Assembly (NCBI GenBank): GCA_014240065.1
Contig: JAAZXR010000019.1
Span: 1-64,000, forward strand
Reading direction: 5' to 3'
Source of the DNA: Myxococcales bacterium
GTDB lineage: Bacteria > Myxococcota_A > Polyangia > Nannocystales > Nannocystaceae
DNA: 64,000 nucleotides
Part shown: in pieces, positions 1-64,000 of the stretch
How positions within the stretch are numbered: position 1 is the first letter of the stretch
Layout: every line of letters starts with the position of its first letter
Notes under the pieces: generated by a model
What the model was told of the DNA's origin: nothing
What the model saw: the letters and a program-made list of their open reading frames with translations, nothing else
The model's database searches: none
Position numbers and translations under genes: made by a program

Positions 1-5
1 GCGGC

Positions 6-1049
6 TCATCGCTCCCACGGGATGTCCCGCAGGCCGACGCTCTCGCGGGCTCGCCCGAGTCTCCAAAACGGAAAAGAGTCCTCCGCGAGGAAGGCCAGGC
101 GCCCCTGGGTGTCCACGGTCACGAGCGCCGTCGTGTCGGGAGCGATCCCGAAGGCCTCGCGAGCCTCCTTCGCCGCGGGGACATGCTGCCACGCGGGGAG
201 CAGGTCCGCGGGCCCGTCGCCGATGATCGCGCCGCGGATGGGGGTGGGCTCGTAATCCCAACGGGTCGCGACTTGCGAGAGCAGGCGGATCGGCGCTTTC
301 TTGAGCATCGCGAACGCGTCCTCTCGGCTGCCCTCGAAGCCCCCAGATTTGAGCCCGGGGATCTCGCTGCGTTCCACGCGCGCACCGAGAAACACAAAAA
401 TGCAGCCGTGGTCGCTACATGCCGCGTTGTCGAGCTCACCGATCTTGAACGCGGGCGCCGCGGGCGGCGGCGGCGGCTCACTCGCGCCCAAGGCGAGGCG
501 GATGGCCTCGATGTCTTCGGGCTCGGCGTCTCCGCGGTGCCTGTGCGCCACCACGCCTCGCGCGTCGACAACCACGAGCTCGAACGCGCCGGACTCAACC
601 CCGAGCGGGTTGAGGGCGTCGCCTTGAAAGTCCGCGTACATCGGCAGCCGCAGCTCCGGCCGCATGGCGTCGAGAAATTGGCTGGCCATGTCCTTGAGCC
701 CAGGGATAAAGCGGTAGGGCCGACCGTCGGCGACGACAAAGCCGCGGAGGTTTGAGGGATAGCTCCAGCGGTCCAAGGCCAGCTTGAGTTCTTTGCTTTG
801 GCCTTTCTCCATGCTCTCTCGGCCCTCCACCACGAACAGCGCGGGGGCGCCTCGCAGCGACGCGAGGTCCACCTGGGGGAGGTCTCCTTGCGCGGGGAGT
901 GAGCCGCCGACCGGCGCGGGCGCGGCGTCGTTCACCGTCGAATCCTGCGCCGCGCCGTCGCTGTTTTTGGAGGCGTCGCCGCAGCCATGCGACGGGGCGA
1001 TGGCGACGCACGCAGCGATCACGAAGAGGGGCGAGAGACGGGCGCGCAT
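6..1049 (-). CDS. Lipoprotein with two degenerate thioredoxin-fold-like domains
   Basis: 347 aa from an ATG. The N-terminus is a lipoprotein signal (hydrophobic stretch to about residue 20, then HGCGD), so it should be lipid-anchored outside the inner membrane. Two stretches (about 60-185 and 215-335) share one layout: a short strand like ALFVVEG or CIFVFLG, a helix rich in charged residues, a middle strand with a proposed value (GFVVADG, GAIIGDG), and a late strand ending in V-D-x-x-G. That is the layout of thioredoxin/AhpC-like folds, but neither half has a CxxC pair, so redox catalysis is unlikely. A proline-rich linker (PPPPPAAP) joins them. Family assignment is inferred from pattern only; no function is known. 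It is divergent from nothing on its left, as its stop lies at the window edge. Confidence 0.6.
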   Translation of the reverse strand: MRARLSPLFVIAACVAIAPSHGCGDASKNSDGAAQDSTVNDAAPAPVGGSLPAQGDLPQVDLASLRGAPALFVVEGRESMEKGQSKELKLALDRWSYPSNLRGFVVADGRPYRFIPGLKDMASQFLDAMRPELRLPMYADFQGDALNPLGVESGAFELVVVDARGVVAHRHRGDAEPEDIEAIRLALGASEPPPPPAAPAFKIGELDNAACSDHGCIFVFLGARVERSEIPGLKSGGFEGSREDAFAMLKKAPIRLLSQVATRWDYEPTPIRGAIIGDGPADLLPAWQHVPAAKEAREAFGIAPDTTALVTVDTQGRLAFLAEDSFPFWRLGRARESVGLRDIPWER

Positions 1050-1164
1050 GGCCCCGCAGTATAGGCGAAATCACGCCACGGGTTGAAGCCACCCCGCGCG
1101 CTCCGCATGGTGCGCTCACCTGCGCGGACGCGGTGGACAGCCAGACCCCACGGCGCGGGTGTCG

Positions 1165-1650
1165 CTAATGGGTGCCGAACCAGGTCAGCGCGGCGAAGAC
1201 ACCGTGGACAGAGCCGACGGCGAGGCCCCCCAGGCGCAAGCGCCGTTCGGGCGCGGCGATGCAAAGACCACCGCAGACGGCGAAGGCCGCGAAGAACACC
1301 TCTGGGCTGCTCGGAATCAGCGCGACTTGACGGGCCGCGACGAGGGACCCTCCAGCGACGGCGAGGACGATCATCGTCCCTGCCAACAGGGCTCTCCGGA
1401 CCAGGCCACCGAAGAGATGACGGCGGCGGGCGAGGCTGCGCACGAGGGGGCGAGCGCGCCGGGAGGCTCGCGCGAGCGACGTGACGAGCGTTCGCGGCGC
1501 GTCGATCACGACTCGACGGCACCCCGTGGCGATGGCGCCCGCGGCTCTCCGCGCGAGGACCGCCACCACGGTCGCGAGGACTTCGATGATCGAGGGGGGT
1601 GGGGAGGAGGAGGTCACCGCGTCCAGTGTGCAGAACCAGAGCCCCGTCAC
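1165..1650 (-). CDS. Hypothetical membrane protein
   Basis: About 161 aa. The frame opens with TTG then GTG; GTG at 1650 is taken as start because the next residues already lead into a membrane-like segment. I see three or four hydrophobic segments: one near residues 20-40, then a strongly basic stretch rich in RR pairs (about 45-80), then AGTMIVLAVAGGSLVAA, FFAAFAVCGGLCIAA and a last one ending in ALTWFGTH. It is probably an inner-membrane protein with a basic cytoplasmic loop. I do not recognise a family. It is divergent from the helical secreted protein that starts at 1684, leaving only about 33 bp for both promoters, so one promoter may lie inside a gene. Confidence 0.5.
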   Translation of the reverse strand: MTGLWFCTLDAVTSSSPPPSIIEVLATVVAVLARRAAGAIATGCRRVVIDAPRTLVTSLARASRRARPLVRSLARRRHLFGGLVRRALLAGTMIVLAVAGGSLVAARQVALIPSSPEVFFAAFAVCGGLCIAAPERRLRLGGLAVGSVHGVFAALTWFGTH

Positions 1651-1683
1651 CAAGAAAGTGACCAGCGTGCTAGGTATGAGGGG

Positions 1684-2643
1684 ATGGTCGCTCGCATCTC
1701 GGTCACGCTCCTGTTCGCGCTGGCCGCCCCGCCGGAGGTCGTCTCAGGGGGAGGGGATCGGGGAGGTCCGCCCGCGAGCGTCGGTCTCTGGGGCGCGGCT
1801 GTGGCGGAGCAAGAGGCCGGTTGCAGGGAGTTTGAACGCTCTGCCGCGCGCAGGCTCGCGCGGGGGAGCGGCGCCTCAAGCAGCAGCGGCGCAGGGTGGG
1901 AGGCGAGGTACGAGCGCTGTCCGTTCGCGCCGCACGTCGGCACGCTCGCGATGATCGAGGTGTGGGCGCGCGCCGAGACCCTGCCCTACGGCTTCGAGGC
2001 GGCTGGTCTCGAGGAGTTCGAAGCGGCCCGGACGAGTAAGCGGCGGCGATTGCTGGCCTGGAGCGTTCGCGTGCGGGGTGAGCTCGCCCGTCGAGGGCTC
2101 CCGCCGCTCGCTGAGGTCTTCATCATCTCGGCGGGAGCGTCGCTCGCGGTCGGGGAGGTAGCGGGGGCGAGACGCGCGCTGCGGGAGGGGGTCGGGCGCG
2201 GCGCTGTGGCCGCAGCGGACGCGAGGTGGATCGAGGGGGCGAGCGCGCTCGTCATGCTTCGCCATGAGGCGGGCTTGCGCGCCTTGGGTGCCGCGGTCAC
2301 CGGCGCGGACCGACACTCGAGCCGGGCGAAGACGCGGGCGGTATATCTTCACGCGGTGCTGTTGGATCGGCTGGGTGACCGCGATGGCGCCGCGGCTGCC
2401 ATGCGCGATGCGCAGGCCGCCGACAAGGACCAACGCGCGCTTCGAGGGCTCGTGCGGGCGCTCCCGATCCACGAGGCGCTCTACGCTCGGGCGCTGGCGC
2501 GACAGTTTAGCGGTCGCGGAGAGGCGCTGACCCTGCGACTGTGGGCCGCCTACCTCTCGCGCCCTGAGCCCGAGGCGCCCGAGCGCGCCCTGGCGCAGCG
2601 GCATATGGACAGCCTCGCCCCACGACCTACCTACCCCCGCTAA
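1684..2643 (+). CDS. Secreted helical (TPR-like) protein, function unknown
   Basis: 319 aa starting at ATG 1684, directly after a GAGGGG-type ribosome site. The open frame extends further upstream, but that part is low-complexity and antisense to the neighbouring membrane-protein gene, so the later ATG is preferred. The N-terminus (VARISVTLLFALAAPPE) looks like a short signal peptide. From about residue 90 on the protein is alpha-helical with Ala/Leu/Arg-rich repeats such as AGARRALREGVGRGAVAAADARW-type helices and LLDRLGDRDGAAAAMRDA, the latter close to a TPR unit. No catalytic motif is visible. A scaffold or binding role is inference. It converges on the CxxCH lipoprotein gene, with a GC hairpin between them. 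Confidence 0.5.
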   Translation: MVARISVTLLFALAAPPEVVSGGGDRGGPPASVGLWGAAVAEQEAGCREFERSAARRLARGSGASSSSGAGWEARYERCPFAPHVGTLAMIEVWARAETLPYGFEAAGLEEFEAARTSKRRRLLAWSVRVRGELARRGLPPLAEVFIISAGASLAVGEVAGARRALREGVGRGAVAAADARWIEGASALVMLRHEAGLRALGAAVTGADRHSSRAKTRAVYLHAVLLDRLGDRDGAAAAMRDAQAADKDQRALRGLVRALPIHEALYARALARQFSGRGEALTLRLWAAYLSRPEPEAPERALAQRHMDSLAPRPTYPR

Positions 2644-2661
2644 GCGCGGCCGGAGCCGCGC
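2644..2661. terminator. GC hairpin between convergent genes
   Basis: GCGCGGC - CGGA - GCCGCGC forms a perfect 7-bp stem with a 4-nt loop right after the stop of the gene at 1684-2643 and just before the stop of the opposing gene. There is no U-run on either side, so it may pause or protect transcript ends rather than act as a strong intrinsic terminator. Confidence 0.4.
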
Positions 2662-2673
2662 GCTGTGGGGAGG

Positions 2674-4812
2674 TCAGTCGATGGTGATCCCCGCGTCGGA
2701 GCACGAGTAGGCTTCGCCGGCGCTCGCGAGGATGTCGCCGCCGAGGGCCTCACACAGCGCTAGCGTGGAGGTCCCATCGACGACGAGGAGCGGCTCCGCC
2801 GACTCCCCGGCTGGCGCGACGCCGCTCAGCATGTACTGCGGTGTGTTGAGCAGCAGCCCCGCGAACCTACGGACTCCCGCTTCGAAGGCGTTAATCTCGA
2901 CGCTGTCGACAGGGGCGGACAAGGGGACGCCGAGCAGCCCCTCGACGAAGGGGCGCTCCGTCTCGGTGAGGCTCGACACGCCGAGGAGGCGGTCTTTGAC
3001 GGCGAGGATCACGTCCTCAGCGGTGGCGTTGCTGGTGGCCTGGGCGGTGTTCATGAGCGCGTTGACGAAGTCTGTCGGCGCGCAACCTCCGCTCAGCGGT
3101 CCCGTGCAGGCGCCGTTCAAGAACGGGTCGTTGCCCGCCGCGAGCTCCTGCTCCCAAAACAACATCCCGTAGAAGTCGATCCCGTTGAACCCGGGGACCG
3201 CGTCCTTGATGAAGACACCTTGCGACTCCAAAAAGTCGAGCGAGTTTGGCTGCGAGAAGTTTGTCGCCGGTCCGAAGCGTTGTGGACGATCCCACCACAT
3301 CGACTGCATGGCGCTGTCCATCAGGACCCACGCCGAGTGCCGGTGGACCGCGTCACCCACGGAGTTCATGCGGGTGTTGGGATCGGCCGCGTCGACGCTG
3401 AACGGATCGAAGACCGGCTCGAGGTTGTACGGCGAGGTGGCGCCGCAGGAGGCCGGAGGCGCCTGGTTGTAGTACGGGTGCGTGACCACCTCGACGAGGA
3501 GCTCTCGCGGTGAGTAGCTGAACTCGACGAACGCCTCGGTGAGGTCTTGCATGATCTCACGCTGCTTGTCGTTGCGCGGGAAGTTGTTCGCGACGACGAG
3601 CCGGCTCCCCATGGCCTCTTTCCACACCGCGTTCGCGACGGTCGCGGAGGTGAGGTACGCCAGCGCTTGGTCGGCGGGGACTGCGTCGTCCGAGCCGAGC
3701 ATCAGGCCGTCGAGGGTGAGGCTCTCGAAGCCGCTGTGCAGCTTGGGTTCCACGTCGAAGAGCTGCGGCGCGGCGGGGAGCGCGCCGGCGAGATATCCGT
3801 CCCAGTCCCAGAGATCGCCCGAGTGGCCTGTGGTGAAGCTCCCGCACTCACCGCTCATGCCCCACGGTCGCACCGAGCCGGTGTCGGCGAACCCATTCCA
3901 CCGGAACGCGGCGAAGAACTCTTCTTCGGGGCGCCCGGCGTGCTCCCCCCAGACGGCCTTTTCAAAGTGCCCTTGAATCGGCCAGTGGCGGTTGTAGAGC
4001 GGATCGCTGTTGTAGGTGACCGACGCGTTGCTGTTGTGGCACTCGAGACAGCTCGTCTTTCTGCCCATGTACGCCGACTCAAAGATCTCTCCGTAGTTTG
4101 TGCGGCGCATCTGGTCGAGGTCTTGGGCCGACACGTTGGCACCCGTCAGCGGTTTGGCCATGCGCGCGAAGAGGTCCGCGCGATAATAGGGGGACAGGTC
4201 GTCGAGCAAGAGGCTGCTCCGCAGCACGTCTTGCATGGTGGTTTGGGCGCCGAAGTCACTGGTGGCGGGGTCATTGTCGCGAATAAACTCCGCGAGGTTG
4301 GGCCCGTCGGCGGCCCCAGTTGTGACGCCGTAGCAAGGCACGTTGACCTTGATCTCAATGCGGTTCACGCGGGTCTGCTCGTAGAAGAATGTCTCCCACC
4401 GATCCACGTACCGCTCGCCGCTGGCGAGCCCGCGCGCGACGATAGCCCGCCCGGACATCCCCTTGGCGTCGAGCTGGTCGATCATGTCGGAGAGCACTTG
4501 GATCTCGCGCCCGCTCTCGGGTTTGCGGCCTTGGATGAGCGGCAGCGCCTGCTGCACCCACGAGGCGTTCCCCGCGTCGCACAATTCCTCCTCGCCGCTG
4601 CCGGCGGGGGGTTCTTGGCCCGGATCTGCGCCGCCTGTGCCGCCGTCTGTGTCGCCGTCTGTGTCGCCGTCGCCGCCCTCGGTGCCACCGTCAGAGGCGC
4701 CGTCAGGGTCGCCGTCGCCGCAGGCCGGGATCCAGGAGAGCAGGGCGGCGACAGACACCGTGAGGAGGCGTCGTCGAACCAGCGTCGTCGTTGTCCAGAT
4801 TGAGTGATTCAC
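2674..4812 (-). CDS. Exported lipoprotein with one CxxCH haem motif, DUF1501 partner
   Basis: 712 aa from a GTG that overlaps the stop of the upstream DUF1501 gene (GTGA). The signal ends at a lipobox-like WIPAC, followed by a Gly/Asp/Thr linker encoded by imperfect 12-bp repeats (about 4630-4700). A single SCLECH motif near residue 245 should bind one c-type haem. The rest resembles the large DUF1549/DUF1585/DUF1592-type proteins that travel with DUF1501 proteins in Myxococcota and Planctomycetota (for example LRSSLLLDDLSPYYRADLF, and a C-terminal FAGLLLNTPQYMLSG). The role is probably on the cell surface, processing or binding some polymer or partner; substrate unknown. Family name is from memory and tentative; the haem motif and lipobox are directly visible. 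Confidence 0.65.
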   Translation of the reverse strand: MNHSIWTTTTLVRRRLLTVSVAALLSWIPACGDGDPDGASDGGTEGGDGDTDGDTDGGTGGADPGQEPPAGSGEEELCDAGNASWVQQALPLIQGRKPESGREIQVLSDMIDQLDAKGMSGRAIVARGLASGERYVDRWETFFYEQTRVNRIEIKVNVPCYGVTTGAADGPNLAEFIRDNDPATSDFGAQTTMQDVLRSSLLLDDLSPYYRADLFARMAKPLTGANVSAQDLDQMRRTNYGEIFESAYMGRKTSCLECHNSNASVTYNSDPLYNRHWPIQGHFEKAVWGEHAGRPEEEFFAAFRWNGFADTGSVRPWGMSGECGSFTTGHSGDLWDWDGYLAGALPAAPQLFDVEPKLHSGFESLTLDGLMLGSDDAVPADQALAYLTSATVANAVWKEAMGSRLVVANNFPRNDKQREIMQDLTEAFVEFSYSPRELLVEVVTHPYYNQAPPASCGATSPYNLEPVFDPFSVDAADPNTRMNSVGDAVHRHSAWVLMDSAMQSMWWDRPQRFGPATNFSQPNSLDFLESQGVFIKDAVPGFNGIDFYGMLFWEQELAAGNDPFLNGACTGPLSGGCAPTDFVNALMNTAQATSNATAEDVILAVKDRLLGVSSLTETERPFVEGLLGVPLSAPVDSVEINAFEAGVRRFAGLLLNTPQYMLSGVAPAGESAEPLLVVDGTSTLALCEALGGDILASAGEAYSCSDAGITID

Positions 4813-6311
4813 AGGGTGACTCCTAAGTATTGCTCGCGGATCCGGGTGGCGGCTTCGAGTTCGTTGGCGACCCCGCCCAACACGTCACCGACGGCGAACG
4901 TCTCCGGGCTGAAGGGGTAGATGCCCATGGCTGCCATGATGGACATTCGATTCTCTGCGGGCGTCATCCAGTTCTGGGCGATCCCTTGGTCTTCTGTGAT
5001 GTGACCGTAGATCCCGCGCTCTGCGCTCGTCACGGGGCCGCCGATGAAGACCGACACATAGCCTTGGGGCCAGTGGTTGAGCCCCGTGGTGCCCTGACGA
5101 TCTGGGGTGCGTCCAAATTCCGTCGTCAGCACGATCATGGTCTCGTCGAGATTTAACTTGTCGGGGTCATCCTCCCCCGGCGCGTTGATTCGGTTGGCCA
5201 GCTCTTCGAGCGTGTGGACGACGTTGCGCGAGGCGTAGTCAACGTGCCCGTCGTGGGTGTCGTGCCCCGCGTTGGGGTTGGGGGTGATGCCCCCGTCGAT
5301 GACCTGAACGTAGCGGGCCGGGTCAGCGCTCCTCGTCAACAGCGCCGTGGCGAGGCGCAGCTGCATGGCCGGCATGTCCGTGGCGTTCGTCCCGCACTCG
5401 CTCCCTGAGATCGACTGGAAGAAGCTGGGATCCAACACGCTTTGAATCGCGTCCGCGTTCCTGCGCGCGTAGTTGGAGAACTCGAAGTTGGAGCGGGACT
5501 GCGAGCGCGTGGGGGCCCCCTTGCCGCCCGTCCTAAACTGCCGCTGATACGCGTTCTCGTAGTGCGACATGGCGGAGTCGAAGGCGGCGCGGTCGCTGCC
5601 GACTCCGTTGCGCGAGAGCAGCTGCGTGATCTGAGAGCCGGCCGAAACGGTGAGGCTCAGCGGGGTCGCGTTGCCGGGGTGGAGCCCCACGGCGGACCCA
5701 GCCCCCACGTTGTCCGTGGCGAACTCGACGCCGGGATAGAGCACGTACGCGTAGGGGGTCGCGCGCAGTCCCCCCGGTTGCTCGAGCCAGTAGCGCTGAA
5801 TGGACGACCCGAGCCCTGCGAGTCGCGGCGAGCCCAAGCGATTCCCCGAGAGCGCGAGGGGGTTGGCCCCCTCGTGCGCGAGCTGGTCGTGGCGCATGGT
5901 GATGATGCGCATGCGATCTGTGATGTCGGGGCGTTGGCGCAGGGGGATGGCCCACGGGCCGAGGTGGACCGTGGTGCCGTTCTCGTCGTCGCCGAAGGCC
6001 TCGGTTAATTCGCTCGCGTCGCCGAAGCCGCAGCTTTGGAACCGCGCTTCGGTGTCGGAGCGGTAGGCGTTGAGGAAGGTGCCGTCTCCGGTGCCCCACC
6101 CAGGCACGCAGTAGAAACTGTCGAAGGCGGAGACGCCCCCGTACATGTAGACCTCCAGCACGTTCTTCGCCTTGCGCGAGTCGGGGAGGATGGCGTCGAT
6201 CTTATCGGCCGGCCAGTCACCCCAGCCCGCGTGCGCGACGCGGGGATATTTTAAGATCCCGAACCCCGCAGCCCCGGCGGAGAGTGTCTTGATGAATCGT
6301 CTTCGTTTCAT
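4809..6311 (-). CDS. DUF1501 family protein, Tat-exported
   Basis: 500 aa. It starts with MKRRRFIKTLSAGAAGFG, a twin-arginine signal, preceded by a good ribosome site (AGGAAACAG). The body matches DUF1501 proteins, which have an alkaline-phosphatase/sulfatase-like fold: VYMYGGVSAFDSFY near the start, MRIITMRHDQLAHEGAN, then VIDGGITPNPNAGHDTHDGH and the late TEFGRTPDRQGTTGLNHW. The His/Asp-rich stretches are those expected to bind metal in that fold, though DUF1501 proteins have no firmly established reaction. It lies between the Gly-Asp lipoprotein and the CxxCH lipoprotein, overlapping the latter by 4 bp, so the three are probably co-transcribed and exported to the same place. Confidence 0.85.
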   Translation of the reverse strand: MKRRRFIKTLSAGAAGFGILKYPRVAHAGWGDWPADKIDAILPDSRKAKNVLEVYMYGGVSAFDSFYCVPGWGTGDGTFLNAYRSDTEARFQSCGFGDASELTEAFGDDENGTTVHLGPWAIPLRQRPDITDRMRIITMRHDQLAHEGANPLALSGNRLGSPRLAGLGSSIQRYWLEQPGGLRATPYAYVLYPGVEFATDNVGAGSAVGLHPGNATPLSLTVSAGSQITQLLSRNGVGSDRAAFDSAMSHYENAYQRQFRTGGKGAPTRSQSRSNFEFSNYARRNADAIQSVLDPSFFQSISGSECGTNATDMPAMQLRLATALLTRSADPARYVQVIDGGITPNPNAGHDTHDGHVDYASRNVVHTLEELANRINAPGEDDPDKLNLDETMIVLTTEFGRTPDRQGTTGLNHWPQGYVSVFIGGPVTSAERGIYGHITEDQGIAQNWMTPAENRMSIMAAMGIYPFSPETFAVGDVLGGVANELEAATRIREQYLGVTL

Positions 6312-6362
6312 TGTTCTGTTTCCTGATGGTCGTGTGGCGGGGTCGGAGGTCGGCGCCCGCGC

Positions 6363-7349
<987 letters not shown>

Positions 7350-7498
7350 GAGAACCAACCAAGCGAATAGCCAGATACGCGCGAAACAGTAACAAAATAT
7401 GGACCTTAGCGGGGGAGCCGGACCTTCTCTCCGAAGATCTCCGATTCTACCCGTGAACGGGTGCGCGCAGAGGGCAGCTAGGCTATGCTCCCGGCCCT

Positions 7499-8404
7499 AT
7501 GGACCGGTCGCGCACCAAGGTCACTGTGCCCAAGATTGTCGCCTCCAAGGACGAAGGGAGGCCGCTCGTCATGCTCACCGCCTACGACGCGACGTTCGCG
7601 AGGCTCGCCGACTCTGCAGATGTAGATATCCTCCTCGTCGGGGATTCGCTGGGGATGGTTGTGCAAGGCCACAACGACACGCTGCCCGTCACGCTTGACG
7701 AGATGATCTACCACACCCGGTGCGTGAGCCGCGTGACGCAGCATGCCCAGGTCATCTTGGATTTGCCCTTCATGAGCTACCAAGAGAGCCCGTCGCAGGC
7801 GGTGGCCGCGGCGGGCCGCGCGATCAAGGAGGGGCGCGCCCATGGCGTAAAACTTGAAGGAGGCGTCTCGATGGCGGAGAGCATCGAGCGTATCGTCGCC
7901 GCTGGCATCCCGGTCATGGGGCACGTGGGGTTGATGCCCCAGAGCGTGCACGCCATCGGCGGATTCAAAGTCCAAGGGCGCGACGACGCGGCGCGCGCGC
8001 GGATCATGGAGGACGCCCGCGCGGTGGAGCGAGCCGGGGCCTTTTGTTTGGTGCTCGAGGGAATCCCCTCCTCGCTCGCGGCGGAGATCACCGCGGCGGT
8101 GCGGATCCCCACCATCGGCATCGGCGCCGGTGTCGCGTGCGACGGGCAGGTGCTGGTCATGCACGATCTCCTCGGGTTGGATGACGGGTTCAAGCCGCGG
8201 TTCGTGAAGCGTTACGCGGAGCTGGCCGCGCCGATCCGGAGCGCCTTTCAAGCCTACGCCGACGATGTACGGGCGCGGGCGTTCCCGACGGAGGCGCAGA
8301 GCTTTGGCGCCTCTCCGTTGGCATCCAAGAAACCGCGCGCCCCTCGCGAGGCGGATGGGGCGAGCGACGGCTACGGGCCCAGCGACGGGGACGACGGGGC
8401 GTGA
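7499..8404 (+). CDS. panB: 3-methyl-2-oxobutanoate hydroxymethyltransferase
   Basis: 301 aa, PanB family. It transfers a hydroxymethyl group from 5,10-methylene-tetrahydrofolate to 2-oxoisovalerate to give ketopantoate, the first committed step of pantothenate and CoA synthesis, in the cytoplasm. Family marks: VPKIVASK...PLVMLTAYDATFA at the N-terminus, LLVGDSLGMVVQGHNDT (metal-binding Asp), ARAHGVKLEGG-type segment, GIPVMGHVGLMPQ, and PTIGIGAGVACDGQVLV. The last 40 residues are a Pro/Ala/Gly-rich tail beyond the usual end (about 265 aa), which is a small oddity. It overlaps panC by 4 bp (GTGA), so the two are translationally coupled. An imperfect hairpin (ACCCG-TGAA-CGGGT) lies about 40 bp upstream of the start; its role is unclear. 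Confidence 0.95.
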   Translation: MDRSRTKVTVPKIVASKDEGRPLVMLTAYDATFARLADSADVDILLVGDSLGMVVQGHNDTLPVTLDEMIYHTRCVSRVTQHAQVILDLPFMSYQESPSQAVAAAGRAIKEGRAHGVKLEGGVSMAESIERIVAAGIPVMGHVGLMPQSVHAIGGFKVQGRDDAARARIMEDARAVERAGAFCLVLEGIPSSLAAEITAAVRIPTIGIGAGVACDGQVLVMHDLLGLDDGFKPRFVKRYAELAAPIRSAFQAYADDVRARAFPTEAQSFGASPLASKKPRAPREADGASDGYGPSDGDDGA

Positions 8405-9246
8405 AGCTGCTCGAGGGTGTCGAGCCGTTGCGCCGCTGGCGTGAGGGGCTCGGCGACGACGTGCGCGTAGGGGTGGTGCCCACCATGGGGTTCTTGCACG
8501 AGGGGCACCTGAGCCTGCTTCAAATCGCGCGGGACCACGTCGGCCCGTCCGGCCAGGTCATGCTCACGATCTTCGTCAACCCCACCCAGTTCGCGGCGGG
8601 AGAGGACCTCGATCGATATCCGACGGACCGCGACGGCGATCTAGAAAAGGCGCGAGCGGCGGGCGCGGACGTCGTCTTCATCCCGGCGACGATCGACGAC
8701 CTCTATCCGCGTGGAGAGGGCGCGTGGGTAGACATCGCGGCGCTCTCCGGGGGGCTGTGTGGGCGGTCGCGTCCCACCCACTTTCGCGGGGTGGCGACGG
8801 TGGTCATGAAGCTCTGGGGGCTCATTCGCCCGGACGTGGGGGTGTTCGGGGAGAAGGATGCGCAGCAGCTGGCGGTGATCCGCCGCATGCACGCGGAGTT
8901 CTTCCTCGGAGGGGAGGTCGTGGGCGGTCCCATCGTTCGGGAGTCGGACGGGCTCGCGATGTCCAGCCGCAACGCCTACCTCACACCAGAGGACCGCGAA
9001 GAGGCCCTGCGGATCCCTTCGTTCCTCCGCGAAGTGCGGGCGCGGTTCGCGTCTGGCGAGCGCGCGGTGGAGGCGTTGCTCGCCGGAGGCGCAGAGGCGA
9101 TCGCTCCGGGGCGGCTCGACTACCTTGAGATTGTCGACGCGCAGACCCTCGAACCGGTGACGGAGGTGACGGCGCCGTGCGTGTGCGCCATCGCTGCCCA
9201 CTTCGGAGCGTCGCGGCTCCTCGACAATTGCTCGCTCGCCCCTTAG
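8401..9246 (+). CDS. panC: Pantoate--beta-alanine ligase
   Basis: 281 aa from a GTG that overlaps the panB stop. It joins pantoate to beta-alanine with ATP (via pantoyl-adenylate) to make pantothenate. The nucleotidyltransferase HIGH-type motif is in VPTMGFLHEGHLSLL (about residues 27-41), followed by VNPTQFAAGEDLDRYP, the CGRSRPTHFRGVATVV stretch, FGEKDAQQLAVIRRM, and the KMSKS-like SDGLAMSSRNAYL. Length and motif order are normal. With panB it forms a two-gene pantothenate unit. No panD or panE lies in the window. The downstream gene is on the other strand. Confidence 0.95.
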   Translation: MKLLEGVEPLRRWREGLGDDVRVGVVPTMGFLHEGHLSLLQIARDHVGPSGQVMLTIFVNPTQFAAGEDLDRYPTDRDGDLEKARAAGADVVFIPATIDDLYPRGEGAWVDIAALSGGLCGRSRPTHFRGVATVVMKLWGLIRPDVGVFGEKDAQQLAVIRRMHAEFFLGGEVVGGPIVRESDGLAMSSRNAYLTPEDREEALRIPSFLREVRARFASGERAVEALLAGGAEAIAPGRLDYLEIVDAQTLEPVTEVTAPCVCAIAAHFGASRLLDNCSLAP

Positions 9247-9271
9247 AGGTGTCAGCCGTCGTCGCCCGGCG

Positions 9272-10813
9272 TCACTCGGCGTCGCCCGCGAGCCGGGCGT
9301 GCGCGCGCTTGAGGAGATGTTTCTGGAGTTTTCCGAGCGCGTTGCGCGGGAGCGCGTCGACGAACCAGAAGTGTCGAGGACACTTGTAGTGGGCCAGGGC
9401 GGCCTTGCAGTGCTGCGCGAGCGATTCGCGAACCTCGTGCTCCTCGCGCCCTTCGACGAAGGCGACGAGCTGCTCCCCCCACTCGGCGTGCGGTACACCG
9501 ACCACCCCGACCTCATCGACCGCCGGGTGCGCGCGCAAGACCTCCTCGATCTCGCGCGCGGCGATCTTGAAGCCCCCGGATTTAATGATGTCCACGGACT
9601 TGCGCCCGACGATGGAGAGGTAGCCGGCGGGATCGCGAGCGACGATGTCGCCGGTCGCGAACCATGCGCCGGGGTGGGCGTCTGGGAGGCCCCAATAACC
9701 GCGCATCATGCCGGCGCCGCGGACCTCAAGCTCCCCTGGGGACTCGGTGTCGATCACGGCGCCATCGTCGCCGCGAATTTGCACGTCTACGCCAGGTACG
9801 GGGAGGCCGACGGTCCCGGGGCGGCGCTCGCCGTGGAGAGGGTTGGAGAGGGTGATCAAGGTCTCGGACATCCCGTATCGTTCGAGGATTCTGTGTCCGG
9901 TGAGCTCGAAAAATTCGCCGAAGACCTGCGGGGAGAGGGCGGCGCTTCCCGAAGTGAAGAGTCGGGCGCCGCGCAGGGCGTCCGCGTCCTCGGGGTGGGC
10001 GCGCAGGTGCGTGAGGAGCCGCGTGTACATGGTCGGGACCCCCATGAAGATCGTCCCACCAGCGCGGAGTGCCTCGACCACAGCGGCGGGCGTGAATTTC
10101 GGGATGATTCGCAAGGTGAGACCTTGCAAGAGCCCGCCGTGGACCCCGATGCACAGCCCGTGTACGTGGAAGAGGGGGAGGGCGAGGACGAGCTGGTCCT
10201 CGGGCTTGAACTCCCACGCATCGGTGAGCGCCCGCATATTGCGGAGCACGGCGCCATGCTCAAGCATCACGCCCTTGCTGCGGCCGGTCGTCCCCGAGGT
10301 GTAGATGAGCAAGGCCAGGGCGCTGTCATGGCGAGGGAGGCACAAGGCGGGCGGTGTGTCGAGGGCGCCCGCCCCTGAGGTCGGCGCAGGCGCGGCTCGG
10401 ATGTCGAGGGTCTGCAGCGCGGGGTGGATCGCCGCTCGCACCTCATGGGACACGCGGGCGGAGGCGGGCTCGTGGAGGAGCAAGCGAGGGGTGCAGTCCT
10501 CGACGATGTGGCGGATCTCTGCGGCTTGATATCGAGTGTTCACCGGCACGAACACAGCGCCGAGCGCATAGCAGGCGAGGTTCCAGGCGACCGCCTCCGC
10601 GCCAGGAGAGAGCAGGGAGGCGACGCGGTCGCCCTCGCGCACCCCCCGTGTTGTGAGCGCGCGCGCGCGCGCAGCTGCGGCGTCGGCGAGGTCCTGGTAG
10701 CTCCACGAACGCGCCCCGTCGACCACGGCGGTCCCGCCGGCTCTCGCCCGCTCATGGAGGGTCGCGCCGAGGCGGCGGACCTGTGACGGGGTCGGGGGAT
10801 GGGGACGCTCCAT
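9272..10813 (-). CDS. AMP-forming acyl-CoA synthetase (malonyl-CoA synthetase/ACSF3-like)
   Basis: 513 aa from ATG 10813 (an in-frame start six codons upstream is possible). It is an ANL-superfamily ligase: P-loop IYTSGTTGRSKGVML, RYGMSET, ATGDI, GRKSVDIIKSGGFKI and the C-terminal PRNALGKLQKHLL with the catalytic lysine. Such enzymes adenylate a carboxylic acid and transfer it to CoA. Overall resemblance to the MatB/ACSF3 group (short N-terminus, IKSGGFKI...EIEEVL) suggests malonate or methylmalonate, but the substrate cannot be fixed from sequence alone. It is divergent from the phosphopantetheinyl transferase gene, with about 80 bp between starts; a link through acyl-carrier metabolism is possible but unproven. 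Confidence 0.8.
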   Translation of the reverse strand: MERPHPPTPSQVRRLGATLHERARAGGTAVVDGARSWSYQDLADAAAARARALTTRGVREGDRVASLLSPGAEAVAWNLACYALGAVFVPVNTRYQAAEIRHIVEDCTPRLLLHEPASARVSHEVRAAIHPALQTLDIRAAPAPTSGAGALDTPPALCLPRHDSALALLIYTSGTTGRSKGVMLEHGAVLRNMRALTDAWEFKPEDQLVLALPLFHVHGLCIGVHGGLLQGLTLRIIPKFTPAAVVEALRAGGTIFMGVPTMYTRLLTHLRAHPEDADALRGARLFTSGSAALSPQVFGEFFELTGHRILERYGMSETLITLSNPLHGERRPGTVGLPVPGVDVQIRGDDGAVIDTESPGELEVRGAGMMRGYWGLPDAHPGAWFATGDIVARDPAGYLSIVGRKSVDIIKSGGFKIAAREIEEVLRAHPAVDEVGVVGVPHAEWGEQLVAFVEGREEHEVRESLAQHCKAALAHYKCPRHFWFVDALPRNALGKLQKHLLKRAHARLAGDAE

Positions 10814-10894
10814 CGTCCATGACGGTAGCACTCTGGCGGAGGTGTCATCCAGCGCGCCCCCTCACCGTGGGGTCGCGTGGTATTGATTGTCCAG

Positions 10895-11632
10895 ATGCGG
10901 GCTGAGTCATGCGGTGTCGGGTGGGGGGCGGCCAACGAATGGGAGCCGCGAGCCGAGGGGGTCGATCTTTGGTCCGGCGAGCTCCGCTGCTCGGCCGACG
11001 CTGAGCGCTGCCTGAGCGTCGAAGAGCGGGAGCGCGCGGATCGATTCGTCGTGAGGGGACGCGGGCAGTCGTTCGTGGCGGGCCGGTCCGCGATGCGGCA
11101 TATTTTGGCTCGGTATGTTGGGTGCGGGCCTGGCGACCTCACCTTCGAGTACGGGGCACACGGCAAGCCCCGCTTGAGCGAGGGCGGTCCGCCCGTGCAC
11201 TTCAACCTCTCGCATAGCGGTGACAAGTTCATCTTGGCGGTGTCCCGAGAGTGCGAGGTCGGCGTGGACATCGAACAGGTCCGCACGGACCGGCGCCTCG
11301 TGGAGATCGGGAAGCGTTTCTTCGCGCCCGAAGAGCACTCGCGAATGTGCGCGCGCGGGCCGGCTGGCCTCGCCGATTATTTTTATCGGCTGTGGGCGTG
11401 CAAGGAGGCCTATCTCAAGGTCCACGGCACCGGTTTTTCGTTCCCCGCCGCGGACTTTTGCGTGCTGCTGGAGGAGCGAGCCGCTCAGATTCAGTGGACA
11501 CGCCTCAAAGGCGACGTCGCTTCAAGCTGGCGCTTGGACCGAGTCCACCTGCCGTTTGGGGGCTACCGCGCGGCCCTGTGCAGCCTCCGTGAGGGGGCGG
11601 TCCGCGCCTTCCTCGTCCCGCCGGCGCGCTGA
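10895..11632 (+). CDS. 4'-phosphopantetheinyl transferase, Sfp type
   Basis: 245 aa from ATG 10895 (a GTG lies six codons upstream). The enzyme moves phosphopantetheine from CoA to the serine of a carrier protein. The three family motifs are present in order: RSAMRHILARYVG with KPRLSEGGPPVHFNLSHSGD, then VGVDIEQVR (Mg2+-binding Asp/Glu), then LWACKEAYLKVHGTGFS (the WxxKEAxxK helix). The length matches Sfp/EntD-type enzymes that serve polyketide and non-ribosomal peptide synthases, rather than the short AcpS. No carrier-protein synthase lies in the window, so its client is elsewhere. CoA supply from panB/panC just upstream is a loose functional link only. Confidence 0.92.
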   Translation: MRAESCGVGWGAANEWEPRAEGVDLWSGELRCSADAERCLSVEERERADRFVVRGRGQSFVAGRSAMRHILARYVGCGPGDLTFEYGAHGKPRLSEGGPPVHFNLSHSGDKFILAVSRECEVGVDIEQVRTDRRLVEIGKRFFAPEEHSRMCARGPAGLADYFYRLWACKEAYLKVHGTGFSFPAADFCVLLEERAAQIQWTRLKGDVASSWRLDRVHLPFGGYRAALCSLREGAVRAFLVPPAR

Positions 11633-11662
11633 CTCAAAGCGGCGAGGCGTTCGCGCTCGGGT

Positions 11663-13063
11663 TCACTTCGCGAGCTCGAGCTCCGTGAACGACGGGAAGG
11701 GCTGTTGGCCCCACGCGAAGCCTTGGACATGCCACCCATGGATCGCGATGGAGGGGCCGTACATGAGGGGGACCAGCGGACGCTGGTCGGCGATTTTGTC
11801 TTCAATTTTTTGGTGGAGCGATGCGCTCCCTGATTGTCGCAGCGCACCGAGCAGGGCGGTCGTCTCGGGGTCGTCCCAGCGCGCCATGTTGCACGAGTTC
11901 GGGTTGTTGTTCGACGCGCTCGGGATCGACGCCGCGGAGAACAGCGCCTCGTAGAAGTCGAGCGGCTCGGCGGTGTCAGCGATCCATCCGCCGAGGACGA
12001 GATCGTAGTCGCCCGCGTCGAGGCAGGACTGGTAGTCTTGAGGGGTCTTGGGGGTGACGTGCGTGACGGCGACGCCGGCGTTCACGAGCTGTTGAGCGAT
12101 GAGCGTCGCCGTGCCCGCGGGCTCCGGGTTGTACGAGCGGGGCGCCCACACTCGCAGGAGCTTCAACGGAGAGCCAAAGTTCGCCCCGGCGATCTCTGCC
12201 GCGCCCTCACCGGGGGCGAAGAGATTGTTGGCCCGTGGGTGTCCGAGCATCGGTGGGAGGACGCCGCGAGCTAAATAGGCGACCGAGTTTTGGTGGTTCA
12301 CCTCGCTGAGCGCGTGGAGGTCGAGGATTTTTGCGATCGCGCGACGATGGTTCGCCTTGGACAGTCGCCCTTGGGTGTTGAAGGCGAGCACGCAGGTGCT
12401 CGCACCCGGCCGAAAGACCTTGCGCATGCCGTTGACCTGATCCACGTCGGCGCGGGCCAGATCCACCGTGAGATCGAGGCGCTTATGGTTCAACTCATCG
12501 ATCAGCTTGTCTTTGCCGCCGCGACGTTCGGGGAAACAATGGATCTCCACCCGCTTGATGGATGGGGTCGACGGATAGTGGCGATTCGCCTCCAAAATGA
12601 TGAGCTCGGGGGACGCCTCCACGACCCCGTAGGGGCCAGTGCCAAGCTGTTTGCCTGCGCGGGCGAATCCGAGGGCGCATCCGCGACGCGAGAGCCGGGC
12701 GTTGAGGTCGCGTACATCTGGGGCCGTCACTCGGATGATCTCGCCGTCAGCGGTGAAGCGCATGCCCTCCGAATCCATAAGGTGGGTCAGCTTGTGCGCG
12801 AGCTCGTCGGCGGTCACCGGCGCGCCGTCGGACAGCCGCAGGTTCGAGCGCACGGTGCCCTCCCACTGACCCCCCGAGCTCCGGTGGAGTGGCCGGGCAA
12901 AGAGGGCCGGGACCATGTCTCCCGTCGAGGGATCGCGGGTGATGGGCGTCTCGTAGACGTGGGAGAACACCATGGCGCTGGTGAAGTCGTTGCCTGAGGG
13001 GTCGTCGAGGCTGGCGGGTGGGGTCACAGCGCCCACGCGGAGCACCTGAGATGGCGACGTCAC
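11663..13063 (-). CDS. Family-5 (oligopeptide-type) substrate-binding protein lacking a signal peptide
   Basis: 466 aa from a GTG; a TGA lies two codons upstream in frame, so the protein cannot be extended. The sequence opens directly with what is normally the mature part of SBP_bac_5 proteins: VLRVGAVTPPASLDDP, then FSHVYETPITRDPSTGDMVP, LRLSDGAPVTADELAHKL, GTGPYGVVEASPELIILEAN, RRAIAKILDLHALSEV, and near the C-terminus DYDLVLGGWIADTAEPLDF. No hydrophobic export signal or lipobox exists. No ABC permease or ATPase gene is nearby. It may bind a peptide or similar ligand in the cytoplasm, or be a decayed exported protein whose 5' end was lost. It converges on the phosphopantetheinyl transferase gene 30 bp away. 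Confidence 0.8.
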   Translation of the reverse strand: MTSPSQVLRVGAVTPPASLDDPSGNDFTSAMVFSHVYETPITRDPSTGDMVPALFARPLHRSSGGQWEGTVRSNLRLSDGAPVTADELAHKLTHLMDSEGMRFTADGEIIRVTAPDVRDLNARLSRRGCALGFARAGKQLGTGPYGVVEASPELIILEANRHYPSTPSIKRVEIHCFPERRGGKDKLIDELNHKRLDLTVDLARADVDQVNGMRKVFRPGASTCVLAFNTQGRLSKANHRRAIAKILDLHALSEVNHQNSVAYLARGVLPPMLGHPRANNLFAPGEGAAEIAGANFGSPLKLLRVWAPRSYNPEPAGTATLIAQQLVNAGVAVTHVTPKTPQDYQSCLDAGDYDLVLGGWIADTAEPLDFYEALFSAASIPSASNNNPNSCNMARWDDPETTALLGALRQSGSASLHQKIEDKIADQRPLVPLMYGPSIAIHGWHVQGFAWGQQPFPSFTELELAK

Positions 13064-13161
13064 GATTCACACCGTACCACTATTCCGAGGGTGGTTCCCG
13101 TCGGCCACAGAGTCCTTATGCGGCACCGCGGCCCACATGACGGGCTTTTGCGCACGTTCTC

Positions 13162-15606
13162 CTACAGGCTGAAGAGATGCATGAGCTTCAAGAACACCGT
13201 GTCTTCATGTGAAGTCTGGGGTTCTCCGAGGTTGCTGAAAATTCCGGTGGGGTTGAACAAAACGGAACCCTGTTCGCCGAGGAGCGAACGGTGTGTGTAG
13301 GTGGCGAAAAAGAAGCTCCCCGGGAGGTACTCCCAGCGCAGAATCCCGTTCAAGATGAGGCTTGTGGAGCCGACGTCGTAGTTGCCGAGCCACGGACCCC
13401 GCTCGGTTTCTACGAGCCGCGTGGGGTCGCGCAGCTCAAAAAACCGATCATGGGTCGCCGTGGCGTAAAACAGGCGACTCCACACCGACAAGGACAGCCG
13501 CGGCCGAATCCCCACCGTCACCCGCAGGTCGCCGATGGCGTTGTAGGTCTCGGCGGTGCCGAAAATCGGAACACCATCGTCGCGCTCGGCGATCCAACGC
13601 GGGCGACCAAACGTGGCGTGGAACTCACCGCTGAGATCGAAGCGGAGCCGATCGAGGGGGCGCAGGCTGAGCGACGCGGTAGCGTCCGGCCCAGGCTTTC
13701 CGGCCTGCTCGCCATAGCTCGTCCCGAGGTTCGCGACGATCCGACGATCGGTGGGGCTGCGGACGTTGAGCCCGCTCCACCAGTGGATCGGGACCTCGTA
13801 GGGGATGTTGCCGCGGGTCTCGTAGGGATCGAGCTGAGGGAAGTGCCCGCCGACCACGGTGGACACCCGCCACAGCCCCATGGTCTCGAGGACCCACTCC
13901 GTGTTGATCATCTTCTCGGTGATGCGACCCGCGAAGTCGACGCGGAGGTTCGCGTGGGCCTGGGCGTCGAGCTTGCGGATCGAGCGCCCCACGGGCTGCG
14001 CGTTGAACAGGTGGCTGCCGACCTCCAGGGAGGTGTAGTCGGCGAATCGCATATAGCCGAGTCGGTTGAAGTCCGCGTTGGGGGTCAGCATCTCAACCCC
14101 CGCGTGGATCCTCGTTCGCGGCGAGGTGTGTGAGATTCGGCTCGTCGCGCCCATGCCGGTCTTGTCGCGGCGCCGCGTGGCGATGACCTGTCCGCTCTGG
14201 GTCCAGCGCTCGCGAAAACGTATGCGATAGTCGAGGCCGCCGACGAGGCTGTGGTCGTCTCCACGGGTGGGGGCCACGTGGGTCGCGATCATTCCTAGAT
14301 AGCTCTGACTGTCGAACTGGCGCCGAAGTCGCACGGCGGACCACTGGGTTGTCGGCGTGGCCCGCACGGTCGTCGTGTGACCGTCCGAGAACGAGACCTC
14401 CGCCGATGTGGGGATCGTGGTCGCGGTGAGCACCCCGAGGATCCAGCCGGGCGCGACCTCTCCGGTGACGCGCGCCGCGCCGCCGATCCTCGTGACCGGA
14501 TCGAGGGAAGCCAGCGAGCCTTGCTCCTCGGCTCCGCTCACGGTCCTCGTGGTCGGTGCGACGTCGCCAGGGGTGGGGGCCGCGCCCACTCGACGCGAAT
14601 AAAACAGGTTGAAGCTGCTGCTAAATATGTCTCGCGACTCCAAAAAGAACTGTCGTTTCTCCGGGAGAAACACCTCGAAGGGGCCGAGGTTTAAGAACGC
14701 GGCGTCGACCTCTGCTTGTCCAAAGTCGGGGTTGATGGCGACGTCGAGGGTGAGCGTTCCAGACAGTCCGTACTTGAGGTCGAGGCCCGCGTTGGGCAGG
14801 GCTCGCCAGGTGTCGTCGAGGCTCCCCTCCGGTCGCCGAAGGGCACCTCGCAGCGACGCGAACGGGCGCAGCTCGAGGTTGAGCGGCGTCGCGACGTCTT
14901 GAAGTGTGTCGATCGGGACGGCGTAGGAGAGTCGGCCCGGGACACCTTGGGGGGGCGCGGCCAGCCGGCTGGTCTCATTGCCCGAAGAGAGCGTTCGACC
15001 CACGTTGATCGCGAGCTGAGGCGATCCGCCGCGAGGAAAACGCATGGTGGACCACGGCACGAAGAGCTCCGCGGTCCATCCGTCTTCAGTGATTTTTGTC
15101 TTGCTCTGCCACACGCCGTCCCAGAGGCGCTCTTCTTCCACATCTCGTGACAGCTGCGCGTCGACGATGGCGCCCGAGGCCGAGGTCGCGAAATAAAACC
15201 CGTTGGTGTCGTCGTCCCCGGGATCGATCTCGAGGAAGACGAGGTCGCCGGGTTGGGCTTGATCACGCACGAAGAACGGCGCTCGAATTTTGTCGGGGTC
15301 CATGTGGCACGCGAACGCGACGTAGACGCCGCGGCCGTCGTAGGCCACCCGAACCGTCGTCGGCTCCGACGGAGACGCTCCGTAGCGGGGGTTCACCTGC
15401 ATGAGCGCCGGGAGCGGCGGCACCTGCGCCCACTCTTCAGGCTCGAGGGCGCCGTCGACTTGAATGGAGGATTCGTCGAGGCGAGTGGCGCGCACAACGG
15501 CGGGGCCGGCGAGTGGCGCGGGAGGGGCCGCAGAATTCACTGGAGACACCGACGCGACCGATCCATGAAGACCGGCGGCGAGGGCGAAGTTCCAAAGCGA
15601 GTACAT
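13162..15606 (-). CDS. DUF5916 outer-membrane protein with CBM9-like N-terminal domain
   Basis: 814 aa with an N-terminal signal (WNFALAAGLHGSVASVSP). Residues about 40-240 form a family-9 carbohydrate-binding-like domain: SSIQVDGALEPEEWAQ, TTVRVAYDGRGVYVAFAC, FLEIDPGDDDTNGFYFATS and DGWTAELFVPWSTMRFP. The rest matches DUF5916: YGLSGTLTLDVAINPDFGQ, FLPEKRQFFLESRDIF, FYSRRVG, then alternating beta-strand sequence to the end (YLPGSFFFATYTHRSLL). DUF5916 proteins are predicted outer-membrane beta-barrels, often near peptidase or TonB genes; the ligand is unknown. Length is normal for the family. It lies 186 bp downstream of the DUF692 partner gene on the same strand. Confidence 0.85.
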   Translation of the reverse strand: MYSLWNFALAAGLHGSVASVSPVNSAAPPAPLAGPAVVRATRLDESSIQVDGALEPEEWAQVPPLPALMQVNPRYGASPSEPTTVRVAYDGRGVYVAFACHMDPDKIRAPFFVRDQAQPGDLVFLEIDPGDDDTNGFYFATSASGAIVDAQLSRDVEEERLWDGVWQSKTKITEDGWTAELFVPWSTMRFPRGGSPQLAINVGRTLSSGNETSRLAAPPQGVPGRLSYAVPIDTLQDVATPLNLELRPFASLRGALRRPEGSLDDTWRALPNAGLDLKYGLSGTLTLDVAINPDFGQAEVDAAFLNLGPFEVFLPEKRQFFLESRDIFSSSFNLFYSRRVGAAPTPGDVAPTTRTVSGAEEQGSLASLDPVTRIGGAARVTGEVAPGWILGVLTATTIPTSAEVSFSDGHTTTVRATPTTQWSAVRLRRQFDSQSYLGMIATHVAPTRGDDHSLVGGLDYRIRFRERWTQSGQVIATRRRDKTGMGATSRISHTSPRTRIHAGVEMLTPNADFNRLGYMRFADYTSLEVGSHLFNAQPVGRSIRKLDAQAHANLRVDFAGRITEKMINTEWVLETMGLWRVSTVVGGHFPQLDPYETRGNIPYEVPIHWWSGLNVRSPTDRRIVANLGTSYGEQAGKPGPDATASLSLRPLDRLRFDLSGEFHATFGRPRWIAERDDGVPIFGTAETYNAIGDLRVTVGIRPRLSLSVWSRLFYATATHDRFFELRDPTRLVETERGPWLGNYDVGSTSLILNGILRWEYLPGSFFFATYTHRSLLGEQGSVLFNPTGIFSNLGEPQTSHEDTVFLKLMHLFSL

Positions 15607-15792
15607 GCGGGGCAGCGAGCGCTGACAGGGCGCCGGCGCCCGTGAATCTCGGATAATTGACCGTGCTTTTCAACCGCCGCGTACGCTCGAAGCGACCGGG
15701 GCACGCGCCCGGCCCGACGCCGACCGCGCGAGGGCGCGGAGCGCCGGGCAGGGCCCGCTGGCGCGCGGCAGGCTGGCCCCCGAGGGGGCGCG
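15607..15792. other. Spacer with a perfect GC palindrome (15628-15641)
   Basis: Between the DUF692 partner gene and the DUF5916 gene, both on the minus strand. It contains the perfect 14-bp palindrome GGGCGCCGGCGCCC, which could end transcription of the upstream pair or lie in the leader of the DUF5916 gene. It has no T-run. I looked here for a small precursor-peptide gene and found no convincing one. Confidence 0.4.
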
Positions 15793-16626
15793 CTAGCTCG
15801 CCAGATTCGAGCACACGACGACCCCATCCTCACAAAGGTCGCGCAACAGCTCATCGAGATCCTCAAGGCTCGCGTCATGTTTGGCGCCCACCGCCGCCAG
15901 CGCGTTCAGGGGCGCGTCGACCGAGAGCGCCGCCAGCAGGTCGTACATGGGCGCGCTGACGCGGCTGATCTGCGCGCCCCCCTCGGCGTCACGTTGAAGC
16001 AAGAGCGTCTCCGGGGCGCCGGCGCCGAGGGTGAGGTCGGCGCCTTCCCACTCGCCATGCACCGCCGCGTGGGCGGCGGAGACGGCGTGCTTGTCGAGTC
16101 GCTGGATCGTGGCATGGAGCAGATCGCTCGTCCCATTCGGGACCTGGGCGACGCGGGCGTCGGGGCTCAGGGACCATCGCGGAGCGTCACGGCGGGGGGA
16201 GGACGCGCGTCGTCGCCGGACGTCATCGAGGCCGCCTTCGAGGCGCGCGAGCGCGGCGACCTCCGCGTGGCCTACGAAGGTTTCTTCAAGCCAGCGCCCG
16301 AAGGCCCGCACCGTGGAGGTCCGGTCTTCGATGCTGCTGTGAAAGACGGGGCTCGCGAAAAAGTCGGTGAGGGCGGGTTGGGGGGTCCGCAGGAGCGCCC
16401 AGGCGCAGGCGCTTTTGAAGACGCGGAGCAGCGCGGTGACGGTCCTGCTTTGTCGATAGGGATCGCTGCGCCACAGCTCGCGCGCCGGTCGCGTCAACAC
16501 CTCGCGCGCGGTCGCGGAGACATGGACGTCGAGGATGGGATCGACGCCGGCGTCGTAGATGGAGGTGGTCAGCTCCCAGTCGTAGAGCATGCGCACGCTC
16601 ATGCGCTGGAGCGCGAGCGGGCTCAT
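15793..16626 (-). CDS. DUF692-associated partner protein (BufC/HvfC-like)
   Basis: 277 aa. ATG 16626 overlaps the stop of the DUF692 gene (ATGA), so the two are translationally coupled. The helical N-terminal half (SVRMLYDWELTTSIYDAG ... DPYRQSRTVTALLRVF) and the C-terminal winged-helix-like end (MYDLLAALSVDAPLNALAAV ... LLRDLCEDGVVVCS) resemble the partner proteins of DUF692 enzymes (PF09836/BufC, MbnC type), which bind the precursor peptide and hand it to the oxidase. Sequence agreement is weak and the assignment leans on gene pairing. It has no membrane segment or signal, so it should be cytoplasmic. A longer frame upstream is antisense-like and overlaps the DUF692 gene fully, so it was not used. 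Confidence 0.6.
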   Translation of the reverse strand: MSPLALQRMSVRMLYDWELTTSIYDAGVDPILDVHVSATAREVLTRPARELWRSDPYRQSRTVTALLRVFKSACAWALLRTPQPALTDFFASPVFHSSIEDRTSTVRAFGRWLEETFVGHAEVAALARLEGGLDDVRRRRASSPRRDAPRWSLSPDARVAQVPNGTSDLLHATIQRLDKHAVSAAHAAVHGEWEGADLTLGAGAPETLLLQRDAEGGAQISRVSAPMYDLLAALSVDAPLNALAAVGAKHDASLEDLDELLRDLCEDGVVVCSNLAS

Positions 16627-17510
16627 GGGGAGACCTCTTGGAAACAGCGGTGGGCGGTGGTGGCGGCGTGGACCCGCTCGAAACCTTCGAGGGTCTCCTC
16701 CAGGGAGTTTCGCTCGCATTCGTAGACGACGGCCTTGAGGTTGGGAGCGCGCGCGAGCACGTGGTCGAAGATCTCCCACGTGTCCGGGAGCACCGTGGTC
16801 CCGTGATCATCCTCGATAATGTTCTGCCCCGCGTGCTCCTTGACGGAGCTACCCGCCACGTGAAGCTCCACCACGCGGTCGAGGGGGAACGCGTCGAGCC
16901 CCGCGGTCGGCGCGTGCTCGTGCTGCCGCTGGTAGATGGCGAGGTGGGCGCAGTCCAAGAGCATCCCCGTGTCCGCGGCGTCGCAGACGCGGGCGAAGTA
17001 GTCGAGCAGGTGGAGGTCGCCCAAGAAAATCGTCCCGGGGGGATTTTCGGGGAGGACCTCGCGGGAGGTCGCGGATCGGAGTCGTTGAATCCCCTCGGCC
17101 ATGGGGAGGACCGCGTCCGCCGTCAGGAGCGGCGGGAGCAGCAGCATGTTCTCGGGCTCCCGGGGGCCGAAGTGCCAGAGGCCCGCGTCCCCACAGAGCC
17201 ACGCGGGAGCCTCGGCGTCCACGAGCGCGCAGACCTGCGACATCCAATGGGCGTCAAAATCCTCCGGCTCGTCGAGGTTGATGTCGAGGAAGTGATAGGT
17301 CCAGGGGTGCCGGGCGTCGATCCACCGTCGGGCGTCGTCGTCGATACCCTTCGCGATCTCGACGCCGACTTCCAAGAAACACCCGAAGGCCGGGTGCTGC
17401 GCGCGGAGCAGCATGGGATCCAGGGTCTGCCCGGGGGTGTGGGCGCCATACTCCGTCGAGACTCCGATACCGAGTTGAGGGAGGGCGCGGACGCGTGACT
17501 CAAAGCCCAT
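16623..17510 (-). CDS. DUF692 (MNIO-type) iron-dependent oxidase, divergent
   Basis: 295 aa. TIM-barrel DUF692 proteins (MbnB, TglH, BufB) are multinuclear iron oxidases that modify cysteine or other residues of ribosomal peptides. The frame shows the family order: LGIGVSTEYGAH (14-24), CFLEVGVEI (44-52), TYHFLDINLD (71-80), GDAGLWHFG (107-115), LPENPPGT (153-160), GMLLDCAHLAIY (182-193), VVELHVAGSS (213-222), IIEDDHGT (231-238) and VVYECERN (261-268). His, Asp and Glu sit at most places expected for metal ligands, but several motifs differ from the usual (for example LLDCAH where LLDxNN is common), so this is a divergent subgroup. It overlaps its partner gene by 4 bp. No precursor peptide is evident next to it. 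Confidence 0.8.
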   Translation of the reverse strand: MGFESRVRALPQLGIGVSTEYGAHTPGQTLDPMLLRAQHPAFGCFLEVGVEIAKGIDDDARRWIDARHPWTYHFLDINLDEPEDFDAHWMSQVCALVDAEAPAWLCGDAGLWHFGPREPENMLLLPPLLTADAVLPMAEGIQRLRSATSREVLPENPPGTIFLGDLHLLDYFARVCDAADTGMLLDCAHLAIYQRQHEHAPTAGLDAFPLDRVVELHVAGSSVKEHAGQNIIEDDHGTTVLPDTWEIFDHVLARAPNLKAVVYECERNSLEETLEGFERVHAATTAHRCFQEVSP

Positions 17511-17597
17511 CGAGGGAGATCCTACCAGGCCCGCGCGAGCCGTCGCACCTTGAATGTCGCGGCGGGAGGCCAGCGGCCGGCGGGGGGACGCCGTCGC

Positions 17598-18380
17598 TCA
17601 TGTGTCGGCGCCGCCGCGACGCTCCCGCACGCGCCGGAGCAAGGCGTCAAACAGGGGGGCGCCGTCGCTGCGGTGGGGTCCGCCTTGCGCGGAGCCGTCG
17701 AGCCACTCGGGGTGCCATTGGATCCCGACGAGCCAGTGGCCGTCGTCGACGCGCTCGATCCCCTCGACGACCCCGTCGGGAGCGACGGCCGACACCCGAA
17801 AACCTGGCGCGACCGCATCAACCCCTTGATGGTGGATGGTGTTGACCAGGAGATCGGCCGGGCCATAAAGCTCCGTGAGCAGCGACCCCTGGGTGAGTGA
17901 CACGGTGTGCTCAATGAGCTCGTAGCGCTCCCAATTGCGGTGGGAGAGGGCGCCGTCCACTTGCGTCTCCAGGTCTTGGTACAGGCTCCCGCCCAGCGCG
18001 ACATTCATAATTTGCGCGCCCCGGCAGATCCCGAGCACCGGGAGCTCGCGCGCGACGATCTCCTTGAGCAGCGCGAGCTCATACGCGTCTTGCACCGGGT
18101 CGCCACTCCACTCTTGTCGGAGCGGTCGCTGTCCGTAGTTCTCTGGGGCGACGTCGACGCCCCCTTGGAGCACGAGCCCGTCGAGCCCCTCAACGGAGGC
18201 TCCGATGTACGCGTCGTCGTGGAGGTTGAGGAGCGGAATGGGGAGGCCGCCCGCCCGCCAGATCGCCGCTGCCATCTTCTGCTCGACAAATTGCAGGGTC
18301 TTACCCTTGAAGAGTGGACGGGAGGGATCGGCGTGCATATGCCCCACCGTGAGTCCGATTCGAGGTCGTGAACCACTCAC
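17598..18380 (-). CDS. Class-I glutamine amidotransferase-like gamma-glutamyl hydrolase (PuuD-like)
   Basis: 260 aa from GTG 18380, which overlaps the stop of the oligopeptidase gene (GTGA). The peptidase C26 fold hydrolyses gamma-glutamyl amides, as PuuD does on gamma-glutamyl-GABA in putrescine breakdown. Visible marks: RIGLTVGHM at the start, GLVLQGGVDVAPENYGQ, the nucleophile elbow LPVLGICRGAQIMNVALGG, the NTIHHQGVDAVAPGF stretch and the catalytic GIQWHPEWLDG. Catalytic Cys, His and Glu are all present. No other putrescine gene is nearby, so the exact substrate is open. The open frame extends upstream into the oligopeptidase gene but that part is antisense-like noise. Confidence 0.85.
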   Translation of the reverse strand: MSGSRPRIGLTVGHMHADPSRPLFKGKTLQFVEQKMAAAIWRAGGLPIPLLNLHDDAYIGASVEGLDGLVLQGGVDVAPENYGQRPLRQEWSGDPVQDAYELALLKEIVARELPVLGICRGAQIMNVALGGSLYQDLETQVDGALSHRNWERYELIEHTVSLTQGSLLTELYGPADLLVNTIHHQGVDAVAPGFRVSAVAPDGVVEGIERVDDGHWLVGIQWHPEWLDGSAQGGPHRSDGAPLFDALLRRVRERRGGADT

Positions 18381-20446
18381 GGCGTGCCCCCGATCCCGGC
18401 GCGTTCGAGCAGCGGCGCGAGCTTCGGCGGCCGGCCGAGGAAGTCGTGAAACAGCTCCTCGGGAGGGGCGGCGTCGCCGCGGGCGAGGATGGTGCGGCGG
18501 AAATGCGACCCGACCTCGCGGTCGAACAGGCCCTTCGCCGCGAAGGCGGAGAAGGCGTCCGCGTCGAGCACCTCCGCCCATTTGTAAGAGTAGTACCCCG
18601 CGGCGTAGCCGGTGGCGCTCGCGAAGAGGTGGTTGAACGCGCAGATCGTCGCCTCGTCGCTCGGCAGCTCCGTGGTGGAAGACGCGCTGAGGCGCTCGCG
18701 ACAGAAGGTGAGCAGCTCCGCCGGCGTCGCGGTCTGAGGTGAGAACTCGCGATGCAGCGCGAGGTCGAGGGCCGCGAAACCCAGCTGCCGCATCATCTGA
18801 CTCGCGCCACGAAAGGTGCGGCTGCGCAGCAGGCGAGAGAACAGCTCCTCGGGGATCTCCGCGCCGGTCTCGTGATCTTTGGCGAAGGCGCGGAGGCCGT
18901 CGCCGTGCCAGCACCAGTTCTCCATGATTTGCGACGGGAGCTCGACAAAGTCCCAAGCTACGTTGGTGCCGGCCATGCTGCGGATGGGGACCTCTGTGAG
19001 CAGGTGATGCATCAGGTGGCCGAACTCGTGAAACAGGGTCTCCACTTCTTGATGATCGAGCAGCGCGGGGGCCCCCTCGCTGGGGGCGGTCACGTTCGCG
19101 CAGATGAGCCCGAGGTGCCCCGCGGCGTCGGCGGGGAACTCGGATTCAAGGGAGAGCCCATGCATCCAGGCGCCCCCGCGCTTGTCATCGCGGGGGTACA
19201 GGTCCGCGAAGAAACGGCCGAGCTTTTTCTCGCCATCAAAGACCTCGTAGGTCTGCACCGAGGGGTGCCAGACGTCCACGCCTCCCACAGGACGCACGCG
19301 AACACCGTACAGCTGCTCCACGGTGTTGAACATCCCCTCGAGCACCCTCGCGGTGGAGAAGTAGGGGCGGAGTTGCTCCCCATCAAAATCGAATCGCGCC
19401 TGCCGCAGGAGCTCCCCATAGTACGAGACGTCCCATGGACGCAGCGGCGCGACGGCCTCTCCATCGCGCGCGCGGGCGAACGTAGAGAGCTCCTCGCGTT
19501 CTTTTTCGAAGGCGTCGACGCTCGCCGCGCGAAGCTCCTCGACGAACTCGGCGGCGCGGGTTCCGCTGGCGGCCATGCGGTCTTCGAGGACGAGGTCGGC
19601 GAAGTTGTCGTATCCGAGCAGGCTGGCCTTCTGCTTCCTCAGGCTCAGAATGTGGCAGATGATCGGCGCGTTGTTGGAGTCTCCTGCGCTGGCGCGGCGG
19701 TTGTAGGCGCGCCAAAGCTCCTCCCGGAGCGCTCGGTCTTGTCCGTAGGTGAGCACGGGGATGACGCACGGCGCGTGCAGCGTGAGCTTGTACCCCGCGC
19801 GCTCGTCCGCAGCGGCCGCGCGGTGGGCCGCTGCCACGACGTGAGGGGGGACGCCCGCGAGGCGTCGGTCGTCTTCAAGGTAGAGCGCGAAGGCGCCGGT
19901 GGCCTCGAGCACGTTCTGTGAGAACTTAAGGGTCGCCGAAGAGAGCGCCCGATCGATCTTGACCAAGGTTCGTTTCTCATCGCCCGACAGCGTCGCGCCG
20001 TGACGGCGGAACTCATCAATCGTCTTGCGGAGCGCCCGCGCGCGCACGGGATCGAGGTGCCGGGCCTCCTCAGTCTGCGCGAACGATGACAGCAGGTCCC
20101 ACAGGCCGCTGTGGACCGGGATGTCGGCGTAAAAAGCGCTGATCTCGGGGCGCACAGCCGCATAGGCGGCGCTCAAATCATCGGAGGAGCGAACGCTGTC
20201 GAGATGAGAGACCAGCGTGGCCGCCCAGTCGAGGGGTTGGACCGCGGCGTCCAGCGCGTCCATGATGGTGGCCCATGAGTGGGAGTCCTCGCCGGTGGCG
20301 TGTCGCTGCACGAGCTGCTCGATGGCGTCGCGGCCGCGCGCGATATGTGTGGAGATCGCAGGCTCCACGTGGGCCGGCTCGATCCTCGAAAAAGGGACGA
20401 CGGCGGTGGGGTGCAGCAGGGGGTTGTTCGCGTGCGATGAGTTCAT
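18377..20446 (-). CDS. prlC: M3 family zinc oligopeptidase (oligopeptidase A-like)
   Basis: 689 aa from ATG 20446 (the upstream extension of seven residues is less likely). It cleaves short cytoplasmic peptides, such as signal-peptide remnants. The zinc site HEFGHLMHH lies near residue 472 within QEVETLFHEFGHLMHHLL, with the later Glu ligand expected in the following helix. Other family stretches: VQPLDWAATLVSHLD, LRKTIDEFRRHGATL, the PWDVSYYGELLRQARFDFD segment before the active site, YGVRVRPVGGVDVWHP and GYAAGYYSYKWAEVLDADAF near the C-terminus. Length is typical (about 680). It is the first gene of a pair with the PuuD-like hydrolase. Gene symbol is by family resemblance. Confidence 0.9.
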   Translation of the reverse strand: MNSSHANNPLLHPTAVVPFSRIEPAHVEPAISTHIARGRDAIEQLVQRHATGEDSHSWATIMDALDAAVQPLDWAATLVSHLDSVRSSDDLSAAYAAVRPEISAFYADIPVHSGLWDLLSSFAQTEEARHLDPVRARALRKTIDEFRRHGATLSGDEKRTLVKIDRALSSATLKFSQNVLEATGAFALYLEDDRRLAGVPPHVVAAAHRAAAADERAGYKLTLHAPCVIPVLTYGQDRALREELWRAYNRRASAGDSNNAPIICHILSLRKQKASLLGYDNFADLVLEDRMAASGTRAAEFVEELRAASVDAFEKEREELSTFARARDGEAVAPLRPWDVSYYGELLRQARFDFDGEQLRPYFSTARVLEGMFNTVEQLYGVRVRPVGGVDVWHPSVQTYEVFDGEKKLGRFFADLYPRDDKRGGAWMHGLSLESEFPADAAGHLGLICANVTAPSEGAPALLDHQEVETLFHEFGHLMHHLLTEVPIRSMAGTNVAWDFVELPSQIMENWCWHGDGLRAFAKDHETGAEIPEELFSRLLRSRTFRGASQMMRQLGFAALDLALHREFSPQTATPAELLTFCRERLSASSTTELPSDEATICAFNHLFASATGYAAGYYSYKWAEVLDADAFSAFAAKGLFDREVGSHFRRTILARGDAAPPEELFHDFLGRPPKLAPLLERAGIGGTP

Positions 20447-20532
20447 TCGCCGTGAGCATACATCCACGGCGGCGGGACGAAAAATGCCGCGAAGAGCGTC
20501 GGCTCACGCGCCTTCGTCAACGCGCCTCTTCG

Positions 20533-21390
20533 CTAGACGCCCGGCGAGAACCCGGGCGCCGGCTCGCTGTCACGCGGCTTTCGGGGCGCGGTCGCGTCTG
20601 CTGGCAGCGGGTGGCCCGCCGGCTGTTCGAAGCCATCGGGTTCGGGCTCCGCGCGCAGATCGGCGAGCTGCTCGGCCATCGTCTGCTTCGCCGCCTCCTT
20701 GAGGCGCTGCGGGTCGTTCCCGTAGTCCGCGGGATCGAGCGGGGGGAGCGTCCGCACCTGCAGGGTGATCTTCCCCTCGTTGCGGAAGATCCACGTGTCC
20801 TTGGGGAGCGCGTTGTGGGTCCCGTCAATGAGGATGGGCAGGACGCGGTGGCCCGTGTCCACCGCGAGCTGAAACGCGCCGCGCTTGAACGCCCGAAGCT
20901 GCCGGTCCTCCGAGCGGGTCCCCTCGGGAAAGATCATGATCGAATTCCCCATGGTCAGGTGGTCCTTGCAGGCGCGTAGCATTTTCTGGCGGCTCTTCGC
21001 GTCTCCCCGGCGGATCCCGATGTAGTTCGCCATCTTCATCATCCAGCCCATGAACGGGACATAAAAGACCGTGTGTTTGCTGACCCACCGGAACTGCCGA
21101 AAGGTGGTGAACATGACCATGATATCGGCGATGGATTGGTGATTGGCGACGATGACAAAGGCTTCGTCCTTGTCAAAGTGCTCGAGCCCTTCATGCCGCA
21201 TCTCCCAAAACGGTGAGAGCTTGATGTAATGGTTGGCCCACACGCAGGCATACCAGTGGGCGAATCTTCGGCGCCGATCGAAGGGCAGGGTGAACAACCA
21301 CGGGATCACCACCGCGAACCAGAAGACCGCGAGGCTCACGCCAAGATAGATCCAAAAGAAGGCTGACAAGAAGACCCGCACGGCGAACAC
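20533..21390 (-). CDS. plsC: 1-acyl-sn-glycerol-3-phosphate acyltransferase
   Basis: 285 aa from a GTG. It acylates lysophosphatidic acid to phosphatidic acid at the inner membrane. The N-terminus has a membrane helix (AFFWIYLGVSLAVFWFAVVI). The acyltransferase block follows: NHQSIADIMVMF (the HX4D motif is HQSIAD), KHTVFYVPFMGWMM, and FPEGTRSEDRQLRAFKRGAF, then VLPILIDGTHNALPK. Order and spacing are standard for the PlsC/AGPAT family. The C-terminal 50 residues are a Pro/Asp-rich tail of no clear role. It is separated from the methyltransferase gene by 66 bp on the same strand and may be read through from it. Confidence 0.9.
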   Translation of the reverse strand: MFAVRVFLSAFFWIYLGVSLAVFWFAVVIPWLFTLPFDRRRRFAHWYACVWANHYIKLSPFWEMRHEGLEHFDKDEAFVIVANHQSIADIMVMFTTFRQFRWVSKHTVFYVPFMGWMMKMANYIGIRRGDAKSRQKMLRACKDHLTMGNSIMIFPEGTRSEDRQLRAFKRGAFQLAVDTGHRVLPILIDGTHNALPKDTWIFRNEGKITLQVRTLPPLDPADYGNDPQRLKEAAKQTMAEQLADLRAEPEPDGFEQPAGHPLPADATAPRKPRDSEPAPGFSPGV

Positions 21391-21456
21391 TAAAATTGCC
21401 AGCGTCGCCGGACATTGTCGAGCCCCAAAACGCGTGCTTCGCGGGATCCGCAGGTG

Positions 21457-22068
21457 TCAGCCCGGGACGTCACGGCGAGTGGCGAGGACCATCGTCCACG
21501 GGAACACCACGGGCGCCGCGAGGATGTCGAAGCGCGTGGACACCCACCGACGAAATCCCATTCTGGTCCAATGATTAACATGCTCGGGGTCGTTTCCGAG
21601 GCGCGCGATGTTCTTGCCGCGCAGGAGGTTGAGGCCGCAAAAGAACGGCTCCCAGGGCACGGACAACAGCAGGTGTTTGTTGGTGAGCTGCTCGAGCACG
21701 TCAAACATCTGGCTCGGATTCTCGATGTGCTCGAGGACCTCCAACATGACGACGACATCAAATGTACGACCATCATTCGCGAGGGTCGTCGCGTTCGCGC
21801 ACTCCAAGGACACCTCATCCGGGAGCCGCTCGCGGGCGTAGGACAGGGCGTCTCGCGAGAGATCGATGCCGGTCATGTCACACTTCACACCGGCGCGCAC
21901 GAAGGCGTCGAGGGTGAAGCCTTCTCCACATCCGAGATCGAGCAGCGAGGTGGGCGCGGCGCGCTCGAGGAGCGCCACGGCCTGCGCGTGGAAGTGCTCG
22001 ATCAGCTTGCGCTGGATCGGGTTTCCACTCTCGTGTTTTTGACGATTTCCGTGTTGTACGCCGCTCAT
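21457..22068 (-). CDS. Class I SAM-dependent methyltransferase
   Basis: 203 aa. ATG 22068 overlaps the stop of the glycosyltransferase gene (ATGA). SAM-binding motif I is TSLLDLGCGEGFTLDAF (about residues 37-53), followed by MTGIDLSRDALSYAR and FDVVVMLEVLEHIENP, the pattern of Methyltransf_11/25 enzymes. The residues after this (KHLLLSVPWEPFFCGLNLLRG) resemble methyltransferases encoded with glycosyltransferases and acting on polyprenyl-linked sugars or similar. The substrate cannot be named from sequence. Coupling to the family-2 glycosyltransferase suggests that both work on one glycolipid or glycan. Confidence 0.85.
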   Translation of the reverse strand: MSGVQHGNRQKHESGNPIQRKLIEHFHAQAVALLERAAPTSLLDLGCGEGFTLDAFVRAGVKCDMTGIDLSRDALSYARERLPDEVSLECANATTLANDGRTFDVVVMLEVLEHIENPSQMFDVLEQLTNKHLLLSVPWEPFFCGLNLLRGKNIARLGNDPEHVNHWTRMGFRRWVSTRFDILAAPVVFPWTMVLATRRDVPG

Positions 22069-23090
22069 GGGGTCTCGTGGAGGGGAGGCGGGGCCGTCGG
22101 GCCCGTCGGGGATTGGGGGGCTGGGATCTCGGATCGTTGCGGCGCCCCGCGCTCGCTGGATTCTCTGCGAATCGAGTAAATCTCCCGGGGCTGGATCGTG
22201 GTCCGGACGAGCAGCTCGCCGAGCAGCCCGAGCAAGACCATCTGGATCGCTCCGAGGCTCAAGAGCACCCCCAAGGTCAGCAGCGGTCGCGTGCCGATGG
22301 GTTCCCCCGTGGTCCAGAGCAGGGCGAGGTAGGCGAGCACGGCGAAGCCGACGGCGCCCATGGCGAAGCCTGGGACACCGAAGAAGTGCAGGGGGCGGGT
22401 TCGGAATCGGGTCACGAGCATCACCGTCATGAGGTCGAGCACACCGTCAAAGAATCGCCGCGCGCCGAATTTGCTCACGCCGTGCTGCCGCGCCCGATGC
22501 TCGACGACCACCTCGACGACCTTGAAGCCCCGCGCCGCCGCGAGCACCGGCATGAACCGATGCAAGCCGCCGTAGACGGTCACCTCGTCCACGATCTCTT
22601 TGCGGTAGGCCTTGAAGCCACAGTTAAAGTCGTGCAGTTCCAGCCCGGACAATCGGCGAACGACGCCGTTGAAGACCTTGGAGGGGAGCGTCTTGCCGAG
22701 CGGGTCGTGGCGGCGCGCTTTCCACCCGGACACCAGGTCGGCGCCGTTGTCTAGCTCCTCCAAGAAGCTGGGGATCATCTTCGGGTCATCTTGCAGGTCG
22801 GCGTCGAGGGTGAAGATGACGGCCCCGCGCGCCCGCTCGAATCCCGCCGCGAGGGCGGGCGACTTGCCGAAGTTTCGCCGGAAGTGGACCACGCGCACGC
22901 GCGCGTCACGGGCCGCGAGGGCGTCGAGGCGGGCGCCCGATTCGTCTCGGCTCCCATCATTGACGAACACGATTTCGAACGTGCGTTTGGCCTGGTCGCA
23001 GGCGTCGCACAGCTCGCGAAAGAGTTGTTCGAGCGAGTCTTGCTCCTCGAAGACGGGGATGACGAAGCTCAGTTCGGGTGAAGTGTCCAC
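22065..23090 (-). CDS. Family-2 glycosyltransferase with C-terminal membrane helices
   Basis: 341 aa from a GTG. The catalytic domain (residues 1-230) is GT2 of the DPM1/ArnC kind: LSFVIPVFEEQDSLEQLF, FEIVFVNDGSRDESG, VRVVHFRRNFGKSPALAAGF, and FTLDADLQDDPKMIP with the DxD-like motif. Later KARRHDPLGKTLPSKVFN and HDFNCGFKAYRKEI are typical of undecaprenyl-phosphate sugar transferases. Two hydrophobic helices follow (FAMGAVGFAVLAYLALL and TLGVLLSLGAIQMVLLGLLGELL), so it is membrane-anchored. It probably transfers a sugar from a nucleotide donor to polyprenyl phosphate; the sugar is not known. It overlaps the methyltransferase gene by 4 bp. Confidence 0.9.
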   Translation of the reverse strand: MDTSPELSFVIPVFEEQDSLEQLFRELCDACDQAKRTFEIVFVNDGSRDESGARLDALAARDARVRVVHFRRNFGKSPALAAGFERARGAVIFTLDADLQDDPKMIPSFLEELDNGADLVSGWKARRHDPLGKTLPSKVFNGVVRRLSGLELHDFNCGFKAYRKEIVDEVTVYGGLHRFMPVLAAARGFKVVEVVVEHRARQHGVSKFGARRFFDGVLDLMTVMLVTRFRTRPLHFFGVPGFAMGAVGFAVLAYLALLWTTGEPIGTRPLLTLGVLLSLGAIQMVLLGLLGELLVRTTIQPREIYSIRRESSERGAPQRSEIPAPQSPTGPTAPPPLHETP

Positions 23091-23205
23091 GGGGACACCG
23101 TGGATACACCGGTCTGTGCTCTCGGACTACCCCTGGTGCGTCAAACGCGGTTTTTCTACAAGTCGCCGGATCTAGGGGCTGTCCTCGGTTACTCTCCGCC
23201 CTCGG

Positions 23206-24213
23206 ATGGAGCACCTTTATCCAGCGCTCGCCGTGGTGCTCGGCATCGTCGGGCTGATCTACGGCGCCGCGAGATTCGTGGCGGGAGCGAGCGGCCTCGC
23301 CACGACGATGGGGATGAGCCCGATGATCATCGGCATGGTGGTCGTTGGGCTGGGGACCTCGGCGCCGGAGCTGCTGGTGTCGACGACGGCGGCGCTGCAA
23401 GGGGACGCGGGACTGGCCATCGGCAACGCCATCGGGTCGAACATCGCGAACCTCGGCCTGGTGCTGGCCGTGGGGGCCCTGGTGGCGCCGCTCCTGATCC
23501 CTGAAATTGCTGGACGTAAAGAGATTCCTCGTCTGCTAGTGACGACTGGGTTGGCGTCGGCGCTCTTGTACGACGGCAACCTTTCTCGCTTTGACGGCGT
23601 CGCCCTCATCCTCGCCTTGCTCAGCATGATGGTGGTGCTGATCCGGAGCGTGCGGCGAGAGGAGCGAGCCCGCGGCGGCCCCGCGCGACCGCCGGGGCGC
23701 GAGCCCGGTGAAGACCCGGAGGGGCGCGCGGACAGTCGCATGAAGAGTGGCGCCGCGGTGCTCATGGGTCTGGTGTTGCTGCTCGCGGGCTCCAAGAGCA
23801 TCGTGTGGGGCGCGACCGACATCGCGAGGGCGTTGGGCGTCTCTGATTTCGTCATCGGCCTCACCGTCGTCGCCATCGGGACGAGCCTCCCGGAGTTGGC
23901 GTCGACGATCTTCGCGGCCCGACGCGGCGAGGCAGAGCTGGTGGTGGGGAATATCGTCGGCTCCAACACCTTCAACACCCTCGCTGTGTTGGGGGTGCCG
24001 GGCGTGATCTCCCCGGTCACGGCCGTGAGCCCGTCACTGTTGCCGGTGGATCTCCCGGTGATGCTGCTCTTGACCGCGATGCTCGGCGCGGTCGGGTGGC
24101 GCGCGCGACAGCGCGGAGAGGCGCGAGTCGGCCGTCGCTGGGGGGTCGCGCTGTTGACGGTCTTCGTATGTCACGCTGTCTGGACCGCGATGTCCGCCGC
24201 CGCCGGCGGCTGA
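23206..24213 (+). CDS. Ca2+/Na+ (CaCA family) exchanger
   Basis: 335 aa inner-membrane protein of the YrbG/CaCA family with about ten membrane helices. The two inverted alpha-repeats are clear: GLGTSAPELLVSTTAALQG with AIGNAIGSNIANLGLVL in the first half, and AIGTSLPELASTIFAARRG with VVGNIVGSNTFNTLAVLG in the second. The Glu in each TSxPEL motif is part of the cation site. A charged cytoplasmic loop (RREERARGGPARPPGRE) separates the halves. The length is normal. It sits alone: the GT2 gene diverges from it on the left, and the operator pair of the acyl-CoA dehydrogenase follows on the right. Confidence 0.92.
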   Translation: MEHLYPALAVVLGIVGLIYGAARFVAGASGLATTMGMSPMIIGMVVVGLGTSAPELLVSTTAALQGDAGLAIGNAIGSNIANLGLVLAVGALVAPLLIPEIAGRKEIPRLLVTTGLASALLYDGNLSRFDGVALILALLSMMVVLIRSVRREERARGGPARPPGREPGEDPEGRADSRMKSGAAVLMGLVLLLAGSKSIVWGATDIARALGVSDFVIGLTVVAIGTSLPELASTIFAARRGEAELVVGNIVGSNTFNTLAVLGVPGVISPVTAVSPSLLPVDLPVMLLLTAMLGAVGWRARQRGEARVGRRWGVALLTVFVCHAVWTAMSAAAGG

Positions 24214-24352
24214 TCCCTCCCCGCGGAGCAGCGTCCTTCGAGGGGCTGACACGTGAGGCAAGCGTCGGCTGCGCCTCACGCGGGACGTCGTGGGGCTGCG
24301 TCCCGAAGCGATGGGCGCCCGTCGCGGGGGAGGTCGAGTCCATCGCCCATAG

Positions 24353-24398
24353 ATAATGAGCATGCTAAGTATCGAGAATATTGAGCATGCTCAATATT
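24353..24398. promoter_or_regulatory. Two tandem palindromic operator-like sites ahead of the acyl-CoA dehydrogenase gene
   Basis: The second site (24377-24398) is a perfect 22-bp palindrome with core TTGAGCATGCTCAA. The first (24353-24372) is an imperfect copy sharing GAGCATGCT. Their GCATGC centres are 25 bp apart. The AT-rich flanks stand out from the GC-rich surroundings and could include a -10 box (TAAGTAT at 24366-24372). A dimeric repressor such as a TetR, GntR or MarR protein would bind sites of this shape; which one is unknown. No regulator gene lies adjacent. They end about 100 bp before the dehydrogenase start. Confidence 0.7.
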
Positions 24399-24501
24399 TC
24401 GGGCCGCGGGCCTCGGATCGATGGCGGGAGGGCGCGCGCGCGACGTCGCTTGCGGTGTCTGCGCGCTCGACGTGCCTTCGTTTTCGCTGTATTCCATCGC
24501 T

Positions 24502-26310
24502 GTGAGCGCGACATCTTTCACCTACGATATCGATGATGTTTGCTTCTCGTTGTTCGAGCAGCACAGGATCCATGAGCGGTTGCTCAAGCTCGACAAGTAC
24601 GAAGAGCTCGATCGCGACGTGTACGAGGCGACGCTGTCGGAGGCCTACAAGGTCGCGCGCGAAGTGTTGCATCCGATCAACAAGACTGGTGACGAGCAAG
24701 GCTGCACGTTGGACGAGGAGGGCAACGTGACGACGCCCGACGGGTTCAAGAACGCGTGGGATGAATTCTGCGGGGGAGGATGGGCGGCCCCGGGCGCGCC
24801 CCCCGAGCTCGGCGGCGCGGGGATGCCGGTCGCCATGGGGGTGGTTTTGCAGGAGATGTTCAGCGGGGCGTCGATGGCCTTCATGATGTATCCGGGCCTC
24901 GCGTCGGCGGCGGCGCGGGTCATCCACGAGTTCGGACCCGAGAAATGGCGTGATTCCATCGGCGAGAAAATGTTCAGCGGCGTGTGGGGGGGGACCATGT
25001 GTCTGACGGAGTCGGGCGCGGGGAGCTCCGTGGGGGACAACCGCTGCAAGGCCACGGCCACGGGCGACGACGGGGTCTACCTGCTCGAGGGGGAGAAAAT
25101 CTTCATCACCGGCGGTGACCACGACATGGTGTCCAATATCTGCCACATGGTGCTCGCGCGCACCGACGAGGCGCCGAGCGGGACGAAGGGGCTGAGCCTG
25201 TTTTTGGTGCCGAAGTACGAGTTTGACGACAATTTGGAGTTGGGCGCGCGCAACGGGGCCCACGTGCTCAAGCTCGAGCACAAGATGGGCATCAAGGGGT
25301 CGGCCACCTGCGTCCTCGGGCTCGGCATGAGGGGGCCATGCAAGGGGTGGATCGTGGGTGAAGAGTGCCAGGGCATCGAGTTGATGTTTCACATGATGAA
25401 CGAGGCGCGTATCGGCGTGGGCGTGCAGGGGCTCGCGGCGGGCTCCGCCGCCTACCAGTACAGCAAGTCCTACGCGAAAGATCGCGTGCAGGGTACGTCC
25501 ATCTCGAATATCAAAGACGCGAACGCGCCGCGCGTGAGCATCATCGAGCACCCCGATGTGCGCCGCATGTTGATGAGTCAAAAGGTGTTGGTGGAGACAA
25601 TGCGCTCGCTCGCGATCCGCGTGGGGCTCGAGGCGGACATCGCCGAACACTCGAAAGACGAAGCCGAGCGTACGGCGTGCCACCAGCGCGTCGATCTGCT
25701 GGTCCCGATCCTGAAGTCGGTGTGCACCGACCGAGGCTTCGATGTGGCGGTCACCGGCGTGCAGGTCTTCGGCGGGTACGGCTACATCGGAGAGTACCCG
25801 GTGGAGCAGCTCGTGCGCGACGCGAAGATCCAGTCGATCTACGAGGGCACGAATGGAATCCAGGCGCTCGATCTCCTCGGCCGAAAGATGCGAATCGGCG
25901 GCGGCAAGCTGTTCATGAACTATATGCAGTTCGCCAACGAAATCATCGAGCGCGGGAAGGCGGCCGGGTTCGAGGACGAGGCGACCGCGGTGGGGAAGGC
26001 GCTCCAAAACGTGGGCGCCTCCGCGATGTTCATCGCCTCAATTGGGCAAGGCGGCAAGCTCGACGCGGCCATGCTGAACGCGGTGCCGTTCTTGAACGCG
26101 TTTGGGTACGTGGTCCTCGGGGTAGAGGCGCTCGACCAGGCTGTGGTCGCGCAGGAGGCCGCCGGGGACGGGGAGTTGAAGCTCCATCAGCGCGGCAAGA
26201 TCGCGAACCTGAAGTTCTTCGCCACCCAAGTGCTCCCGCAGGCGGTGGCGCTCACCAAGTCCATCCAGAGCGGCGACGACAGCCCGCTCGCGCCCGACCT
26301 GTTCGACTAG
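24502..26310 (+). CDS. Acyl-CoA dehydrogenase, long (DmdC/FadE-like) type
   Basis: 602 aa from GTG 24502; the frame opens 27 codons earlier, but that part is Arg/Cys-rich, unlike the family start (SATSFTYDIDDVCFSLFEQ). The enzyme oxidises an acyl-CoA to the 2-enoyl-CoA, passing electrons to ETF via FAD. Marks: GGGGWAAPGAPPELGG-type N-lobe, MCLTESGAGSSVGDNRCKA (FAD site), EGEKIFITGGDHDM, KMGIKGSATCVLGL, GVGVQGLAAGSAAYQYS, and the FGGYGYIGEYPVEQLVRDA segment followed by YEGTNGIQALDL. The extra C-terminal domain makes it the about-600-aa class that includes 3-methylmercaptopropionyl-CoA dehydrogenase and many unknowns; the substrate is not fixed. Regulation is probably through the two palindromes upstream. 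Confidence 0.9.
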   Translation: MSATSFTYDIDDVCFSLFEQHRIHERLLKLDKYEELDRDVYEATLSEAYKVAREVLHPINKTGDEQGCTLDEEGNVTTPDGFKNAWDEFCGGGWAAPGAPPELGGAGMPVAMGVVLQEMFSGASMAFMMYPGLASAAARVIHEFGPEKWRDSIGEKMFSGVWGGTMCLTESGAGSSVGDNRCKATATGDDGVYLLEGEKIFITGGDHDMVSNICHMVLARTDEAPSGTKGLSLFLVPKYEFDDNLELGARNGAHVLKLEHKMGIKGSATCVLGLGMRGPCKGWIVGEECQGIELMFHMMNEARIGVGVQGLAAGSAAYQYSKSYAKDRVQGTSISNIKDANAPRVSIIEHPDVRRMLMSQKVLVETMRSLAIRVGLEADIAEHSKDEAERTACHQRVDLLVPILKSVCTDRGFDVAVTGVQVFGGYGYIGEYPVEQLVRDAKIQSIYEGTNGIQALDLLGRKMRIGGGKLFMNYMQFANEIIERGKAAGFEDEATAVGKALQNVGASAMFIASIGQGGKLDAAMLNAVPFLNAFGYVVLGVEALDQAVVAQEAAGDGELKLHQRGKIANLKFFATQVLPQAVALTKSIQSGDDSPLAPDLFD

Positions 26311-26327
26311 GGGGGCTCGGGCGCGCG

Positions 26328-27722
<1,395 letters not shown>

Positions 27723-27744
27723 CGCGGCCGGAAGGTAACATGAA

Positions 27745-30588
27745 GTGACGGACGGCGAAGCGAGAGTTCGCTCTGCAGGCGAGATCGTCGTACCATGGGC
27801 CGTGTCGTCCAATTTTGCAGGCGGGAGCGCGACCTTGATGCGACGGCTGCTGTCCCATCAAGCGACCCGGCTCGGGTTGACGGCGGCCATCATCGTGAGC
27901 CTGCTCCCTTCGCCGGCGATCCAGCGCTTGGACGGGCTGTTCCTCCTCATCTTTGTCCCCGAGCTGTTTGTCCGCCTATTTTTGATCTTTCGAGAGGAGG
28001 GGCGCGACGAGTTCATCAGCGCCGGCTTCGCCGCGAGGCGTGGATGGCGGAGGCCGTCGTCCGCAGAGATCGTCTGGCTCACGTTGGATGGAGTGGCGCT
28101 GCTGGCGTTCCTCCCCCCCGAGTGGATCTTGATAGGGGTCTCCTCGGCCCGCACGCTCCGGCTCTTTCGCCTCGTGCGGCTGCTGCTCCTGTTCCGCCTC
28201 TGGGCGCCCATGGTGGTGGACCTGTACACTGTGCTCTCGCGCGCGGAGAGGCTGCGGCAGGTGTGGTTGATGACGCTGGCCTCCGTGCTGCTCTCCTTCG
28301 CAGGCGCCGTGGTGATCGAACAGGTCGGCGACGGCGGCGTGGACTTTGACGGCGACGGATCCATCGGAGGTGCCAACGACGCGAGCTTCGTCGTGCGGCT
28401 GTGGTGGTCATTCCGGCAGATCGAAGACCCGGGGAACCTGATGACGAGCCCGAATGAGTCGGTCGTGCTCCTGGTGTCCGCGCTGCTCACGGTGTTTGGA
28501 CTGTTCTTGGTGAGTTTTTTGATCGGCCTCGGCACAGACGTGGTGCGCGAGCTGATGGAGCTGAGCCGACTCCGGGCGCCGGGGCTCTCCGGGCACACTG
28601 TGGTCGTCAACATCACGCCGGCCACCCGACAGCTGCTCGTGGAGCTGCTGCAGCACTACGAAAAACTCGCGCCGGAAGAGTGGACCGTCCGTACGCTCGA
28701 TGGGATCCGCGAGCTGTTGACCGCGGCCCGGCGGCGGCGGCAGTTCCTCGTCGTAGGGACCTCGGTAGACCCGCCCGACTTTCTTCGAGAGCCCCAGTTC
28801 GCCCGCGTGATCTATCGACAGGCGCCCGTGCACGACGACGCGATCGCGATGATTCGGCGCACGGACATGCAGCGCGCGAAGCGAGTCGTGATGTTGGCGG
28901 ACTTGTATCGCGAGGAGCCCGACGACGCGACGATCCGAACCTTGCTCAACATCGTCGCGAGCATGCAAGGCATGCCGGAGCACGCCTCACGGCCGCGGTT
29001 GATCGCGGAGGTGGTCGACGAGAGCAGCGTGGGCGCCGCCCGCCGAGCGACGGCCTCCTACGCCCGGGCAGGTCACGCGCACACGCTCACGCAGATCGTG
29101 ACGACCGAGAGCTTGGTGGGGCTGTTTTTGGCTTGCGCGGTCCGACGGCCGCACAGCGAGGAGATCCTCTCCACGCTGCTGACCAGCGCAGGGTGGGAAA
29201 TCTACACCTACAGCCTCGATTATCCGGACAGGCGTGGCGCTCCATCCGGGCGTTCTTCGCGGCTCGACGACGCCCGCTATCGCGAGCTCCGGGCGGTCAT
29301 GACGTCCGAGCGGCGCGGGGATTCGCGGGCGCCGGTGCTGCTCGGGAGCCTCGTTCGTCCCGTGGACACGGAGGCGCCTGTGCGCGCGGTGTTCGGCGAC
29401 TCGATTGAGGGTGAGGGGACGAAGGGCGCCGCGCGCGTGGGGCTCGTGATGCTGGCGCCGAACTTTCGTGAGGTGCGGGAGGTGATGAGCGCGGCGATGG
29501 CCTCGGATCGGGGTGTGGGTCGACGGGCGAGGGCGCGGGACGGTGAACGCGGTCGCGACGACCAGGCGCGCGCCCGCGACGGAGCGCTCTTGACGATGGC
29601 GCCGGCGTCGCCGGCGGAGCGGGTGCTGGTGTGCGGGTATCGGCCGGGGAGCGTGGACTTGCTGGAGTCGCTCTCGGTCGCCTATCCCCGCGCCACGATC
29701 TTATTTGTGGCGGGCGCGACGACCGAGACCATGCGTCAGGCCTGCGATGATCTCGACGCGCATCGGGACGCCGTGATGCGGCGAGGCGAGGCCGCGCGGG
29801 GAGGCTACTTTGAGTCGTGCGCAGAGCTCGAGTCGGGACACGGGGACGCACACGCCACGTATCGCTACGTCGACGCGGCGCGTGACCCGGGCGGCGGGGG
29901 ATCCGCCGAGGTCGTGGTGGCGCGCGCGGACTGGTCCTCGTCAAGAGTGCTCGGGGATCTCCCCTGCGGGTACGGTCCGGCCTTCGACATGGACGCGGTG
30001 GTGCTGTGCGCGGATGAGTCGCGGGCAGGTGACGCTCGCACCCTCACCGCGCTGATGAAATTAGAGGCGCTGTTCGAAGACGCGTGGGCCTCGGATCCTG
30101 ATCGCGGTGATCAGGTGCGGCGGTTGGTGGTCGAGGTGGACGATGAGGACTTGGCGACCCGACTCCGCGCTCGTTTCGCTCGACTCGAAGAGGAGCGCGT
30201 GGTCGGTCGGGACGCGCGCTTGTCGGTGAGCATCTACGCGCTCCCGGCGTTGCGGGCCTACTTCATGTTCCAGTCGGTGGTGGTCCCTCACTTTGACCTC
30301 GTGTTCGAGGAGCTGTTGGGGCCGTGGGGGATGTCGCTCGCACCGCTCGAAGTGGCGCCTTCCATCGCGGCCGAACGCCCGGTGTCCATGCGGGAGATCC
30401 AGGACGCCGTGAGGCGGCTCGGGGGCACCGCCATCGGGCTCGAGTACACCGACGCCGACGGCGCCCACTCGTTTTGGGTGGGGCGTCCCGACAAGGGGAC
30501 CCCAAGTGAAATCCCCGCGCGGTCCATCGCCCGCGTGTGGGGAATCCTGCCGGACACCGTGGGTGGACCGGGAGCGACCGCCCCCTGA
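27745..30588 (+). CDS. CASTOR/POLLUX-like ion channel with two RCK-type domains
   Basis: 947 aa from a GTG. The N-terminal 280 residues hold several membrane helices ([92 protein letters not shown]). The pore region [19 protein letters not shown] (about 220-238) matches the WTFVADSGNHA-like pore of plant CASTOR/POLLUX rather than the TIGYGD of K+ channels. Just before it sits an EF-hand-like loop, [10 protein letters not shown] (about 200). After residue 280 come two Rossmann-type regulatory domains ([20 protein letters not shown] and [16 protein letters not shown]). Plant relatives pass Ca2+ or K+; ion choice here is unknown. An Arg/Asp-rich insert (about 590-615) links the domains. Confidence 0.75.
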
Positions 30589-30623
30589 TCCCCCGGAGCG
30601 ACCGCCTTGCCGAGCGAGGCGAG

Positions 30624-32021
30624 CTATGGTCGAGGGCGGCGGCGCCGGAGGCGACCGAGGCCCAAGAAGACGAGGAGCGTCGCGAGCCCTCGAGGAGGCG
30701 AGGAGGTGCCTACGTCACAGGCGCAGCCCTTCTCGTCCCCGCCGTCGGTCGCGAAACCACCGGTGCCACCGGTGCCACCGGAGTTGCTGCCGTCGTCCCC
30801 GCCGCCGTCGGAGGGGGCCTCGACCGCGCCGACGCCAAAGTTGACGGGAGAAGACTCCGAGATGTTGCCCGCGATATCCTCGGCGTAGGCGACGAGGGTG
30901 TAGCCCCCTTCGGGGAAGTTGGCCCCGGGGAAGCCATAGGGCGCGCTGGTGTCATAGCTGTCGAGGTCGTCCCCGTTGATCGAAATCCACACGTGCTTGA
31001 CGCCGTAGCCCTCGTCGGTCGCGTCGATGTTGATGTCGATCACCGCCGGCGCGTCCTCGAACTGGTCGCCATCGACGGGTGTCACGATGGACACGACCGG
31101 TGGGATCTCGTCGGCGGCCGCGTTCCATGCCGGTCCGCAGGTTGAGGAGTAGCCGCTGATCGGCTGGTCCTTGCAGTAGTTGCTCCACGTGCCTCCGCTG
31201 AGGGGTTCGGTGGAGAACCCGCCGCAGGTGGGCCCTGGATTCCAGATGCCGTCTTGATCGTGACAAGGCGTGATGTCGATCCCCGAATTCGACTCGACCC
31301 ACGGCACGGTGTAGGCCATGTTGACATAGAGCACCGGCTGGCCGGGTCCAGAGCCGCCCGAGACGATCCCGAACGCGCGCCACGAGCCGTCCTCGAGGCG
31401 GAGGAGGGCTGGACCGCCCGAGTCTCCTTGCCAGGCGCTCGTGCCGTTGCCGCCGACGTTGATGGCGCTGGTGGTGCCGGTGCCGCCCGAGACGGTGGTC
31501 GCAGCCCAGTACTTGGTGCCGGAGTTGCCCAGATCATTTTGACCGAATCCGGAGATGACGACGTCGGCGCCGACGGTAATTTCGTTCACCTCGCAGCCGT
31601 AGGCGACCGGGGTCAACGGCACGTCGTTGACCGGGTAAGCGAGTTTGCAATAGGCGTAGTCATCGTCGCCCACGCTTTGTCCTGGACCAAAGGCCATGCA
31701 GTGATCGACGGGGACCGACTGTCCGCCACCCGAAAACGCGACCTCGTTGAAGCTCACCTGAGAGACGGCGGGGCAGTGCGCGGCATAGAGCACCAGCTGC
31801 GGATGGACGAGGGTGCCTGTGCACAGGCCACCGTTGGAGGTCATGGCGGTGACCGTCGGCCACTGGCAGGTGGACGCGACCTGGCCGCCGACGATCTCGG
31901 GGAGGTCCGGGGCGGCATCCACCTCGGATTCGGTGGCCGCCGCGGCCGTGGAGGGCGTGAATCCCAGCAGCGACACCGGCGAGACGAACAGGAGCGAGGA
32001 CCAAAATACCGTGCGTTTCAC
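30624..32021 (-). CDS. Secreted trypsin-like serine protease with MYXO-CTERM-like anchor
   Basis: 465 aa from a GTG. A signal peptide (FWSSLLFVSPVSLLGFTPSTAAAA) leads to the mature start IVGG (in LPEIVGGQVAS), the cut site of trypsin-type zymogens. The S1A triad is visible: LYAAHC (His), VGDDDYAYCKL (Asp) and AWQGDSGGPALL (Ser). An Ig-like domain follows (PPVVSIVTPVDGDQFEDAPAV ... YTLVAYAEDIAGNISES), then a Gly/Ser/Thr linker. The C-terminus, GCACDV ... LATLLVFLGLGRLRRRRPRP, has Cys, a hydrophobic helix and a basic tail, the MYXO-CTERM/GlyGly-CTERM sorting pattern. It is likely displayed on or released from the cell surface. The domain order is typical of myxobacterial proteases. Confidence 0.9.
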   Translation of the reverse strand: MKRTVFWSSLLFVSPVSLLGFTPSTAAAATESEVDAAPDLPEIVGGQVASTCQWPTVTAMTSNGGLCTGTLVHPQLVLYAAHCPAVSQVSFNEVAFSGGGQSVPVDHCMAFGPGQSVGDDDYAYCKLAYPVNDVPLTPVAYGCEVNEITVGADVVISGFGQNDLGNSGTKYWAATTVSGGTGTTSAINVGGNGTSAWQGDSGGPALLRLEDGSWRAFGIVSGGSGPGQPVLYVNMAYTVPWVESNSGIDITPCHDQDGIWNPGPTCGGFSTEPLSGGTWSNYCKDQPISGYSSTCGPAWNAAADEIPPVVSIVTPVDGDQFEDAPAVIDINIDATDEGYGVKHVWISINGDDLDSYDTSAPYGFPGANFPEGGYTLVAYAEDIAGNISESSPVNFGVGAVEAPSDGGGDDGSNSGGTGGTGGFATDGGDEKGCACDVGTSSPPRGLATLLVFLGLGRLRRRRPRP

Positions 32022-32318
32022 GGGATGAACCTACCATAACGATCTCGATCCGCAGGCCCCGCCATCGCGCAAAATATCCGGTTCGGAGCGCTCGTGTGCC
32101 CGCCCGGCCGCTCGAACTCAGTATTTTACGTAACGCAAGCCACCTGTTCGAACAAGGGGCTGTCGGCGGTGCTCGTGGGCCGCGAAAGATCTCGACACCT
32201 TCCGCCGCAGGCGCCAAGACCGCCGAGCGCCGCTGTTTTGCTCCTCGGCCGGTCCCGCGGCGCCGCAGGGGACGAATGCCGTGGGCGGTGGATGCGAGAG
32301 CCGGTACTGTGGCTCGTG
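32022..32318. other. Intergenic region with two short palindromes
   Basis: This 297-bp region separates the divergent protease and enoyl-CoA hydratase genes. It holds TTACGTAA (32126-32133) and TGTTCGAACA (32145-32154), with centres 20 bp apart, about two helical turns, in an AT-richer pocket. They could be half-sites for a regulator of either gene. No reading frame with a normal start and composition was found. Confidence 0.35.
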
Positions 32319-33095
32319 ATGAGCACGCAGGAGCCAGAGATTCTTTGCACGCAAGACGAGGGCGTATTGGAGGTCTGCTTTAACCGCCCCGAGAAGAAGA
32401 ACGCCTTCACCGAGGGGATGTACGAGACCCTCGCGGGGTCGCTGCGCGAAGCCGATGCGTCCGACGAGGTGCGGGTGGTGCTGTTGCGCGGCGCGGGGGG
32501 CACGTTCACCGCGGGCAACGACCTCGGCGACTTTTTAGCGTCGCCACCCACGGGCAGTGATTCGGCTGTGTTCCGATTCTTGTTCGCGATCACCCAGATC
32601 GCGACGCCGGTGGTGGCGGCGGTGCAGGGGGCCGCGGTGGGGATCGGGACCACCATGCTTCAGCATGTGGACTTGGTGTACGCCGCGGAGTCCACCACGT
32701 TCGCGCTGCCCTTCGTGGATCTCGGGCTGTGCCCCGAGGCGGCGTCGTCGTTGCTCTTGCCTCGGCAGATGGGACACGCTCGCGCGGCGGAGCTGTTGAT
32801 GCTCGGCAAGCGGTTCGGGCCCTCGGTGGCGCTGGACGCGGGCATCGTCACCTCCGTCGTCCCGGACGCGGAGGTGGACAGCGTCGCGAGGGCGGCCGCG
32901 CGTGCGCTCGCGGCCAAGCCGCCCGAGTCGCTGCGCCTCACCAAAGAGCTGATGCGACGGTGGGACCGCGACCTGATTCAGCGTGCGCTGCGGGAGGAGG
33001 GCGAGGCGTTCGTGCGTCAGCTCCAAAGCCCGGAGGCCAAGGCCGCCTTCGCCGCGTTCGCCCAGCGGCGCTCGTCGAGCAAGGGCGGGCGGTGA
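32319..33095 (+). CDS. Enoyl-CoA hydratase/isomerase family protein
   Basis: 258 aa from ATG 32319; the frame opens much further upstream but that part is antisense-like. Crotonase-fold enzymes hydrate or isomerise enoyl-CoA. The oxyanion-hole stretches are present: NRPEKKNAFTEGMYE, FTAGNDLGDFL and AVQGAAVGIGTTMLQHVDLV, followed by FALPFVDLGLCPEAASSLLL and the KPPESLRLTKELMRR end. The pattern LCPEAASSLLLP, lacking the usual second catalytic Glu arrangement, resembles enoyl-CoA isomerases as much as hydratases, so the reaction is left open. It overlaps the permease gene by 4 bp (GTGA). A link to the acyl-CoA dehydrogenase 6 kb upstream is plausible only. Confidence 0.85.
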   Translation: MSTQEPEILCTQDEGVLEVCFNRPEKKNAFTEGMYETLAGSLREADASDEVRVVLLRGAGGTFTAGNDLGDFLASPPTGSDSAVFRFLFAITQIATPVVAAVQGAAVGIGTTMLQHVDLVYAAESTTFALPFVDLGLCPEAASSLLLPRQMGHARAAELLMLGKRFGPSVALDAGIVTSVVPDAEVDSVARAAARALAAKPPESLRLTKELMRRWDRDLIQRALREEGEAFVRQLQSPEAKAAFAAFAQRRSSSKGGR

Positions 33096-34471
33096 CCGAC
33101 GCGACCGCGCCGGTCGAGAGCGAGGACCCCTGGGGGGAGCGGCTGCCGCGGCGTCTCGGGGGACTCTCCGCCACGGCGATCCTTGTGGGGTCCACCATTG
33201 GCAGCGGCATCTTCCGTTCGCCGGCTGAAATCGCCTCGCACGCCAGCGGCGTGACGGCGTTCGCGTTGGCGTGGGTGGTCGGCGGGCTCATCGCCCTGTG
33301 CGGGGCGCTCTCGTTGTCCGAGGTGGCGGCCATCTTCCCTCGGACCGGCGGCATCTACGTCTACCTTCGAGAGGCATTTGGCGCGCGTGTGGCGTTTTTG
33401 TTCGGGTGGTGTGAGCTGTTGATCCTTCGACCCGCCGCGTACGGAGCCATCGCCATCGTCAGCGCGGAGCACCTGTGGTTTGTGGTGGGGCGCGACGGGG
33501 GAGCGACGCTGCTGTCGGGGCCGCTCCCGGTGTCGCGCGCGCAGGCGCTGGCCGCCGTGTTTATCGTGGTGCTCGGCGCGGTCAATTTTCGCGGCGTGAA
33601 GCTCGGCGCCCTCGTTCAAAATGTGAGCACCGTCTTCAAGGTCGTCGCGATCTTGGTGCTGGCGGTGGCCGGGCTCACCCTGGCGCCAGCGACGGCGCCA
33701 GCGACGGCCGCCGCCGGGCTGCCCCCGCTGACCACGGCGTCGGGGTTTGGGCTGGCGTTGGTCGCGGTCATGTGGGCCTACGACGGTTGGGCCGACGTGG
33801 GCTTCGTGAGCGGCGAGGTGCGGGCGCCGCAGCGCAACCTCCCGCGCGCGTTTATTGGCGGCACCGCGCTCATCGTGGCCCTCTATCTCCTGCTCAATGT
33901 CGTCTATGTGAAGGTCATCGGCATCGAGTCCATGCCCGGCCGGCCCCTGGTCGCCGCGGATGTGGCCCAAGCGCTCGTGGGGGAGACGGGGGCGAAGCTC
34001 GTGGCGCTGCTCGTGGCGGTGAGCACCTTCGGCACCCTGAACGGCTCGCTTTTGACCGGGCCGCGGGTGTTCTTTGCCATGGCGGAGGACGGGCTGTTTT
34101 TTCGTCGTCTCGCGGCGGTCCACCCGCGCTACGGGACGCCGGGGGGCGCGATCCTCTTGTCGATCGGCTTGGGGGTCGCCTTCGTGAGCGTACGAACCTT
34201 CGGTCAGCTTGCGGATCAGTTCATCGTGGGGATCTGGCCGTTTTATGCCCTGGCGGTGGCGGCCGTGTTTGTGCTTCGCGTCCGGCGTCCGGAGCTTCCG
34301 CGGCCCTACCGGGCGTGGGGATACCCGGTGGTGCCGGCGGTCTTCATCGCCGCCGCCTTGGGTTTGCTCATCAACTACGCGGTCCGATCGCCGGCGGAGG
34401 TGGCGATCAACGCGGCGGTCGTGCTCGCGGGCCTGCCCGTCTTTTGGCTCTGGACCCGCGGGCGCGCCTAG
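33092..34471 (+). CDS. APC-superfamily amino-acid permease
   Basis: 459 aa from GTG 33092, which overlaps the enoyl-CoA hydratase stop. It has about twelve membrane helices and the APC/LAT pattern: LSATAILVGSTIGSGIFRSP (the GSGIF substrate-binding turn), GGIYVYLREAFGARVAF, AVMWAYDGWADVGFVSGEV and FGTLNGSLLTGPRVFFAMAEDG. Such carriers take up amino acids or exchange them, coupled to protons or sodium. The substrate is not predictable. The C-terminal PYRAWGYPVVPAVFI segment is typical. Coupling to a fatty-acyl enzyme gene is unusual and may only reflect gene packing. Confidence 0.9.
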   Translation: MTDATAPVESEDPWGERLPRRLGGLSATAILVGSTIGSGIFRSPAEIASHASGVTAFALAWVVGGLIALCGALSLSEVAAIFPRTGGIYVYLREAFGARVAFLFGWCELLILRPAAYGAIAIVSAEHLWFVVGRDGGATLLSGPLPVSRAQALAAVFIVVLGAVNFRGVKLGALVQNVSTVFKVVAILVLAVAGLTLAPATAPATAAAGLPPLTTASGFGLALVAVMWAYDGWADVGFVSGEVRAPQRNLPRAFIGGTALIVALYLLLNVVYVKVIGIESMPGRPLVAADVAQALVGETGAKLVALLVAVSTFGTLNGSLLTGPRVFFAMAEDGLFFRRLAAVHPRYGTPGGAILLSIGLGVAFVSVRTFGQLADQFIVGIWPFYALAVAAVFVLRVRRPELPRPYRAWGYPVVPAVFIAAALGLLINYAVRSPAEVAINAAVVLAGLPVFWLWTRGRA

Positions 34472-34478
34472 CGAGGGT

Positions 34479-34823
34479 CTAGCAGCCGCCGTCCTTGGTG
34501 CTGCGGTACGCGCCCGCGCGACAGCGGCCGCGGGCACGCACGCACTCGAGGCTGTACCAGTCTTCGATGCAGCCCACGCCGATCTTCTCGGCGCAGTAGG
34601 CGTGCTCACCAACGGGCACCCCGCGGCTCGCGCGGCACCACTGTACGCAGGAGGTGAAGGCCTCGGAGGTCTTCCCTTGGTCAAAACGCTCCTTGCACGA
34701 GAGCGTGATGCACTTGCGCACCTCGTGGCATGGACTGGCGTCGTCGTCCGACTCACAGCCGCCGAGCCCGCAGAGGGTCAAGGCGAGCGCGGCCCAGCCG
34801 AACTGGCGGGGTGGGAGCTTCAC
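34479..34823 (-). CDS. Small Cys-rich lipoprotein
   Basis: 114 aa from GTG 34823, overlapping the manA stop (GTGA). A lipoprotein signal ends at LCGLGGCES. The mature part (about 90 aa) contains eleven cysteines, including SPCHEVRKCITLSCKERF, SCVQWC, AYCAEKIGVGCIEDWYSLEC and a final GGC, so it is probably rich in disulphides. Spacing of the Cys pairs hints at a repeated helical hairpin, as seen in some metazoan-like or myxobacterial Cys-rich domains, but no named family is recognised. Coupled translation with manA is seen directly; a shared function is inference. Confidence 0.7.
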   Translation of the reverse strand: MKLPPRQFGWAALALTLCGLGGCESDDDASPCHEVRKCITLSCKERFDQGKTSEAFTSCVQWCRASRGVPVGEHAYCAEKIGVGCIEDWYSLECVRARGRCRAGAYRSTKDGGC

Positions 34824-35716
34824 GGGAGGGCTCCGAGCACCGCCACCGCGCGCTCGGGAACCGTCACGCGCATGTGGGACCCCTCGACGAGCAGCCGCAG
34901 GTCGCCCTTGGAGAGCACGTGGGTCTCCCCGTCTACCCGGACCTCGACGCCGTCGGCCGCGGGAATCAACAAGACATCTGCACCGTTCGCGGTGACGTCG
35001 TGGCCGCCGGCGAGCAAGGGGGCGATCTCGAGGTGTTCGCCTACGATGGGTTTTGGGCCCTCGGTGGGGGTCCACACCTCGGGCTGGGCGGCCGGAGCGA
35101 GGGCAGCCACCGCGCGTTCCGGGTGAATCTCCCGCTCGCTTCCGTAGTCGAAGAAGCGAAAGGTGCAGTCTGTGGGTTGTTGAATTTCGGCGAGGAGGAT
35201 GCCGGCTCCGATCGCGTGGGGGGTACCCGCGGGGACCAGGATGACCATCCCCGCCCGGACCGGGATGCGACGCAGACACGCCAGGAGCTCGTCTCCAGCG
35301 CCGGGGTCGGCGTTCGCCGCGCGGACAGCCTCCGCGAACTGGTCGGGGGAGCAGCCAGGGGCCAGCCCAGCGAGGACATGCCCGTCCTCATCGGCGTCCA
35401 GGATGATCCAAGCCTCTTCCTTGCCGAGGCGCTGGCGCGAGGGATCGTCTTCGGGGTGCACCTGGACGCTCAGGGGGCTCGCCGTGTCGATCAGCTTCGC
35501 GAGGAAGGGAAGGTCGCGACCGAGCACGGAGCGCAAGGTGGCGCCGCGCGCACGGCTCTCGCTCCCGACCATGGTGGAGAACTCCCAGGACTCGCCGACG
35601 CGGAGCCCTTCGGGCGCTACGATCCCGGGGAGGGTGGCCAGTCGCACGCCCCCCCACGGTCGAGACTTGGACGTGGCTTGGCTGCGCTCGGGGGAGATAA
35701 ATTGCGAACGACGCAC
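34820..35716 (-). CDS. manA: Mannose-6-phosphate isomerase, class I
   Basis: About 298 aa. Start is uncertain; GTG 35716 is chosen because it sits about 20 residues before the WGG motif (PWGGVRLA), as in the family. The zinc enzyme interconverts fructose-6-phosphate and mannose-6-phosphate, feeding GDP-mannose and glycans. Zinc ligands: SVQVHPEDDP (Gln and His), the Glu in LGKEEAWIILDADE, and the later His in PAGTPHAIGAG. FRFFDYGSEREIHPERA is the expected conserved stretch. It is one of the short bacterial class-I forms. It overlaps the Cys-rich lipoprotein gene downstream and diverges from the Rieske gene, with about 125 bp between starts. Confidence 0.9.
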   Translation of the reverse strand: MRRSQFISPERSQATSKSRPWGGVRLATLPGIVAPEGLRVGESWEFSTMVGSESRARGATLRSVLGRDLPFLAKLIDTASPLSVQVHPEDDPSRQRLGKEEAWIILDADEDGHVLAGLAPGCSPDQFAEAVRAANADPGAGDELLACLRRIPVRAGMVILVPAGTPHAIGAGILLAEIQQPTDCTFRFFDYGSEREIHPERAVAALAPAAQPEVWTPTEGPKPIVGEHLEIAPLLAGGHDVTANGADVLLIPAADGVEVRVDGETHVLSKGDLRLLVEGSHMRVTVPERAVAVLGALP

Positions 35717-35841
35717 GCCGAACCATACCAGGGGGCTGTGGAAACTCCTTATTTGGTGCGGAGACGCAGGCGAGGTGTATCGGGGGTCGCAGGCACCCGG
35801 CGCGTAGAGGAGGGCCGCCCCTTTGCAGTACAATCGTGGCG

Positions 35842-36369
35842 ATGGCATCTCCACCCGACGATCCTGGGCGACGAAAGTTTTTGAACGCAGGGATCGGCGT
35901 GATGGGGGCGGGCCTCGCGGGGACGGTCCTCGCGCCCGCGACGGGGCTGGTCTTGTTCCCGCTCCATGAAGACGTGACCTCCGGCGGAGAGGAGTTCGTG
36001 ATGGTCGGTGATCGCGCGCAGTTTGGTGTGGTCCCACGTCGCGTGGAGATCTTCGCGGACCGCAAGGACGCGTGGAACCGAGTCACGCGGGTGCGCATCG
36101 GGGCCGCCTTCGTCGCAGTGAAGGGAGGGACGCTGTCGGCCTTCAGCACGGTGTGTCCGCACCTCGGCTGCGGGATCGACTTTGATGAGGAGTCCTCGTG
36201 CTTCAAATGCCCGTGCCATCGCTCCTCCTTCGACCTCGAAGGCGCGGTGACCGAGGGACCCGCGCCGCGTGGGCTCGACGCCCTCGAGATTGAAGATCGC
36301 GACGGGAGCATCGCGGTCATGTATCAACGTTTTCGCCAAGGGGTCGCGCAAAAGGAGCTGCTCGGGTGA
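35842..36369 (+). CDS. Rieske iron-sulfur subunit of a cytochrome bc complex
   Basis: 175 aa from ATG 35842 (a GTG lies two codons earlier). The N-terminus, GRRKFLNAGIGVMGAGLAG, is a Tat-type signal anchor. The 2Fe-2S site is clear: CPHLGCGIDF and CPCHRSSFDLEG (C-x-H and C-x-x-H pairs). In a bc complex this protein takes electrons from quinol and passes them to cytochrome c on the periplasmic side. It overlaps the cytochrome b-c gene by 4 bp (GTGA), so the two subunits are made in step. Length fits QcrA/PetC-type proteins. Confidence 0.95.
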   Translation: MASPPDDPGRRKFLNAGIGVMGAGLAGTVLAPATGLVLFPLHEDVTSGGEEFVMVGDRAQFGVVPRRVEIFADRKDAWNRVTRVRIGAAFVAVKGGTLSAFSTVCPHLGCGIDFDEESSCFKCPCHRSSFDLEGAVTEGPAPRGLDALEIEDRDGSIAVMYQRFRQGVAQKELLG

Positions 36370-38078
36370 GTCGTTTATGGGCGTGGGTGGACTCGCGAAC
36401 GGGGCTGGGCGACCTGTGGCGGGAGGCGGCGGGGGAGCCGGTGCCGGGAGGGGCGCGCGCCCGCTATGTGTTCGGGAGCGTGCTCACCTTCTTGTTTATG
36501 CAGCAGGTGGTGCTCGGCATCTTACTCGCCACGTACTACAGCCCCTCGGCGAGTGACGCCTGGGCCAGCACCGCCTACCTGCAAGACCAGGTGACCGGCG
36601 GGTGGTTCTTACGGGGACTGCATCACCACGGGTCATCGGCGATGGTGGTGGTGGTGGTGCTCCATATGATCCAGGTGGTGATCGCCGGCGCGTATCGGGC
36701 GCCGCGCGAGTTCAACTGGTGGATCGGCCTCGCCCTCGGCGGGTTGGTCTTGGCCTTCGCCCTCACGGGGTATCTGCTGCCGTGGGATCAAAAGGGATAT
36801 TGGGCGACGCAGGTGGCCACAGGGATCATGGGCTCCGTGCCCGGCGGCGGCGGGATGCAACAGGTGCTGCAGGGGGGAGTGGAGTACGGAAATCTCACGC
36901 TGACGCGTTTTTACGCCGTGCATGTCTTCGTGCTCCCGTTGGCCCTCGGGGGCCTGTTGGTAGCCCACATCTACTTGTTTCGACGCCACGGGGTGACGCC
37001 CCCGGCGACGTTGAGCGAACACGAACTGCGACAGAAAACGCAGCCGTTCATGCCGTACCAGCTCTTCCTCGACGTCCTCGCCATGACGGTGACGGGCGGT
37101 GTGCTGGTGGCGCTGACCGTCGCGACGCATGGCGCGGATCTCTACGCGCCGGCGGACCCCTCCTCCAACTTCGTCGCGCGTCCCGAGTGGTACTTCTTGT
37201 TTTTGTTTCAGCTCCTCAAATATTTTGAGGGGCCCTTGCAGATCATCGGCACCGTGTTGATCCCGGGGGGCGTCGCCACATTTTTAATGGCCTTGCCCTT
37301 TGTCGACCGATCACCGAGCCGGGCGGTTTCTTCACGTCGTCGGGTGCTGCTGATGGTGGGGACGCTCATGGCAGGAGTCGTGGCGCTCACGGCGATCGCG
37401 GCGGTGGAGGACGCCCAAAATGAGGGCTACCAGGAGGGGCAAGAGATGGCGCGCGCCAACGCCTCGCGCGCCCGCGAGCTCGCGCTCGAGGGCGTCCTGC
37501 CTGAGGGAGGCTCCGCGGTCTGGCGCAACGATCCCGCCTATGAGGCGACGGTGACCTTCAGCGAGCGGTGCGCGGTGTGTCACGCCGTGGACGGGGTGGG
37601 CGGCGATGAGGCCCCCGATCTTGGAGCATTCTCTACGCGCGCGTGGCTGGTGGGGGCCATCCGAACGCCGAGGACAGCGGCCTATTTTGGGGGGACCAAG
37701 GGGCACACAGACATGGAGGCCTACGACGAGGCGGCCCTGCCAAATGACCAACTCGACGCCGTGGTGGAGTACCTGGTGCGCCTTCGCGATGAGCCCGAGG
37801 TGATGCCGTGGGACGAGGCCCTCGCGGCCCAAGGGGCGAAGCTTTGGGAGGAGGAGCTTGAGTGCAGCGGATGTCACGAGGTGAACGCGGGTGAGGGCGG
37901 AGGCGCGCCGAACTTCGCGGGGAGAGGGAGCGTCGAGTGGATCGCACGGGTCATCCGTAATTCTGCGGGCCCCGACCTCTACGAGGACAGCGCTGAGATG
38001 CCGAGCTTCGAAGGCAAGCTGACCGACGCGGAGATCGAAGCGCTCGCGGCGTACGTGCACGGCCTCGGGCTTGAGTGA
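36366..38078 (+). CDS. Cytochrome b fused to two c-type haem domains
   Basis: 570 aa from GTG 36366. Residues 1 to about 340 are cytochrome b: haem His pairs in LHHHGSSAMVVVVVLHMI and YAVHVFVLPLALGGLLVAHI, the PEWYFLFLFQLLKYF motif of the quinol site region, and GYLLPWDQKGYWATQV. After a hydrophobic helix (LLMVGTLMAGVVALTAIAAV) come two cytochrome c domains with CAVCH (about 401) and CSGCH (about 500), each followed by a likely Met ligand (MEAYDEAALPNDQ, MPSFEGKLTDAEIEA). With the Rieske protein this forms a compact quinol:cytochrome c oxidoreductase in which the c subunit is covalently attached. Fusions of this kind occur in several phyla; the tandem c domains are less common. Confidence 0.93.
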   Translation: MSRLWAWVDSRTGLGDLWREAAGEPVPGGARARYVFGSVLTFLFMQQVVLGILLATYYSPSASDAWASTAYLQDQVTGGWFLRGLHHHGSSAMVVVVVLHMIQVVIAGAYRAPREFNWWIGLALGGLVLAFALTGYLLPWDQKGYWATQVATGIMGSVPGGGGMQQVLQGGVEYGNLTLTRFYAVHVFVLPLALGGLLVAHIYLFRRHGVTPPATLSEHELRQKTQPFMPYQLFLDVLAMTVTGGVLVALTVATHGADLYAPADPSSNFVARPEWYFLFLFQLLKYFEGPLQIIGTVLIPGGVATFLMALPFVDRSPSRAVSSRRRVLLMVGTLMAGVVALTAIAAVEDAQNEGYQEGQEMARANASRARELALEGVLPEGGSAVWRNDPAYEATVTFSERCAVCHAVDGVGGDEAPDLGAFSTRAWLVGAIRTPRTAAYFGGTKGHTDMEAYDEAALPNDQLDAVVEYLVRLRDEPEVMPWDEALAAQGAKLWEEELECSGCHEVNAGEGGGAPNFAGRGSVEWIARVIRNSAGPDLYEDSAEMPSFEGKLTDAEIEALAAYVHGLGLE

Positions 38079-38090
38079 GCTCGCTGAGGG

Positions 38091-38831
38091 CTAGGGCCGC
38101 GCCGTGGGAGTGTGTGCAGCGACGCTGAGCACCTCGGCGAGGGCGCGCGCGAGCCCGGCGTGAGAGGGCTGGTCTGCGGTGTGCGCGACGGGCAGCCCCA
38201 TGTGAGTCAACGTGTCGCTGGTCACGGGGCCAATAGATATGAGCGGGATAGTTCGCAGCCACTGCTGAGCGTCCGTGGTGGAGAGGGCCCGCTCCACCAA
38301 TCGCAGCAGGTGTCGCGCGGCACGCCCGCTGGTGACACAGACGGCGTCGAGGGCGTGCTCGGGGACATCGAGGCCCAAAACCGTGCGGGCGCCGGAGGCG
38401 GTGACCTCGGGGGCGACGACACGGTAGGCCTCGACGACCGCGAGGTCGCCTCTCGCCGCGTCCATGGCGTCGGGCAGGGTGTCGCGCCCCTCGTCTGCTC
38501 GAAACAAAGTCCACGGGTCGGACAACCTCCCCCGCGCTCGCAAGAGGGCGACGAGGCCCTCGGCGTGAGAGGGGGACGCGATGAGCGCGGGCGAGATCCC
38601 GTGATGGGACAGCGCATCGGCCGTGCGGGGACCGATGGTGGCGATGGCGGTCGCGGCGAGCACCGCCATCGCGTCGGGTGCGGAGCCGTGTACGCGTACA
38701 AGAGAATCGACGAGGGCGAGGACTCCTTGGGCGCTCGTGAGGATGGCGCCGCGGCGCGGGAGTTCAGAGGCGGCGGCGTCGAGCGCGGCGCGCTCGCGAG
38801 GAGGGACAAATCTCAGACACGGCAGCGGCAC
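38091..38831 (-). CDS. Uroporphyrinogen-III synthase-like region, C-terminal part of a split CobA-HemD frame
   Basis: 246 aa if started at GTG 38831. HemD-type sequence: ELPRRGAILTSAQGVLALVDSL, then ATIGPRTADALSHHGI, SHAEGLVALL, VVEAYRVVAPEV, DAVCVTSGRAARHLLRLV and PLISIGPVTSDTLTHMGL. HemD closes the linear tetrapyrrole with ring-D inversion on the way to haem and cobalamin. The normal HemD start (PLxGRRVxxT) is missing here, but lies at the end of the next upstream frame, same reading frame, with only one TGA between them (38841-38843). The GTG start therefore may not be the natural one. Either the gene carries a nonsense change, or the halves are made separately. Confidence 0.75.
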   Translation of the reverse strand: MPLPCLRFVPPRERAALDAAASELPRRGAILTSAQGVLALVDSLVRVHGSAPDAMAVLAATAIATIGPRTADALSHHGISPALIASPSHAEGLVALLRARGRLSDPWTLFRADEGRDTLPDAMDAARGDLAVVEAYRVVAPEVTASGARTVLGLDVPEHALDAVCVTSGRAARHLLRLVERALSTTDAQQWLRTIPLISIGPVTSDTLTHMGLPVAHTADQPSHAGLARALAEVLSVAAHTPTARP

Positions 38832-38840
38832 CCCCGTGGC

Positions 38841-38843
38841 TCA
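38841..38843 (-). other. In-frame TGA interrupting the CobA-HemD frame
   Basis: The two frames are in the same reading frame (their 5' limits differ by a multiple of three) and join as ...VLAAL, TGA, ATGVPLPCLRFVPP..., exactly where intact HemD proteins read GA-V-x-LP-x-R-x-PP. A point change to or from a sense codon, or a sequence error, would explain it. I see no sign of programmed recoding such as an adjacent hairpin typical of selenocysteine genes. Confidence 0.75.
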
Positions 38844-39512
38844 GAGGGCGGCGAGCACCGCCGGGAAGGGGACGCGCGCCGGGGACGGCGCGTGGGTGGT
38901 GCCGACACGTCGTCCCACCAGTGGATACCGATGCGACGGCAGCGGGCCGCCGTCGGCGAGGTGCCACGGGAGTTCGCGTGGCATCCCCGTGGGGGAGTCG
39001 GTGAGCGCCCTGCGACGCATGGTCGCATCCGCAACAAGGGGGAGCTGCGCCGTCGGTTCGCGGAGTGAACGCTCAAGTCGCGCTTCGAGTTCTGTGGTCG
39101 CGTCGATGCGTGACAGGGCCTGCACAAAGTTGGTCTCGCCGGTTCCCACCGGGGCGCCGTGCACCGCGTGACAAGAGGTGCCCATGTTCACGAGGGCGGC
39201 GTACAGCGAGGCCGGATCTTGCATCCACAACGGGTCGCTGGTCTCGAGCCAGACGAGCGGGCTCGGCCCGCGATCGCGGGCGGTCTCACGCAGCCAGGCG
39301 GCGGTGCCATCGACGCCGCCACCGGTCGCAGCGGCCGGAGGCGTCCGCACCGACGCGCCGGGGGCGAGGGCCTCGACCGCCGCAGTCACCGCCTCCATGT
39401 CGGCCGACGCGGGGACAGCGACGAGGCGGGCCCCGGCCACGGCCGCCCGCGCCTCGGTCCGCCACAAGCGCGGGTCGAGCGTGGAGGCGCCGATCATGAC
39501 AATTTCGGCCAT
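38841..39512 (-). CDS. Degenerate tetrapyrrole (CobA/SUMT-like) methylase domain ending in a HemD start
   Basis: 223 aa from ATG 39512. The first 190 residues resemble the tetrapyrrole methylase fold in reduced form: EIVMIGASTLDPRLWRTEA in place of the usual VYLVGAGPGDP, then PLVWLETSDPLWMQDPASL for the xxGDP segment and GTSCHAVHGAPVGTG for the VPG turn. The second half of the enzyme is much shortened, so methylation is doubtful. The last residues, YPLVGRRVGTTHAPSPARVP, fit the start of HemD (PLxGRRVxVTR), followed by the TGA stop. The whole 223 plus 246 aa would make a CobA-HemD fusion of about usual length. Confidence 0.6.
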   Translation of the reverse strand: MAEIVMIGASTLDPRLWRTEARAAVAGARLVAVPASADMEAVTAAVEALAPGASVRTPPAAATGGGVDGTAAWLRETARDRGPSPLVWLETSDPLWMQDPASLYAALVNMGTSCHAVHGAPVGTGETNFVQALSRIDATTELEARLERSLREPTAQLPLVADATMRRRALTDSPTGMPRELPWHLADGGPLPSHRYPLVGRRVGTTHAPSPARVPFPAVLAAL

Positions 39513-39574
39513 GTGAGCCAACCATACCTCGGACCAGATGCCTTGGCGTGGGCTCGGTGATATATGCAGGCGTC

Positions 39575-41314
39575 GTGACGGATCGAGTCATTGTTGTGGG
39601 CGCGGGCCATGCGGGGCTGGAGGCAGCCTTCGCCGCGGCGCGCGTGGGCGCGAAGGTGCTCGTGGTCACCGGGCGACTCGACACGATCGGCCAGACCCCG
39701 TGCAACCCGAGCGTGGGAGGGGTCGCCAAGGCTCATCTCGTCGCGGAGATCGAGGCCCTTGGAGGGCTGATGGGCCGCGCTGCCGACGCCTGCGCGATCC
39801 ATGGCCGAGTCCTCAACTTGAGCAAGGGGCCCGCGGTGTGGTCCACGCGATTGCAAGTGGACAAGGCGGGCTACGGTGCCTACGTGCGACGCGCATTGCT
39901 GGAGGCGCCGGGCATTGAGGTCGTGGAGGGGCTCGTCGCCTCTGTGCACCTGGGGGAGGATGGCGGCGTGCAAGGAGTGGTGCTGCGGGACGGGAGCGTG
40001 ATCCCGGGGACCCGAGTGGTCGTGACGACGGGGACGTTTCTCGGGGGGTTGCTCCACACGGGGGATCAGAAAACGCCGGGCGGTCGCGTGGGGGAGCCGC
40101 CGGCTACGGCGCTCTCCGAACAACTCAAGCAGCTTGGATTTCGCCTCTCGAGACTCAAGACCGGGACGCCACCGCGGCTGTCGGCGGCGTCCCTCGACCT
40201 TGACGTCATGAGCCCGCAACCGAGCGACGATCCCTTCCCTCGGTTCACGCCCCCCGACGAACCAGAGCAGCCCCCTGTGTTGCCCAAGGTGCACTGTCAT
40301 CTCACGCACACCAACGAGGCGACCCACGCGATCATCGCCGCGAACTTAACCAAGTCCGCCATGTACTCCGGGCAGATCAAAGGCGTCGGGCCACGATACT
40401 GCCCGTCCGTGGAGGATAAGATCGTGCGGTTCGAGGGACGATCGAGTCATCAGGTGTTCGTGGAGCCCGAGGGGCTCGACACCGACCTCGTGTACCCCAA
40501 CGGTATCTCGACGAGCCTGCCGGCGGACGTGCAAGAAGAGTTTGTTCGGACGATCCGCGGCTTTGAGCGCGCTGTGATGGTGCGCCCTGGCTACGCCGTG
40601 GAGTACGACGCCGTGGACGCGCGCGGGCTCACCCATCACCTCGAGAGCAAAGACCACCCCGGACTATTTTTTGCGGGGCAGATCAACGGTACGTCGGGCT
40701 ACGAAGAGGCGGGCGTGCAAGGCTTGGTGGCGGGCGCGAACGCTGCCGCGTCGCTGTGTGGTGGGCCGGGACTGGTGGTGGGTCGCGACGAAGGGTACAC
40801 GGGCGTGCTCATCGATGACCTCATCACCCAAGGATGTGATGAGCCGTACCGCATGTTCACGGCGCGGGCGGAGTACCGAATATTGTTGCGCCAAGACAAC
40901 GCCGACACCAGGCTGACCTCGCTGGCCCACGCGGCGGGGCTCGTCGGGGTGGAACGCGTGGAGCGTGTGGAGCGCCGACGGGCGGCCATCGTGGTCGCGA
41001 AGACGGAGCCGGCGTCAGCGACGCCGAGCTGGATCGCCGCGCGCGCGCGCGCCGAGGAATTGTACGCCGGCTACATCGATCGACAGCGACGAGAGATCGA
41101 GCGCATTCGCGGAGAGGGCGCCCAAAATCTGCCACTCGCGATCGATCTCGATTACGCGGCCATGCCCGGGTTGAGCGGCGAGCAAGCGCAACGCTTGGCG
41201 CATGTTCGTCCGACGAGCACCGGGCAGGCGGCGCGGATCCCCGGGGTGACCCCCGCGGCGTTGATGTGCCTATGGGCGCACGCGCGCCAACGGCAGCGCA
41301 CGGTCCGAGGTTGA
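39575..41314 (+). CDS. mnmG: tRNA uridine-5-carboxymethylaminomethyl modification enzyme MnmG (GidA)
   Basis: 579 aa from GTG 39575. With MnmE it adds a carboxymethylaminomethyl group to U34 of certain tRNAs; it binds FAD. Marks: VIVVGAGHAGLEAAFAAARVG (Rossmann), TIGQTPCNPSVGGVAKAHL, STRLQVDKAGYGAYVR, VVTTGTFLGGLLHTG, RLKTGTPPRL, the PRYCPSVEDKIVRF segment, YPNGISTSLP, GQINGTSGYEEAGVQGLVAG and FTARAEYRILLRQDNADTRL. The C-terminal helical region is shorter than in E. coli (about 629 aa). No mnmE is in view. It diverges from the CobA-like gene and converges on the PilZ gene. Confidence 0.95.
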   Translation: MTDRVIVVGAGHAGLEAAFAAARVGAKVLVVTGRLDTIGQTPCNPSVGGVAKAHLVAEIEALGGLMGRAADACAIHGRVLNLSKGPAVWSTRLQVDKAGYGAYVRRALLEAPGIEVVEGLVASVHLGEDGGVQGVVLRDGSVIPGTRVVVTTGTFLGGLLHTGDQKTPGGRVGEPPATALSEQLKQLGFRLSRLKTGTPPRLSAASLDLDVMSPQPSDDPFPRFTPPDEPEQPPVLPKVHCHLTHTNEATHAIIAANLTKSAMYSGQIKGVGPRYCPSVEDKIVRFEGRSSHQVFVEPEGLDTDLVYPNGISTSLPADVQEEFVRTIRGFERAVMVRPGYAVEYDAVDARGLTHHLESKDHPGLFFAGQINGTSGYEEAGVQGLVAGANAAASLCGGPGLVVGRDEGYTGVLIDDLITQGCDEPYRMFTARAEYRILLRQDNADTRLTSLAHAAGLVGVERVERVERRRAAIVVAKTEPASATPSWIAARARAEELYAGYIDRQRREIERIRGEGAQNLPLAIDLDYAAMPGLSGEQAQRLAHVRPTSTGQAARIPGVTPAALMCLWAHARQRQRTVRG

Positions 41315-41360
41315 ACACCCTCCGGCCAGCGGGCCGACACCGCCAGCGGGTGTGTCCACG

Positions 41361-41714
41361 TCAAGAGAGGTGTCGGTCGATCAAGTCGCGGAGCAAGGAC
41401 TCATCGAGCTCGCTGGTCTGTTTGAATTGGAGCGCGATGCCCGTGGAGCGGCCGCCGTCTGCGAGTCCCGCCCGCACCACGTCGGCGTTCAGCGTGAGGG
41501 GGTTTCGTTGGGTACCGCGCTGGAACGCGACCACGACTTCCGCGCCCTCGGGGAGTCGCCGGCTCGTTCGGATGAACGCGCCGGTGCTCGACAGATCCAC
41601 GGTGCGGGACAGCAGTACAAATCGGTGCTCCGGTGCGTGGAGTTTGAGCTCCACCGCCACTGAAATGCGCGGCCGCATACGCCGATCGCTGTCCGTTTGA
41701 CGTCTGCGCGTCAT
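41361..41714 (-). CDS. PilZ domain protein
   Basis: 117 aa from ATG 41714. A single PilZ domain, the usual cyclic di-GMP receptor. The two binding motifs are visible: RRMRPR (RxxxR) near residue 11 and DLSSTGAFI (D/NxSxxG) near residue 40, followed by EGAEVVVAFQRG and a strand to the C-terminus. Length is normal for stand-alone PilZ proteins. Such proteins relay second-messenger levels to motility, polysaccharide or regulatory partners; the partner here is unknown. It faces away from mpl, across a 777-bp gap. Confidence 0.88.
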   Translation of the reverse strand: MTRRRQTDSDRRMRPRISVAVELKLHAPEHRFVLLSRTVDLSSTGAFIRTSRRLPEGAEVVVAFQRGTQRNPLTLNADVVRAGLADGGRSTGIALQFKQTSELDESLLRDLIDRHLS

Positions 41715-42491
41715 CCCTACATCCACGCACAACACCTACCACATCCCTCGGCGGGCCGTTGGTTGCCCGAGGCGCGCAAACACCAGAAAGCAGGCGCCCG
41801 TCTATTTGATCCGCCCATTTCGCAGGATCTAGATTACTGGAATTATTCCTTCTAGATTGCCTGCTACCCGACTTCGGTGGGCCGAGACAGGCCCGTGAAA
41901 TTCGGCGCGTCTCAAGTGGTGGGTGAACAGACGAATGATAGGTCGGAGCGGCTCAAGCGCGGGGCGCCTGCCGTACGCAGCACGCTGCGAGCGCGATCCC
42001 CTTCCAGCTTGGGCCGGCTCCGGCGCTCTGGAACTCTCAAGCGCCGCGGGAATTGGAGCGTGTCCGCGGGAGCCGTCTGGCAGAGGGCCGGATGCGCCCG
42101 GAGCGATCCACGAGTGTCACCGCCGGGGAAGAGCGGTTATGCTCACCTTGCGCGACGGGATCACCCACGCCGAGGCAAGGCGCGCGCGCTCGGTTCTGTG
42201 ACGGTCGATAGTTGTCTGCGGATCGACACAGAGCCCATGGGTGGTGGGTCCGTCTCGGCGAGAGGACGCGCCGAGTAGACCGAACACCCCCACGCTCGTG
42301 GACCGCGGGTGCATACAGCGCGAGGGTCGGTGCTTCGGCCTTGACGCAGGATCTAGGGCGCGCACAATGGCGCCGAGTCTCACCATGACGTTCATCCATC
42401 AAGTTCGAGCCTGCGCCGCGCCAATTCGGGTCGCGCGGGATCGGACATTCCACGGCACCGACGAGGTCTTTGGCGGGCGCTGGGGGCGAGT
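41715..42491. other. 777-bp intergenic region, no convincing gene
   Basis: This is the longest gap in the window. A pocket at about 41800-41870 is AT-rich against its surroundings and has a sigma-70-like pair on the plus strand (TTGATC at 41806-41811, TAGATT at 41830-41835, 18-bp spacer). The string GCAGGATCTAG occurs twice (about 41823 and 42346). Short frames in it are Arg-rich and lack normal starts. I looked for tRNA, RNase P, SRP, 6S and tmRNA marks and saw none. It may hold an unrecognised small RNA, a long mpl leader, or decayed sequence. Confidence 0.4.
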
Positions 42492-44351
42492 ATGAAGATT
42501 CACTTCATCGCGGTGGGTGGCACGGGGATGGGCGCGCTCGCGTGCATGATGAAGGCGGCGGGGCACGACGTCCGGGGATCCGACGGGCCTATCTATCCGC
42601 CCATGTCGAGCCAGCTCGAACGTGCAGGCGTGCAGACCTTTGAGGGCTTCGCCGCCGAAAACCTCGACTGGGGACCTGAGGTCGTCGTGGTCGGAAATGT
42701 GTGCAGCAAGGAGCACGTCGAGGTGCTCGCGGCGCGCGGAGCGGGGTTGAGGCTCGAGAGCTTCCCCTCACTGTTGGAGGAGACGCTCCTCTCAGAGCGC
42801 ACCCCGATCGTCGTCAGCGGGACCCACGGAAAGACGACGACCACGAGCATGGTGGCGTGGATGCTGCTGCAGGGGCGGCTCTCGCCCTCGTGGCTGGTGG
42901 GAGGGGTGCCGCGCAACCTGGGCCGCGCCAGCCACCTCGGCGAGGGAGAGCACTTCGTCATCGAGGGAGACGAGTACGACACCGCCTTCTTCGATAAGAA
43001 GAGCAAGTTCCTCCACTATCGCCCACAGATCGTCATCCTCACCTCGCTCGAGTTCGATCACGCGGACATCTTCGCGAACATGGAGGAGATTCGGGCGGCG
43101 TTTCGAGAGCTGTTGGCGCTGGTCCCCGACGACGGGATCGTGATCGTCAACGCCGCTGATGTGGAGGCCGACGCGCTCGTGCGGGGCAGCGGGCGGCCGG
43201 CGTACCGCTACCAGCTCTTGAGCGAGGGGCAGCCCCCTGGAGAGGCCGACCTCGAAGCCAAGATGGTGCAGGGCAACGGGCAGCGCTCCGCGTCGATCTC
43301 CCACTTTGAGGTCTACGAACAGGGCGCGCTCGTGGGGAACTTCCAGACGGCGACGCTCGGCGCCTACAATATCTCCAACCTCTTGGCTTCGATGGCGACT
43401 GCCCGACATGTGGGGGTCCCTTGGGAGACTGTGCAGGCCGCGGTGCCACGTTTTCGGGGCGTCAAACGCCGCCAGGAGCTCATGGGTATCGCGCAGGGCG
43501 TCCGGGTGATCGAAGACTTCGCGCACCACCCCACGGCGGTGTCGATGACGGTTGAGGCGATTCGAAGGCGATACCCCGACAAGTCCTTGCGGGTGGCCTT
43601 TGAGCCGCGCAGCGCGACCTCCCGCAGGACGGTGCTGTTCGAGGATTTCGTGAGGGCCTTCGACGCTGCGAGCGCTGTGTACCTCGGGCCGCTCCACGCC
43701 CCGGAGAAGATTCCAGAGGCGGATCGATTGGACACTGGGGTCCTCGCCGAGGCGATCTCCGGGCGAGGGGTGACGGCCCGCAGCTACGGCGACGTGGAGG
43801 GGTTGATGGGGGCGCTGATCGAGCAGTCGGTCCCGGGCGACACGATCTTGGTGTTGTCGTGCGGCGCGTTCGGGGGGCTGTGTCGGCGGGTGCTGCACGG
43901 GCTCGGAGATCCCGTCACGTTCGCGTCGCCCGAAGAGATCCCCGCGGTCGAGAAGCTGTTGACCGCGCACGACTTCCCGCGGGTGCGCGAGGTGATGGAG
44001 GTGGAGACGCTGGTCATTCAGTCGGAGGACGAGCGGGTGATCGGGAGTGTCAGCTTGCACCAGACCTCTCCCACCGAGGCCCTCTTGTTCGGGTTGTGCG
44101 TCGACAGCTCTCGGCGCGGTCAGGGGCTCGGGTGGGTGCTCGCCGACAGCGTGCTCCGTCGGGCCCGGCGCATCGGCGTCGAGCGGGTGTACCTCGTGAC
44201 CGATGACGGCACCGACTTCCTCGTGAGTCGGCTCGGTTTCTCGATGGTCGATCAAAAAGAGCTGCCCGAGAGCGTCCGCGAGTGTGCGAACTTTAAGGCG
44301 CGCTGGGGTCCCGGCTCGATGTGCATGCGGCAGGAGTTCCCGAAGGGGTGA
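42492..44351 (+). CDS. mpl: Mpl-type muropeptide ligase fused to a GNAT acetyltransferase
   Basis: 619 aa. Residues 1 to about 465 are UDP-N-acetylmuramate:L-Ala-gamma-D-Glu-meso-DAP ligase, a murein recycling enzyme that reattaches tripeptide to UDP-MurNAc: IHFIAVGGTGMGALACMM, SGTHGKTTTTSMVAW (ATP loop), IEGDEYDTAFFDKKSKFLHY, LEFDHADIF, and IEDFAHHPTAV. From about residue 476 a GNAT domain follows: ASPEEIPAVEKLL, LFGLCVDSSRRGQGLGWVLA (acetyl-CoA loop RRGQGLG near 540), VYLVTDDGTDFLVSRLGF and the C-terminal MCMRQEF, close to the ArsN2/N-acetylglutamate synthase-like group. E. coli Mpl ends near 457 aa without it. It overlaps the next gene by 4 bp. Confidence 0.9.
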   Translation: MKIHFIAVGGTGMGALACMMKAAGHDVRGSDGPIYPPMSSQLERAGVQTFEGFAAENLDWGPEVVVVGNVCSKEHVEVLAARGAGLRLESFPSLLEETLLSERTPIVVSGTHGKTTTTSMVAWMLLQGRLSPSWLVGGVPRNLGRASHLGEGEHFVIEGDEYDTAFFDKKSKFLHYRPQIVILTSLEFDHADIFANMEEIRAAFRELLALVPDDGIVIVNAADVEADALVRGSGRPAYRYQLLSEGQPPGEADLEAKMVQGNGQRSASISHFEVYEQGALVGNFQTATLGAYNISNLLASMATARHVGVPWETVQAAVPRFRGVKRRQELMGIAQGVRVIEDFAHHPTAVSMTVEAIRRRYPDKSLRVAFEPRSATSRRTVLFEDFVRAFDAASAVYLGPLHAPEKIPEADRLDTGVLAEAISGRGVTARSYGDVEGLMGALIEQSVPGDTILVLSCGAFGGLCRRVLHGLGDPVTFASPEEIPAVEKLLTAHDFPRVREVMEVETLVIQSEDERVIGSVSLHQTSPTEALLFGLCVDSSRRGQGLGWVLADSVLRRARRIGVERVYLVTDDGTDFLVSRLGFSMVDQKELPESVRECANFKARWGPGSMCMRQEFPKG

Positions 44352-44881
44352 GCGGCGGCGCGCTGCTCGCGTTCTGGGCCCTCGCAGGCCTGCTTGCCGG
44401 GGCGCTGTGCACGATCCTCGTGTCGCGTGATCCTCGCCACAAGGCGGCGGCAGAGGCGCTGCTCGCGGGGGCGGTCGCGGGTTTTCTGGTGCTCCTTGAC
44501 GCACCCTTCGCCGCGTTGATGGCGGGGAGCTGCGGCGTCGGCGGGGTGTTGATGACCCATGCACGAGAGGGGACACGGGCCTCTGCGGGCGGTCGCGGTG
44601 CGCACGGGGTGACGGTGTCGGCGGTCCACGCATGGCGGCGCCGCGCCCTCCGAGTGTCCGGAGGGATCGTGGTCGCGATCTTGGGTTTCACGTGGCTCTC
44701 GATGATGGCGCGCCAGTTCCTCTCAGCGGGCGTCGATCTCGCCGAGCACCCTGGCTTCGGTGATTTTGCTGGGAGCGTCGAGCGTTGGCTCGAACGAGGG
44801 ACGCTCTCCGCGGTCATGCTGCTGGTCGCGGGGCTCATCGCCGTCGGCGGCCAATGGGGCTCACAGCGGAGGTCGTCATGA
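44348..44881 (+). CDS. NuoJ-like membrane protein (degenerate complex I subunit)
   Basis: 177 aa from GTG 44348, overlapping the mpl stop (GTGA). The N-terminal half follows the NuoJ pattern: LAFWALAGLLAGALCTILVS, then RDPRHKAAAEALLAGAVAG, FLVLLDAPFAALMAGSCGVGGVL, which parallels the S-R-N-P-V-H-S-A ... LGAEFLAAVQVIVYAGA region of true NuoJ. The C-terminal half ends with a helix like the final NuoJ one (GTLSAVMLLVAGLIAVGGQ). Conserved residues of the pi-bulge helix (the VIVYAGA stretch) are changed to MAGSCGVGG. Identity is inferred from pattern and gene order; no direct family search was possible. It is the first of five overlapping membrane genes. Confidence 0.6.
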   Translation: MSGGALLAFWALAGLLAGALCTILVSRDPRHKAAAEALLAGAVAGFLVLLDAPFAALMAGSCGVGGVLMTHAREGTRASAGGRGAHGVTVSAVHAWRRRALRVSGGIVVAILGFTWLSMMARQFLSAGVDLAEHPGFGDFAGSVERWLERGTLSAVMLLVAGLIAVGGQWGSQRRSS

Positions 44882-45225
44882 TCCCGGTGACCAGCTTCGC
44901 CTACGCCGCGGGGATGTTGGTGGTCGCGGGCGTGTACGCGCTCTGGCGCAGTGACGACGCGACCGCGGCCGGTTGGGGGATCACCGCGACCTGCGGTGGC
45001 GTCGCGATCCTCGCCGCGGCCTACGCTCGGTGGTGGGGTGTGGAGGATGGCCACACGCTCGCCGTCGCCGCCTCGCTGGCGGGGTTGATGATCCGCGTGG
45101 GCATGGTGGACTCCGAGGCGGAGTCGGCCCCGGACTCGCGCTCGTCGGAGGTGGATGATGGGGGTGAGGGCGGCGACGTCGAGGCCGCTCCGGCGCCGGC
45201 GGAGGAGGTCGAGTATGGGCCTTGA
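44878..45225 (+). CDS. NuoK-like membrane protein lacking both proton-path glutamates
   Basis: 115 aa, ATG overlapping the previous stop (ATGA). It aligns without gaps to NuoK over its first 80 residues: both start with MIP, and RWWGVEDGHTLAVAASLAG parallels [20 protein letters not shown] of E. coli NuoK (recalled from memory). At the two essential Glu positions it has Thr36 and Ile72. A Glu/Asp/Ala-rich tail (about 80-115) replaces the usual basic C-terminus. Three membrane helices are kept. The likely role is structural or regulatory rather than proton transfer. Overlaps the next gene by 11 bp. Confidence 0.7.
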   Translation: MIPVTSFAYAAGMLVVAGVYALWRSDDATAAGWGITATCGGVAILAAAYARWWGVEDGHTLAVAASLAGLMIRVGMVDSEAESAPDSRSSEVDDGGEGGDVEAAPAPAEEVEYGP

Positions 45226-46468
45226 GCTGACGCTCGCGTGGTCGCTGGGGTTGGCGGCGGTGTGGTGGCTCGGGGGGGGCGCGGCCCCGTCTTTGAAGAC
45301 CTCACGGGACCTGGCACCCTTCGTGGCGGTCTTGGGGTTGGCGGTCATCGACACGCCCGCGGTGTGGTCTGGGTTGTGGGCCGTGGTCTGTGTGGCGGTG
45401 GCGCTGCAACCTCGCGGCGGCGGCCGACGTCACAGCGCCGCCTCAGGATGGATCGCGGTCGGCGCTTTGTTCGTGATCGCCGGCGCGCCCGCCGACGCCC
45501 CGGAGGCGGCGGACTTCGCCGCTCTCCTCACCACCAGCGGCTTCGCCCTCGCGGCGATATTGCTGACACGGTCCGAGCGGTCGTCGGCATGGACGAGCGC
45601 CGAGTGGGCGCTCGCCGCGGGGCTGCTCACGGCTGCGGTGCGTGGAAGCGTCGGAGAGCTGCCCATCGCGGGGTCGTGGTCCCGGCCTGGTCCCTCGAGC
45701 GTGGACCTCACCACGGTGGCGTGGGCGTCGCTCGCCGCGGTGATGGTGCACGGTTGCGCGCGGCCGAGCTCCGGTCGCCTGCCGATGTTGGCCGCGGTCT
45801 GGGCGGGGGGCTTGTCGGCCCCCTGGGAGGCGTGGGCGCTGGGCGTGGTGGGGATGACGCTCGGGATGCGGAGGGCGGATGGGGTCGCAGATCCCGTGGG
45901 TTGGAGCGAGCGCGCGGGCGCGTACCTGGTGCGTGGTGCGGCCGTTTTCGGGCTGCTCGCCGCGGCCAGCGTCGTGAGTCGCGCCTCTACCTATGATTTC
46001 GTGGTGGTCGCGGGCGGCGTCGCCTGCGCCGTGTGGGGGGTGCTCACGGTGTGGGCGGGGGATTCGGCGAGCGCGCGACGGGGGGAATCGACCGCATGGA
46101 TCGCCGCGGTCGACCACGCGATGCGGCGCGCCGCCGCTGGAGCCTGGGCCACGTTGCGGGGTGTGGGGAGCGCCCTCGACCTCGGGTTGTGGACACCCCT
46201 GCGCGCGGAGGGGGCGGAGGTCGTGCGGCGGGGGGCCCGGCGGGCCGGCGAATTCTTTGAGCATGGATCCCCGACGCGCCCAGGGCTTGCGCGTTTTTTT
46301 TCCGCGTTCGGGTTCGCGCTCGTGGTCGGATGGCTGATGCTCAAGCCGGCGGCCTCGTCGATCCTGCCCGACGATGTGTTTAACTTCGGTGGACTGCATC
46401 CCGAGCTGCGAGGCTCGGGGGCGCGGAAGAGCGCGGCGCGAAGCGGGGGGGAGGGCGCCACCCGATGA
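45215..46468 (+). CDS. Polytopic membrane protein in the nuoL position
   Basis: 417 aa from ATG 45215, inside the end of the NuoK-like gene. It has about nine hydrophobic segments (LTLAWSLGLAAVWWLGGG, PFVAVLGLAVIDTPAV, LWAVVCVAVAL, WIAVGALFVIAGAPA, FALAAILLTRS and others) and a C-terminal basic amphipathic stretch followed by one last helix (FFSAFGFALVVGWLMLKPA), which resembles the lateral-helix end of NuoL. It is much shorter than NuoL (about 610 aa), and no family motif of the antiporter-like fold is convincing. Its place between NuoK-like and NuoM-like genes is the main reason for the link. Stop overlaps the next start (ATGA). Confidence 0.45.
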   Translation: MGLELTLAWSLGLAAVWWLGGGAAPSLKTSRDLAPFVAVLGLAVIDTPAVWSGLWAVVCVAVALQPRGGGRRHSAASGWIAVGALFVIAGAPADAPEAADFAALLTTSGFALAAILLTRSERSSAWTSAEWALAAGLLTAAVRGSVGELPIAGSWSRPGPSSVDLTTVAWASLAAVMVHGCARPSSGRLPMLAAVWAGGLSAPWEAWALGVVGMTLGMRRADGVADPVGWSERAGAYLVRGAAVFGLLAAASVVSRASTYDFVVVAGGVACAVWGVLTVWAGDSASARRGESTAWIAAVDHAMRRAAAGAWATLRGVGSALDLGLWTPLRAEGAEVVRRGARRAGEFFEHGSPTRPGLARFFSAFGFALVVGWLMLKPAASSILPDDVFNFGGLHPELRGSGARKSAARSGGEGATR

Positions 46469-48036
46469 TCACGGCGCTCTCGTCGTACTCGGTGGAGGTG
46501 GGACTCACGCTCGCGTGTGTCGCCGTTGTGGTCGGCATGCTCCCGTCGCACCCTCCGGCGCGCGCGCGGTTGGTGCGTGTCATGGCGCTTTCGCTCGCGG
46601 CCTGGGCCGTCGCAAACGTGAGCGCGTTGATGGGAGCCCACGACGCGCCGATGCTCCTGCTATTGAGCGCGGCGGCGGCGACACCGGCGGCGCTCGCCGC
46701 ACCTTGCCTCCAAGCGGGCAACGAACGCGGCGCCTCCACGCGCGTGCGCCCGTCGATCTACGTGCTGCTCACAGGGGTCGTGATCGCCACAGTGCACACC
46801 TCAACTCTGCGAGGGCTCGCCGCGGGATTCATGGCGTGTTCGGGGGTCGTCGCGTGGGCGATGTGGCGTTCGCGCGCGGCGGGCGGGGCGAGGGCGGTCC
46901 GCCGCGCCGTGTTCACCGGACTCGTGGGGGGCGTCGCGCTGATGCTCGTGGGGGCCTTGTCGTCGATCGGCGCGCTCGACCCGGTGCACATCGACGCGGC
47001 GGGGGGCGCTGTATCCACGCTGGCGCGCCAGCGCCAGTGCGCGGGCCTTCTCTTCATCGCGCTGACGCTCGGCTCGCCGCTGCTCCCCGCGTTGCCGCAG
47101 TGGCGAGGCGAGCAGGAGGGCAGCCCCGATCTGGTGCTGCTGCGCTGGCTCGCATGGTTGCCGGCGCTTCGCGTCGTGGGCGAGGTGGGTCCGTCGGTGG
47201 CTCCGGTCGTGTGGGGCGAGTGGGCGACCCCCTTCGCGTGGGGGTGGGTCGGCCTCGCCTCGGGCATGATCCTCTTTCGTGGGTCCGCCTACCAGCGCGT
47301 GACGCCAGCGGCGCAGCGCGGTGACGGCTGGCGCGCTTTCTCGCTCGCGGCGGGTGCGGCCGCCATGCTCGGTGCGTGGACTGGCACCGCCGCCGGCGCG
47401 GTCGGTGCGGCCTTCGTCTGGGTCGCCATGGCGCTCGCGCTGAGCGTCGCGTGTCTGTGGGAGGTGCGGGCCTCCGATCCAGCGGTGACCGAGGCGGCGC
47501 GCCTCCCGAGGCTCGCGGTCGTCGGAGGCGCGGTCGCCCTGTGCGTGGGCGGCCTTGGTTCGCCGCTCAGCCTCGGGGTCCCCGGGGTCGTCCGGAGCTT
47601 GGTGTCAGGGGAGTCCACTCAACTTCCAGCGGGAGGCGCGTTCGCGGTGATGACGGTGGCGCTGGTGCTTTTGGGGAGCGTGGTGACCGTTCGAGAGCTC
47701 CTCGCCGCGGCGGACCGCGCCGGCGGCGAGGCGCGGGGCCGAGAGTACATGCTCGGCGTGGTCGCGGGATCCCTCTTGTTGGGGGGGCTGTTGGCGGCGC
47801 CGTTGACCACCGCTGAGGAACAGCTCGTCCGCCCCGTGGAGGCGCAGGTGCAGGCGATCCAACAGCGTCGCTGTCGCGCGACCACGCTGCGTGACTCCGT
47901 GAATATTCAGCCCGTCGAGGCCGCGATGGCGCCCGCGTGCGAGACTCCGAGCGCGGCGTTGCGGGCGGTGTACGGGCTGCCGGTCCGGGCGGATGACCTC
48001 GAGCCGCTGGCACCCAAGCAGGGGGCGCGGCGATGA
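46465..48036 (+). CDS. NuoM-like membrane protein with channel residues lost
   Basis: 523 aa. It matches the NuoM layout: about 14 helices, and near residues 193-220 ALTLGSPLLPALPQWRGEQE aligns with the AFAVKMPMVPLHGWLPDAHS block of E. coli NuoM; the key Lys is Gly203 and the His/Trp/Asp are changed too. Later GSPLSLGVPGVVRSLVSGES parallels the LPG...FVGEF turn, and FAVMTVALVLLGSVVTVREL the following helix. No Glu replaces the conserved TM5 Glu in the matching helix (RGLAAGFMACSGVVAWAMW). A cytoplasmic tail of about 60 residues with two Cys follows the last helix. Overlaps both neighbours by 4 bp. Confidence 0.6.
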   Translation: MITALSSYSVEVGLTLACVAVVVGMLPSHPPARARLVRVMALSLAAWAVANVSALMGAHDAPMLLLLSAAAATPAALAAPCLQAGNERGASTRVRPSIYVLLTGVVIATVHTSTLRGLAAGFMACSGVVAWAMWRSRAAGGARAVRRAVFTGLVGGVALMLVGALSSIGALDPVHIDAAGGAVSTLARQRQCAGLLFIALTLGSPLLPALPQWRGEQEGSPDLVLLRWLAWLPALRVVGEVGPSVAPVVWGEWATPFAWGWVGLASGMILFRGSAYQRVTPAAQRGDGWRAFSLAAGAAAMLGAWTGTAAGAVGAAFVWVAMALALSVACLWEVRASDPAVTEAARLPRLAVVGGAVALCVGGLGSPLSLGVPGVVRSLVSGESTQLPAGGAFAVMTVALVLLGSVVTVRELLAAADRAGGEARGREYMLGVVAGSLLLGGLLAAPLTTAEEQLVRPVEAQVQAIQQRRCRATTLRDSVNIQPVEAAMAPACETPSAALRAVYGLPVRADDLEPLAPKQGARR

Positions 48037-49856
48037 TCCTCGGGGCCAGCGCCGGGTCTGTGTTCACCCCTACGCTGTGCGTGCCGTGGGTGGCGCTGGT
48101 GGCCTTGGCGATCACCGCGTGGGCCTTTCGCGAGGGGGACGCCGACGCGCCGATATGGCGGCGAGGTGTGGGGGCGGCGTTGCTCTTCGGGGCTGCGCTC
48201 GAGGGTGTTCACGCGATGTCATCCGATGCGGTGGGTGGTCAACGCCTCGACGCGCTCGGGGTGATCTCGACCCCGTGGACCGCCATGGTCGACGGCTGCG
48301 CGGCGCTGATCGGAGCGCTGACCATGTGGGGCGCGGCGCCGTCACGTGCCGCGGGATCCGCGTCCGGAGCGGTGACGCCGCGAGCTCCCGTGCCGCTGCG
48401 CGCGGTGCTCGGCGTCGTGATGGCGGCCAGCGGCGTCGCCCACGCCGCGGAATTCACTGGGGTTGTCGCCTCGTTGAGCGTGCTCGTGGTGTCACTGTTT
48501 GTCGCGCAGCGGGCTGGGGAGCGGTGTCAGGCGGACGCGGCGCTCCGCGCCTTTTTGTGGTGCCTCCTCGGCCTCGCGTTGATCTTCGCGGGGACCTCCA
48601 CGTTGTCGTTGGAGCGACTCCCGAGCCGGATGATGATGGTGTTCACGCGCTGGGGAGGGGCGCAAGAGCGACTCTTGGACTTCCGCGCTGGCGCCGATGT
48701 CCTCCCCGGTGGCTTGCTCGCGCAGCTCCGCGGTGAGGTGATTCGCTCCGTCGCGCCGGCGAGCCTCTCCCTCGCGGGGATCTTCGTCCTCCTCGCGGGC
48801 GCGCTCTCTTTGCTCGGCGCCGCCCCCTTTCGGCTGGTGGGAGACGCGCGCGGCGCTCGAGGCTCGGAGGCCCAAGGCCTCCTCTGGCTCGGCGCGGTCC
48901 TCGCTGGAGCCGCGTTGTTGGTGTCGCTGTTCTTGGGTCCGCTGCACGCGCTGCGCATGGTGCGAGAGCCCTACGGGTGGACGGGCGTGCTGCCGACCAT
49001 CGGCGCGCTCACTGTGGCGGTGGGCGCGGCGCGGGCGTTGGGGGCGCGGAGCCTCTCGGGGTGTGCCCGGGCGGCGGCGCAGGTCGGCGCCGGGGTGTTC
49101 GTGTTGAGCGTGGCGACGAGCGCGAGTTTTTTGGGGCAGGCCAAGTACGTCCCTCGCGAGGCGGTGCGGCGGGCCTCCGAGGAGATGTGGGCCCGCGTGG
49201 CGGCCGAGGCCTCGCTCGCAGGCGGCGTGGGGCTCCTCATTGTGAGCCTGGTGTTCGCGGGGCTCGTCTTCGTCGCGACCTCGATATTGCGTCCACCCCT
49301 GAGCTCGTCGGAGTCTGCCGGAGGCGCAGATGGAATGTCCGGGTTGATGACCCGCGCTCCCTTCGTCGCCGTCGCGCTCCTCGCTGGCGCGGCGGGCGTG
49401 GTAGGGGTGGTGCCTGGCGTCGGGTCCGACGTGTGGTTCGACGTGTATCGCGGGCTTGGACAACATCGGGGGATGGGCTGGACCTTGGGCGTCGTGGCGG
49501 TGGCCCACGTGTCCTTGGGCGTCGGGCTCACTCGTCGGTTGCTGGTGGTCTTCGATCCGTCGCCGGTGGTGGAGGATCGGTCCGCTCACCCGACGCGCGG
49601 ACCCGCGACGGCGTGGGCGGCGCTCCTGGCTGGAATCCTCGTCGCGGGGGGGCCGCTCACCGGGGCCTCTCGCGAGGTGACGATGGCGGCTGCGAGTGGA
49701 ATTGGGCTGGTCCCCGGGAGCGAGCGTCGGGGACAATGGGCGCGCGCGGCGGTGGATTCGGCGCCGAAGGTGGCGGCCGACAACAAGGTGGACGCCGCCA
49801 GTGAGGACGACGCGGGCGCCCCGGCCGAGGGGTCAGCCCCGGCCACGCGTCGCTGA
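48033..49856 (+). CDS. NuoN-like membrane protein with channel residues lost
   Basis: 607 aa, longer than NuoN (about 485). Alignable blocks by eye: residues 141-190 (GVVASLSVLVVSLFV ... ALRAFLWCLLGLALIFAG) match the TM4-TM5 region, where the conserved Glu is absent (no acidic residue at 141-161) and the Lys of the LKY motif is Arg172; SLLGAAPFRLVGDARG (259-274) matches FKLAAVPFHFWTPDVY with Lys and His lost; and DGMSGLMTRAPFVAVALL (433-450) with VVPGVGSDVWFDVYRGL matches the dLxGLxxRxPxxAxxLxLF...GIPPLAGF block. A C-terminal Ala/Asp-rich tail (about 560-607) is extra. It ends the coupled run, followed by a GC hairpin. Confidence 0.65.
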   Translation: MILGASAGSVFTPTLCVPWVALVALAITAWAFREGDADAPIWRRGVGAALLFGAALEGVHAMSSDAVGGQRLDALGVISTPWTAMVDGCAALIGALTMWGAAPSRAAGSASGAVTPRAPVPLRAVLGVVMAASGVAHAAEFTGVVASLSVLVVSLFVAQRAGERCQADAALRAFLWCLLGLALIFAGTSTLSLERLPSRMMMVFTRWGGAQERLLDFRAGADVLPGGLLAQLRGEVIRSVAPASLSLAGIFVLLAGALSLLGAAPFRLVGDARGARGSEAQGLLWLGAVLAGAALLVSLFLGPLHALRMVREPYGWTGVLPTIGALTVAVGAARALGARSLSGCARAAAQVGAGVFVLSVATSASFLGQAKYVPREAVRRASEEMWARVAAEASLAGGVGLLIVSLVFAGLVFVATSILRPPLSSSESAGGADGMSGLMTRAPFVAVALLAGAAGVVGVVPGVGSDVWFDVYRGLGQHRGMGWTLGVVAVAHVSLGVGLTRRLLVVFDPSPVVEDRSAHPTRGPATAWAALLAGILVAGGPLTGASREVTMAAASGIGLVPGSERRGQWARAAVDSAPKVAADNKVDAASEDDAGAPAEGSAPATRR

Positions 49857-49884
49857 GAGTGCGTGCCGGAGGGACGCGGCGCGC

Positions 49885-49906
49885 CGGCGCCCGCGAGAGG
49901 GCGTCG
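49885..49906 (+). terminator. Hairpin after the Nuo-like gene run
   Basis: CGGCGCCC - GCGAGA - GGGCGTCG gives an 8-bp stem with one G-U pair and a 6-nt loop, 28 bp after the NuoN-like stop and between convergent genes. There is no U-run, so it is a weak terminator candidate. Confidence 0.35.
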
Positions 49907-49926
49907 CGCAGCCCCCGTGGTTGGCC

Positions 49927-51501
<1,575 letters not shown>

Positions 51502-51569
51502 GGGTGTCCTTGCCCCTCCGCGGAGGGTAGGGGGACGCTAGACCGATGGCGGCTGCCCATCAAGGGATC

Positions 51570-52265
51570 TTAACGTGAGTTGAAGGGGTCTCGCAGGGTT
51601 TCGGCGAGCTGCCTGCACCGCTCTGCGACCGGTGTGGTCCTCGCCGTCGGGCATCCAGCGACGGCATCGCGCACCTGCCTCGCCCGCGGATCGAAGGGGT
51701 TGCGCAGGTCGGTCATCCAATTGCCGAGGTGACGGACGGAGCGCGCGTCGAGGGAGAAAGGGTCGCGGAGTCCGTCGGACGCCCGCTGGGTGGCCGCGAG
51801 CGCTCGGTAGGATGAGGTGGAGGAGTCCCTCTCACGGAAGGGATCGAGGAGTTCGAGGAGCGCGTCGAATCGATGGGGTCGCAGATTCGTGGCCCACGCG
51901 GCATCTGCGGCGCTCTCGGAGAACGGGTCGCGCAGCTCCTCCGTGGAGGCGGGCCGCTCCGATTGGGGTCGCGGAGCAGCGCTCGCGACACCGCCGGCGT
52001 GCGCGGCGTCGGTGTCGGAGACGACCTCGAGCGGTGGGGCCCCCTCGAACGGGTCGGCGACCTTCGGCAAGGGTGGCAGCTGCAGCGGAGGAATGGAGAT
52101 TTGAGGGGTTCTGGTCGTGTACGGCTCGAACGCCGCCCGCGCCGGGGTCGCGTCATTGGTCGAACGGACTTCGCCAGCGGGGCTGGCGGGCTCCATGGCC
52201 ACCGCCCACGGTGACCAGCCCAAGGCCACCGCGCCGAGACATGTGGCGAGTCGTCCTCCGTTCAC
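51570..52265 (-). CDS. Exported protein with six (L)R(D/N)PF repeats, function unknown
   Basis: 231 aa from a GTG, with a signal-like start (LATCLGAVALGWSPWAVAM). Six copies of a short motif are spread along the chain: VADPFEG, LRDPFSES, LLDPFRER, LRDPFSLD, LRNPFDPR and LRDPFNSR (the last at the C-terminus). Between them lie Ser/Ala/Arg-rich stretches without clear structure. Pro-Phe repeats of this kind look like a binding or docking motif used several times. I do not know the family. It starts just after the aconitase-family gene ends (18 bp), on the same strand, so co-transcription is possible. Confidence 0.6.
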   Translation of the reverse strand: MNGGRLATCLGAVALGWSPWAVAMEPASPAGEVRSTNDATPARAAFEPYTTRTPQISIPPLQLPPLPKVADPFEGAPPLEVVSDTDAAHAGGVASAAPRPQSERPASTEELRDPFSESAADAAWATNLRPHRFDALLELLDPFRERDSSTSSYRALAATQRASDGLRDPFSLDARSVRHLGNWMTDLRNPFDPRARQVRDAVAGCPTARTTPVAERCRQLAETLRDPFNSR

Positions 52266-52283
52266 AGCTCAACCCTACCACGT

Positions 52284-54215
52284 CTACAGTGGGGGGAGCG
52301 CGCGGGGATCTGTGAGGCGACCGGTGACGGCGCTGGCCGCCGCGACCGCGGGAGACACCAGGTACACCGGCCCGGGCGCGCCCATGCGACGATCGAAGTT
52401 ACGGTTGGTCGTGCTCGCCGTGGTCTCTCCTTCAAACGGGATCCCCGGCCCGTTCCCAATGCATGAACCGCATCCGGGATCGGTGACCACCGCGCCCATG
52501 GCCTCGAACAGGTCGAGCAGCCCCTCTGACTTCGCGTCGCGCGCGACGGCGGCGCTCGAGGGCGTCACCGTCATGCGCACCCCCTCGTGCATGGTGCGCC
52601 CGCGCAACACCTCGGCCGCGGCGCGCAGGTCCGAGAGCGAGCCTCCGGTGCACGAGGCGATGACCACGTTTTGGATCTCTACCTCGCCGACAGCGTCGAG
52701 CATCTCGCGGTTTCGTGAATCGCCCGGCGTCGCGACGGTCAGCGGCACCTCGTCAAGGTTCATGGTGATCGTGCGGACGTAGGTGGCGCCCTCGTCGGGG
52801 GCCACGAACATGTCGTCGTAGTTGGTGTCGGATCCACGCGCGGCGAGGAAGTCCTCAAGCGGCTTGCACGGCTCCACCACCCCGGTCATCAGGCCGCCCT
52901 CGACGGTCATATTGGTGATCACGGAGAGCTCGTCCACGTTCCAGTGGTCGAGGCCGCCGCCGCCAAGCTGGATGACGCAGGTGTCGGTGGGGGACTCGCG
53001 CCACTGCTCCTCCCGAAAGAAAGGATCGCCGATGAGGTGCAGCACCAGGTCTTTGGGGGAGAGCCCGCCCTTGGGCTCGCCCTCCACCATGACGCGGACG
53101 GTCTTGGGGACCGTGACGGGGATCATCCCGGTGCGAAGCGCGAAGGCCATGGCCGTGGATCCGACGCCGAAGGCGAAGGCGTTGAGCACGCCGGCGGTGG
53201 GGGTGTGGCTGTCGGTGAGGACGATGATGTCGCCGGGGCGCGCGTATTGCTCCACGACGATGCGGTGGCACACGCCGGGGTCGTGTCCGCGGTCGGGGCC
53301 GTGCACGCGGATGCCATTTTTATCGCAGGCCTCCACCATCTCGCGGGTGAGGTTTTGGGCGGGGGCGAGGCGTTGATCCTTCACCCTCAACGGGACGGTC
53401 TCGCGGTTGATGAGGACGAAGTGGTCCTCAAAGGCCGCGACCATGTCCGGGTTGACGACGGGGGCGTCGGACCACGCCTGCTCGTACAGGTCCATCACCA
53501 TACCGGCGGTGTACTCGTGCATGCCGCGGAAGTCGGCGTGACAAAGCACCTGATCACCGGGGGCCACGGCGCCGAGCCCGGCGGGGGTGCTCGGGCCGGT
53601 CCAGGCTTTCTTCGCGACGATCTTCTCGATACAGGTCATGGGGCGCGCAGCGGCCTCAACCTCGTAGGTCGGACCCACCGCGCCGTCGAGCACCTTGGTG
53701 CCGTAGTTCAAGAGACCACCCGCCTCGGCGACGGCCCGAAAGAAGGGGGGGAGCTCTCCCGCGAGCGCGCCGAGATCGATGTCTTCGCCGCCTTGGAGCT
53801 TGGTGACCACCTGGAGGTCGGTGGTGAAGGGCAAGCCCGCGTACACCATGTTCTCTTGAAAGATGCGTTGAAAGCTCTTGGCCACGACCAGCTCGATCCC
53901 CGCGCCTTGGTGGGCCACCACCGCGACCTCGCGGCTCGATCCGCTGCCGTAGGCGTCGCCGCCCACCACCACCTGAAAACCACCATTTTTGACGTCATCT
54001 TTGGAGACGGTCTCTTTGAAATTTTGCAGGAAGTACGGGCCGAGGATCTGCGGGGTGTAGCCGAGGGTGCAGGCGGCGCCGTTGATCATGGCGTCGGTGT
54101 TCACCCCGTAGTGCAAGGCGGCGTCGTTGAGGGCGCCGACCTCGTCACCGCAAAGCTGGGCCGCGAGGGTGTTGGTGTCTTCGGTGAGCCAGAGAATCTT
54201 TCCTTCGAGCTTCAT
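52284..54215 (-). CDS. Aconitase-family hydratase with small (LeuD-type) domain first
   Basis: 643 aa from ATG 54215; the upstream extension is not family-like. The small swivelling domain comes first (residues 1 to about 165; GDAYGSGSSREVAVVAHQGA around 80-100), then the large domain with the Fe-S cysteines: IASCTGGSLSDLRAA (about 527) and DPGCGSCIGNGPGIP (about 579-593), plus HADFRGMHEYTAG and TDSHTPTAGVLNAFAFGVG. In normal aconitase the order is large then small, and LeuC/LeuD are separate. The swapped fusion is seen in some Deltaproteobacteria and Myxococcota. Candidate reactions are aconitate, isopropylmalate or methylaconitate hydration; substrate is open. Confidence 0.88.
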   Translation of the reverse strand: MKLEGKILWLTEDTNTLAAQLCGDEVGALNDAALHYGVNTDAMINGAACTLGYTPQILGPYFLQNFKETVSKDDVKNGGFQVVVGGDAYGSGSSREVAVVAHQGAGIELVVAKSFQRIFQENMVYAGLPFTTDLQVVTKLQGGEDIDLGALAGELPPFFRAVAEAGGLLNYGTKVLDGAVGPTYEVEAAARPMTCIEKIVAKKAWTGPSTPAGLGAVAPGDQVLCHADFRGMHEYTAGMVMDLYEQAWSDAPVVNPDMVAAFEDHFVLINRETVPLRVKDQRLAPAQNLTREMVEACDKNGIRVHGPDRGHDPGVCHRIVVEQYARPGDIIVLTDSHTPTAGVLNAFAFGVGSTAMAFALRTGMIPVTVPKTVRVMVEGEPKGGLSPKDLVLHLIGDPFFREEQWRESPTDTCVIQLGGGGLDHWNVDELSVITNMTVEGGLMTGVVEPCKPLEDFLAARGSDTNYDDMFVAPDEGATYVRTITMNLDEVPLTVATPGDSRNREMLDAVGEVEIQNVVIASCTGGSLSDLRAAAEVLRGRTMHEGVRMTVTPSSAAVARDAKSEGLLDLFEAMGAVVTDPGCGSCIGNGPGIPFEGETTASTTNRNFDRRMGAPGPVYLVSPAVAAASAVTGRLTDPRALPPL

Positions 54216-54391
54216 GGGCCCCGCCGTTATATCTCGGCCCGTCGATGAATCGACCCTCGATGGCCGCTCTTGTGGTTGAGCGGATTTGAGGAGCCTCAAA
54301 CGCGACGTGCGCAACTACCGCGACCCGCGGGACACGGGCGCGGGCCCGTCAACCGAGGAGAATGTCCTGACCGATCCGGCGGGTTGACGAC

Positions 54392-54416
54392 AAAGGGGCC
54401 CGCGCTGGCGGACCCC
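54392..54416 (-). terminator. Rho-independent-like terminator of the BAX-inhibitor-1 gene
   Basis: On the minus strand a 9-bp stem (GGGGTCCGC / GCGGGCCCC, with one U-G pair) and CAGC loop is followed by TTTG, 24 bp after the stop of the BAX-inhibitor-1 gene. This is the best intrinsic terminator shape seen in the window. Confidence 0.6.
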
Positions 54417-54440
54417 AATGGCGTGGATCAACGTCGCGAT

Positions 54441-55190
54441 CTAGTCGCGGTTGCCGCCCATGAGGCGGAGCATGAACAAGAACATGTTGATGAAGTCGAT
54501 GTACAGGCGCAGCGCGCCGAGGATGGCGAGGTTCCCTTGACCGCCGCGCTCGAGGTAGATCTGCTTGATCTTCTGGGTGTCGTAGGCGGTGAGCCCCGCG
54601 AACAATGGCAGCCCGATGAGCGCCACGTACCAGTACACGCCGGGCACGAAGAACGACACGACGTACATGGCCAACAGGCCAAAGATCATCATGGTGAAAA
54701 AGCGCCCGAAGGCCGACAGGTCGCGCTTGGTCAGGTAGCCGAAGGCGGCCATGCCGGCGAACATGCCCGAGGTGCCGAGGAAGCACGCCACGAGGGTGTT
54801 GGGGGCGTTGGCGATGTACATCGCGACCAACGGCGCCATCATCACGCCGATCATCGCGGAGTACAAAAGGAAGGAGAAGGTGGCGCGCTTGGGGGTCATC
54901 CGCGGCAAGCGCGACTGCATGATCCACACATAGACGAGCGGGCCGAACAGCGCGACGTACCAAAGGGGCGTGCTGACGAGCGCGCCGATGAGCGCCTCGT
55001 TCGTCGAGAGGAACATGGACACCAAGGCGGTGACCCCGAGGCCGGCGGCCATCCACCCCATGACACCGGACATGAACTGGCCGACGTCGGCCTTGAGTCC
55101 CGCGCGGGGGTCTCCGTGCATGCCGGGCGCGAACGACTGGCCCTCTGGCGCGGTATTGGGGGTTGGCTCTTGGGACTGCCCGAATTGCAT
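54441..55190 (-). CDS. BAX-inhibitor-1/YccA family membrane protein
   Basis: 249 aa. It has an N-terminal Gln/Pro/Gly-rich soluble stretch (about 45 aa), then seven membrane helices with the family pattern: MSGVMGWMAAGLGVTALVSM, TPLWYVALFGPLVYVWIMQ, ATFSFLLYSAMIGVMMAPLV, GTSGMFAGMAAFGYLTKRDLS, FGLLAMYVVSFFVPG, then LIGLPLFAGLTAYDTQKIKQ and the final IDFINMFLFMLRLMGGNRD. The Asp pair in TAYDTQ and LYIDF is that linked to pH-dependent Ca2+ leak in BsYetJ. In bacteria, roles include cation leak and interaction with FtsH (YccA). It is monocistronic. Confidence 0.93.
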   Translation of the reverse strand: MQFGQSQEPTPNTAPEGQSFAPGMHGDPRAGLKADVGQFMSGVMGWMAAGLGVTALVSMFLSTNEALIGALVSTPLWYVALFGPLVYVWIMQSRLPRMTPKRATFSFLLYSAMIGVMMAPLVAMYIANAPNTLVACFLGTSGMFAGMAAFGYLTKRDLSAFGRFFTMMIFGLLAMYVVSFFVPGVYWYVALIGLPLFAGLTAYDTQKIKQIYLERGGQGNLAILGALRLYIDFINMFLFMLRLMGGNRD

Positions 55191-55330
55191 ACCCGTAGTG
55201 TACGTTCGCGCGTTTTGCGGTCAAGGTCTTTCGCAAATTGAGCCCGCGGCAGCGTCTTCGGCGGCGGGTCGTCGTTCCAGGCGGAGTTATTCCCGGTTGC
55301 CGGCCCGTTGAGCGTCGTCCGTGGTGGCGG

Positions 55331-55999
55331 ATGCGATACAGTGAGGGCGTGATCTGGCCAGCGCATGCTCGCCGCGCCGCGCGGGTGCTCGCCGCGCCCA
55401 CGGCGGGGCGCCTCGGCGCCGTCGCGCTGTGGAGCGCGGTGGGCGTGGGAGCCCTCAGCGGGTGCGCCAGATCTCAGGGGATGGAGCTCGCGAACACGCC
55501 CGCCTACGGTCGCCCGCCCACGTGCCCGGAGAGCCCCGCGCAGTTCATGCAACCGGGGACCTCGCACCTCGATCCATTCTCCCCCGACGCGGCGCGTTGC
55601 TCCTACGAGGCCCCGGCGAGTTCCGCACCCGCGCAGCTGCGGGGCTCGGTGCAAGAGCGCGGGCCCGCGTCGGCGCCAGCCCTCGGGGTCGGGGTGGAGG
55701 GCGTGCATGTCGAACTGTATGACGAAGGGACCTCGGCGATCACCTTCGAGAGCGCCGCACCCCTCGGCCGGGCCAAGACCGACGCCTCCGGGGCATATTT
55801 TTTGACCGCGCCCATCAAAGAGGCCGGCGAGTATCTGCTGGTGGTACACCGAGGAGACGAAGGCCCGCCCCTCGCGACCAAGGTGATTCGCGCGAAGCCC
55901 GGATCCCAGACCGTGCCCGCCGTCGTGCTCGCGCCGGAATCACCACCGGCGCCGGAAACAGAGCCAGGCCCGCCGCCCACGCCCTCCAGTCCTCTGTGA
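55331..55999 (+). CDS. Lipoprotein with a carboxypeptidase-regulatory-like (Cna B-type) domain
   Basis: 222 aa from ATG 55331; GTG 55349 is also possible. The signal has a long basic N-part (HARRAARVLAAP) and a lipobox-like GALSGCAR. The mature region holds TCPESPAQFMQ ... ARCSYEAP, then a beta-sandwich domain with the GxVxxxxxGxPxxGVxVxLxxxGxxxxxTxTDxxGxYxF layout: GVGVEGVHVELYDEGTSA, LGRAKTDASGAYFLTAP and GEYLLVVHRG. It ends in a proline-rich tail. The fold serves as a structural spacer or binding module. It is divergent from the BAX-inhibitor-1 gene, with 140 bp between. Confidence 0.65.
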   Translation: MRYSEGVIWPAHARRAARVLAAPTAGRLGAVALWSAVGVGALSGCARSQGMELANTPAYGRPPTCPESPAQFMQPGTSHLDPFSPDAARCSYEAPASSAPAQLRGSVQERGPASAPALGVGVEGVHVELYDEGTSAITFESAAPLGRAKTDASGAYFLTAPIKEAGEYLLVVHRGDEGPPLATKVIRAKPGSQTVPAVVLAPESPPAPETEPGPPPTPSSPL

Positions 56000-56119
56000 C
56001 CCGTGGATGATCGCCGGAGTGGCGTGAGGAGTCCCGAAGGGGGACGTCCGTGTTGTCCTCCGCGCACGGTGTGGAGCCACGATGTGCCGGCGGTCCGCGG
56101 AATCCGCTAGCATGGACGG

Positions 56120-56848
56120 ATGGATGCACAGGTCGCGAGTGAGTGGGTGCTAATTATTTCGGGGCTGATCGCGCACGCGGATGGGATCCTCGAACACGAG
56201 GAGTGCGAACGCCTCTTGAGCATGCTGGACGAAGAAGAGGTGGACGCGGAGACCTACTCCGCGTGGGTGAGCAATATTGGAGATCTCGAGTTCTTGGAGG
56301 AGCGCTTCCTCGCGCTCCCGAGGCCCGAGGGGAGCGCGGTGTTCGTGGCCTTGCGGGAGGCGTGGCTGATGGCCATGGCGGACGGCGAGCGGAGCGAGTC
56401 GGAAGATCGTGTGCTCGCGGATGTCGCGGCGCGCTTCGGGGTGGACGAGCCGACCCTCACGCGACATCGCGAGGCGTGGGGGGCGTTTGAGTTGGAGTTC
56501 GCGGAGATCGTCGCAGAGCTGACCGTCGCGGTGTTGGGCGACGGTCAGCCGTTGAGCGACTCAGCGCGCGCTGTGTTTCGAGATCTCGCGAATCACCTGC
56601 CGACGGAGGGAGAGCACAAAGACGAGATCGTCGCGATGGCGGTGGTGCCGGTGGCGGTGGCCGAGGCGGAGCGAAAGATGGCCGCGCTGGAACGTCGCGC
56701 GGCCATTCGCTGCCTGCGATTCGTCAGCCAGGCGGTCGGCGCACACGAGGACCCCGCCGGCGCGCGGGCGCGATTTGAGCGCCTGGTGGCGGCCACGGAA
56801 TTGAGCGAGCGCCTGCGTGAACAGCTGATGGATCTCTCCTATAACTGA
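56120..56848 (+). CDS. TerB-like alpha-helical protein
   Basis: 242 aa. The first half looks like a TerB-type helical domain: LIISGLIAHADGILEHEECERL, then a second related stretch LREAWLMAMADGERSESEDRVL; the AHADG and AMADGE turns recall the metal-linked xxADGxxxxxE motif of TerB proteins. Residues 130-242 form another helical region (AVFRDLANHLPTEGEHKDEIVAMAVV) of unknown type. There is no signal or membrane segment, so it should be cytoplasmic. TerB family members are linked to metal or stress sensing at the membrane; role here is inference. The next gene follows after 47 bp and may be co-transcribed. Confidence 0.6.
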   Translation: MDAQVASEWVLIISGLIAHADGILEHEECERLLSMLDEEEVDAETYSAWVSNIGDLEFLEERFLALPRPEGSAVFVALREAWLMAMADGERSESEDRVLADVAARFGVDEPTLTRHREAWGAFELEFAEIVAELTVAVLGDGQPLSDSARAVFRDLANHLPTEGEHKDEIVAMAVVPVAVAEAERKMAALERRAAIRCLRFVSQAVGAHEDPAGARARFERLVAATELSERLREQLMDLSYN

Positions 56849-56895
56849 GCTCGAACCTGGGGTGTGAGCCCGCGTCGGGTGTATGATGACCTCAG

Positions 56896-58146
56896 GTGGC
56901 AGCGAAGAAAAAGCACCAGGTGTTTTGCGCGTGCCTCCCCGGACTCGAGGCCGCGCTCGCCGCCGAGCTGGCGGCGCTTGGGGTCGAGACCCCCAAGACG
57001 ATCGAAGGGGGGGTGGAGCTCATCGCGGATCCGCGGATGATCCACCGCGTGACCTTATGCAGCGGCGTGTTGGCCTCTCTTCGAATTCGCGTGGCGAACT
57101 TCGAGGCGCGACACTTCAAGCAGCTCGAACTGGGGGTGTCGAAGGTGGGGTGGGGTCGCGTGATCGCGTCGGGGACTCCGTGGCGCGTGGAGGTGACCTC
57201 GGCGCGCTCGCGGCTCTACCACACCAAGGCCATCGCGGAGCGCGTGGAGCGCGTGGTGTCCGAGGTGCTCGGGCGCCCGCCGCTGAGCTCCGACCTCGCG
57301 AAGACGGCCGCGCATGTCGGCCAAGACGGCCTCGTGATCCACTTGCGGCTGCGCCGCGATCGCTGCGTCGTCAGCGTGGAGCCGAGCGGTCTCGGCCTGC
57401 ATCGCAGGGGCTGGCGACTCGACGCCGGAGGCGCGCCGCTGCGGGAAGACCTCGCCTACGCGATGCTCTCGCTCGGCGGGTGGACGCCTGGATCCGCGTT
57501 GCTCGACCCTTTCTGCGGCGCTGGTACCCTGGTCATCGAGGCGGCGCGCCGGCGCGCCGGGACTCCGCCGGGGACCGAGCGGATCGCGGAGCTCGCCAGG
57601 TGGAGCGTCGCGGGGGAAGCCAACGTGGCGGCGTGGACGCAGGCGGAGCAGCGGAGACAGGTCGAGACGCGCGCGGCGGGCGGCGCGGGCGGAGACATCG
57701 TCGGTCGCGACCTCGACGAGCAACAGCTCAAGGCGGCGCGGGCGAACGCGAGACGGGCGGGGGTCGGTGACTCGTTGAGGTTTGAGCGCGCAGACGCGGC
57801 GTCGTTGCTCGATGTCCCCATGGCGCCCGAGGGCCACCTGATCACCAACCCGCCGTGGGGTCGGCGGGTCGGGGGCGCCGGTGGTGCCGCCCCCATTCCC
57901 CGGCTGTTGCAGGACCTGGCCGGGCACACGCCGACACAGTGGGGGTGGACCATCATCCTCCCGGCGCAGGGGCGGCCTCGCTTCGGTCGCCTCGGCACCG
58001 GGCCGGTGGCGACGGTGCGCAGCGGGGGTGTGCGCGCCCGGGTCGAGGTCCGCACCGCTGGGGGCGGTCAGGTCGCGGGCGCGACGCGCGAACCGCAGCG
58101 CACGGCGCTACAGCAGGTTGATCACCAGCAGCGCCGCGAGGAATAG
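56896..58146 (+). CDS. THUMP-domain rRNA/tRNA methyltransferase (RlmL/Trm14-like)
   Basis: 416 aa from a GTG. An N-terminal ferredoxin-like plus THUMP part (residues 1 to about 165; CACLPGLEAALAAELAALGV, VTSARSRLYHTKAIAERV, RDRCVVSVEPSGLGLHRRGW) precedes an N-6/N-2 type methyltransferase: APLREDLAYAMLSLGGWTPG, LLDPFCGAGTLVIEAA (SAM motif I) and the catalytic LITNPPWGRRV. This matches the guanosine N2-methylating Trm14/RlmL group; target base not determined. The last 13 codons overlap the 3' end of the opposing antiporter gene (58108-58146), and the C-terminal tail is low-complexity Gln/Arg/Glu, so the natural stop or tail may be relaxed. Confidence 0.85.
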   Translation: MAAKKKHQVFCACLPGLEAALAAELAALGVETPKTIEGGVELIADPRMIHRVTLCSGVLASLRIRVANFEARHFKQLELGVSKVGWGRVIASGTPWRVEVTSARSRLYHTKAIAERVERVVSEVLGRPPLSSDLAKTAAHVGQDGLVIHLRLRRDRCVVSVEPSGLGLHRRGWRLDAGGAPLREDLAYAMLSLGGWTPGSALLDPFCGAGTLVIEAARRRAGTPPGTERIAELARWSVAGEANVAAWTQAEQRRQVETRAAGGAGGDIVGRDLDEQQLKAARANARRAGVGDSLRFERADAASLLDVPMAPEGHLITNPPWGRRVGGAGGAAPIPRLLQDLAGHTPTQWGWTIILPAQGRPRFGRLGTGPVATVRSGGVRARVEVRTAGGGQVAGATREPQRTALQQVDHQQRREE

Positions 58147-59823
58147 GGTGATCAGCGCGACGGTCGGTCCCACGCCGAGCCGCCTGCGGATCAGGTGCGG
58201 CGGGACGCCGAATGGATCGTCCGTGAAGAACTTCCGGATCAACGTCGGAAGCGTGGAGATAACGAAATGATGCGCGGGAGCCAGCCAACCGAAAAATGGG
58301 CCCAGCACCACGATCCAGATCCGCGGGAACATCGTGCGGTAGGTCCAGTCTGTATCCAAGGTGATCGTCTCGGTGCGCTTGAGCACCTTGAGCAAGGCGA
58401 AGAAGGCGAAGCCAGCGAACAGCAGCAGCTGGAACTGGTAGATGAGGTGCTCGGCCGTGTACGCGTGATACAGCGGCCCGTCGGGCCCGTCGTGCCCCGC
58501 GTGGGGGAACGGCAAGATGGCATACAACGGCGCCGGGTAGAGGCCGATGCCGAGGCAGGCCGCCGCGAACAAGACCATCGCGGCCTTCATATTGAGCGGC
58601 GGATCGGGCGGCCGCAGGCCGGAGTCGCGCTGGAAAAATACAAACCACGGGAACTTAATTCCGGCGTGCAAAAACACCCCGGCGGAGGCGGCTTCGAGCA
58701 TCAGCCACGCGGTCTGCAGGTGCTCGTGAGCGGCGGCGTCGGTGATCATCGACTTGGTCGTGAAGCCGGAGGTCGCGGGGAACGAGGAGATGGCCAGGGC
58801 GCCGATGGTCCCGCAGATCATCGTGAGCGGCATGGTGCGGTACAGGCCGCCGAGCTCTGTGCACTTGCGCTTGCCGGTCATGTAGAGCACGGAGCCCGCG
58901 GACATGAGCAACAAGGCCTTGTAGATGATGTGGGCGAAGGCGTGAGCCGCGGCGCCGTTGAGCGCCATCTGGGTGCCGATGCCGATGCCGCAGACCATGA
59001 ACCCGACCTGGTTCACGATGGAGTAGGCGAGGATGCGCCGCATGTCGTTCTCTAGGATCGCGTAGACGATGCCGTAGATGGCCATGCCGCAGCCGATCCA
59101 GATGAGGATCTTGGTGCCCGCGAACAGGACCATCAGGACGTAGACCGCGGTCTTGGTGGTGAAGGCCGACAAGAACACAGTCCCGGAGGCGCTGGCGGCG
59201 GGGTAGGCGTCTGGGAGCCAGCTCCCGAACGGGGGGGCCGCGGCGTTGATCAAAACACCGAGCAGGATCAGCACCGACGCGGTGTCATCGAGGTTCGACA
59301 GGTTGGTGAGCGCGAGGGAGCCGGTGTTCGCGAAGTGAAGGGCCAAGCCGGCCATCATGACGGCGCCGCCCACGAGGTGAACGTTCACGTAGCGGCGCCC
59401 AGAGGCCTCCGCCTCCGCGGTGCCGGCCGACCAGATGACCACCGTGGACCCCACCGCCATCAACTCCCAGAAGATGAACATGGTGAGGAGATCGCCGGCG
59501 AAGGTGACGTTGATGGCGCTCCCGGCGTAGACGAAGGCCGCTGGCAGCTCCACCCGGCGCTCCATATTCAGCGCGAACAAGGCGCCCACGAGCGTCATCA
59601 CCGCGAAGATCGTGGCGAAGACCATGGTCGGGGCGTTTTTTTGTACCAGGGTGAGGGCTTGGCCGAGCCAGCCTATTTGCACGACCTGATCTGTGGTGAG
59701 CCAGACGGCGGCGAGGGTGAGGGCCGGCAAGAGCAACGCGAGGACGCGGAAGCCAAGCCCGCGCGTGGCCGCCAGCGCGAACGCGCCAACGATCAGAATC
59801 AAGCCGGGAGGGAACTCAATCAT
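58108..59823 (-). CDS. MrpD/NuoL-like antiporter subunit (third copy)
   Basis: 571 aa. It belongs to the proton-conducting NuoL/M/Mrp family of inner-membrane proteins, about 14-16 helices. The TM5 Glu is kept (FIFWELMAVGSTVVIW). The broken-helix block reads LLGVLINAAAPPFGSWLPDA, where Lys is Asn; from memory this is normal for this subgroup, not a loss. Then AFTTKTAVYVLMVLF with a conserved Lys, and ILAYSIVNQVGFMVCG. A long cytoplasmic insert (about 440-500) and a C-terminal amphipathic stretch follow. Start ATG 59823 lies 8 bp inside the upstream gene. It is the last gene of the cluster and overlaps the methyltransferase gene from the other strand by 39 bp. Confidence 0.88.
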   Translation of the reverse strand: MIEFPPGLILIVGAFALAATRGLGFRVLALLLPALTLAAVWLTTDQVVQIGWLGQALTLVQKNAPTMVFATIFAVMTLVGALFALNMERRVELPAAFVYAGSAINVTFAGDLLTMFIFWELMAVGSTVVIWSAGTAEAEASGRRYVNVHLVGGAVMMAGLALHFANTGSLALTNLSNLDDTASVLILLGVLINAAAPPFGSWLPDAYPAASASGTVFLSAFTTKTAVYVLMVLFAGTKILIWIGCGMAIYGIVYAILENDMRRILAYSIVNQVGFMVCGIGIGTQMALNGAAAHAFAHIIYKALLLMSAGSVLYMTGKRKCTELGGLYRTMPLTMICGTIGALAISSFPATSGFTTKSMITDAAAHEHLQTAWLMLEAASAGVFLHAGIKFPWFVFFQRDSGLRPPDPPLNMKAAMVLFAAACLGIGLYPAPLYAILPFPHAGHDGPDGPLYHAYTAEHLIYQFQLLLFAGFAFFALLKVLKRTETITLDTDWTYRTMFPRIWIVVLGPFFGWLAPAHHFVISTLPTLIRKFFTDDPFGVPPHLIRRRLGVGPTVALITLFLAALLVINLL

Positions 59824-60391
59824 CGTAGTAGGTGTCCTCTCGCTTCAAGACGGCGCCGAGGACGAACTTGGCGCCCAGCACCATGAGCACGCAGGTGACG
59901 AATCCGTAGACCGCGTGGAAGCCGAGCCATCCGTCGATGCCTTCGAAGTGAGCCTCGGATTCGGGGACGAAGACAAACTCTGCCACGACCGTCGCGGCGA
60001 GCAGCGCGATCGCTCCAATCTTCAAGAGCTTGATCGTCGACGGACGCTCAAGCCACGTGTCGTGATCAGGGAGCAGCTTGGCGCGCTCGCGAAAATCGGC
60101 GGGCGCGACCTCGTCGTCGGGCACAGGCGTCGCGGCGGCGCGTGGCTCGGCGGCCGGCGGCGGAGCCCCCGGAGACTCGCCAGGGGTGTCGTCGCCCGCC
60201 GTCGTCGCATCGAATGGTGTGGCGTCGTCGTCTGATGGAATACCGGGTCCGGCGTCGTCTTCGTCGTCTTCGGGGCCTTCATACCCCGCGTCTTTGTAGC
60301 CTTCCATATCCGCCCAGCCCTCGTCGGCGGCCGCCGAAGGCTTCGGGGGCGCGGGCGCCTCGTCAGGTGTGCGTTCCGTGTCGTCGGTCAC
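59816..60391 (-). CDS. Acidic two-helix membrane protein in the antiporter cluster
   Basis: 191 aa from GTG 60391, overlapping the stop of the preceding antiporter gene (GTGA). The first 120 residues are Asp/Glu/Pro/Ala-rich and should be unfolded (for example EGPEDDEDDAGPGIPSDDDA). Then a basic stretch and two membrane helices (IKLLKIGAIALLAATVVAEF and FHAVYGFVTCVLMVLGAKFV), ending TYYDD. Proteins of this shape without the acidic head occur in similar Mrp-like clusters, so a small structural subunit is likely; the acidic domain is unusual and could bind cations or a partner. No catalytic motif seen. Confidence 0.7.
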   Translation of the reverse strand: MTDDTERTPDEAPAPPKPSAAADEGWADMEGYKDAGYEGPEDDEDDAGPGIPSDDDATPFDATTAGDDTPGESPGAPPPAAEPRAAATPVPDDEVAPADFRERAKLLPDHDTWLERPSTIKLLKIGAIALLAATVVAEFVFVPESEAHFEGIDGWLGFHAVYGFVTCVLMVLGAKFVLGAVLKREDTYYDD

Positions 60392-61881
60392 GTGGGCATT
60401 CCTTTCATCAGCGCGAGGGCGAGCTCGGCGAAGACGCTCGGGTAAAAGAACAAGGTGGCCGCGCACAGCGCCGTCCCGGTCACGGCGACGACGATCGGCC
60501 ACGGGGCCTCGCCGTGTCGGGGCTCACCGGTGGTGCCGGGTGAAGGAGGCGGACGAAAAAATGCGCGGTAGACGATGGGCAGGAAATAGGCGGCGTTGAG
60601 CAGCGTAGAGACCACGAGCACGCCGATGGCAAAGTACTGCTCCGCCGTCCACGCGGCCCCCAACAGCATCCACTTGGAGACGAAGCCGACGGTGGGCGGC
60701 AGGCCGATCATGGACAGGCAGCCGACGGTGAAGGCCCCCATGGTGAACGGCATCCGCCGCCCGATGCCGTCGAGTTCACTCACCTTGGTCTTGTGGGCGG
60801 CTGTGTAGATAGATCCTGCGGCGAAGAACAGCGTGATCTTGCCGAACGCATGCGCGGCGATGTGCATGGCCGCGGCCATCATGCCGAGGGGGTTGAGCAT
60901 GGCCGCGCCCATGGTGATGTAGCTGAGTTGGCTCACCGTGGAGTAGGCGAGCCGGCGCTTGAGGTTGTCTTGGAACAGGGCGATGAGCGAGGCCGCGATC
61001 ACGGAGATCCCCGCCGCGTACAACAGCCACCCACCTTGACCATACTCGGCGAGCTTGTCGACGCCGATGAGGTAGGTGGAGATCTTGCAAACCGAGAACA
61101 CGCCGGCCTTCACCACCGCCACCGCGTGCAGCAGCGCCGAGACCGGCGTGGGGGCCACCATCGCCGCCGGGAGCCAGCGGTGGAAGGGCATCAGGGCGGC
61201 CTTGGCGATCCCGTACATGAACAAAAAGAAGATGAACCCGAACAGCCACGGCGGGACCGAGCCGCGCTCGAGCGCCTCCCCAAACACGCCACCGTGCACA
61301 AAGTCGAGCGTGCCCGTGTACATCCAGGTGCCGACCATGGCCGGGAGCATCAACAGCACCGAGGCGCTGACGAGGATGCCGAGATAGGTCCTCCCCGCCC
61401 GAATCGCCGCCACCTTCGGCGCCTTGTGCGTGACGAGCGGGTACGTCACCAGCGAGAGCACCTCGTAGCACATGAAGAGCGTGAGCATATTCGCCGAGAA
61501 GGCGATGCCCATGACCGAGGCGATGGAGAGGGCGAAACACAGATAGAACCGCGTCTGGTGCGCCTCTCGGTTGGCGCGCATGTAGCCGATGGAGTAGACG
61601 GAGTTCAAGATCCAAAGCCCCGACGCGATCAGGGCGTAGATCATGCCGAGCGGCTCCACGTGGAACGCGAGCGGGATCTCCGGCAACACGTGCAGCACCT
61701 CAGTCGTCGGCGAGGGGCCAGCCAACGCCGCCGGGATGAGCGCGAGAACTGTGGCGAACAAAATCCCAGATGTGAGCAGCGTGACGGCTTCACGCAGGTT
61801 GCGTCGCGCGCCCGCCGCGACGACCAAAGCGCCCCCGACCAGGGGGATCGCGATGGCCAACACCGGAGACGGCTCGATCAC
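60388..61881 (-). CDS. MrpD/NuoM-like antiporter subunit (second copy)
   Basis: 497 aa from GTG 61881, overlapping the stop of the previous gene. The proton-conducting transporter signature is intact: LFMCYEVLSLVTYPLV (TM5 Glu), YGIAKAALMPFHRWLPAAM (Lys and His) with APTPVSALLHAVAVVKAGVF, then LAYSTVSQLSYITMG and a C-terminal GFVSKWMLLGAAW. It looks functional by these residues. In Mrp antiporters, MrpA and MrpD move protons against sodium or another cation at the inner membrane. The cluster order (B, C, D, D-like, small protein, D-like) suggests several antiporter-like units stacked in one complex. Confidence 0.9.
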   Translation of the reverse strand: MIEPSPVLAIAIPLVGGALVVAAGARRNLREAVTLLTSGILFATVLALIPAALAGPSPTTEVLHVLPEIPLAFHVEPLGMIYALIASGLWILNSVYSIGYMRANREAHQTRFYLCFALSIASVMGIAFSANMLTLFMCYEVLSLVTYPLVTHKAPKVAAIRAGRTYLGILVSASVLLMLPAMVGTWMYTGTLDFVHGGVFGEALERGSVPPWLFGFIFFLFMYGIAKAALMPFHRWLPAAMVAPTPVSALLHAVAVVKAGVFSVCKISTYLIGVDKLAEYGQGGWLLYAAGISVIAASLIALFQDNLKRRLAYSTVSQLSYITMGAAMLNPLGMMAAAMHIAAHAFGKITLFFAAGSIYTAAHKTKVSELDGIGRRMPFTMGAFTVGCLSMIGLPPTVGFVSKWMLLGAAWTAEQYFAIGVLVVSTLLNAAYFLPIVYRAFFRPPPSPGTTGEPRHGEAPWPIVVAVTGTALCAATLFFYPSVFAELALALMKGMPT

Positions 61882-63389
61882 GACGCGCCCCCGATCAGCG
61901 CCCGCGCCGCGAACTCTGCGAGCCGCCCTGTCAGCTCCGCGTCGACGCCGAGGACCACGGACGCGGAGACCAAGATCCACATGGCGATGAGCATGGTGAA
62001 CGGCGCCTCGGCGACGGGAGCGCGCTTGTCCGTTTTTTTAAAGTAGATGACCTCGATCACGCGCCACACGTAGACGATGGAGATGAGGCTGCCGGCCAAC
62101 ACGACCAAGGCGAGCCACCATTGACCGTCATGAAGGGCGCCCGACACGAGATAGAACTTGGAGATGAAGCCCGAGGTGAGGGGCATGCCGATGAGGCCGA
62201 GCCCCCCGACGGTGAACGCCGCCATCGTGGCGGGCATCCTCCGGCCGAGCCCGTAGAAGCTCTTGAGGTCGGCGTTGCCCATGCGCAACACGACGGCGCC
62301 GCACGCCATGAACATGGCACCCTTGGTCACGGCGTGATTCAGGATATGGATGACGCTCGCCGCCACACCCGACTCGTTCGCCATGGAGAATCCGACGACG
62401 ATATATCCGAGCTGTCCTACGGAGGAGTAGGCCAAGATCTTCTTCACGTTGTTGGCTTGCGCCGCGCGGATCGAGGAGACGATGATCCCCAAGGTCCCGC
62501 AAAACGCCATGAGGGCCAAGGTCGCAGACGAGTCGTAGACGGTCCCGAACAGGGTGAAGATGAAGCGAAAGGCCATGTACACGCCCACCTTGGTCGCGGT
62601 GGAGGCGACGAGGGCAGACACAGCGGAGGGCGCGAAGGTGTAGGCGTTAGGGAGCCAAAGATGCAGCGGCCACATGGCCATCTTGAGACCGAGCCCAACT
62701 GTGATGAAGGCGAACCCCACGAGGACCGTGCGGTTGCCCTCAAGGGTGCCCTTGGCTTTCATGAGCATCAGCTGCTCGTGCATGTCGGGCATGTTCAGCG
62801 TGCCGGTGAGCATCAGGAGGTAGCCGATCCCCAGCAAGATGAAGGTGGCGCCGATAGATCCCAAGACCAGATACTTGAGGCTCGCGGTGAGGGCGCGCCG
62901 GTCACGGTATTTGCCCATGGCGATCAGCGTGTAGACAGTCAGCGAGCTGATCTCGAGCAGGACGTAGATGTTGAAAGTGTCGGCCGTGGCGCAGATCCCC
63001 ACCATCCCGCAAATCGCGAGCAGCCAAATCGAATAGAAGAAGTTGTGCCGGTCTTTCGGGATCTCGTCCTCCACGCTCGACTTCGCGTAGAGGGTCGAGA
63101 CGAAGGCGAGGAGCGCGACCACGAGGATCACGTAGGCGTTGAGCGCGTCGATCACGTAGGCGATGCCATACTCGGCCGGCCACCATCCGATGAGGTAGGT
63201 GATGGTCTCTTGCGGGGAGCGCTGGACCTGCTTGACCATCCACAACGCGAGCACAACCTCGAAGGCGGTGACCAGCAACGACCACATCCACGGGGCGGGG
63301 CCGCGCCGGGGCATGAGCGCCGCGAGCAGCCCCCCGAACAGGGGCGTGAGGACGAGCAGGACCGGCAGATGGGGGATGAGCGCGTCCAT
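61878..63389 (-). CDS. mrpD: MrpD-type cation/proton antiporter subunit
   Basis: 503 aa. Best match to MnhD/MrpD of the three copies: LLEISSLTVYTLIAMGKYRD (TM5 Glu), ASLKYLVLGSIGATFILLG (Lys), LGLKMAMWPLHLWLPNAYTF (Lys, His), ASTATKVGVYMAFRF, and LAYSSVGQLGYIVVGFSMA. All proton-path residues seen in the family are present. It should sit in the inner membrane and take part in Na+/H+ or K+/H+ exchange. Its stop overlaps the next gene by 4 bp and it begins one base after mrpC ends, so the cluster is a tight operon. Confidence 0.93.
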   Translation of the reverse strand: MDALIPHLPVLLVLTPLFGGLLAALMPRRGPAPWMWSLLVTAFEVVLALWMVKQVQRSPQETITYLIGWWPAEYGIAYVIDALNAYVILVVALLAFVSTLYAKSSVEDEIPKDRHNFFYSIWLLAICGMVGICATADTFNIYVLLEISSLTVYTLIAMGKYRDRRALTASLKYLVLGSIGATFILLGIGYLLMLTGTLNMPDMHEQLMLMKAKGTLEGNRTVLVGFAFITVGLGLKMAMWPLHLWLPNAYTFAPSAVSALVASTATKVGVYMAFRFIFTLFGTVYDSSATLALMAFCGTLGIIVSSIRAAQANNVKKILAYSSVGQLGYIVVGFSMANESGVAASVIHILNHAVTKGAMFMACGAVVLRMGNADLKSFYGLGRRMPATMAAFTVGGLGLIGMPLTSGFISKFYLVSGALHDGQWWLALVVLAGSLISIVYVWRVIEVIYFKKTDKRAPVAEAPFTMLIAMWILVSASVVLGVDAELTGRLAEFAARALIGGAS

Positions 63390-63390
63390 C

Positions 63391-63807
63391 CTAACGAGAG
63401 GTCAGCTCCTCTCGGTGGTCGATGGCGTCCTCGATCTCGCTGATCTCGTCGGCTTCAACGGTGCCGTACAGGCGCTTGATATTCATGATGATGGCCAAGG
63501 CGACGGACAGGGTGCTGACCCCGACCACGATCGCCGTGAGCATCAGGACGTGGGGGAGGGGGTTGTCGTAGGGGCCGGGGTCTTTGGCGAGCCCGCCTTG
63601 AATCGCCTGCCACACGGGGGCCCTCCCGGGCGTCCCGTCCGGGGCGTGATAGACCGACATGGTGATGTAAAACAAGAACACGCCGGTCTGAAAGAGCCCC
63701 AGCGAGATCACTTGCTTCACGAGGTTGCGCTTCGCGATCACGCCGTAGAAGCCGACCATCATGATCGCCACCGCGATCCAATAATTGAACAGCCCAAAGC
63801 TCGCCAT
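63391..63807 (-). CDS. mrpC: MrpC/NuoK-like antiporter subunit
   Basis: 138 aa. Three helices of the MrpC/NuoK type: FNYWIAVAIMMVGFYGVIAKR, NLVKQVISLGLFQTGVFLFYI and LPHVLMLTAIVVGVSTLSVALA. The middle helix lacks the Glu of NuoK, as MrpC members often do; the DNPLPHVLMLTAIVVG stretch is the typical MrpC mark. An extra loop between helices 2 and 3 (about 20 residues around APDGTPGRAPVWQ) and an acidic C-terminus are slight differences. Its ATG overlaps the upstream stop by one base (TGATG). Confidence 0.9.
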   Translation of the reverse strand: MASFGLFNYWIAVAIMMVGFYGVIAKRNLVKQVISLGLFQTGVFLFYITMSVYHAPDGTPGRAPVWQAIQGGLAKDPGPYDNPLPHVLMLTAIVVGVSTLSVALAIIMNIKRLYGTVEADEISEIEDAIDHREELTSR

Positions 63808-64000
63808 CAGTCGGTCACCTTCACGTTCTCGGGTCTGCCCCGCATGAATCGAGGCTCCGTGATCGTCACGTAGATCGTGATGAAGACGCTGGTGACTGTG
63901 ATGCCCACGCCGTACTCGACGAGGGTCATGCCCAGGGCCTCCCCCTCGGAGGGATGAGCAGGATTGAGCGCGGAGTAGTCCAGGAAGTTGCTCCCCATGA
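63807..64000 (-). CDS. mrpB: MrpB-like subunit, C-terminal part (cut by the window edge)
   Basis: The last 63 codons are seen; the frame stays open to the right edge, so the ATG at 63998 need not be the start. The segment EALGMTLVEYGVGITVTSVF matches the last helix of MrpB/MnhB (xxxFDxGVxxxVxGxVL), followed by a short cytoplasmic tail (RFMRGRPENVKV). It may be a separate MrpB or the B part of an MrpA-B fusion. It is the upstream neighbour of mrpC in a cluster that continues beyond the window. Confidence 0.7.
   Translation of the reverse strand, partial: MGSNFLDYSALNPAHPSEGEALGMTLVEYGVGITVTSVFITIYVTITEPRFMRGRPENVKVTD

Follow-up and report, generated by a model that had tools for sequence, protein, structure and literature searches.

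A widespread MNIO and partner gene pair with two changed iron-ligand positions and no neighbouring precursor gene in Myxococcota and Planctomycetota

Background

The multinuclear non-haem iron oxygenases (MNIOs) characterised in the literature surveyed all have peptide precursors as substrates, whose genes normally neighbour that of the enzyme, and their iron site has so far been treated as conserved across MNIOs. MNIO chemistry differs even between close groups, and TglH is one member that works with a partner protein, TglI. In TglH, Fe1 and Fe2 are held by His71, His107, Glu151, Asp184, His216 and Glu258, while Fe3 is held by Asp184, Asn187, Asp229 and His231 (PMC10880893). The characterised Std MNIO belongs to a peptide-modifying system and hydroxylates homocitrulline, not Cys (PMC13174530). 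The precursors of canonical MNIOs are in some cases encoded at other loci, bufferin precursor genes that stand alone have been described, and the possibility that MNIOs modify proteins has been raised (PMC12452194).

Results

Gene pair and genomic context

The window, i.e. the whole stretch of 64,000 nucleotides that was analysed, carries an oxidase gene followed by a partner gene, together referred to here as the module. The features of the locus are as follows.

16623..17510, minus strand: MNIO/DUF692 oxidase, 295 aa (PF05114, predicted fold, alignment)
15793..16626, minus strand: MNIO partner protein, 277 aa (predicted fold; no Pfam or NCBIfam match)
16623..16626, minus strand: ATGA stop/start overlap of the oxidase and partner genes (sequence)
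17511..17597, no strand: upstream spacer, no plausible precursor (ORF scan; flanks of 70 loci)
15607..15792, no strand: downstream spacer, no plausible precursor (ORF scan; flanks of 70 loci)
13162..15606, minus strand: DUF5916 protein, a neighbour only, outside the module (PF19313, 187.5 bits)

The coupled DUF692 and partner pair described in the first-pass annotation was borne out in coordinates, strand and ATGA overlap, and the -4 spacing of the two genes recurs in many orthologous loci. Purifying selection acts on both genes: in each of seven close orthologue pairs, pN lies well under pS.

Oxidase family and fold

The oxidase is a divergent member of the MNIO (MbnB/TglH/ChrH, PF05114) superfamily. 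It scored 78.9 bits against PF05114 (DUF692; curated cut-off 25) and fell below the cut-offs of all named NCBIfam MNIO subfamilies (BufB 80/310, ApyH 60/400, HvfB 55/360 and ChrH 22/600 bits), in agreement with the earlier remark that its sequence is unlike known DUF692 subgroups. A search with the ApyH family for a closer named group placed 0 genomes over the cut-off. The AlphaFold model (mean pLDDT 92.9) is a TIM barrel whose top fold matches were TglH (Foldseek E 4e-14 to 8hi7_B), the DUF692 structure 3bww and MbnB; weaker matches included endonuclease IV and sugar epimerases.

Partner protein

No Pfam or NCBIfam match, the DUF2063 signature included, was obtained for the partner. Its AlphaFold model (mean pLDDT 90.9) has two predicted parts, an N-terminal helical part (DUF2063-like) and a C-terminal alpha/beta winged-helix-like part (RRE-like), and only three PDB fold matches had E<0.001, namely TglI twice and NGO1945/3dee. 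By its position after the MNIO gene, its lack of a DUF2063 signature and its predicted TglI/NGO1945-like fold, the second protein is an MNIO partner of the kind named PME-type 2 in PMC12452194. From the fold alone, the RRE-like part is predicted to bind a recognition sequence.

In profile comparison, residues 1-50 of the partner showed weak similarity (E 0.019) to the nitrile hydratase alpha-chain entry 6lk7, a type related to NHLP RiPP leader peptides. The partner was also considered as its own substrate through a C-terminal Cys, and this was rejected on the grounds that its Cys residues are not conserved.

Iron-ligand site

Ligand positions were compared in an alignment of 82 oxidase orthologues and 33 canonical MNIOs. 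The candidate ligand set of the oxidase comprises H73, D108 or A109, E155, D186, H189, H217, D234, H236 and E264. Seven of the nine TglH ligands have retained equivalents (H73, E155, D186, H217, D234, H236 and E264, each invariant or absent from one row only among the 82 members) and two positions are changed. The position of TglH Asn187 is His189 in 82/82 members and Asn in 33/33 canonical sequences, a result on which all alignments agree. The position of TglH His107 (S-D/E-H) is His in 33/33 canonical MNIOs and never His in the 82 family members. It corresponds to the invariant Asp108 by MAFFT and by HMMER alignments to 3bww and MbnB, and to Ala109, through a gap, in the profile-profile alignment (hhalign). 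Asp is favoured here because the Std-type sequence reads C-E-D where the canonical one reads S-E-H. The invariant His113 nearby could also serve as an iron ligand, and alignment leaves Asp108, Ala109 and His113 all as predicted candidates for the residue replacing the lost His.

Both motifs singled out in the first-pass annotation, LLDCAH and GDAGLWHFG, occur in the oxidase and do not reflect chance, as D108, H113, D186 and H189 are invariant and A109 and A188 near-invariant in the 82 aligned members. Since Std-type relatives share the change, the altered ligands are read as variation inside the MNIO superfamily, not as exclusion from it. In the alignment, the metal site of the module oxidase differs from that of every studied relative compared.

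Distribution and pairing of the module

The module was represented by about 70 distinct orthologues, mainly in Myxococcota and Planctomycetota. In a whole-protein search of 39 relatives, strong oxidase orthologues (49-63% identity) were found in 11 genomes besides the source genome, with canonical MNIOs of the same 39 relatives clearly apart at 20-40% identity. Across 284 Myxococcota genomes the oxidase profile scores were bimodal: about 39 genomes scored 350-494 bits, a handful 118-167 and the rest below 90. The scan of GTDB genomes gave 69 loci, including Nannocystis, Enhygromyxa, Paraliomyxa and many Planctomycetota MAGs, a set gathered partly by the pattern CGDAGLWH; the motif is also kept in members found by whole-protein or profile search, independently of that pattern.

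Pairing could be scored at 76 loci, two further loci ending too soon. The partner gene lay next to the oxidase in 62 of the 76, was fused to it in eight and was not recognisable in six. Among the 39 related genomes, strong partner profile matches occurred in 12/12 with the oxidase vs 0/27 without it. In one genome (G021) the oxidase and partner lie on different contigs and the partner is retained. The oxidase is the better conserved of the two, with a mean column identity of 58% vs 30% for the partner.

The relocated partner of G021 (G021:C358:15959-16705, L207; oxidase locus L069) provides a natural unlinked case in one species.

No third conserved gene was found around the module, and neighbours vary by lineage. 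Recurrent neighbours named by eye (NRDE/TANGO2-like, Der, GlmM, GST and transketolase-like) were rejected as pathway genes, as they recur only within close relatives. In one subclade (L046, L049, L054, L073 and L106) the NRDE/TANGO2-like gene lies directly upstream of the MNIO gene, with a few-base overlap or a 13-base gap.

Placement among MNIOs

In a tree built with the variant columns removed, the module family formed a clade with two further groups, I1 and I2, at 100/100 support against the 33 canonical MNIOs. A second, quick tree including MbnB, 3bww and TglH segments recovered the clade with support of 99 and Cys-modifying types outside it, the exact positions of MbnB, 3bww and TglH being unsure there on account of long branches. 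Both trees were built without PbsC, ApyH and PflD, and StdE is therefore not claimed as the nearest characterised MNIO. Group I1 (L143-L146) consists of an enzyme plus a partner, or of a single protein whose length would suit a fusion of the two. Group I2 (L147 and L015, Myxococcota) has the same Asp and His at the two changed ligand positions. The L147 locus encodes two peptides of 70 residues, with the endings SSNKEWQE and SSAKEWQD, along with a partner, an MNIO, a protein of 1070 residues that matches PatA/PatG-protease and NodU-carbamoyltransferase, and what looks by eye like a YcaO gene. Its assignment as Std-type rests on this cluster content, and the ligand pattern was read from L147 and L015, not from StdE. 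Placement within a non-peptide DUF692 clade, which had been named as grounds for abandoning the original proposal, was not seen; the nearest clade includes peptide-modifying Std-type MNIOs. The SNKEWQE precursor, protease-carbamoyltransferase and YcaO genes were all absent around module loci.

Several related loci are of interest in their own right. The I1 sister family (L143-L146; G105, G206, G062 and G235) carries the motifs LGVGxSxSFG, WLAQDV and LLLDAGH and occurs as enzyme and partner or as a single protein of 620-650 aa, with no evident precursor. The L147 cluster (G242:C156, reverse strand) is Std-like with tandem precursors, of which the one ending SSAKEWQD lacks the Asn that StdGH thioamidates and has Asp for the last Glu. 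The source genome contains another MNIO, of canonical type, to which a partner-like domain is fused (L001, G000:C169, 855-1169 and 1456-3228); the precursor-like lipoprotein gene upstream of it, which contains Cys (tail MLCGEKRCA), is on the other strand, a departure from the usual bufABC arrangement that is also seen in a relative (G001, L025). At L157, L159 and L160 (G191, G260 and G219), canonical-type MNIOs are followed by a protein of 68-77 aa whose resemblance to the partner is confined to the latter's N-terminal part, and a Cys-rich precursor was not seen upstream.

Search for a precursor gene

The spacers at 17511-17597 and 15607-15792 hold only ORFs of 17-42 codons, without family resemblance, and the initial reading that they contain no local precursor was upheld by this ORF scan. 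A small Cys-rich gene within 600 bases upstream was found at 23/41 canonical MNIO loci vs 2/70 module loci, using one gene-calling procedure for both sets and canonical controls mostly from the same phylum. Furthermore, no family of conserved small ORFs recurred widely in the flanks of the 70 loci, the only matches being a ribosomal-protein-like gene and short matches common to two or three close relatives. The nearby precursor gene by which a RiPP cluster is recognised is thus not a feature of module loci, and the discovery of one close by in relatives, which would have spoken against the first-pass annotation, did not follow: no precursor family stood beside the module in 70 relatives. Because of the difference between module and canonical loci in Cys-rich upstream genes, the missing neighbouring precursor is a trait of the subfamily, not an oversight. 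Absence nearby is still compatible with a substrate gene elsewhere, even an ordinary small precursor.

Elsewhere in the window, about 17 kb from the module, 34479-34823 (minus strand) encodes a small Cys-rich protein of 114 aa with a lipoprotein-like signal sequence.

Discussion

Proposed function of the pair

The reading preferred here, to which we give roughly even weight, is that the two proteins form a heterodimer, a multinuclear non-haem iron oxygenase belonging to an MNIO subfamily of its own, and that this enzyme works in trans on a peptide or protein that is conserved, with a residue other than Cys as the probable target. Its computed basis is the fold, the TglI-like partner, the pairing and fusion of the two genes, the missing precursor and the common ancestry with Std-type MNIOs; from these we infer the substrate and the reaction. 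The N-terminal helical part of the partner would dock on the oxidase barrel and the RRE-like part would take hold of a recognition sequence carried by a substrate that the cell makes elsewhere. O2 would then be activated at the iron cluster of the oxidase for the oxidation, most likely the hydroxylation, of a side chain, probably not Cys, on the conserved peptide or protein. The Std relatives, together with the fact that no Cys-rich peptide is linked, make hydroxylation of a C-H bond in a residue other than Cys more likely than thiooxazole-type chemistry, by an analogy that carries hydroxylation over from the sister clade across long branches. The conservation of the oxidase far above that of the partner would suit a single conserved target. 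A narrower version is offered tentatively, as less likely than not: the pair would be a stand-alone oxygenase of MNIO and partner, widespread and with its iron site rebuilt (Fe2 His to Asp, Fe3 Asn to His), that hydroxylates a conserved cellular protein.

Alternative explanations

Where the substrate is encoded can be read in other ways. The pair may be an ordinary RiPP modification pair with a short dedicated precursor at a distant locus in each genome, which we consider rather unlikely. Stand-alone bufferin genes offer a precedent (PMC12452194), and the separated genes of G021 demonstrate that module genes can unlink; however, about 70 neighbourhoods in several phyla revealed no linked precursor-like family or conserved small ORF, canonical MNIOs of the same phylum mostly have a linked one, and TIGR04222 proteins, tried as candidate substrates, are absent from the source genome and do not track the module. 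The first-pass annotation had placed the substrate elsewhere or in a larger protein, perhaps the adjacent DUF5916 outer-membrane-type protein. Its general part agrees with the favoured reading; the DUF5916 part is not supported and is highly improbable. The protein adjoins the module in this window and occurs in all 12 module-bearing relatives examined, but the suggested co-occurrence check found it in 31/39 relatives with or without the module, including 19/27 that lack the module, and it is near-universal in the family (24/25). As no homologue lies beside the module at any other locus, neighbourhood and occurrence data together rule against DUF5916 as the substrate.

The changed metal site invites two further readings. 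A non-peptide enzyme, its barrel turned to small-molecule or non-oxidative chemistry and the partner serving to stabilise it, would account for two iron-ligand positions that differ from all 33 canonical MNIOs, for the weaker fold matches to endonuclease IV and sugar epimerases and for the lack of a linked peptide gene. We regard it as distinctly improbable, given that seven of nine ligands are kept, that the partner retains the two-part TglI/NGO1945-like fold and that this pattern recurs in the Std-type sister clade, whose characterised system modifies a peptide (PMC13174530). The loss of one conserved Fe-binding His could also point to an MNIO without catalytic activity, retained for a binding or regulatory role. 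This is very unlikely: the remaining seven ligands are all but invariant, the residues found at the two changed positions are themselves invariant or nearly so, purifying selection is strong, and activity has been shown for the group that includes the Std-type relatives, which carry the same changes.

A bare pair found in multiple phyla, with no precursor and two changed ligands, provides a direct test of the possibility, raised in PMC12452194, that proteins are modified by MNIOs. Furthermore, the module is a natural ligand variant for the question of what role the third iron site plays (PMC13419390). If the reading as hydroxylation of a cellular protein were true, MNIO chemistry would be a general protein modification and not a step in peptide natural-product synthesis.

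Comparison with known systems

TglHI (3-thiaglutamate; PDB 8hi7) is the best fold match for both proteins and shares seven of the nine ligands, but TglH has His107 and Asn187 where the module family has predicted Asp108 (or Ala109) and His189, and its target is a Cys that has been added to a precursor encoded at the same locus. MNIOs of the bufferin/HvfB type with a DUF2063 (PME-type 1) partner share the MNIO fold and the enzyme-then-partner order; the module oxidase reaches only 80 and 55 bits against their cut-offs of 310 and 360, and the module has neither a Cys-rich precursor nor a DUF2063 signature in its partner. The Std pair StdDE (PMC13174530) resembles the module in that Myxococcota Std-type MNIOs fall in the same clade with the same Asp/His pattern and an RRE-type partner. 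Std loci nevertheless carry SNKEWQE precursors, a protease-carbamoyltransferase and YcaO, none of which accompanies the module, and long branches lie between them. The partner itself matches those of PME-type 2 (PMC12452194), which directly follow the MNIO gene, have no Pfam signature, adopt an NGO1945/TglI-like fold and measure about 260-280 aa, although the known examples sit in clusters with precursors or tailoring enzymes. One published PME-type 2 protein of 276 aa, from Plesiocystis pacifica, is by its description a possible orthologue of the module partner.
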